In this document: one piece after another, positions 1 through 26,042 of the stretch
Position numbering within the stretch: position 1 is the first letter of the stretch
Layout: the number at the start of each line of letters is the position of its first letter
Translations under genes and position numbers: made by a program
IMG/VR virus record: IMGVR_UViG_3300032083_000654
Coordinates: 1 to 26,042 of that record
Length of the DNA: 26,042 nucleotides
From: a virus
Reading direction: 5' to 3' (one strand)
The notes under the pieces: model-generated
Seen by the model: the letters and a program-made list of their open reading frames with translations, nothing else
Database searches by the model: none
What the model was told of the DNA's origin: nothing

Positions 1-63
1 TTTTTTAATGGTATAGCCAATTACTTCTGGCATAAGGCTATAAATGACAAAAAGAAAAGATGA
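1..63 (+). CDS. C-terminal end of an upstream gene (partial)
   Basis: The first reading frame is open from base 1 to a TGA at 61-63 and reads FFNGIANYFWHKAINDKKKR. It has the character of a real protein end (aromatic, then a lysine-rich tail) and overlaps the next ORF by 20 bases, like other junctions here. The start lies outside the window, so the protein cannot be identified. Twenty open codons can occur by chance in a non-coding frame, so confidence is low. Confidence 0.35.
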   Translation, partial: FFNGIANYFWHKAINDKKKR

Positions 64-220
64 TTTAGAAGAAGAATTTGGCAAAGAGTTTATTGACTGT
101 ATTTTAGGAAAATGCGAAGCTAATTGTAATTATTGTGCAGAGGAAAGGAAAGTATCATGCCAAAAGGAAAAGGAACTTATGGAAAAAAAGTTGGTAGACC
201 TCCCAAGAAAAAGAAAATGA
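44..220 (+). CDS. Small cysteine-containing charged protein, unknown function
   Basis: A 58-residue ORF starts at ATG 44 and ends at TGA 218-220. The protein is rich in K, R, E and D and has cysteines at about residues 19, 24, 28, 31 and 39, including a C-x3-C-x2-C group, so metal binding is possible. Only a weak AAGG lies upstream of the start. Its end overlaps the next small ORF in another frame. I recognise no family. It could be a real early phage protein or a by-product of the overlapping basic-peptide gene. Confidence 0.45.
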   Translation: MTKRKDDLEEEFGKEFIDCILGKCEANCNYCAEERKVSCQKEKELMEKKLVDLPRKRK

Positions 221-231
221 AAAAGAAATAA
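157..231 (+). CDS. Short basic AT-hook-like peptide (24 aa)
   Basis: This ORF encodes a 24-residue, very basic peptide beginning MPKGKGTYGKKVGRPP and ending in lysines. The GRP core followed by P and lysines resembles the AT-hook minor-groove-binding motif (core RGRP or GRP flanked by basic residues). A GAGGAAAGG purine run lies upstream of the ATG, slightly far for an ideal Shine-Dalgarno. The stop TAA shares its last base with the ATG of the next ORF. I recall similar MPKGKGTYG...GRPPKK peptides in marine phage genomes, though I cannot verify this here. Chromatin-like DNA binding is inference. Confidence 0.5.
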   Translation: MPKGKGTYGKKVGRPPKKKKMKKK

Positions 232-383
232 TGGAGGGTTTTACAACCACAGCTACTTTATCTGAACTCATAGATAAGCGACCTATGAAGAAAAGAAAGG
301 GTAGAAGACGTTATAGAATGCCCAATAAGGGCGATTTAAGGGCTGTACAGCGCATATTAAAGAAAAAAGGGGTACAATACTAA
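231..383 (+). CDS. Small Arg/Lys-rich protein, unknown function
   Basis: A 50-residue ORF starts at ATG 231, coupled to the previous stop by a TAATG junction, and ends at TAA 381-383. The protein has a short polar N-terminus, a strongly basic middle around residues 18-29 and a basic helical end. The composition suggests nucleic-acid binding, but I recognise no family. Its last four bases overlap the end of the convergent minus-strand nuclease gene, so no terminator separates the two transcription units here. Confidence 0.5.
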   Translation: MEGFTTTATLSELIDKRPMKKRKGRRRYRMPNKGDLRAVQRILKKKGVQY

Positions 384-760
384 CGCATAGGGATGTTTTG
401 CTTTATAATGCCTCCAATTAAATCAAGACATTCTGATACCTCCCCTTTCACTACAAAGTGCGGAGTACCCAAAATTTCGGATTGTACAGCCCACAATTTT
501 TGAGTATCTGATAGCCTACCTTTTGGTGCTTTTAATTCAATATATAAAATTCTCCCTGGGAAATATTCTACAATAATATCTGGACAGCCAGACTTTAAGC
601 CCATTTTTTTCATCTTAGCATGGTAATGAATAGACCTTTTACCCTCATTAGGTACATGAAAATGCCTAAAATTATATGTTTTAGCTAAATGTTCCAGGTA
701 TTGGTTACAAGCTATTTGAATATCTGATTCTTTGGTTATAGGGGGCATTTTGTACCGCAC
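380..760 (-). CDS. VRR-NUC domain nuclease
   Basis: The 126-residue protein fits the VRR-NUC family, a compact PD-(D/E)XK nuclease fold that stands alone in many phages and is thought to act on branched or flapped DNA in replication and recombination. The catalytic signature is visible: CPDI with D61, then YIELK with E75 and K77, followed by a conserved SDTQ..W helix at about residues 84-90. The GTG at 758-760 is preferred as start because an AGGGGG purine run sits about 6 bases upstream of it; the alternative ATG at 746-748 (residue 5) lacks a ribosome binding site. It is the only clear minus-strand gene in the window, read away from the control region at 761-960. Confidence 0.85.
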   Translation of the reverse strand: MRYKMPPITKESDIQIACNQYLEHLAKTYNFRHFHVPNEGKRSIHYHAKMKKMGLKSGCPDIIVEYFPGRILYIELKAPKGRLSDTQKLWAVQSEILGTPHFVVKGEVSECLDLIGGIIKQNIPMR

Positions 761-775
761 ATTCTACCCCCTATG

Positions 776-804
776 TTTACTATAAAATTGGAGTTCATAG
801 TAAA
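776..804. repeat. 8-bp inverted repeat upstream of the VRR-NUC gene
   Basis: TTTACTAT at 776-783 is the exact reverse complement of ATAGTAAA at 797-804. Arm centres are 21 bp apart, two helical turns, as for a dimeric repressor operator. It lies just upstream of the minus-strand nuclease start and could also form a weak leader hairpin. Sequence fact is clear; function is inferred. Confidence 0.5.
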
Positions 805-887
805 TTACCTTGTAGACTTCTCGACTGGAGAATTAACAAATAATTAGCATAAAAAAAAATTAAATGCAAAAAAAAATTATATATCGC

Positions 888-916
888 TTGCCTTAATAAA
901 ACCTAGATATTATATT
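888..916 (+). promoter_or_regulatory. Sigma70-type early promoter with A-tract upstream element
   Basis: A -35 box TTGCCT (888-893) is followed by a 17-bp spacer and a -10 box TATATT (911-916). Two nine-base A-tracts (851-859 and 868-876) lie upstream, the second where an UP element would sit. An inverted repeat, AAACCTA (899-905) and TAGGTTT (916-922), brackets the -10 box, so a repressor bound there would block the promoter. It would drive the rightward operon starting at 961. Based on consensus match only. Confidence 0.6.
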
Positions 917-922
917 AGGTTT
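899..922. repeat. Inverted repeat over the -10 box (candidate operator)
   Basis: AAACCTA at 899-905 and TAGGTTT at 916-922 are perfect 7-bp inverted arms with a 10-bp spacer and 17-bp centre spacing. They enclose the predicted -10 box at 911-916. TAGGTTTA recurs at 5217-5224 before the DUF1376 gene. Regulatory role is inferred. Confidence 0.45.
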
Positions 923-960
923 ATAAGTTAGTTAATTAATAATAATAATTGGAGTTTAAA

Positions 961-1308
961 ATGAGATATTTAGAAATAGAGAGTATTTGGGATAAAAATG
1001 GTGATAGCGTTCTTAATAGAAGAAGTGAGCATCAGGAGTTAACTTTTAATGTAAATCACAACAGAGGTTTTTCTAAGTGTTACCTTTTTGAAGACCAGGG
1101 TGAAGACAAAATATATATAATGTCAGTTGGTGCTTGTATAAAGGCTGTTTATACTGATGCTGATTATGCAGAAGGTAAAAGACTTGCCCAAGAAACACCA
1201 CTTAATCATGGCGACATTGTTCGTATTAAAAATAAATCTAATAAAGAATATAAAGTTCATGTTAATGGAAATTATTCTGATTTAGGTGAACTAATACCAA
1301 TAAACTAA
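961..1308 (+). CDS. First early-operon protein, unknown function
   Basis: A 115-residue protein of unknown family. An in-frame TTG at 949 overlaps the ribosome binding site, so ATG 961 is chosen: TGGAG at 950-954 is 6 bases upstream. The C-terminal third (about residues 80-115, with PLNHGDIVRIKN and later hydrophobic/turn residues) looks like a small beta-barrel of KOW/SH3 type, a weak resemblance. It is the first gene after the promoter at 888-916 and is closed by a strong terminator at 1312-1335, so it may be made as a separate abundant short transcript, which would suit a regulatory or host-takeover role. The function is not known. Confidence 0.75.
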   Translation: MRYLEIESIWDKNGDSVLNRRSEHQELTFNVNHNRGFSKCYLFEDQGEDKIYIMSVGACIKAVYTDADYAEGKRLAQETPLNHGDIVRIKNKSNKEYKVHVNGNYSDLGELIPIN

Positions 1309-1311
1309 AAT

Positions 1312-1335
1312 AAGGGGGATTAATTCCCCCTTTTT
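1312..1335 (+). terminator. Rho-independent terminator after the first early gene
   Basis: AAGGGGGA at 1312-1319 pairs with TCCCCCTT at 1325-1332 around a 5-base loop, followed by T1331-T1335. The stem is G:C rich in an otherwise AT-rich region. It lies between the first and second early genes, so genes further on need readthrough or another promoter. Confidence 0.85.
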
Positions 1336-1371
1336 ACATTTACCTTAAATTTATATGACTGGAGATAAATA

Positions 1372-1701
1372 ATGAACGCACAATTAATACAGCTACAAAC
1401 AAACCTGGCTTTTAAAAATTTAACATATAACGAAACAATTTATTCTATTATTCGTCATGTGTCTAAAAGTGGTATGACAAGACATATATCATTTTTCCAT
1501 ATTTATAATAATCAACCACATTATTTAACTAACAGTATTGCTGAGGCACTTGGTTATAAAATGAATAAATATCACGATGCCATCGTCGTTGGTGGCTGTG
1601 GCATGGATATGGCTTTTCACGTTGTTAATTCTTTAGAATACAAATTAAACGAACTAACTCCTGGGCAATTACAATATAACTTAATATCAAGAATATTATA
1701 G
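1372..1701 (+). CDS. Conserved phage protein with SGM and GGCGMDM motifs
   Basis: A 109-residue protein. Two motifs, VSKSGMTRHISFF (about residues 30-42) and VVGGCGMDMAFHVV (about 72-85), mark a small family I recognise from many phage genomes, annotated there only as hypothetical. The intervening region AEALGYKM is also typical. No enzymatic residues can be assigned, although the conserved Cys and Asp in GGCGMD suggest a functional site. Start ATG 1372 has GGAG eight bases upstream. It is the first gene after the early terminator and is followed directly by a small membrane peptide. Confidence 0.7.
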   Translation: MNAQLIQLQTNLAFKNLTYNETIYSIIRHVSKSGMTRHISFFHIYNNQPHYLTNSIAEALGYKMNKYHDAIVVGGCGMDMAFHVVNSLEYKLNELTPGQLQYNLISRIL

Positions 1702-1710
1702 GAGGATAAA

Positions 1711-1809
1711 ATGATTAAATTTATAAAAAAATATGGAGTTTATATTGCAGAAACAGTTTTGTTATTTAGCGGAGTTGCTTTTGCTTACTTTTTACTAATA
1801 GCATTTTAA
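1711..1809 (+). CDS. 32-aa single-pass membrane peptide
   Basis: A 32-residue ORF with an excellent ribosome binding site (AGGAGG at 1700-1705, then ATG 1711). A basic N-terminus (MIKFIKK) precedes one hydrophobic segment from about residue 9 to the C-terminus, so it should span the inner membrane with the basic end in the cytoplasm. It sits snugly between two other genes. Functions of such phage peptides include superinfection exclusion or membrane-protein modulation; none can be assigned here. Confidence 0.65.
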   Translation: MIKFIKKYGVYIAETVLLFSGVAFAYFLLIAF

Positions 1810-1810
1810 G

Positions 1811-1824
1811 GGAGCAAACTAATG
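1811..1824 (+). repeat. Repeated ribosome-binding leader, copy 1
   Basis: GGAGCAAACTAATG here is repeated exactly at 2089-2102. In both places it supplies the Shine-Dalgarno and start codon of the following gene (ATG 1822 and ATG 2100). In the second copy it also encodes the last residues of the zinc-ribbon gene. Confidence 0.7.
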
Positions 1825-2100
1825 AGGAAAAGGGTCTACAGATTTGAGTATGATGGATACATAAAAGACTGTCGAAAATGTGGTGGCACTTTCGAAAGTG
1901 GTTTTTATGTCCCTAAAAAAACAAAAACTTTGAAATGTCCTAATTGTGGACATGAAGATAATTGGGATGAATTTTTGGACATGATGAAATTTGACTTTGG
2001 TATGATTGAGGACAGATTTTATAGACACAAATCTGATTATCTAGACAAGATAGAGATGAAAAGATTTGATAATTGGATTAATAGTTTAGGAGCAAACTAA
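1822..2100 (+). CDS. Zinc-ribbon protein, unknown function
   Basis: A 92-residue protein with two CxxC knuckles, C17-C20 (DCRKCGG) and C39-C42 (KCPNCGH), which would bind one zinc ion in a zinc-ribbon fold. The C-terminal half is charged, aromatic and helical with no recognised domain. Zinc ribbons of this kind in phages often bind nucleic acid or host RNA polymerase, but nothing specific shows that here. Start ATG 1822 follows GGAG in a leader that recurs before the next gene; the stop overlaps the next ATG (TAATG). Confidence 0.75.
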   Translation: MRKRVYRFEYDGYIKDCRKCGGTFESGFYVPKKTKTLKCPNCGHEDNWDEFLDMMKFDFGMIEDRFYRHKSDYLDKIEMKRFDNWINSLGAN

Positions 2101-2102
2101 TG
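2089..2102 (+). repeat. Repeated ribosome-binding leader, copy 2
   Basis: Second exact copy of GGAGCAAACTAATG (first at 1811-1824), spanning the end of the zinc-ribbon gene and the ATG 2100 of the next gene. Confidence 0.7.
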
Positions 2103-2303
2103 CTTAATCCACTAGAAAAGAAAAGGCAAAATTATCTCACATTTTATAAAGACGGCATTAAAGATGCCGTTCTAAACCAAAAGAAAAATCCAGATAATAT
2201 GTTTTCAGCTTATTACAAAAGAGGTTTTGTTGATGGTCTGGAACTTAGAAAACTTATCGAAGAATATGGGATAAACAATATTGGAGCAGATAATGATAGA
2301 TAG
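2100..2303 (+). CDS. Small charged protein, unknown function
   Basis: A 67-residue charged, largely helical protein. ATG 2100 overlaps the preceding stop and is served by GGAG within the repeated leader. A mid-protein stretch with AYYKRGFVDGLELRKL is reminiscent of small conserved phage proteins but I recognise no family. Its end overlaps the start of the next gene by 11 bases, suggesting translational coupling. Confidence 0.65.
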   Translation: MLNPLEKKRQNYLTFYKDGIKDAVLNQKKNPDNMFSAYYKRGFVDGLELRKLIEEYGINNIGADNDR

Positions 2304-2547
2304 ACCAATTAAAATAGGCTGTACGGAGCTTTATACAGCTCGAGTTCTTAATATGTCTGTGGCTCAATATTATGGAGTTTTTAAGGAATATGCAGAGCTT
2401 CTTCATAAAGCCAGACAAAGAAATGCAAGAAAACTTAAAACAGAAGATTCAAATAAAACAGAATTAAAGATTATTTATGGTCTTAGGAAAGATTTAAATA
2501 AATTGGTTCTAAAAAGAATAAACGAGAATTATTATGAAAATATGTAA
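2293..2547 (+). CDS. Small basic protein, possible HTH-like N-terminus, unknown function
   Basis: An 84-residue basic helical protein. ATG 2293 is used rather than the in-frame TTG 2281, because GGAG at 2283-2286 sits at normal distance before the ATG. The N-terminal part (about residues 10-35, with TARVLNMSVAQYYGVFKEYAE) could be a HTH-like helical pair, but this is weak. The C-terminus is lysine-rich. The end overlaps the lipoprotein gene by 14 bases. Confidence 0.65.
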   Translation: MIDRPIKIGCTELYTARVLNMSVAQYYGVFKEYAELLHKARQRNARKLKTEDSNKTELKIIYGLRKDLNKLVLKRINENYYENM

Positions 2548-2845
2548 AGTATTCTCTATATGTACTTTATTGGTGGCTTTAGGAGCCTGCTCCACTACAC
2601 CAATAGTAGATAGTAGAGGTAAATCATCTGCTAATATCAAAGGCGATATGAACAGATATCATGACGATTTATTTACTTGTCGTGACCTAGTAAAAGATGA
2701 AACTAATTTTTTATTAGAGCATGGTAAAATAGTATATAATTTGTTAAGATTCAAAGTGTTATGGCTTAGTCCTAAAGCACAAACTCGGCGTGATTTAATT
2801 AATAATTGCCTTGAGGGACGTGGTTATAACGTATTAAATAAATAA
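2534..2845 (+). CDS. Predicted phage lipoprotein
   Basis: A 103-residue protein with a clear lipoprotein signal peptide: charged start (MKICK), hydrophobic core and lipobox LGAC, with C19 as the lipidated residue. Serine at +2 favours outer-membrane sorting by the usual rule. The mature part begins STTPIVDSRGKSSANIKGDM and ends NNCLEGRGYNVLN; I recall similar proteins in marine Proteobacteria, from memory only. Two further cysteines (near TCRDL and NNCLE) could form a disulfide in the periplasm. Possible roles include superinfection immunity at the envelope; an outer-membrane spanin is less likely given position in the early operon away from any lysis gene. Confidence 0.75.
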   Translation: MKICKVFSICTLLVALGACSTTPIVDSRGKSSANIKGDMNRYHDDLFTCRDLVKDETNFLLEHGKIVYNLLRFKVLWLSPKAQTRRDLINNCLEGRGYNVLNK

Positions 2846-2862
2846 TAAAATTGGAGTTTAAA

Positions 2863-3330
2863 ATGAATAAAATAGACAAAATTTACGATAATACTAAAGA
2901 TGGAATCCCAAATTACTCAATACAATTAGTTGACGGGAAAATGTTATATGCTAGAGGCGTTCCATTATACCCAGTTCCTAATCGTGGAGATATTATTAAG
3001 TTTACTATAGTTAACACAAAAACATCCGAAAAGGGTAACCAATATAGCAATATCAAAGATGTTCAAATTGTTACTAATGGTCAAACTTCAGAGGAACAAG
3101 CACAACAGCAAGCCCAATATGAGAATGCTTTACCAGTTCAAACTATACAACCTGCACCAGTACAACCTACATCTAATGGGTTTAGTAAAAGCGACACTCA
3201 AAGATTAGATATATTTGTTACAGGTATAGTTGGCAGGTCTATGGGTTCTGGGCAGTTTTCAGTTCATGATATAGGTGAATTAACAAGAAATGCTGTAAGT
3301 GCTTTTAATGAAAACCTTAAAAAATTATAA
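2863..3330 (+). CDS. Probable single-stranded DNA-binding protein (OB-fold-like)
   Basis: A 155-residue protein. The N-terminal ~75 residues look like an OB fold, alternating beta strands with PNRGDIIKFTIVNTK and a following strand. A Q/P-rich linker (about residues 78-105) follows, then a C-terminal helical motif with FVTGIVGRSMGSGQFSV at about 119-135. Phage proteins with this C-terminal VGR.MGSG..F signature are found next to HNH and recombination nucleases, as here, and are usually taken as ssDNA-binding or replication accessory proteins. ATG 2863 is preferred to the in-frame TTG 2851 because TTGGAG is the ribosome binding site. The assignment is moderate. Confidence 0.55.
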   Translation: MNKIDKIYDNTKDGIPNYSIQLVDGKMLYARGVPLYPVPNRGDIIKFTIVNTKTSEKGNQYSNIKDVQIVTNGQTSEEQAQQQAQYENALPVQTIQPAPVQPTSNGFSKSDTQRLDIFVTGIVGRSMGSGQFSVHDIGELTRNAVSAFNENLKKL

Positions 3331-3604
3331 GAAACTATTCGCTGACTTTTGGGGGTATCATGAATACGATATTCCCACTTGTTGGGGTTGTAATAGACAG
3401 CAAGCTGTAGATATACACCATTTAATACCTAAAGGTATGGGAGGTGTTAAAAACAATCGATTAAATAGAATAGACAATTTATTTCCAGTTTGTAGGGTTT
3501 GTCATAATAAGGCACATACTGACAAATCTATAAACGAGATATGGAAGGCTAAACTATTAAAAAAAATATCAGATAAACAATGGAAGAAATTATACAATGA
3601 CTGA
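3308..3604 (+). CDS. HNH endonuclease
   Basis: A 98-residue HNH (His-Me finger) endonuclease. Zinc-binding pairs CWGC and CRVC flank the active site, DIHHL supplies the first catalytic histidine pair, N..LFPVC the central asparagine and CHNKAH the last histidine. It probably nicks or cuts DNA during replication or recombination; the neighbouring genes (ssDNA-binding-like protein, exonuclease) favour that over a homing role. The start is uncertain: ATG 3308 overlaps the preceding gene by 23 bases, an in-frame GTG 3299 is also possible, and neither has a good ribosome binding site. Confidence 0.85.
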   Translation: MKTLKNYKKLFADFWGYHEYDIPTCWGCNRQQAVDIHHLIPKGMGGVKNNRLNRIDNLFPVCRVCHNKAHTDKSINEIWKAKLLKKISDKQWKKLYND

Positions 3605-3950
3605 CATTTACACATTAGATTTTGACCCCAGTAAGCTGTCTTATCAACAAGAAGAATTGGGTATGAAATTTGCGGATTTGGATACAGCAGTTGAGTTAAT
3701 GAAAAAAGAAGAAAAAATGATTATAGCTGAATTGACTGTTTACTATTCAATCAAAGGCGGTTACAAAAATATGACTGAGTTAAATGGTTTAATTTACTCG
3801 GACAAAAAATTTAAGGACTATTTCGATAGATACGAAAAAACCCTTAAAGAAAGGAACAGGTCTAAGATAAGATTTGAATCCTTTAAGACTTTCAGGGATG
3901 ACCTCAGAACTAAGGTTGTTAATGAAAGAGTTTTGGCAAAACATTTATAG
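3597..3950 (+). CDS. Helical phage protein of the recombination cluster, unknown function
   Basis: A 117-residue, highly charged, mostly helical protein with conserved-looking central KGGYKNMTELNGLIY and a C-terminus rich in R/K/D/E. It overlaps the HNH gene by 8 bases. Its place between HNH, HTH and exonuclease genes suggests a role in recombination or replication. I recognise no catalytic motif or family with confidence. Confidence 0.65.
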   Translation: MTDIYTLDFDPSKLSYQQEELGMKFADLDTAVELMKKEEKMIIAELTVYYSIKGGYKNMTELNGLIYSDKKFKDYFDRYEKTLKERNRSKIRFESFKTFRDDLRTKVVNERVLAKHL

Positions 3951-3962
3951 AAAGGAATTGTT

Positions 3963-4169
3963 ATGAACCAAACTGAACAAATACTTCATCACTTAAGACA
4001 AGGTAATAAAATTACATCATGGGAAGCAATACATAAGTTTAGATGTACTAGACTTAGCTCAATTATCTATAATTTAAAAAAATATGGATATGATATTATA
4101 GCTATTATGCAAGTAGGCAAAAATGGCAAAAGATATGCTGAATATACCCTTATTAAAGGGAGTAAATAA
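3963..4169 (+). CDS. Small helix-turn-helix DNA-binding protein
   Basis: A 68-residue protein matching the small HTH family that starts QTEQILHHLRQGNKITSWEA and continues with the recognition helix around FRCTRLSSIIYNLKKYGYDI (about residues 26-45), then a beta-wing with KRYAEYTL. Such winged-HTH proteins are common in phage early regions. It is a candidate to bind the inverted repeats at 776-804, 899-922 or 5199-5237, but that link is inference. A GGAATTG ribosome binding region precedes ATG 3963, and the stop overlaps the next ATG (TAATG). Confidence 0.7.
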   Translation: MNQTEQILHHLRQGNKITSWEAIHKFRCTRLSSIIYNLKKYGYDIIAIMQVGKNGKRYAEYTLIKGSK

Positions 4170-4414
4170 TGTCAGATAAAATATTAAGCGAAGAAGAATT
4201 AGAAATAGAAACTTATAAATCTGATTATATTAAAGAGAATATAATTGCTAAGCATATGAGCGATATTCAAGTTATGAGTAAGCTGATAGAATCAATTAAT
4301 GAATATTTAATTGTATTTGGTAGAACTAGCAATGTTCATGACCAACTTATTGATTTAAAGGCACAGGTTAAGAAAAATCGTGACCATTTAAATGATTGGA
4401 TTAACAAAATATGA
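4169..4414 (+). CDS. Small acidic coiled-coil-like protein, unknown function
   Basis: An 81-residue protein, acidic at the N-terminus and helical throughout, with hydrophobic residues spaced as in a coiled coil from about residue 28 to 78. ATG 4169 overlaps the HTH gene stop, and its own stop overlaps the exonuclease start (ATGA), so it is probably co-translated with both. It could be an accessory subunit of the exonuclease; nothing in the sequence proves it. Confidence 0.65.
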   Translation: MSDKILSEEELEIETYKSDYIKENIIAKHMSDIQVMSKLIESINEYLIVFGRTSNVHDQLIDLKAQVKKNRDHLNDWINKI

Positions 4415-5202
4415 TTGAACATTTTAAAAAGTTTGATGATGGCAGTAAGAGTCTACTGCCATTGTCTTTTAGTCATCTTAATGAGTTTGCGTTTTATCGT
4501 GAAAGGTGGGCTTTAAGAAGAATATTTGGCTATGAATTTCCAACTGGCGCTTCTGCTGTTAGGGGGAATGCTGTTGAATCTGGTTTAAATATGATTTTAG
4601 ATGGAATGTCATTTAAAGATGCAAGTGAAATTATGATAGCTAATTATGATAACAACTGCTTAAATTTAACAGACCCTAAAGTTAACGATGAAAGGGATAA
4701 TTTAATACCTTTATTGGAACTTGGTGCTCATGAGTTCAAAGAACGTGCTTTTCAATGGAAATTATTAAATTACCAAAAGAAAGTTGAGGTATCTATAGAA
4801 GATATACCTTTTGTTGGTTATACAGACTTTCATTTTGAAGATAAAAACACTAAAGAGGATTTTTTTATTGATTTAAAGACTTCCAAGACTAACCCTATGC
4901 AGATAAGCACTAGTCATGCTATGCAACAAGCCATTTATAATAGGGCTACTAATGCAAGGCAAATGCTATGGTATTTAAAAACACCCACTAAGACAAAACC
5001 TGCTGAATTTACCCAGCTAGAATTAGCCACATATGACCATCATTTAAATATTTGTAAACATATTGTGAAAGTTATGGGTAATTTTCTAAAAAATGTTAAT
5101 TCAAAAGATGATGTCAAAATGGCTCTAATTCCCAATCCTGATAATTGGATATGGAAAGAAGAAACAGTTTTAAATGCAAGAAAAGAAGTATGGGGTTTTT
5201 AA
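4411..5202 (+). CDS. PD-(D/E)XK exonuclease (RecB/Cas4-like)
   Basis: A 263-residue nuclease of the RecB-like PD-(D/E)XK superfamily. The family layout is visible: LSFSHLNEFAFYRERWALRR near residues 18-37, the helix RGNAVESGLN at about 51-60, a VGYTDFHF strand with the metal-binding Asp at about residue 138, then FFIDLKTSK with the D-x-K core at about 152-156, followed by QQAIYNRA. Cysteines for a Cas4-type iron-sulfur cluster are absent. Phages use such enzymes to make single strands for recombination or to degrade host DNA, and the ssDNA-binding-like gene upstream suits a recombination role. ATG 4411 overlaps the previous stop. Confidence 0.8.
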   Translation: MIEHFKKFDDGSKSLLPLSFSHLNEFAFYRERWALRRIFGYEFPTGASAVRGNAVESGLNMILDGMSFKDASEIMIANYDNNCLNLTDPKVNDERDNLIPLLELGAHEFKERAFQWKLLNYQKKVEVSIEDIPFVGYTDFHFEDKNTKEDFFIDLKTSKTNPMQISTSHAMQQAIYNRATNARQMLWYLKTPTKTKPAEFTQLELATYDHHLNICKHIVKVMGNFLKNVNSKDDVKMALIPNPDNWIWKEETVLNARKEVWGF

Positions 5203-5237
5203 CCAAAATAAAAAAATAGGTTTACTTTATTGGTTAA
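5199..5237 (+). repeat. Inverted repeat between exonuclease and DUF1376 genes
   Basis: TTAACCAA (5199-5206) and TTGGTTAA (5230-5237) are exact inverted arms, extended by TAAA (5209-5212) and TTTA (5226-5229) around a two-base bulge. Arm centres are 31 bp apart, about three helical turns. The first arm overlaps the exonuclease stop codon. No T-run follows, so a terminator is unlikely; an operator is possible. Confidence 0.4.
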
Positions 5238-5245
5238 TTTATATT
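5217..5245 (+). promoter_or_regulatory. Weak candidate promoter upstream of DUF1376 gene
   Basis: A TATATT -10-like box at 5240-5245 (the same hexamer as the early promoter) lies 17 bp after TAGGTT at 5217-5222, a poor -35. It sits in a 75-base intergenic gap, the largest within this operon, and would serve the replication-like gene at 5278. Support is weak. Confidence 0.25.
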
Positions 5246-5277
5246 AATACTTAAAACTAATTAGATTGGAGATAATT

Positions 5278-6162
5278 ATGTTTGTCGAAGAAAACTCTAA
5301 ACCAAAAGAAAAATTAAGAGCTTGGTATTTATTTACTGAGGACTTTGTTGCAGGCACTCAGCATTTAACAAACGAAGAAATAGGAATTTATATTAGGTTA
5401 CTTTGTTATAACTGGAATAAAAGATGCAAAGGTATACCTTGCGATAATATGACATACTATAGGATAGCTAGTTGTATTACAGAAAGTGAAAAAGCAAGTT
5501 GTCATAAAATTTTAGAACAATTTTTTATACAAATTGGGGAACATTTTCAAAACGAAAGACAGTTAGAGGAATATTTATATATAACAAGACGAGTTACTGC
5601 ATCAAGGCAAAATGGTAAGTTAGGAGGTAGACCTAAAAAACCTAATACTAAACCTAAAGTAAAACCTAATAGTGAACCAACTATAGAACCTACAAAAAAC
5701 CCCCCTACCCCTACCCCTACCCCTACAATTAAACTTAATAAATTAAGTTATAATACTTATTTTCAAAAGTTTTGGGAAAGTATTCCTAATAAGATAAGTA
5801 AGGGGATAGCAGAAAAAAATTATTTAAAGTTAGAGCAAGAGTGGATTGGTCAACCAGAAAAACTAGCAGATATGTATAAAACATATTATAATTCTATTGA
5901 AGATAAACAATTTGCTAAGCAACCTGCATTTTGGTTATCCGCTAAAAAGTATTTAGACGAACAGCCGAAGAAACAAGATACAAGCATTGCTGACCCTTAT
6001 GTCATGCGGTTAAAAATGTTTAAAGAAGCTGTTGAAGCAAAAAAAGGGACTAGTTTTATTAAAGGTTATGCTCAAAGGTATCCTAGTGATGTTGAAAGAG
6101 CAATAAGCGAGGGACAATTTACGAAACAACAAGCAATAGAGTTTCTAGATTTTAGGGGGTAA
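5278..6162 (+). CDS. DUF1376-domain replication-initiation-like protein
   Basis: A 294-residue protein with an N-terminal DUF1376 (YdaU-like) domain at about residues 14-105: AWYLFTEDFVAGTQHLTNEE, then IYIRLLCYNWN and the ASRQNGKLGGRPKK end. DUF1376 proteins are commonly annotated as phage replication or primosomal proteins, in the place of lambda O. A low-complexity linker follows (about residues 120-150, KPNT/KPKV/KPNS/EPTI/EPTK then PTPTPTPT), then a C-terminal domain. ATG 5278 is chosen over the in-frame TTG 5266, since TTGGAG is the ribosome binding site. The linker DNA has 12-bp repeats and a C4TA repeat, listed separately, which may mark an origin. Confidence 0.7.
   Translation: MFVEENSKPKEKLRAWYLFTEDFVAGTQHLTNEEIGIYIRLLCYNWNKRCKGIPCDNMTYYRIASCITESEKASCHKILEQFFIQIGEHFQNERQLEEYLYITRRVTASRQNGKLGGRPKKPNTKPKVKPNSEPTIEPTKNPPTPTPTPTIKLNKLSYNTYFQKFWESIPNKISKGIAEKNYLKLEQEWIGQPEKLADMYKTYYNSIEDKQFAKQPAFWLSAKKYLDEQPKKQDTSIADPYVMRLKMFKEAVEAKKGTSFIKGYAQRYPSDVERAISEGQFTKQQAIEFLDFRG
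5639..5698 (+). repeat. 12-bp tandem repeats (AACCTA family) in the initiator gene
   Basis: Five successive 12-base units begin at 5639, 5651, 5663, 5675 and 5687, each starting AACC (AACCTA in four, AACCAA in one), with varied second halves. They encode four-residue units of the type [K/E]P-x-x. They run straight into the C4TA repeat at 5700. They can be read either as a protein linker repeat or as iteron-like DNA. Confidence 0.65.
5700..5727 (-). repeat. C4TA hexamer repeat; G-quadruplex motif on the minus strand
   Basis: C runs lie at 5700-5705, 5708-5711, 5714-5717 and 5720-5723, each separated by TA. The minus strand therefore has four runs of four or more G with 2-base loops, a strong G-quadruplex consensus similar to telomeric repeats. 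In frame it encodes alternating Pro and Thr. It stands out sharply from the AT-rich surroundings. Confidence 0.8.
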
Positions 6163-6164
6163 AT

Positions 6165-6359
6165 ATGAAAATAATGTCTATAAGTTATTACAAAGAGGAA
6201 GAGGAATCATATGTAGAATTGTTAGAATCATATGAAGATTTAGATGATGCGGAAAAAATGTGCTGTTTAAACGATGCTATATTTGATTTAACAGTATACA
6301 AAGAAGCATTGAAAATTGAAATGGAGGAGTTTAAAAATGACAACAATGAGCTTAATTAA
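6165..6359 (+). CDS. Small acidic protein, unknown function
   Basis: A 64-residue, strongly acidic protein (many E and D) with a predicted helix at each end. GGGGG at 6156-6160 lies at good distance before ATG 6165. Acidic phage proteins of this size can act as DNA mimics or inhibitors of host nucleases, but the composition is the only support. Its last 23 bases overlap the next gene. Confidence 0.65.
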   Translation: MKIMSISYYKEEEESYVELLESYEDLDDAEKMCCLNDAIFDLTVYKEALKIEMEEFKNDNNELN

Positions 6360-6552
6360 AGGAAATACAACTGTTTTCCAATGTATAGGCGATGCTTATT
6401 CTAAAAGAGATATACAAAGATTTTACTATGGTTATTTGCTTTGCATAAGGGCAAAAACTGATATGAAAGCCTTGCATAAATACTTGTTAAATCGTTATAA
6501 TTTTAGCAGAAACTTATGTTTTAGAATGTTAAAAAAAGCGAGGACTAAATGA
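6337..6552 (+). CDS. Small basic protein, unknown function
   Basis: A 71-residue basic, helical protein with aromatic and cysteine residues in the middle (FYYGYLLCIRAK). The start is ATG 6337: GGAGGAG at 6323-6329 gives an ideal ribosome binding site, whereas the in-frame TTG 6316 has none. The leader GGAGTTTAAAAATGA closely resembles those before the genes at 961 and 2863. It ends in an ATGA overlap with the next gene. Unrecognised. Confidence 0.65.
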   Translation: MTTMSLIKGNTTVFQCIGDAYSKRDIQRFYYGYLLCIRAKTDMKALHKYLLNRYNFSRNLCFRMLKKARTK

Positions 6553-6800
6553 AATTTAATAAAATAAGAAATACTTACACCGATTTAAAAGAACTGCATA
6601 AAGAACTAAAGGCAAAAAACACAGAAACTGAAGACGATAGATTTGAAGATGTTTCTGAAGAGCTTGCTGAATTAGATAGGTTAGGAAAAGTGCATTATTC
6701 TTGTTATTCTGATTATTACACGATGGCTAAAAACCGTAATGGAGACCATAGACCTATACCCTTGGGTCTAACATCAAAAAACCGCAATTATACTTATTAG
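6549..6800 (+). CDS. Small hypothetical protein
   Basis: An 83-residue protein with a charged, helical N-terminal half (residues about 1-50, rich in K, E and D) and a C-terminal half with aromatics, HYSCYSDYYTMAKNRNGD. I recognise no domain. ATG 6549 overlaps the preceding stop (ATGA), so it belongs to the same translational chain, and it is the last gene before the deazaguanine operon. Confidence 0.65.
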   Translation: MKFNKIRNTYTDLKELHKELKAKNTETEDDRFEDVSEELAELDRLGKVHYSCYSDYYTMAKNRNGDHRPIPLGLTSKNRNYTY

Positions 6801-6808
6801 GAAAAATA

Positions 6809-7354
6809 ATGAAAGCAATCATGATGGATATAGAGGAAATTATTCCCTATGCAAGAAATCCTCGTAATAACATTACAGCAGTTGACGCAGTAGTGTCGTC
6901 AATTAAAGAGTTTGGGTTTCAACAACCTATTGTCATTGATAAATCAAATGTAATAATTGTTGGTCATACAAGGCATTTAGCATCACGAAAGTTAGGTTTA
7001 AAAAAAGTGCCAGTTGTTGTAGCTGATAATCTTACAGACTCACAGGTTAAAGCATATCGTATAGCTGATAATAGAATAAACCAAAATGCTTCCTGGGATT
7101 ATGAATTATTAAAACTTGAATTTGATGACATAGATTTAAATGTTAATTTTACAGGATTTGATGAAGAAGAAATTAATAATATTATAGATGGATGGCAAAC
7201 TGATATAGACTTACCAACAACTGATGGTGAGAGCCTAGAAGGCTTAAAGCCAGTATTAAAGTTAGAATTTAATAATGATGATGACAAAGACCAAGCTATT
7301 AATTTTATTGAAGAAGCTTTAAATAAAACAAGTATTAGTTATGAAATTAAGTGA
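6809..7354 (+). CDS. ParB-like (ParB/Srx fold) protein heading the DNA-modification operon
   Basis: A 181-residue protein with an N-terminal ParB/sulfiredoxin-like domain: EIIPYARNPRNN at about residues 9-20, IKEFGFQQPIVID at 32-44, then the box VGHTRHLASRKLG at about 51-63 and the helix QVKAYRIADNRINQNASWD at 75-93. In phages and islands, stand-alone proteins of this type usually lie before or fused to DNA methyltransferases. Here the partner is instead the DpdA-like enzyme, whose gene overlaps by 14 bases. It may give target choice, DNA binding or a nucleotide-driven clamp function to base exchange; this is inference. A later in-frame start, ATG 6821, is possible. Confidence 0.8.
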   Translation: MKAIMMDIEEIIPYARNPRNNITAVDAVVSSIKEFGFQQPIVIDKSNVIIVGHTRHLASRKLGLKKVPVVVADNLTDSQVKAYRIADNRINQNASWDYELLKLEFDDIDLNVNFTGFDEEEINNIIDGWQTDIDLPTTDGESLEGLKPVLKLEFNNDDDKDQAINFIEEALNKTSISYEIK

Positions 7355-8192
7355 TAAAAATATAAATATTTTAGTTGCTTATCCCTATTATACAAAACAA
7401 CTACAAGAATATTTAATAGGTAAAAATGATATAAATATGTTGTTAGATAGTGGAGCATTTACAGCTTGGAAAGCTGGTAAAGTTATTGAGGTTGATGATT
7501 ATTGTAATTTTATAGAAAGCCTACCTACAAAACCTTGGCGATATTTTGCTTTAGATGTCGTTGGAAATCCTGAAAAAACAATGCAAAATTATAAAATAAT
7601 GTTAGATAGAGGATTTAAGCCTATACCTATTTTTACAAGAGGCGAAGATATAAGTGTTTTAGAGGATTATTATAAAACAAGTGATATAGTTGGTGTTGGT
7701 GGCTTAGTTGGTACAAAAAAAAATAAAGCGTTTGTAAACGCACTTATGAGACGAATAAAGGGACGTAAAGTACATTGGTTAGGTTTTACTAACATTAAAT
7801 ACATTAAATATTATAAGCCTTATATGTGCGACAGTTCTAGTTGGTTAACGGGCAGTCGTTATGCGTCATTTAATCTATATTGTGGTAATGGTAAATTTGA
7901 AAAAATAAACAAAAAACAATTTATAAATAAAACTGATTATATGAATGGTTCAGGATTAAACATCAAAAATGTAATTACAAAATATGGTTTTAATTATTTT
8001 GATTTACAAAAAACGGAAGGTTGGATTGGCGGTAATAGTACAATAAGAAACTTATGTGCTTCATCTTATATAAAATTATCAAACGATATAGAACTTAACT
8101 TAAAGACTAAATTTTTTTTAGCGGCATCAAATAAAAGTGATGTTAAAAAATTATATGATAACTACAAAAACCTAAGGAGTATGTATGGATAA
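7341..8192 (+). CDS. dpdA: DpdA-like DNA guanine transglycosylase (TGT paralogue)
   Basis: A 283-residue member of the tRNA-guanine transglycosylase-like superfamily, resembling the phage DpdA enzymes that replace guanine in DNA with a 7-deazaguanine base. LLDSGAFTAW supplies the general-acid aspartate at D36 (the DSGGFQ motif of TGT), and CDSSSWLTG supplies the likely nucleophile at D164; the DSxSW form is typical of DpdA rather than tRNA enzymes. Between them, DVVGNP and VGVGGLVGT fit barrel strands and the base-binding loop. The C-terminal zinc-binding CxCxxC of bacterial TGT is not seen. It overlaps ParB-like upstream and QueC downstream by 8 bases, so preQ0 is made and used by one operon. 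Confidence 0.85.
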   Translation: MKLSDKNINILVAYPYYTKQLQEYLIGKNDINMLLDSGAFTAWKAGKVIEVDDYCNFIESLPTKPWRYFALDVVGNPEKTMQNYKIMLDRGFKPIPIFTRGEDISVLEDYYKTSDIVGVGGLVGTKKNKAFVNALMRRIKGRKVHWLGFTNIKYIKYYKPYMCDSSSWLTGSRYASFNLYCGNGKFEKINKKQFINKTDYMNGSGLNIKNVITKYGFNYFDLQKTEGWIGGNSTIRNLCASSYIKLSNDIELNLKTKFFLAASNKSDVKKLYDNYKNLRSMYG

Positions 8193-8886
8193 TGCAGTAG
8201 TAATATTAAGCGGTGGTCAAGATTCAACAACTTGTTTACATTGGGCTAAAGCAAAATATAAAGAATTATATGCCTTAACTTTTAATTATGGACAAACACA
8301 TAGCTTAGAGTTGGAGAGTGCAAAAAAAATAGCAAAAATTAATAATATTGAGCATGAGATAATCGATGTTCCTAATATATTAAAATCAACCTCGCCTTTA
8401 ACTGATAAAACGCAAACATTAGAAACATATGATAATTATGATGAAATGGACGAAATTATAGGTGACAGGATTGAGCTTACTTTTGTTCCTATGAGAAATG
8501 CTTTTTTCTTAACATTAGGTGCTAATTATGCTTTGTCAAAAAATTGCAGGACTTTAGTTACAGGAGTATGTCAACAAGATAATGCAAATTACCCAGACTG
8601 TAGAAAAACCTTTATTAATGCACAAGAAAAAACAATAAATGAAGCTTTAGGTATAGATGATTTTAAAATTGAAACTCCTTTAATATTTAAAACAAAAGCT
8701 GAATCAATAAAATTGGCAATAAATCTGGATAGCTGTATGAATTCGATGGCTTACTCGCACACTTGTTATGCGGGTCAATTCCCTCCTTGCGGAAAGTGTC
8801 ATTCATGTGTTTTAAGAGCACAAGGTTTTAAAGAAGCAAATGTAATTGACCCATTAATTGAGAGGGCTAACAATGAAAGCAAATAG
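8185..8886 (+). CDS. queC: 7-cyano-7-deazaguanine (preQ0) synthase QueC
   Basis: A 233-residue QueC, which converts 7-carboxy-7-deazaguanine to preQ0 using ATP and ammonia. The PP-loop ATP-binding motif SGGQDSTT spans residues 9-16, FNYGQ.H is at about 30-35, FVPMRN at about 99-104, and four zinc-binding cysteines sit at C194, C202, C205 and C208. Length is normal for the family, and no fused amidotransferase domain is present, so preQ0 rather than its amide is the expected product. AAGGAG at 8174-8179 serves ATG 8185. Confidence 0.95.
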   Translation: MDNAVVILSGGQDSTTCLHWAKAKYKELYALTFNYGQTHSLELESAKKIAKINNIEHEIIDVPNILKSTSPLTDKTQTLETYDNYDEMDEIIGDRIELTFVPMRNAFFLTLGANYALSKNCRTLVTGVCQQDNANYPDCRKTFINAQEKTINEALGIDDFKIETPLIFKTKAESIKLAINLDSCMNSMAYSHTCYAGQFPPCGKCHSCVLRAQGFKEANVIDPLIERANNESK

Positions 8887-9481
8887 TAATGTGAGTGGTC
8901 TTTTAAATGAAAAAGACATATTTGAAATTAAACTGGATGTTGAATATGCGTGTAGAGATTTATTAGAGGCATTAAGAATAGATTATAAACACGACCACAA
9001 TACAAAAGATACACCTAAACGAATGGCTAAAATGTATGTGGATGAAGTTTTTAAAGGTCGGTATTATCCAAGACCCAAAATAACAACTTTTCCAAATTAC
9101 AAAAAATTAGATGAGTTATATTCGGTTGGTCCTATAACTATAAGGTCAATGTGTTCACATCATTTTGTGCCTATAATTGGAAAAGTGTGGGTTGGTGTAA
9201 TCCCAAATGATACTTTAATAGGTTTATCAAAATTTAATAGAATTGTTGATTGGGTAGGTTCAAGACCACAAATTCAGGAAGAGTGTGTTGTACAAATAGC
9301 TGATGAATTAGAGGATATTATAAAACCCAAAGCTATTGGAGTAATAATGAAAGCAAGTCATATGTGTATGTCTTTAAGAGGTGTTAAAGATAATGACTGT
9401 GATATGACTACATCAGTTATGAGAGGGCTGTTTATGGAAAACAATCATGCTAGACAAGAATTTTTAGATATAATGAAATGA
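8873..9481 (+). CDS. folE: GTP cyclohydrolase I FolE
   Basis: A 202-residue GTP cyclohydrolase I, the first enzyme of deazaguanine synthesis (GTP to dihydroneopterin triphosphate). Zinc ligands are visible as C94 and H97 in RSMCSHHFVPI and C165 in SHMCMSLRG. GLSKFNRIVDW and the DTPKRMAKMY helix are also typical. An upstream in-frame TTG at 8858 would overlap QueC more deeply; ATG 8873 follows a GAGAGGG ribosome binding site, so it is chosen. The gene overlaps queC by 14 bases and queD by 4. In this context it feeds DNA modification rather than folate. Confidence 0.95.
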   Translation: MKANSNVSGLLNEKDIFEIKLDVEYACRDLLEALRIDYKHDHNTKDTPKRMAKMYVDEVFKGRYYPRPKITTFPNYKKLDELYSVGPITIRSMCSHHFVPIIGKVWVGVIPNDTLIGLSKFNRIVDWVGSRPQIQEECVVQIADELEDIIKPKAIGVIMKASHMCMSLRGVKDNDCDMTTSVMRGLFMENNHARQEFLDIMK

Positions 9482-9924
9482 GATATTTTAGTACAAAAAC
9501 ATATGGTCATAATATTGGTTTAAGCTGTGCATTTAGACAGCCCAAGGCAGAGAGCCATTGCAAATATATTCATGGATATAGCCTAAGTTTTAAATTTATT
9601 TTTACTTGTAAAGATTTAGACGAAAATAATTGGGTTGTTGACTTCGGTTCGCTGAAACCATTAAAAATTTGGCTTGAACAAAATTTTGACCATAAATTAT
9701 TAATTGATAAAAATGACCCTATGTCACAACAATTTGAGCTATTAGAACATAGTGGTTTATGCCAATTGGTTTTAATGGATGGCGTTGGCTGTGAGGCTTT
9801 TGCTAAACACGCTTACAATTTTGCAAATAATTACATTAAGCAATTAACTGATGATAGATGTTGGGTTTACTCATGTGAAGTTAGTGAACATGGTGCTAAT
9901 AGTGCTATTATTAAGGAGGAATAA
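9478..9924 (+). CDS. queD: 6-carboxytetrahydropterin synthase-like QueD, variant metal site
   Basis: A 148-residue member of the QueD/PTPS family, expected to make 6-carboxy-5,6,7,8-tetrahydropterin from dihydroneopterin triphosphate. The catalytic cysteine (C28), VVDFGSLK (about 53-60), FDHKLL (H72) and C-terminal EVSEHGANS (E134, H138) fit the family. Two of three classical zinc histidines differ: the AAHR motif reads CAFR (F19) and HGH reads HGY (H32, Y34). I recall a distinct QueD subfamily with FRQ...SHC..HGY, so this may be a natural variant with another ligand such as H27. It starts by ATGA overlap with folE. Confidence 0.85.
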   Translation: MRYFSTKTYGHNIGLSCAFRQPKAESHCKYIHGYSLSFKFIFTCKDLDENNWVVDFGSLKPLKIWLEQNFDHKLLIDKNDPMSQQFELLEHSGLCQLVLMDGVGCEAFAKHAYNFANNYIKQLTDDRCWVYSCEVSEHGANSAIIKEE

Positions 9925-10377
9925 ATGATTATTACGCCAAATGATGTTGATAAATATGATATACTTACTTGGTCAATGTTTGATGATGTTGTGCAAAACA
10001 TTACAAAAGAATTTAAAGATAAAAAAATAGAGGCTTTGTTTGGACAGCCGAGAGGAGGATTACCATTGGCTGTTGCACTTAGTCATACATTAGAAATACC
10101 ATTGTTAGATAATTTAAAAATTATTAAAGATATGAAAAAGTTTGGTAAAAACGTTTTATGGGTTGACGATATTGTGGACACAAAAAAAACTTTTAATGAA
10201 AACAAAGAGAATTTCACACATTTTACAAGCTGGGTTTCCAGAGTTAATATTACTGGCTTATACCACACTTACATATCAAATAAATGGGTTATCTTTCCCT
10301 GGGAGACATTAAATAACGCCGAAGAAGATAAAATTAATTATATAAAGAAAAGAACTAGTGAGGGTTATATAGAATGA
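9925..10377 (+). CDS. PRPP-dependent phosphoribosyltransferase in the preQ0 operon
   Basis: A 150-residue type I phosphoribosyltransferase. The PRPP-binding loop reads VLWVDDIVDTKKTF (about residues 77-90), close to the consensus VDDxxxTGxT but with K in place of G. An upstream GQPRGGLPLAVALSH (about 40-54) matches the purine (xanthine-guanine/hypoxanthine) transferase group. The gene starts directly after the queD stop and has the strongest ribosome binding site of the operon (AAGGAGG, 5 bases before ATG). Possible roles are salvage of guanine released by DpdA, or addition of ribose phosphate to preQ0 as ToyH does in toyocamycin synthesis. The family is clear, the substrate is not. Confidence 0.8.
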   Translation: MIITPNDVDKYDILTWSMFDDVVQNITKEFKDKKIEALFGQPRGGLPLAVALSHTLEIPLLDNLKIIKDMKKFGKNVLWVDDIVDTKKTFNENKENFTHFTSWVSRVNITGLYHTYISNKWVIFPWETLNNAEEDKINYIKKRTSEGYIE

Positions 10378-11084
10378 ACATTCCTATAAATGAGTTTTTT
10401 ACAACTATACAAGGAGAAGCTAAATATACTGGCACACCATCTTTTTTTATTAGGTTACAAGGCTGTCCAGTTGGCTGTTCTTTTTGTGATACAAAATATA
10501 CCTGGGATTTACACAAAGAAGACCAAACAAAAGATTTACAGGAAATAATTGATAAAAAAAATTTAAATCATGGTGCCAATCAAGGTACAGCAAAACATAT
10601 TTTAATGGATGTTAACGACGTTTTAAAGCTATGTGTAAAAAATAGTGCAGACCATATAGTATTTACTGGTGGAGAGCCTTGTATGCACGATTTAACCGAG
10701 ATAACAAGGGATTTAAATTATTTTAGACCAAGTGGTTTAAAAAAAAGATTTACAACACAAATTGAAACAAGTGGAACATATGAGATACAATGCGACCCTA
10801 ATACATGGGTTACATTAAGTCCAAAAATTAATATGAGTGGTGGATTAGACGTTTTAGAATCAAGTTATACAAGGGCTAACGAAATAAAATATCCAGTAGG
10901 TAAACAAAAAGATATTGATAATTTATTAGAGATTTTAAACAATTTTATATTAAGCGATTATGTTAAAATATGGTTACAGCCATTAAGCATGAGTCCAAAA
11001 GCAACCCAACTATGTTATGATGCCTGCTTAAAATATAATTTTAACCTTAGTTTACAAACACATAAATATGCTAATATAAGATAA
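10374..11084 (+). CDS. queE: 7-carboxy-7-deazaguanine synthase QueE
   Basis: A 236-residue radical SAM enzyme that converts 6-carboxytetrahydropterin to 7-carboxy-7-deazaguanine. EFFTTIQGEA at the N-terminus and the cluster motif CPVGCSFCDTKYTW (C31, C35, C38, binding a 4Fe-4S cluster) identify it. TGGEPCMHD (about residues 99-107) is the SAM-binding GGE motif, and WLQPLS near the C-terminus fits the family. ATG 10374 overlaps the phosphoribosyltransferase stop (ATGA). It closes the seven-gene operon. Confidence 0.93.
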   Translation: MNIPINEFFTTIQGEAKYTGTPSFFIRLQGCPVGCSFCDTKYTWDLHKEDQTKDLQEIIDKKNLNHGANQGTAKHILMDVNDVLKLCVKNSADHIVFTGGEPCMHDLTEITRDLNYFRPSGLKKRFTTQIETSGTYEIQCDPNTWVTLSPKINMSGGLDVLESSYTRANEIKYPVGKQKDIDNLLEILNNFILSDYVKIWLQPLSMSPKATQLCYDACLKYNFNLSLQTHKYANIR

Positions 11085-11123
11085 AGGACAAAAAAACTTT
11101 TACTCAAAGGAAAAAAGAGGATA

Positions 11124-11426
11124 ATGGCACGACCAAAGAAGTATTTAATAGATACAAAGCAATTAACTACATTAGCAAAATTAGGGTGTACAAATAAAGA
11201 AATGGCTGACTTTTTTGGCTGTTCTGCAGATTTATTAGAAAAGAGTTATTCGGAATTTCTGACAAAAGGTAGGGCAGAACAAAAAATGCGATTAAGACAG
11301 CTTCAATGGAAAGCTTGTGAAAATGGTAATGTTAGTATGTTAATATTTTTAGGAAAGAATATGTTAGGTCAACAAGATAGAGTAGAAGAAACCCAACTTG
11401 AAGAGCCTTTGCCCTGGACTAGTTGA
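11124..11426 (+). CDS. terS: Terminase small subunit-like DNA-binding protein
   Basis: A 100-residue protein with a helix-turn-helix segment (LAKLGCTNKEMADFFGCSADLLEKS, about residues 17-41), followed by helices and a polar tail. The pattern 'gct-n-k-e-mA.ffg.s' and the later ISMLIFLGKNMLGQ-like motif (here VSMLIFLGKNMLGQQD) are typical of phage small terminases, which recognise the packaging site and recruit the large subunit. It sits directly before the large-subunit gene. A GAGG ribosome binding site precedes ATG 11124. The 39-base gap from queE may hold the packaging operon's start signals, though I see no strong promoter. Confidence 0.75.
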   Translation: MARPKKYLIDTKQLTTLAKLGCTNKEMADFFGCSADLLEKSYSEFLTKGRAEQKMRLRQLQWKACENGNVSMLIFLGKNMLGQQDRVEETQLEEPLPWTS

Positions 11427-12643
11427 TGCCACTAACAAAGCCACAATCAGATGTAATTAACGATAAATCAAGGTTTAGGGTTTTAATAACTGGGCGTAGG
11501 TTTGGTAAAACATATTTGGCTATTAATGAGTTAGCTAAATTTGCTAGTAAAGCTAATCAAAAGGTTTGGTATGTAGCACCGACCTATAGACAAGCAAAAC
11601 AAATATGCTGGTCTGAATTAAAAGATAAACTTATAGAACATAAATGGGTTAAAAATGTAAATAACAGTGATTTAACTATTACATTAAAAAATAATTCTAA
11701 AATAACATTAAGAGGTGCGGATAACGAACAGTCATTAAGGGGTGTTGGTTTAAATTTTATTGTTCTAGATGAGTTTGCAGATATACATAAAGAAGCGTGG
11801 TATGAAGTGTTAAGACCAACTTTATCTGATACAGTAGGTCATGCTTTGTTTTGTGGTAGTCCTAGAGGTTTTGGTAATTGGTCTTATGAGTTATTTAAAC
11901 AAAGTGAAACTAATAAAGACTGGTCATCTTTTAAATACACAACACTTGAGGGAGGACAAGTAGCTGATGATGAGATAGAACAGGCTAAACAAGATTTAGA
12001 TATTAGAACATTCCAACAAGAATATGAAGCTACGTTTGTTAATTATTCTGGAATGATTTATTATAATTTTAATAGACAAAAAAACATTATTGAAAAGTTT
12101 GATAAAGAATACCCAATATTACATATTGGTTTGGATTTTAACGTAGACCCTATGACAGCGGTTGTTAGTTATATTGATAGAGAAACAATTATTGTTGTTG
12201 ATGAAATACAAATATATTCATCAAATACCCAAGAAATGTGTGAAGAAATAAGAAATAAATATCCAAATAAAAAAATAACAGTTTACCCAGACCCTAGTGC
12301 TAGACAAAGAAAAACCTCTGCAGGTGGATTTACTGACATAAGTATATTGAAAAATGCAGGATTTGATGTAAAATGTAGAAATACAGCACCTCTTGTGAGG
12401 GATAGGATTAACTCAGTTAATTCAAAACTTAAAAATGTAAATGGCAAAAACAATCTGTTTATTCTAAAATCTTGCAAAAATGTAATAAAAAGCATAGAAA
12501 GACAGATATACAAAGAGGGAACACATATACCAGATAAGGATAGTGGATATGACCACATGAATGATGCTCTTGGTTATTTAGTTGAGTTTAATTTCCCACT
12601 TAGACGGAATTTTGTTGCAAGCCCTCCTAAGAGGTGGAGTTAA
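11426..12643 (+). CDS. terL: Terminase large subunit
   Basis: A 405-residue packaging motor. The ATPase domain has the Walker A motif ITGRRFGKT (residues 21-29), Walker B VLDEFA near residue 113 and a coupling motif FCGSPRG near 146-152. The C-terminal RNase H-like nuclease has GLDFNVDP near 236 with its first metal-binding aspartate and DHMNDALGYL near the end. Start ATG 11426 overlaps the small-subunit stop (TGATG); the in-frame TTG at 11423 is not needed. Length is on the short side of normal but all core motifs are present. Confidence 0.93.
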   Translation: MPLTKPQSDVINDKSRFRVLITGRRFGKTYLAINELAKFASKANQKVWYVAPTYRQAKQICWSELKDKLIEHKWVKNVNNSDLTITLKNNSKITLRGADNEQSLRGVGLNFIVLDEFADIHKEAWYEVLRPTLSDTVGHALFCGSPRGFGNWSYELFKQSETNKDWSSFKYTTLEGGQVADDEIEQAKQDLDIRTFQQEYEATFVNYSGMIYYNFNRQKNIIEKFDKEYPILHIGLDFNVDPMTAVVSYIDRETIIVVDEIQIYSSNTQEMCEEIRNKYPNKKITVYPDPSARQRKTSAGGFTDISILKNAGFDVKCRNTAPLVRDRINSVNSKLKNVNGKNNLFILKSCKNVIKSIERQIYKEGTHIPDKDSGYDHMNDALGYLVEFNFPLRRNFVASPPKRWS

Positions 12644-14061
12644 TGGACAAAGAATTTCTGCATAGTAAACATGATTTATGGCACTCAAATATATCTAATT
12701 GGGAATTTTATATAAGAAGTTATCTAGGCGGTAACGATTATAAAAACGGATATTACTTACACAGATATATATTAGAAACTCCAGAAGAATATGATGCTAG
12801 AATAAGACATACACCAGTAGACAATCATTGTAAGAATGTTGTGCAAATATACACTAGCTTTTTATGGAGAGTGTCACCTACAAGAGATTATGGCGATTTA
12901 GATGGTGACCCACAATTAGCTTCATTTATAGAAGACGCTGACCTAGATGGCAGAAACTTTAATACTGTAATGCGAGAAGTTCAAATGAACGCTAGTATTT
13001 ATGGAAATTGTTGGGTTGTAGTAGATAAACCACAATCAAATGCTAAGACTAGAGCAGAAGAGTTAGCTCAAGATATAAGACCATACATATCAATATATAC
13101 ACCAGAGAATATTGTTAACTGGAGCTATAAAAGGTCTGCTAGTGGTAGGTTCTATTTAGATATGTTGGTAGTTATAGAGGATATAAATGCAAAAAGAGCT
13201 ATAATTAAAGTTTTTACGGAAGAAACAATATCAACATATGAATTTGAGGATTATACAGAAGAATATACAGACAAAGAGCCTAAACTTATTGAAGAAATAC
13301 CCAATGCTATAGGTGTAATACCCGCTGTTAATGTGTATAATCTTAGAGGTGCTAAAAGACCTATTGGTATAAGTGACCTAGCAGACGTAGCCTATTTACA
13401 GCAATCAATCTATAATGATTACTCAGAAAAAGAACAGTTAATTAGATTAGCTAACCATCCTAGTTTAGTTAAAACACCAAATGTAGAAGCTAGTGCAGGT
13501 GCAGGTGCTATTATAGAAATACCTGAAGATTTAGATTCAGCCTTAAAACCTTACATAATTCAACCTAGTGGTCAAAACCTAGAGGGGATTATGAAATGTA
13601 TCCAAAGTAAAGTTGAGGCTATTGATAGAATAACTCATATGGGTTCAGTAAGAGCTACAGGTTCACAGATAGCTAGTGGGATAGCCTTACAAACAGAATT
13701 TCAATTATTAAATGCTAGATTATCAGAAAAAGCCGATTATTTAGAAAATGCAGAGGAGCAAATATGGTCTTTGTTTGCTAAATGGCAAGATAGAGAATGG
13801 AATGGTTCAGTAGATTATCCGGATACATTTGATATTAGAGATTGGGCTAACGACCTTACTTATTTACAAATGGCTAAAGCATCTGGCATTAAATCAGAAA
13901 CATTTAACAAAGAAATAGATAAACAGATAGCTGAAGCAGTCATAGATAATAACGAAACAATTAAAACCATTAATGATGAAATTGATGCAACTAGAACAAG
14001 TAGGGGTCAATTCCAAACAACAGAAGTTGAGGGACAAACAGTAGTAAGCGAAGAAACTTAA
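12643..14061 (+). CDS. Portal protein
   Basis: A 472-residue protein directly after terL, with the size and fold pattern of phage portals: charged N-terminal helices, LEASIYGNCW-like core (here MNASIYGNCWVVVD near 120), IPAVNVYNLRG near 230, and a helical C-terminal half with LLNARLSEKADYLENAEEQIW. It resembles DUF4055-type portals of marine phages, recalled rather than verified. It would form the dodecameric ring at the capsid vertex for DNA entry. ATG 12643 is coupled to the terL stop (TAATG), with GGAG upstream. Confidence 0.8.
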   Translation: MDKEFLHSKHDLWHSNISNWEFYIRSYLGGNDYKNGYYLHRYILETPEEYDARIRHTPVDNHCKNVVQIYTSFLWRVSPTRDYGDLDGDPQLASFIEDADLDGRNFNTVMREVQMNASIYGNCWVVVDKPQSNAKTRAEELAQDIRPYISIYTPENIVNWSYKRSASGRFYLDMLVVIEDINAKRAIIKVFTEETISTYEFEDYTEEYTDKEPKLIEEIPNAIGVIPAVNVYNLRGAKRPIGISDLADVAYLQQSIYNDYSEKEQLIRLANHPSLVKTPNVEASAGAGAIIEIPEDLDSALKPYIIQPSGQNLEGIMKCIQSKVEAIDRITHMGSVRATGSQIASGIALQTEFQLLNARLSEKADYLENAEEQIWSLFAKWQDREWNGSVDYPDTFDIRDWANDLTYLQMAKASGIKSETFNKEIDKQIAEAVIDNNETIKTINDEIDATRTSRGQFQTTEVEGQTVVSEET

Positions 14062-14080
14062 TTTAAAAAAGGAAAAAGAA

Positions 14081-14791
14081 ATGAGTTTTGCAAGTATAAA
14101 TAATGCACCTTTTGGTTTAGGTTTACAGCAAGGACTAGTCAATAGATTTAGTGGTATACATAAGTTTGGTTTGAATACAGCAGTGGGTTCAAGTTTTGAA
14201 ACTATCTGGGATGGCAATAACCTTTATACATATCCATCTTCTGCAGGTACAGCCACAGCTACATCAAGTGATACTGATGATAATACTGGTACTGTAGAAA
14301 TACAGGGTTTAGATGAAAATTATGATTTGGCTACAGAAGTTTTAACTATTGGTGGAAGTGCAGGAACTACTACATTTAGCAGAGTTTTTAGAGCTTTCAT
14401 TAAGACTGCTAATACTGGTAATGCAAACGTAGGCACAATAACTATTACAGTTTCTACAGTTGGCGTTGCTCAAATACAAGCAGGTTATGGGCAAACTCTA
14501 ATGTGTGTTTATACAGTTCCTAGAAATTATAATGCTTATCTTATGCAAATAGATGTAGGAAGCTCAAAAGATTTAGAAAATGAAATTAGATTTTTAACTA
14601 AAGAAATATCTAATGGTAATGTTTGGAATACTAAAGCCTTTGTAACGACTAGAGGTGGATTTATAGAAAAGAATTATATTGTTCCAGTTAAGATAGAAGA
14701 AAAAACGGATATTGAGTTACAGGGCAAAGCAAGTGCAACTTCTGCTATTTCCGCAGGGTTTGAGCTAATTTTACAAGATAAAAATGAGTGA
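14081..14791 (+). CDS. Probable virion structural protein (head decoration or fibre)
   Basis: A 236-residue, beta-rich protein low in charge, with many T, S, G and A residues. It opens NNAPFGLGLQQG and continues FGLNTAVGSSFETIWDGNNL and YTYPSSAGTATAT, a pattern I recognise from marine-phage proteins encoded beside the portal. Beta sandwich and position between portal and head genes suggest a capsid-associated protein, possibly surface exposed. No enzymatic motif is seen. The ribosome binding site is an AAGGAAAAAGAA run before ATG 14081. Confidence 0.6.
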   Translation: MSFASINNAPFGLGLQQGLVNRFSGIHKFGLNTAVGSSFETIWDGNNLYTYPSSAGTATATSSDTDDNTGTVEIQGLDENYDLATEVLTIGGSAGTTTFSRVFRAFIKTANTGNANVGTITITVSTVGVAQIQAGYGQTLMCVYTVPRNYNAYLMQIDVGSSKDLENEIRFLTKEISNGNVWNTKAFVTTRGGFIEKNYIVPVKIEEKTDIELQGKASATSAISAGFELILQDKNE

Positions 14792-14927
14792 TTTTAAATT
14801 ATGCCCTAAATGTAAATCTCATGCTCCAGAAACAGAATTAAAAGATGTTTTTAAGTGTGTTGTTTGTGGTTTAATAATAAATGAAAGACTAGACGATAGG
14901 AAAGAAGATGGCGAAGTACAGAGGTAG
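14784..14927 (+). CDS. 47-aa zinc-ribbon peptide inside the head operon
   Basis: A short ORF from ATG 14784 to TAG 14925-14927. Cysteines at residues 7 and 10 (CPKC) and 25 and 28 (CVVC) form the two knuckles of a zinc ribbon, followed by an acidic tail. It overlaps the preceding gene by 8 bases and the following one by 20, in keeping with the tight packing. The four well-placed cysteines make a chance ORF unlikely. Role unknown; it may stabilise a capsid component or act on DNA during packaging. Confidence 0.65.
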   Translation: MSDFKLCPKCKSHAPETELKDVFKCVVCGLIINERLDDRKEDGEVQR

Positions 14928-15195
14928 GGAGGTTAAATTAAACAAACCTTTTAGGCTATCTACTGCTGAATCTAAACGTAAAAAGTTTGGTGTTTATGTT
15001 AAAAACAAATCTACTGGTAACGTAAAGAAAGTAACTTTTGGTGCTAGAGGTATGTCTATTAAGAAGAATATACCTGCAAGACAAAAATCTTTTCTAGCTC
15101 GTATGGGTGGTGTTTTAAAAGAGGTAAAAGGGCAAAAGACACTTAGCCCTGCATACTGGTCTATAAGGGCATGGAAAAAAGATTTTCCATTATAA
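14908..15195 (+). CDS. Small basic head-region protein
   Basis: A 95-residue, lysine/arginine-rich protein. MAKYRGREVKLNKPFR, KKFGVYVKN, VTFGARGMSIKKNIPARQKSF and the final YWSIRAWKK match a small domain that I recall at the C-terminus of some phage prohead proteins and as stand-alone ORFs in marine phages, there with YWSCRMW. It probably acts in head assembly. It is followed four bases later by the minor head protein gene. Confidence 0.6.
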   Translation: MAKYRGREVKLNKPFRLSTAESKRKKFGVYVKNKSTGNVKKVTFGARGMSIKKNIPARQKSFLARMGGVLKEVKGQKTLSPAYWSIRAWKKDFPL

Positions 15196-15198
15196 TAA

Positions 15199-16101
15199 AT
15201 GTCCAGAATATTAGAAAAATTAGCTGACCAACATGAAGAAAGAATGATTAATGTCTTATATAAGTTAGAAGAAGACGTTATTAGGGAAGTTTCAAGAGCC
15301 ACTAAAGGTCAATTAGTTTCACAAAGATTGGCTATACAATTACAACCAAGAATAAGAAATATAATTGAATCTACATTTTTAAATGAAGCTGATTTAATTA
15401 TTAATGAAGAATACAACAAGATTGCCAAAGTTGTGTTAGATACGTTTGGCGAAATGCCTATACCCAATAAATTTAAAAGTTTAACAGAAGTTGACCTTGC
15501 TACAATCAATGCACTTAAAACCCAATCATTTAGTGGCTTTGAAGACATAGCCGAAAGATTTTTAAAAGTTATTAATGATGAAGTTTACCAAAGCACAATA
15601 GCAGGTAGACCTTTTGAGGATATGGTTAAGAACATAAGGCAACATATTAATGGGGTTTATCAAAAATCTAATATTCGTGAGATAAATGAATTAGTTGATT
15701 TTATTAACGAGAATAAATTTGATGAAAGTAAAAGAGTAGCAGTAGAAGAAGCTGTTAAAAAATTACAAACTCAATATGCCACAGATAGGGCAGGGAATAA
15801 CCTAAGAAGATATGCAGGGCAAATAGCTCACGATAGTGTAATGCAGTTTCATGGACAGTTTACAGTTTCTAAGGCTAAAGAAGCAGGATTAGAACATTAT
15901 AGGTATACAGGCACTCTAGTTAGGGATAGTAGACCTTTCTGTCAGAGTATGCTAAATAGGGTATTAACCGAAGCTGAAATTCGGGATATTTGGAATAATC
16001 AAGGTTGGGCAGGTAAATCTACTGGTGACCCTTTTATAGTTCGAGGTGGATATAGATGCCGACATACTTGGATTCCAACAGACCCAGAGTGGGATATATA
16101 G
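15199..16101 (+). CDS. Minor head protein, Mu gpF-like
   Basis: A 300-residue protein: a helical N-terminal region of about 200 residues and a C-terminal domain of the Mu gpF-like head morphogenesis family (about 215-300). Diagnostic residues are YRYTGTLVRDSRPFCQSML and the final GGYRCRHTWIP, with paired Cys and His. Such proteins attach inside the capsid near the portal and help head assembly or DNA ejection. Position after the portal is as in Mu and SPP1-like phages. The ATG 15199 lies four bases after the previous stop. Confidence 0.8.
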   Translation: MSRILEKLADQHEERMINVLYKLEEDVIREVSRATKGQLVSQRLAIQLQPRIRNIIESTFLNEADLIINEEYNKIAKVVLDTFGEMPIPNKFKSLTEVDLATINALKTQSFSGFEDIAERFLKVINDEVYQSTIAGRPFEDMVKNIRQHINGVYQKSNIREINELVDFINENKFDESKRVAVEEAVKKLQTQYATDRAGNNLRRYAGQIAHDSVMQFHGQFTVSKAKEAGLEHYRYTGTLVRDSRPFCQSMLNRVLTEAEIRDIWNNQGWAGKSTGDPFIVRGGYRCRHTWIPTDPEWDI

Positions 16102-16110
16102 GAGACTTAA

Positions 16111-16812
16111 ATGGAAGAAAACAAAGTAGAACAGACTACTGAAACAGTTGAAGAACAGCCAACAGAAGAAAATCTTACTGCTCAAGGCTTTACTCAAGAA
16201 CAGGTCACGGAGATTGTAAAGAAACGATTGGCACAGGAAAGAAGCCAAATGTATAAAAAATTAGGTGTAGAAGATTTAGATATAGCTGTTAATGCTGTTA
16301 AGACACAAAGGGAATTAGAGGAAAAACAAAAAATTCAGAAAGGTGAATTTGAAGAAATCCTAAAGAATAAAACCCAAGAATGGCACAAAGAAAGGTCAAA
16401 CTTGGAAAGCCAATTAAAAGATATTAAGATAAATAAATCATTATTATCTTCAGCATCTAAGAATAAAGCTATTAATCCAGACCAAGTTGTAAGCCTTTTA
16501 CAGCCACAAATTAAGCTAAATGAAAGTGGAAATGTAGAAATACTTGATTCTAAGGGATTACCACGCTATAATTCAAATGGGGAACTCTTTACTACTGACG
16601 AGTTGGTGCAAGAGTTTTTAACACAGAACCCGCACTTTGTTGGAGCTACTCCTAGTGGCTCTGGCTCTGTGTCAAATGTGGATAGGACTGAACTCAATAA
16701 ACCTTTAAATTTGAGTGATTTAGATATGACTAATCCTAATGATAGGAAGAAGTATGCTGAATACAGAAAGCAACGTGACTCCCAATCAAGAAGAATAGTT
16801 ATTAACAATTAA
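16111..16812 (+). CDS. Capsid scaffolding protein
   Basis: A 233-residue, highly charged, helical protein directly before the major capsid gene, as expected of a scaffold. An acidic N-terminus (E, T, Q rich) is followed by VTEIVKKRLAQERSQMYKKLG and a long coiled-coil region with EEKQKIQKGEFEEILKNK, then a less ordered C-terminus ending basic (RKQRDSQSRRIVINN), which could bind the coat protein. The layout matches DUF4355-like and gp20-like phage scaffolds. GGAG precedes ATG 16111. Confidence 0.8.
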   Translation: MEENKVEQTTETVEEQPTEENLTAQGFTQEQVTEIVKKRLAQERSQMYKKLGVEDLDIAVNAVKTQRELEEKQKIQKGEFEEILKNKTQEWHKERSNLESQLKDIKINKSLLSSASKNKAINPDQVVSLLQPQIKLNESGNVEILDSKGLPRYNSNGELFTTDELVQEFLTQNPHFVGATPSGSGSVSNVDRTELNKPLNLSDLDMTNPNDRKKYAEYRKQRDSQSRRIVINN

Positions 16813-16838
16813 TTGCTATATATTTATAGGAGAAAAAG

Positions 16839-17684
16839 ATGGCAAACGAAACAACCTCAACCACCATTTCGGAACTATACACCGAAATAGTCGCTGAAGC
16901 ATTATTTGTGGCAAGCGAACAGTCAATTATGAGAAATCTTGTTAGAAACTACACTATCATAGGTGGTGGTAAGTCAGTAGAAGTACCGATTTACGGAACA
17001 GTATCTGCAAGTGCAGTAGCTGAAGCAACAGATTTATCAAATACAGCAGTAAACCCAACATCAGTAACTATAACAGCTTCTGAAGTAGGTATCATGACAA
17101 CACTAACAGACCTAGCTAGAAACTCAGCATCAAGAAATGTTGCAGGGGATATTGGTAGGTTATTTGGTGAAGCCATAGCTAGAAAAATGGACGCTGATTT
17201 ATCTGGATTGTTTACAGGGTTCTCAACAGAGAAAGGACCTGGAGCAGGTGCTGAACTAACAATACAAGATTTATTTGAGGCAGCTACTGAATTAAGAACA
17301 GCAAATGCCCCTGGACCATACTATGGTGTGTTCCACCCAAAGCAAATCTTCAATGTTAAGAAGTCATTAACTAACACTTTTGCAGGAACTTCTAATATTC
17401 CAGATTTAGGTAACGAAGCTATGAGAGCAGGTTTCGTAGGACAAATCGCAGGTATACAGATATTTGAAAGTTCAAATGTGGCAGTTGATGGTTCTGATGA
17501 TTCTATCGGTGGTGTATTCTCACAAGACGCTTTAGGGGTTGCTATGATGCAAGACCTTAAAATTGAGTCACAAAGAGATGCTTCACTAAGAGCAGATGAA
17601 ATTGTAGCCACAGCAGTTTATGGAGTAGGTGAGCTTCATGACAGCTACGGAGTTAAGTTAACAGCAGATAGCTTAGCAAACTAA
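16839..17684 (+). CDS. Major capsid protein (HK97 fold)
   Basis: A 281-residue protein with HK97-type coat features: helical N-terminal arm, LYTEIVAEALFVASEQSIMRNLV, then GKSVEVPIYGTVSA, the ITASEVGIMTTLTDLA strand-helix region and DLSGLFTGF, PYYGVFHPKQIFNVKK, with C-terminal VYGVGELHDSYGVKL. Codon choice looks less AT-biased than neighbours, in keeping with heavy expression. GGAG precedes ATG 16839, and a strong terminator follows directly. No delta domain or separate protease is evident; the scaffold is a separate gene. Confidence 0.9.
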   Translation: MANETTSTTISELYTEIVAEALFVASEQSIMRNLVRNYTIIGGGKSVEVPIYGTVSASAVAEATDLSNTAVNPTSVTITASEVGIMTTLTDLARNSASRNVAGDIGRLFGEAIARKMDADLSGLFTGFSTEKGPGAGAELTIQDLFEAATELRTANAPGPYYGVFHPKQIFNVKKSLTNTFAGTSNIPDLGNEAMRAGFVGQIAGIQIFESSNVAVDGSDDSIGGVFSQDALGVAMMQDLKIESQRDASLRADEIVATAVYGVGELHDSYGVKLTADSLAN

Positions 17685-17691
17685 TTTAACT

Positions 17692-17713
17692 AGGGAGGGA
17701 AACCTCCCTTTTT
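17692..17713 (+). terminator. Rho-independent terminator after the major capsid gene
   Basis: AGGGAGG (17692-17698) pairs with CCTCCCT (17703-17709) around a GAAA tetraloop, which is of the stable GNRA type, followed by T17709-T17713. It would cap transcripts of the capsid gene and lower expression of the tail genes. Confidence 0.9.
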
Positions 17714-17728
17714 ATCTATGGGGTTAAA

Positions 17729-17941
17729 ATGGAAACTGTTAAATTAATTAATAAAAATGGCGAGATTATTGAAAGATTAAAGATACAATATGAGCCTAAT
17801 GTAAAGATTTGGACTGAAAGAGGTTGGTCACTTTATGATGGTAAACCTAAAGCAGAGCCAGTAGTTGAAACTAAAGGTGACCCAGAGTGGCAACCAGAAG
17901 TTCCTAAGAAATCAAAAAAATCAAAAAAGAAAGCTAAATAA
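17729..17941 (+). CDS. Small head-tail region protein with lysine-rich tail
   Basis: A 70-residue protein. The N-terminal half (about 1-40) looks like a small beta domain with KIWTERGWSLYDGK; the C-terminal third is low complexity, ending KKSKKSKKKAK. It lies between capsid and connector genes. A similar layout, a short folded part plus a K/E-rich tail, is seen in the 52-residue protein at 19321. GGGG lies before ATG 17729. Its stop overlaps the next ATG (TAATG). Function unknown. Confidence 0.65.
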   Translation: METVKLINKNGEIIERLKIQYEPNVKIWTERGWSLYDGKPKAEPVVETKGDPEWQPEVPKKSKKSKKKAK

Positions 17942-18417
17942 TGGCAACAACTGAATTTGGTGTAGCTAATACAGATTTACAGAAGATACAGCCAGATGTT
18001 TTAGGTTTTGGCATAGCTGATTTTGCTGACCAATTACAGTTTGCTGAAAATGATGTTCTAAGACGTATTCGAGAAGAATGGTGGGAAAGATATAGGCATC
18101 AAGTTAGATATAAGGACATTACAAAGATAACTTCTGTTGAAATGACCAATAGCAAGCTAACAGATGCACAATGGACACAATCAGTAGTTTATTTGTCTTT
18201 ATGGAAGTATATTTACCCAATCTTAACTAAATGGCGAGACCCAGATACAGGAGAGGGTAAAGATACATTTCAAGTTCAGATTGATTTTTATAGGGATAGA
18301 TACGAAGAAGAATTTCAAGCTATTCTAAGAGATGGTGTCGAATATGATGAAGATGGCGGTGGTACTGTTTCAGATAGCGAAAAAGAAGCCCTGCACAGCC
18401 TAAGATTAGTTAGATGA
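17941..18417 (+). CDS. Probable head-tail connector (adaptor) protein
   Basis: A 158-residue, mainly helical protein with an acidic C-terminus. NDVLRRIREEWWERYRH (about residues 37-53), a middle region LTDAQWTQSVVYLSLWKYIYPILTKW and FQVQIDFYRDRYEEEFQ fit helical adaptor proteins that bind under the portal (gp6/gp15 type). Size and place between coat and neck genes agree. No sequence signature is diagnostic. Confidence 0.6.
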   Translation: MATTEFGVANTDLQKIQPDVLGFGIADFADQLQFAENDVLRRIREEWWERYRHQVRYKDITKITSVEMTNSKLTDAQWTQSVVYLSLWKYIYPILTKWRDPDTGEGKDTFQVQIDFYRDRYEEEFQAILRDGVEYDEDGGGTVSDSEKEALHSLRLVR

Positions 18418-18881
18418 TAGAAACTAAAATAGAAGTTAATAGCATTGAGGTTACTAACTTTTTAAAGAATATAACTCGTAAACAAAAATCAGTTATAGAC
18501 AAGGGTTTAAAAAGAATATCAAACATGGCTATTTTGATGATTACAAAGCGAACACAGAGCGGAAAGCTACCAGATGGTGGTAATATGCGACCTTATGCAA
18601 GTTCGACTGTCAGAGGGCGAAAAAAGAGGGGTAGACAGACAGGTTTTGTAGATTTAACCGATACTGGCAAAATGTTTAGAAGTTTAGACTTTAGAACTGG
18701 TAGATTTAAAAGCACATTATTTTTTGCAAATAAGGAAAGAGAAAAAATAGCAAGTTATCATGACACTTTTGGTGTAGGTAGGAAAAAAATTAAAAGACCT
18801 TTCTTTGCTATAGGAGACAAAGAAGAAGATAAGTTAAGGGCTGAATTTGCAAAGTTTTATTTTAAAGAAATGAGAATATGA
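18414..18881 (+). CDS. Neck / tail-completion protein (Mu gpG- or HK97 gp10-like)
   Basis: A 155-residue basic protein. The end RPFFAIGDKEEDKL and the central RPYASSTVRGRKKRG resemble the phage virion morphogenesis family (Mu gpG-like) and HK97 gp10-like neck proteins, which join the tail to the head. ATG 18414 overlaps the connector stop (ATGA). Its stop overlaps the next start in the same way. Confidence 0.7.
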   Translation: MIETKIEVNSIEVTNFLKNITRKQKSVIDKGLKRISNMAILMITKRTQSGKLPDGGNMRPYASSTVRGRKKRGRQTGFVDLTDTGKMFRSLDFRTGRFKSTLFFANKEREKIASYHDTFGVGRKKIKRPFFAIGDKEEDKLRAEFAKFYFKEMRI

Positions 18882-19321
18882 GTAAAAGAGAAAACATAGC
18901 TAGTAATATTGTAACAGTTCTTGATGCTGTCACTAGTCCTATTGAGTTTAAAAAGATTACTAGAGAGCCATTTGAAGTAGAAGAATTATCTGATGCTCAA
19001 TTCCCTGCAATGTTTGTGCAAAGCGGTGATGAAACTAGAGAAGTTCAAAGTATAGGTGATACAGGTTCTGGAACTTATAGAGGCACAATAGATTTTTTAA
19101 TTGTTGCTTTTGGTAAGGGTACGACTACAAATATTGATACAATTAGAAATCAATTAATTGAAGTTATTGAAGAAACATTAGACAATGATGTAACAAGAAA
19201 CAACAATGCTATAGATACTCAAATTATCGAAGCATCAACAGACGAGGGAACTATATACCCTTATGGCGGTGTGAGAATAACAGCAAGAGTTATATACGAA
19301 TATACAAGAGGAGATTCATAA
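18878..19321 (+). CDS. Tail terminator-like protein
   Basis: A 147-residue alpha/beta protein in the usual position of the tail terminator, which stops tube growth and joins it to the head (lambda gpU-like). The pattern of an N-terminal helix, PAMFVQSGDE, RGTIDFLIVAF, a long helix IRNQLIEVIEETLDND and a final GGVRITARVIYEYTR fits this class. Assignment is mainly by position and fold pattern. Confidence 0.6.
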   Translation: MSKRENIASNIVTVLDAVTSPIEFKKITREPFEVEELSDAQFPAMFVQSGDETREVQSIGDTGSGTYRGTIDFLIVAFGKGTTTNIDTIRNQLIEVIEETLDNDVTRNNNAIDTQIIEASTDEGTIYPYGGVRITARVIYEYTRGDS

Positions 19322-19479
19322 TGGCTAAAGATATACAAATGAGTAAAGGTAAAAATACAATTACTATTACAGCAGAGAATTTGGAACATTTTGAAAGGCT
19401 TGGATATAAACAAGTTCAAAAAAAAGTTGCAAATAAAGCCGAAAAAAGCGATAAAACAGAAACCACAGATAAGGAGTAA
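19321..19479 (+). CDS. Small tail-region protein (52 aa), unknown function
   Basis: A 52-residue ORF, ATG 19321 overlapping the preceding stop and TAA at 19477-19479, filling the gap before the tail tube gene. About 30 residues (KGKNTITITAENLEHFERLG) look like a small folded motif; the rest is K/E/T-rich low complexity. The AAGGAG inside its end is the ribosome binding site of the tube gene. It is probably real because otherwise this dense operon would have a 160-base hole. Confidence 0.6.
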   Translation: MAKDIQMSKGKNTITITAENLEHFERLGYKQVQKKVANKAEKSDKTETTDKE

Positions 19480-19482
19480 AGC

Positions 19483-19869
19483 ATGGCTACACATCACGGA
19501 AAAGAGGCAGTTGTAACAGTTGGCGGTACAGCCATTGATAATGTTACAGGCTTCACATTAGACACAACACACGATACAGTAGAGGATACACAGCTTTCGG
19601 ATACAAGTAAGACATATCTTGTTGGTAGAGGTTCTTTTACAGGAAGTATTGACATGAACTATGATGAAGAAAGCACAGAACAGGGCTTATTAGTTTCTGG
19701 TGCAAGTTTGTCGTTTGTGTTTTTACCAGAGGGAAATGTTACTGGTGACGAGAGCTTTAGTGGTACTGGTATTGTTACAGGTATGTCAATAAATACCCCA
19801 TTAGACGGAGCAATTACAAGAACTGTATCATTTCAAGGAACTGGTGCTTTAACAATCGGAACAGTTTAA
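19483..19869 (+). CDS. Major tail tube protein
   Basis: A 128-residue beta-rich, T/S/G-rich protein in the tube position, directly before the frameshifted chaperone. GTAIDNVTGFTLDTTHDTVE, GSFTGSIDMNYDEES, and GIVTGMSINTPLDGAITRTVSFQG fit the beta-sandwich tube fold of siphoviral tails. It is short for a tube protein but within range. AAGGAG precedes ATG 19483. Confidence 0.8.
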   Translation: MATHHGKEAVVTVGGTAIDNVTGFTLDTTHDTVEDTQLSDTSKTYLVGRGSFTGSIDMNYDEESTEQGLLVSGASLSFVFLPEGNVTGDESFSGTGIVTGMSINTPLDGAITRTVSFQGTGALTIGTV

Positions 19870-19872
19870 TTT

Positions 19873-20223
19873 ATGTCTGACAAAATAGATTATTTTGATG
19901 GCATACGAGACCATTTTAGCACTATTGAAACACAAGTAATAGAAGTGCCAGAATGGGGTTTAGTAGGTGATAGAGCTATATACTGCAAGCCCTTTAATAT
20001 GCTTGAGAAACAAAAGATATTTAAGGGTGCATCTGGAAACGATTTAATAGTTTTAATAGATGTAATCATTGAAAAGGCATTGACAAAAGATGGCGAAAAA
20101 ATGTTTAATCCTACTCATGTATTAGCATTTAAAACCAAAGCTGATACAAATGTGATTGCAGATGTTGCTACCAAAATTATGGGTACTGGTAACGATAATA
20201 TAGAAGATAATAAAAAAAACTAA
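19873..20223 (+). CDS. Tail assembly chaperone, short form (gpG-like)
   Basis: A 116-residue protein between the tube and tape-measure genes, matching the position and character of lambda gpG-like chaperones, which coat the tape measure before tube polymerisation. EWGLVGDRAIYCKPFNMLEKQKIFKGA is typical of the family start, and TKDGEKMFNP is shared with many. Zero-frame translation ends at TAA 20221-20223, one codon after the slippery heptamer, so most ribosomes make this form. A minority shift to make the longer protein at 19873-20399. Confidence 0.8.
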   Translation: MSDKIDYFDGIRDHFSTIETQVIEVPEWGLVGDRAIYCKPFNMLEKQKIFKGASGNDLIVLIDVIIEKALTKDGEKMFNPTHVLAFKTKADTNVIADVATKIMGTGNDNIEDNKKN

Positions 20224-20399
20224 AGAACGACCCAGAACTTCATAATATGTTTGGGTTAGCCGAAAAACTGCATAAGACTGTTTCAGAAATCTTGCAAATG
20301 TCAGTAACGGAGTTTAATATGTGGATGGCATATTATAAGTTACAAACCGAAGAACAAGAACGACAACACAGATTGATGAAAGCTAGACGTGGCAACTAA
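19873..20399 (+). CDS. Tail assembly chaperone, -1 frameshift product (gpGT-like)
   Basis: Joining 19873-20220 to 20220-20399 by a -1 shift gives a 175-residue fusion. The shifted frame reads LKNDPELHNMFGLAEKLHKT, then a segment with MSVTEFNMWMAYYKLQTEEQ, and ends at TAA 20397-20399. The MWMAYYKLQ signature is characteristic of the T part of G/GT-type chaperones. The T frame has no start codon at its beginning, so it can only be reached by frameshift. It overlaps the tape-measure start by 11 bases. Confidence 0.85.
20214..20256 (+). promoter_or_regulatory. -1 programmed frameshift site: A AAA AAC plus hairpin
   Basis: The heptamer A AAA AAC (20214-20220) is in phase for a -1 slip, followed by stop TAA. 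Nine bases on, a hairpin can form: ACCCA (20230-20234) with TGGGT (20252-20256), one bulged G, then AAC (20236-20238) with GTT (20249-20251). Spacing is right for a stimulatory structure. Confidence 0.85.
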
Positions 20400-22605
20400 A
20401 CAAGTAAATATAGACATATTAGCCAAAGATAAGACCAGAATGGCTATGCAATCAGCAACTAAAGGTGTTGATAAATTAAAGGGTGCTGTATTTAACTTAA
20501 GAAATGCTTTTTTAGGTTTGGGTGCAGGATTAGTTGCCAAAAGTTTCCTTGATACAGCAAAAGAAATAGAAAACCTAAGAGTAAGGTTTAGATTTTTATT
20601 TAAAGATGCCCAAGAAGGTGAAAAGGCCTTTAAAGGGCTAGTTAAATTCGCAGGTGATGTTCCTTTTGCATTAGCTGAAATACAAAGGGGTGCAGGTAAC
20701 CTAGCAGTTGTTTCTAAAAATGCTCAAGAATTAAATGAATTGTTAGCCATAACTGGTGATATAGCTACAGTTGCAGGATTAGATTTTCAAAGTACAGCAG
20801 AACAATTACAAAGAGTTTTTTCTGGTGGTATAGCTGCTGCTGACCGATTTAGGGACTTAGGTGTTAGAGATATGTTGGGTTTCCAAGCAGGTGTCCAATA
20901 TAGTGCGGAACAATCAAGAGAACATATTTTAAGAGCATTTAGAGATGGAACAACCAATGTAAAGGGTGCTAGTTCAGTTATGGCTACAACCTTTTCTGGT
21001 GTTATGTCTATGATAGGTGATAAGTTTTTACAATTTAAAATAGCTGTTATGGATTCAGCACCTTTCGATTTTATCAAAGCAGGTGCAATGCTATTAGAAA
21101 AAGAACTTTCTAAAAATTTTGGTAGTATTGAAAAGTTTGGCGAGGAGATGGGTAAAGCCTTAGTCGAAGCTTTTAAATCTGTTTTAATGTTTGGTGCGAA
21201 AACCTTAGATTTTTTTGAGCCATTTTTTAAATTTATGAAGAAATCAATTATAAATTTAATTGAGTTTGCCCAAGGGATACCAGCACCTTTTGATACATTA
21301 GGTGTAATTGGTTTTTTAATGCTTGGTGGCAAAGGTAAGGCACTTATATTTATAATAGGTGGCTTTATAGATACTATACGCTCTGGTTTAGCCAGTATTA
21401 TTGATGGTATAGCTGATGTTCAAGAATCATTAAATAAAATTAAATGGGGTAGAAGCGAAGAAAAAATAAAGGCAGTTGATGACCAAGTTAAAGAAATGCG
21501 TAAATCTGTTGAACGATTAAAAACACCTTTAGCTGATGTTGATGATAAATTTGGTGACATAAATGAAAAAAATACTTTTGAAAAATTAAAGAAAAGTACT
21601 GATATTGCGTTTCAAAGCGGTACAAAATATCAAGATTTACTTAAAGGTATATTCCAAGATACAGAAGCCCTCATACACCAAAACAAACAAGTAAAAGAAA
21701 TTAAACCGCCACAACTTACTGGAACAGAAACGGGCATTAAGGGTCAAGATATTCTGCAACAAGGAATGGGTGGTCAAGAGCTTTTAGATGCTGAAATGAC
21801 AGCTAAAGCAGGCATTATAGATATGGCTTATACTGAGTTGGCTGTTGCACAACAAATGGCAGAAGAAAGGGAAAAGAAACTTGAATCTTTAAATAAAGAA
21901 AATAGTGCCATTGAAAATTTAAAAGTTAGATATGCGGAGTTTTTTGAAAGTTTTAATGCAGGTAAAGAAGTTGGCAATGCTTTATTTGATTCAATGATGG
22001 GTGTAACAAGAGCAATAGGTGATGCTGTTTCGCAAGCATTAGTTTTTGGTAAAAGTTTTAAAGATGCTTTTGGAAATGCGGCGAGACAAGTTGTTGGTCA
22101 ATTAGTTTCTGCATTAGTGCAAATCGGTGTTAAAATGTTAATAAATGCAACAATAGGAAAAGCATTGCAAGCTTCGTCAACTGCAAGCTCAGTAATAATG
22201 GCGAATACTATTGCAGGTGCTTATGCTACCCCTGCCGCACTTGTATCTTTGGCAACCGCAGGAACAAATGCGATACCCGCAATGGCAGGAATAGGTTCAA
22301 CAGTACTTTTATCTAATGCTTTAGCCTCTTTGGGTATAAGTGGACGTAAGCTTGGTGGTAGAATGAACCAAGACCAACCTTATTTAGTTGGAGAAGCAGG
22401 ACCAGAGTTAGTTGTACCAGATAGAGCTTCTAATGTTGTTCCTAATGGTCAGCTAGGTGGAATGGGCAAACAAGTTAATGTTAATTTTAATATAACCACA
22501 GTAGATGCTACTGGGTTTAGTGAATTATTAGTTAATAGCAGGGCAACTATTGTTAATGTTATTAATCAAGCCTTAAATGAAAAAGGGAAAGAGGTGCTTG
22601 TCTAA
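20389..22605 (+). CDS. Tape measure protein
   Basis: A 738-residue protein, the largest complete gene here, directly after the chaperone. It sets tail length and is threaded in the tube. Start is a GTG at 20389 inside the end of the T frame. Helical and coiled segments dominate, with hydrophobic stretches near residues 300-320 (VIGFLMLGGKGKALIFIIGG) and about 565-650 (INATIGKALQ, A/S/T-rich), as in tape measures that help DNA cross the membrane. FSGGIAAADRFRDLGVRDML is typical of the tape-measure core. At about 0.15 nm per residue the tail would be about 110 nm, an estimate. The C-terminus has GEAGPELVVPDRASNV, a common tape-measure end. Confidence 0.92.
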   Translation: MATKQVNIDILAKDKTRMAMQSATKGVDKLKGAVFNLRNAFLGLGAGLVAKSFLDTAKEIENLRVRFRFLFKDAQEGEKAFKGLVKFAGDVPFALAEIQRGAGNLAVVSKNAQELNELLAITGDIATVAGLDFQSTAEQLQRVFSGGIAAADRFRDLGVRDMLGFQAGVQYSAEQSREHILRAFRDGTTNVKGASSVMATTFSGVMSMIGDKFLQFKIAVMDSAPFDFIKAGAMLLEKELSKNFGSIEKFGEEMGKALVEAFKSVLMFGAKTLDFFEPFFKFMKKSIINLIEFAQGIPAPFDTLGVIGFLMLGGKGKALIFIIGGFIDTIRSGLASIIDGIADVQESLNKIKWGRSEEKIKAVDDQVKEMRKSVERLKTPLADVDDKFGDINEKNTFEKLKKSTDIAFQSGTKYQDLLKGIFQDTEALIHQNKQVKEIKPPQLTGTETGIKGQDILQQGMGGQELLDAEMTAKAGIIDMAYTELAVAQQMAEEREKKLESLNKENSAIENLKVRYAEFFESFNAGKEVGNALFDSMMGVTRAIGDAVSQALVFGKSFKDAFGNAARQVVGQLVSALVQIGVKMLINATIGKALQASSTASSVIMANTIAGAYATPAALVSLATAGTNAIPAMAGIGSTVLLSNALASLGISGRKLGGRMNQDQPYLVGEAGPELVVPDRASNVVPNGQLGGMGKQVNVNFNITTVDATGFSELLVNSRATIVNVINQALNEKGKEVLV

Positions 22606-23207
22606 TGCCTGGTCAATTTCCTACAAGTCCAGTTGCTAGAGGTGCTGATATAGGTTCAGACCAAACTACAATAGTAACTAAAACAACATCTGGTAGAATA
22701 CAAACTAGACAGATTGATGGTCAAAAATTTACTATAAAACTAGATTTTGCACCTATGAGAAGAGCTAACTTTGCACCCATAAAAGCGTTTTTAATGAAAC
22801 AAAGGGCAAGATTAAACACTTTTACAGTTATACCACCCATTGTTTCTAATGCCCAGGGAAGTGCTACAGGCGTTATTAGTGTTGATGGTGCTATTACAGC
22901 AGGGGCTACAACTTGCACTATAGACGGCATGACAGTAAGCACTAATGGTATATTAAAGGCAGGAGATTATATAAAGTTTGCTAGTCATGAAAAAGTATAT
23001 ATGGCAGTAGAGGATTTAAACTCAGATGGCACAGGCTCTGGAACATTAACTTTTGAACCACCTTTGAGGGAAGATGTAGCTAATGATATCCAATTAACAT
23101 ATGATAATGTGCCATTTACAGTTAGACTTGCGAGTGATGTTCAAGAATATTCTATAATAACAAATGACCTTTATACATATGAGGTGGATTTAATAGAAAG
23201 TTTATAA
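22605..23207 (+). CDS. Distal tail / minor tail protein
   Basis: A 200-residue beta-rich protein after the tape measure, where distal tail (Dit-like) proteins lie. It begins FPTSPVARGADIGSDQTTIV, has KLDFAPMRRANFAPIKAFL near 45-63, then an inserted beta region (ITAGATTCTIDGM ... KAGDYIKFASHEKVYM) that I recall from tail proteins of this class, and ends VPFTVRLASDVQEYS. It overlaps the tape-measure stop by one base (TAATG). Confidence 0.65.
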   Translation: MPGQFPTSPVARGADIGSDQTTIVTKTTSGRIQTRQIDGQKFTIKLDFAPMRRANFAPIKAFLMKQRARLNTFTVIPPIVSNAQGSATGVISVDGAITAGATTCTIDGMTVSTNGILKAGDYIKFASHEKVYMAVEDLNSDGTGSGTLTFEPPLREDVANDIQLTYDNVPFTVRLASDVQEYSIITNDLYTYEVDLIESL

Positions 23208-23762
23208 ATGGCTAGAACTCTAACCACCGCAGTAAAAAACGAAATAGCAACCGATAGTTTACAGCCTATTAATTTAATTTATATTAATGTTGGCACAGGT
23301 TTAAGGGTTACTGACCATTATAAAGACATTACCTATGATAGTAATACTTATACAGCTTCTTCACTATTTACCAAGCTATCAAGCGTTACTGAGTCCTCAG
23401 AAATACAAGTAAGCAATATAACAGTTACTTTTACAGGTGCTGACCAAACAATAACATCATTATTTCTAAGCAATCCATATTTAGAAAAAGAAGCTGAAAT
23501 ATATAAAGGTTTTATAGATGGAAATGAAGCCCTAATAGCTGACCCATTCTTGTTATTTAAAGGCAGAATAGAATCATTTAGTATTAATGAAAGCCTTGAT
23601 AATTCTAAGGTTAATGTTTCTATTGCATCACATTGGGCTGACTTTAGTAAAGTAGAAGGTAGAAAAACAAATACTGGTTCTCAACAATTACATTTTTCAG
23701 ATGATTTAGGTTTTGAGTTTGCATCACAGACTGTTCAAGATATTAAATGGGGCAGGTCATGA
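23208..23762 (+). CDS. Tail hub-like protein (DUF2163-like or lambda gpL-like)
   Basis: A 184-residue beta-rich protein. LINLIY-like opening (here QPINLIYINVGTGLRVTDHY), YDSNTYTASSLFTKLSSVTESSEIQVSNITVTF and later LLFKGRIESFSINES match the DUF2163-like/gpL-like minor tail family that forms the tail tip ring. It starts directly after the previous stop (TAA-ATG) and ends in an ATGA overlap with the acyltransferase-like gene. Confidence 0.65.
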   Translation: MARTLTTAVKNEIATDSLQPINLIYINVGTGLRVTDHYKDITYDSNTYTASSLFTKLSSVTESSEIQVSNITVTFTGADQTITSLFLSNPYLEKEAEIYKGFIDGNEALIADPFLLFKGRIESFSINESLDNSKVNVSIASHWADFSKVEGRKTNTGSQQLHFSDDLGFEFASQTVQDIKWGRS

Positions 23763-24157
23763 TAGAAGATGTTATTGGGTTATTTAAACAATTTGATAAA
23801 TATCAAAACAAATCTACAAAACAATTAGAGCGATATTTACAGCCCTCAATAGAGCTTAACCAATACAGAATGTTTTATGATGAATATAGCATTGTAGGGT
23901 TTGTTAACTGGGCATATCTGCATAATTTAGTTCAAGAAAGATTTAGGATAACTGGTAAAATTAAACATACTGAATGGAACTCTGGAAATAATTTATGGTT
24001 AATAGATATCTTATCAATTCACAATACTTTTGCTATGATGAGGTGGGTATATAATTATTTTAAAAAAGAATTAAAAATAAATAATTCTATTAACTGGGTT
24101 AGAGTTGATAATGGTGTTTATAGAGTTGGTCAAAAGTTTAAAAGGGATTTTCACTAA
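23759..24157 (+). CDS. HlyC/RtxC-like toxin-activating acyltransferase homologue
   Basis: A 132-residue protein resembling the RTX toxin-activating lysine acyltransferases (HlyC family, GNAT-like), which move fatty acyl groups from acyl-ACP to internal lysines. Matching segments include LNQYRMFYDEYSIVGFVNWA (NQY...D.YPVAYCSWA in HlyC), the TEWNSGNNLWLIDIL strand (EDWTSGDRKWFIDWI), MRWVYNYFKKEL and INWVRVD. The catalytic aspartate is kept (D83), but the N-terminal catalytic histidine of HlyC has no equivalent; only H55, H70 and H88 exist further on. No RTX toxin lies nearby. It stands where lambda-like phages have a tail-tip assembly peptidase, so it may modify a tail protein. ATG 23759 overlaps the previous stop; ATG 23747 is an alternative. 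Confidence 0.75.
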   Translation: MIEDVIGLFKQFDKYQNKSTKQLERYLQPSIELNQYRMFYDEYSIVGFVNWAYLHNLVQERFRITGKIKHTEWNSGNNLWLIDILSIHNTFAMMRWVYNYFKKELKINNSINWVRVDNGVYRVGQKFKRDFH

Positions 24158-26042
24158 TGGGTAGTGTCGTAGATGCTGTTGTAAATGTAGTAAATGACTT
24201 TATTGGTTGGCTAATACCTATTCCAGATGTGCCAGAATTTGGAGCTTCTGAACAAGTTCGTGGTGTATTAATCAACAAACAATCTAATAATGCTCAAATA
24301 CCTGTTGTTTATGGAAGAAGAAAAGTAGGTATTACTCGTGTTTTTGTTGAAAGTTCTGGTTCAGACAACGAGTATTTATATATTGCAGGTGTTGTTTGTG
24401 AGGGAGAAATTGAAGAAATAGAAGAAATATTTATAGATGATAAAAGGGTTATATTTGATGGTGACTTAGACCACGGAGTTACAAGAGAAGTTTCTGAGGG
24501 TGATTTAAATTTCTATAAAAGCAATGCTTCATATATACAAATACAAGCATTTTATGGAACAGATGACCAAGTAGCATCTTCTGTGCTTACTCCCTCAATT
24601 AATTGGACTTCAAACCATAGATTAAGAGGTGTTTGTTATTTAGCTTTAAGACTAAAATGGAATCAAGATATATTTAGTTCTATTCCAGATATAAAGGTTA
24701 TTTTAAAGGGCAAAAAGGTTTATGACCCTAGAGATACAACAACCAAATATTCACAAAATTCTGCTTTAGTTTTATTGGATTATTTAAGAAATACAAGATA
24801 TGGCAAAGGTTTACCAGACGATGCTTTTGAAGCTAACTTTGCATCTTTCCAAACTTCGGCTAATGAAGCTGATACATTAATAGTTCCAAGAACAGAGGTG
24901 GTAACACCAGTTGCAGGAATAACTAAACAAGACTTTAATGGTTATTATAATGATAAAACAACTTTCTTTTTAAATAGGTCATTTAGTAGCACAGATAAAA
25001 TTACATCAATAAATGGCGTTGGAACTGGTCAATATAGTTCAGATAGATATTTTGGTTATATAAATGCACCATCTACAGAAACTTTTGAATTTCAAACAAG
25101 TTCAGATGATGCTAGTCATGTTTATATTGGCGATAATGCTCAAACAGCAGATAATTTAATTAAAGAAATCGAAGCTGATAGAACTGCTAAATTAATAGTT
25201 AATAATGGTGGTTACCACGCTAATACCACAAGGTCTGGAAGTAAGGCATTAACTAGTGGTGGTGTATATCCTATAGTTATTTATTTTGGTAATGCGTCAG
25301 GTCCAGGAAGTTTAACTTTCAGATGGCGTGTAAGTGGTGGGGTTTATTCTACAGACTTATCAGCTATTTTTTCAAATGGTGAATATGCAACAGACGAAGT
25401 ACCTGCAATTATTAAGTTTGAAACAAATGCTGTATTAGATACAGACCAAAAAGTATTAGAGAACGTCAAAAAGCTATTAAATCCTATGAGTGCTTTATTT
25501 ACCTATAATAATGGGGTTTATAAAGTTAAAATAGAGGGTACTGGTTCAGCTCTTAAAACAATAACAGCAGACAACGTTGTAGGGGGTGCAAAAGTATTAG
25601 GTGAAAGAAAAAACAAAAAATATAATCGAGTTATAGGAACTTATGTAAATCCTTTTAAAAATTACCAAAATGATACAGTAAGTTTTCCTCCTGCTGATGA
25701 TAGTAACGTAGAAACGGCTTTTAAGCACGCTACAATGCTTGCAGAGGACAATAACACATTATTAGAGGGAAATTTCCAATTTCCTAACGTAACTAACACA
25801 TATAACGCTGAAGCCCTATGTGAGATTATATTAAGGCGTTCCAGAAACCAATTACAAATACAGCTAACATTAACCTCAGAATTTTTAGAATTAGAAATAG
25901 GCGATATTGTGGCTATTACTTATCCTACTGGAGGGTTTAATGCAAAGCCATTTAGGGTTTTAGGTTTAACAATTAATGAAGATTTGACAGTAAATGTCCA
26001 GTTATTCGAACACCAAGATAATTTTTATACATTTAATGAAAA
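24157..26042 (+). CDS. Tail tip / host specificity protein (lambda gpJ-like), 3' truncated by window
   Basis: Open from ATG 24157 to the window edge, 628 residues visible, no stop. An N-terminal VVNDFIGWLIPIP precedes the hub region typical of gpJ-like proteins: RGVLINKQSNNAQIPVVYG, YLYIAGVVCEGEIEEIEEIFID and later LLDYLRNTRYGKGLPDDAF. From about residue 270 to 400 an inserted beta domain looks like PA14: RYFGYINAPSTETFEFQ, SSDDASHVYIGD and YPIVIYFGNASGPGSLTFRW. The hub then resumes (PAIIKFETNAVLDTDQKVLE, IGDIVAITYP). The protein forms the central tip that contacts the receptor. Start ATG is in a TAATG junction with the acyltransferase-like gene. Confidence 0.85.
   Translation, partial: MGSVVDAVVNVVNDFIGWLIPIPDVPEFGASEQVRGVLINKQSNNAQIPVVYGRRKVGITRVFVESSGSDNEYLYIAGVVCEGEIEEIEEIFIDDKRVIFDGDLDHGVTREVSEGDLNFYKSNASYIQIQAFYGTDDQVASSVLTPSINWTSNHRLRGVCYLALRLKWNQDIFSSIPDIKVILKGKKVYDPRDTTTKYSQNSALVLLDYLRNTRYGKGLPDDAFEANFASFQTSANEADTLIVPRTEVVTPVAGITKQDFNGYYNDKTTFFLNRSFSSTDKITSINGVGTGQYSSDRYFGYINAPSTETFEFQTSSDDASHVYIGDNAQTADNLIKEIEADRTAKLIVNNGGYHANTTRSGSKALTSGGVYPIVIYFGNASGPGSLTFRWRVSGGVYSTDLSAIFSNGEYATDEVPAIIKFETNAVLDTDQKVLENVKKLLNPMSALFTYNNGVYKVKIEGTGSALKTITADNVVGGAKVLGERKNKKYNRVIGTYVNPFKNYQNDTVSFPPADDSNVETAFKHATMLAEDNNTLLEGNFQFPNVTNTYNAEALCEIILRRSRNQLQIQLTLTSEFLELEIGDIVAITYPTGGFNAKPFRVLGLTINEDLTVNVQLFEHQDNFYTFNE

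Follow-up and report, generated by a model that had tools for sequence, protein, structure and literature searches.

The record analyzed here is a linear virus contig of 26,042 bases, and this whole stretch is called the window in what follows. On its plus strand, between positions 6809 and 11084, the reading of its open reading frames gives seven genes in one overlapping chain, in the 5' to 3' order ParB-like, DpdA-like, QueC, FolE, QueD, phosphoribosyltransferase (PRT) and QueE. The successive junctions are overlaps of 14, 8, 29 and 4 nt, one abutting pair and a last overlap of 4 nt. The seven-gene overlapping operon described here by a first-pass annotation was confirmed, with all the open reading frames present and the family tests significant. 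The features are as follows:

6809..7354, + strand: ParB-like protein, 181 aa, putative DNA-clamp or adapter partner of DpdA (Pfam ParB_N 2.6e-9; fold; linkage)
7223..7351, + strand: C-terminal tail of the ParB-like protein, residues 139-181 (tail profile)
7341..8192, + strand: DpdA-like DNA guanine transglycosylase, 283 aa (phrog_887 1.9e-32; 27-sequence alignment; model; fold matches)
8185..8886, + strand: QueC, 7-cyano-7-deazaguanine (preQ0) synthase (Pfam QueC 5e-64; TIGR00364 above cut-off)
8858..9481, + strand: FolE, GTP cyclohydrolase I (Pfam 1.2e-50)
9478..9924, + strand: QueD-like 6-carboxytetrahydropterin synthase with altered zinc-ligand positions (phrog_2389 2.5e-41; alignments)
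9925..10377, + strand: Gpt-like 6-oxopurine PRT (phrog_8995 1.6e-16; structure-profile match; active-site columns)
10374..11084, + strand: QueE, 7-carboxy-7-deazaguanine synthase, radical SAM, CX3CX2C (TIGR04322 equivalog 6e-77, above cut-off)
11124..12643, + strand: small and large terminase subunits (phrog_309 1.5e-5; phrog_2 6.6e-49), directly downstream and outside the pathway

The E-values, together with the finding of the same operon in unrelated contigs, place the seven family assignments beyond chance. For FolE, the start context makes the ATG at 8873 the more likely start, rather than the TTG at 8858. Promoter-like sites were not more frequent in the record than in shuffled sequence. 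The terminase is 57% identical to its counterpart in Pelagibacter phage HTVC112P, and the source is a marine phage akin to the pelagiphages, near the HTVC112P group. Four cultured relatives and a lake phage were examined, and no similar preQ0/DpdA cluster was found in them.

The preQ0 route, the transglycosylase and the modified base

The complete route from GTP to preQ0 claimed at first reading was recovered, in such a way that FolE, QueD, QueE and QueC were all found by family profiles, and the operon very probably encodes the preQ0 pathway. The least canonical member is QueD, which matches Pfam PTPS at 1.7e-15 and stays below the NCBIfam cut-off. In an alignment with E. coli QueD as the reference, the canonical zinc site has lost two of its three histidines (H16 is replaced by F and H33 by Y), and Cys27, the catalytic cysteine, is kept together with His31 and His71. 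The same zinc-site variant is common to 43 phage QueD rows, which is why we interpret it as a subtype found in phages; HxH is retained, in contrast, in the CAjan, CRB2 and VpKK5 QueDs. The altered zinc site counts as a point against the operon model.

Neither QueF nor a fused amidotransferase was detected in the contig, as had been stated before: the sole PF14489 signal of the record falls, below threshold, on the FolE gene, hence its rejection as QueF, and QueC is a plain protein of 233 aa. These absences apply to the contig only and, the record being linear, a lack of further pathway genes is not provable from it.

The product of 7341-8192, taken from the start as a DpdA-like transglycosylase of the overlapping chain, matches a PHROG family annotated as 'queuine tRNA-ribosyltransferase', and its identification is upheld by that match, by motifs and by fold. 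In tblastn searches it finds CAjan (5e-17) and 9g (1e-17). Its family comprises 31 related loci from viral contigs, to which a genome scan added a single close relative, located in a MAG contig. Across the 27-row alignment D36, D72, G120-G121, VHWLGF and D164 are invariant, and H145 is conserved; the CDSSSW, DSGAF and GG motifs are also present in the CAjan and 9g enzymes, and D36 and D164 are the catalytic aspartates of DSGAF/CDSSSW. In a phylogenetic tree, the marine and metagenomic clade stands apart from the cultured clades with full support.

The structural comparison suggested for this protein points the same way. Its predicted model (pLDDT 92.7) has phage DpdA-type proteins as its best matches in BFVD, the first three reaching TM values of 0.77-0.93; DpdA2 of phage nt-1 is matched weakly. 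Foldseek against the PDB returned weak TIM-barrel matches with no solved tRNA-guanine transglycosylase (TGT) among them, and the search of solved structures by sequence gave chance-level matches only, again with no TGT, so that the DpdA assignment rests on the phage homologues and on the CAjan/9g motifs.

The PHROG name and the distant relationship between TGT and DpdA could also be taken to mean that the protein is a TGT and that the operon raises queuosine or preQ0 in host tRNA. This is highly improbable, having in mind that the protein has no Pfam TGT match at E<=1, and indeed no Pfam or NCBIfam match at all, that solved TGTs are missing from its sequence and fold matches, that its active-site motif is like that of the CAjan and 9g DNA enzymes, and that its gene lies near ParB and terminase genes, in an architecture that Rosebushvirus, with modified DNA, shares. 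We have little doubt that the DpdA-like protein acts on DNA.

The proposal that the phage makes preQ0 and inserts it into its DNA is well supported by the enzyme set, by the DpdA motifs and fold, and by the gene order of Rosebushvirus. CRB2 and the Rosebushvirus Blocker23 carry the series ParB-DpdA-QueC-QueD-QueE-FolE-terminase; the Rosebushvirus gene order is taken from Blocker23 and the base measurement from Rosebush, in whose DNA 2'-deoxy-7-cyano-7-deazaguanosine (dPreQ0) accounts for ~28% of the Gs (PMC6884629). CAjan deleted for dpdA has no dPreQ0 (PMC6884629). Since dPreQ0 is measured in Rosebush, the gene set and order recur in Rosebushvirus, and the base is lost from CAjan without dpdA, dPreQ0 is the likeliest product, and by analogy with these phages it would probably be the main one in virion DNA.

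A gene beyond the sequenced part of this linear contig, or a host activity, could instead lead to dADG, dCDG or another derivative as the final base. Phages without a known amidase do contain dADG (PMC6884629), and QueC was not detected in some sister cassettes. We regard such a product as unlikely, as QueC is intact in the window, QueF and a fused amidotransferase were not found in the contig, and in Rosebush and CAjan, whose enzyme set is the same, almost only dPreQ0 is found (PMC6884629).

A ParB-like neighbour of dpdA with a DpdA-restricted tail

The first gene of the chain had been listed as an extra, ParB-like member, an identity that the ParB_N match confirms, and it proves to be a recurring companion of DpdA. 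Its predicted fold resembles those of ParB/Noc CTPases, sulfiredoxin and SerK. Among non-duplicate related loci, it directly adjoins dpdA in 29 of 31, and in the remaining two the locus is truncated by the end of the contig; a separate search gave one true exception (L059), where DpdA is present and ParB was not detected. An apparent ParB-DpdA fusion at L021 was rejected, as a one-base frameshift joins there two genes arranged as in the relatives.

The control set consists of 80 ParBs from viral contigs, the nearest relatives there; two of them have DpdA, which leaves 78. The neighbours of the stand-alone relatives include Tet_JBP (11), TAGT (7), C5 methylase (6) and Mom (5), and 33 of the 38 long relatives carry an N6/N4 methylase domain.

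The C-terminal tail, of around 40 residues, separates the DpdA-paired proteins from the rest. Its profile matches 34 of 42 DpdA-adjacent ParBs (L021 included) versus 0 of 90 others. When the window subgroup was omitted from the profile (leave-group-out), the window protein, L002 and L118 were still found and L166 was missed, with 0 of 78 among the other ParBs.

In the ParB-head tree, whose details are rough given 139 columns for 109 rows, the window protein falls in a supported set (96/93) with all 12 TET-partnered rows and only 4 DpdA-partnered ones, and the DpdA label changes at least 3 times on well-supported branches and 7 times in the best tree. The syntenic place in HTVC112P, the closest cultured pelagiphage, is occupied by ParB, a Tet_JBP oxygenase and an FkbM methyltransferase, followed by a TerS-like gene, and the HTVC112P ParB is 47% identical to that of the window over the N-terminal part. 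A DpdA-restricted tail on a head of the TET clade suggests that the tail docks DpdA and that the head is exchangeable.

ParB_N proteins are common among phages (566 records) and the PHROGs label of the family is partition protein or nuclease, in such a way that this could be an ordinary partition, nuclease or regulatory protein lying upstream of dpdA by chance. Such a coincidence is improbable in view of the near-constant adjacency and overlap with dpdA, of the tail, confined to DpdA-paired ParBs and recovered in the leave-group-out test, and of the control loci, whose neighbours are overwhelmingly DNA-modification enzymes. That the ParB-like protein is a physical partner of DpdA is, in our view, fairly probable.

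The role of the small ParB domain beside phage DNA-modifying enzymes has been stated as unknown (PMC12783734). The bacterial DpdB is a ParB-like ATPase, partner of DpdA and needed for insertion (PMC12839542), and the CRB2 ParB was already suggested as a DpdB homologue by the CRB2 authors (PMC6392294). With moderate confidence, the ParB/Srx fold of the predicted model and the genetic linkage to dpdA suggest that the window protein may work like DpdB.

The linked phosphoribosyltransferase

The second extra member, the phosphoribosyltransferase, was likewise verified by its phrog_8995 match, and it accompanies phage 7-deazaguanine clusters as a conserved accessory. Scanning with the single sequence gave no matches, and scanning with an alignment did; the profile matches archaeal purine and xanthine-guanine PRT structures at 5e-21 to 4e-12. 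The protein keeps the acidic pair of the PRPP loop and the purine-site residues (D81, D82, D85, T89, W121, P125, W126). It lacks the PRPP-loop Gly after DT, present in 90 of 97 rows and replaced by K87 in the window and in L002, another point against the operon model.

Relatives in cultured phages were found in Cellulophaga, Flavobacterium, Vibrio and Campylobacter phages, and in Vibrio VpKK5 and Flavobacterium immuto the PRT gene is located within the preQ0 cluster. Among 84 PRT loci, 73 have one or more of FolE, QueD, QueE and QueC in the available flanks, a figure to be read as an association and not as a census, because the loci were ranked by similarity to the window PRT and preQ0-cluster phages made up most of the profile seed. 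The PRT occurs in 11 of 31 DpdA loci (six as FolE fusions, five stand-alone) and in none of the 78 loci of the ParB control set (Fisher p=2e-7), and the FolE-PRT fusions retain the RGG, DD..D/E-S-G-x-T and PWE motifs. It is missing from the Rosebush-type and CAjan clusters and is thus not needed for dPreQ0.

Given that DpdA ejects one guanine per preQ0 and that FolE uses GTP, guanine salvage is the simplest role for the PRT, one that we hold at slightly under an even chance. The protein could instead phosphoribosylate a 7-deazaguanine base, the nucleotide then being reduced and incorporated by a polymerase, so that part of the modification would precede replication. This agrees with the presence of the PRT in two phages, CP220 and phi13:1, with no DpdA of the tested types found within 7 kb, with a ribonucleotide reductase gene near the PRT of phi13:1, and with the column aligned to Gpt K115, a residue which we take to contact O6 and N7, being variable across the family. 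We nevertheless find it doubtful, as DpdA takes the free base and is encoded in the window, where no ribonucleotide reductase or polymerase was identified, and the positions matching D92, W134 and PW of Gpt in the alignment show the same conservation as guanine/xanthine PRTs.

Proposed mechanism and comparison with known systems

Taken as a whole, the locus is likely to be a self-contained DNA-hypermodification operon. FolE, QueD, QueE and QueC would convert GTP into preQ0, which DpdA would exchange for selected guanines in already-made phage DNA, with release of free guanine. The ParB-like protein would be the DNA-side partner of DpdA, as a nucleotide-binding clamp or adapter docked via the DpdA-specific tail. 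The Gpt-like PRT would turn the ejected guanine and PRPP into GMP, a step that could pull the base exchange forward and replenish GTP for FolE. The dPreQ0 of the virion DNA would shield it against restriction enzymes, prior to packaging by the neighbouring terminase.

More tentatively, DNA modification in phages may be modular: the ParB nucleotide-driven clamp would be a widely used carrier, the catalytic enzyme paired with it (methylase, TET oxygenase, Mom or transglycosylase) would be interchangeable at one constant position upstream of the terminase genes, and short tails would match the carrier to the enzyme. Where that enzyme is DpdA, the guanine cycle might be closed by a dedicated PRT, in some cases a FolE fusion, which would return each ejected guanine to preQ0. 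HTVC112P and the window phage naturally form a pair, ParB being common to both and the enzymes swapped. The comparative findings make testable both the role of the ParB domain beside phage DNA modifiers and the fate of the guanine ejected by DpdA.

We are highly confident that the core of the operon belongs to a known type of system, here in a new phage setting; what is new here is the exchangeable ParB partner, the ParB tail and the linked PRT. The closest arrangement is that of Rosebush (B2) and CRB2, with ParB-DpdA-QueC first, the other preQ0 genes next and the terminase last. The window DpdA is nevertheless around 30% identical to theirs and in a separate clade, its ParB head belongs to another clade, FolE, QueD and QueE follow in another order, and the PRT is absent there.

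The Queuovirinae (CAjan, 9g, VpKK5) also combine DpdA with FolE, QueD, QueE and QueC, and VpKK5 has the PRT too, there fused to FolE, whereas the place beside dpdA is taken in these phages by a gene for a DNA polymerase sliding clamp, and not by ParB. That their DpdAs are functional with no ParB next to them is a point against the operon model. The QueC of 9g is longer, reported as a fused amidotransferase-QueC (PMC6884629).

With the bacterial Dpd system (DpdA, DpdB) the operon shares a transglycosylase and a ParB-superfamily partner, in that case an ATPase needed for insertion (PMC12839542); it differs in having neither DpdC nor restriction genes, and the likeness to DpdB is one of fold and linkage. 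In ParB-methylase fusions and in the ParB-TET/JBP and ParB-CmoX modules, the same ParB family stands beside a base-modifying enzyme (PMC12783734), whereas the catalytic partner in the window is a transglycosylase and its ParB bears a DpdA-specific tail. Finally, the window PRT has the RGG, DDxxDT and W-x-x-x-P-W motifs of the Gpt-type xanthine-guanine PRTs, from which the phage family differs in being embedded in, or fused within, preQ0 clusters, and the window copy also in the Lys of its PRPP loop.

Residue changes in QueD and the phosphoribosyltransferase

Canonical QueD has three zinc-ligand His positions; in the QueD-like protein encoded at window positions 9478-9924, one of these is Phe and another is Tyr. 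This variant is common to the window and 43 phage QueD rows, in which the Cys, His31 and His71 are kept, and is present also in the QueD of Flavobacterium phage immuto. In the Gpt-like phosphoribosyltransferase (PRT; 9925-10377), residue 87 is Lys, at a nearly invariant position of the PRPP loop occupied by Gly in 90 of 97 PRTs; the PRT of the compared locus L002 likewise has Lys there. Other features of the window were:
782-805, 932-964 and 2834-2868: leader-like repeat with a GGAG motif, immediately 5' of ORF starts
4411-5202: PD-(D/E)XK nuclease-like gene (Pfam, 8.6e-5; PHROG matches of exonuclease/Cas4 type)

Cassettes without QueC and a tandem locus

QueC was neither detected nor annotated in L042, L043, L050, L054 and L199 (phage Nadezda), which have ParB-DpdA and preQ0 genes, and the base inserted by these cassettes might be the QueC substrate or a derivative. 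In another contig, L020, the ParB and DpdA genes are each present twice, in a tandem arrangement (5263-8831).

Comparison with cultured phages

In the pelagiphage HTVC112P (L206, 5636-7232), the annotations read DnaJ/SNF2 and then FkbM methyltransferase. The gene annotated as DnaJ/SNF2 was found to be a Tet_JBP oxygenase (Pfam, 1.1e-29), and therefore this cultured phage may have its own DNA modified.

In Queuovirinae-type phages (L198, CAjan; L205, 9g; L008, VpKK5; L200; L201), a DNA polymerase sliding-clamp gene adjoins dpdA. In the other DpdA group the adjoining gene encodes ParB, and the relatives of this protein with solved structures are clamp-like CTPases. A clamp-type partner may be a requirement for DpdA.
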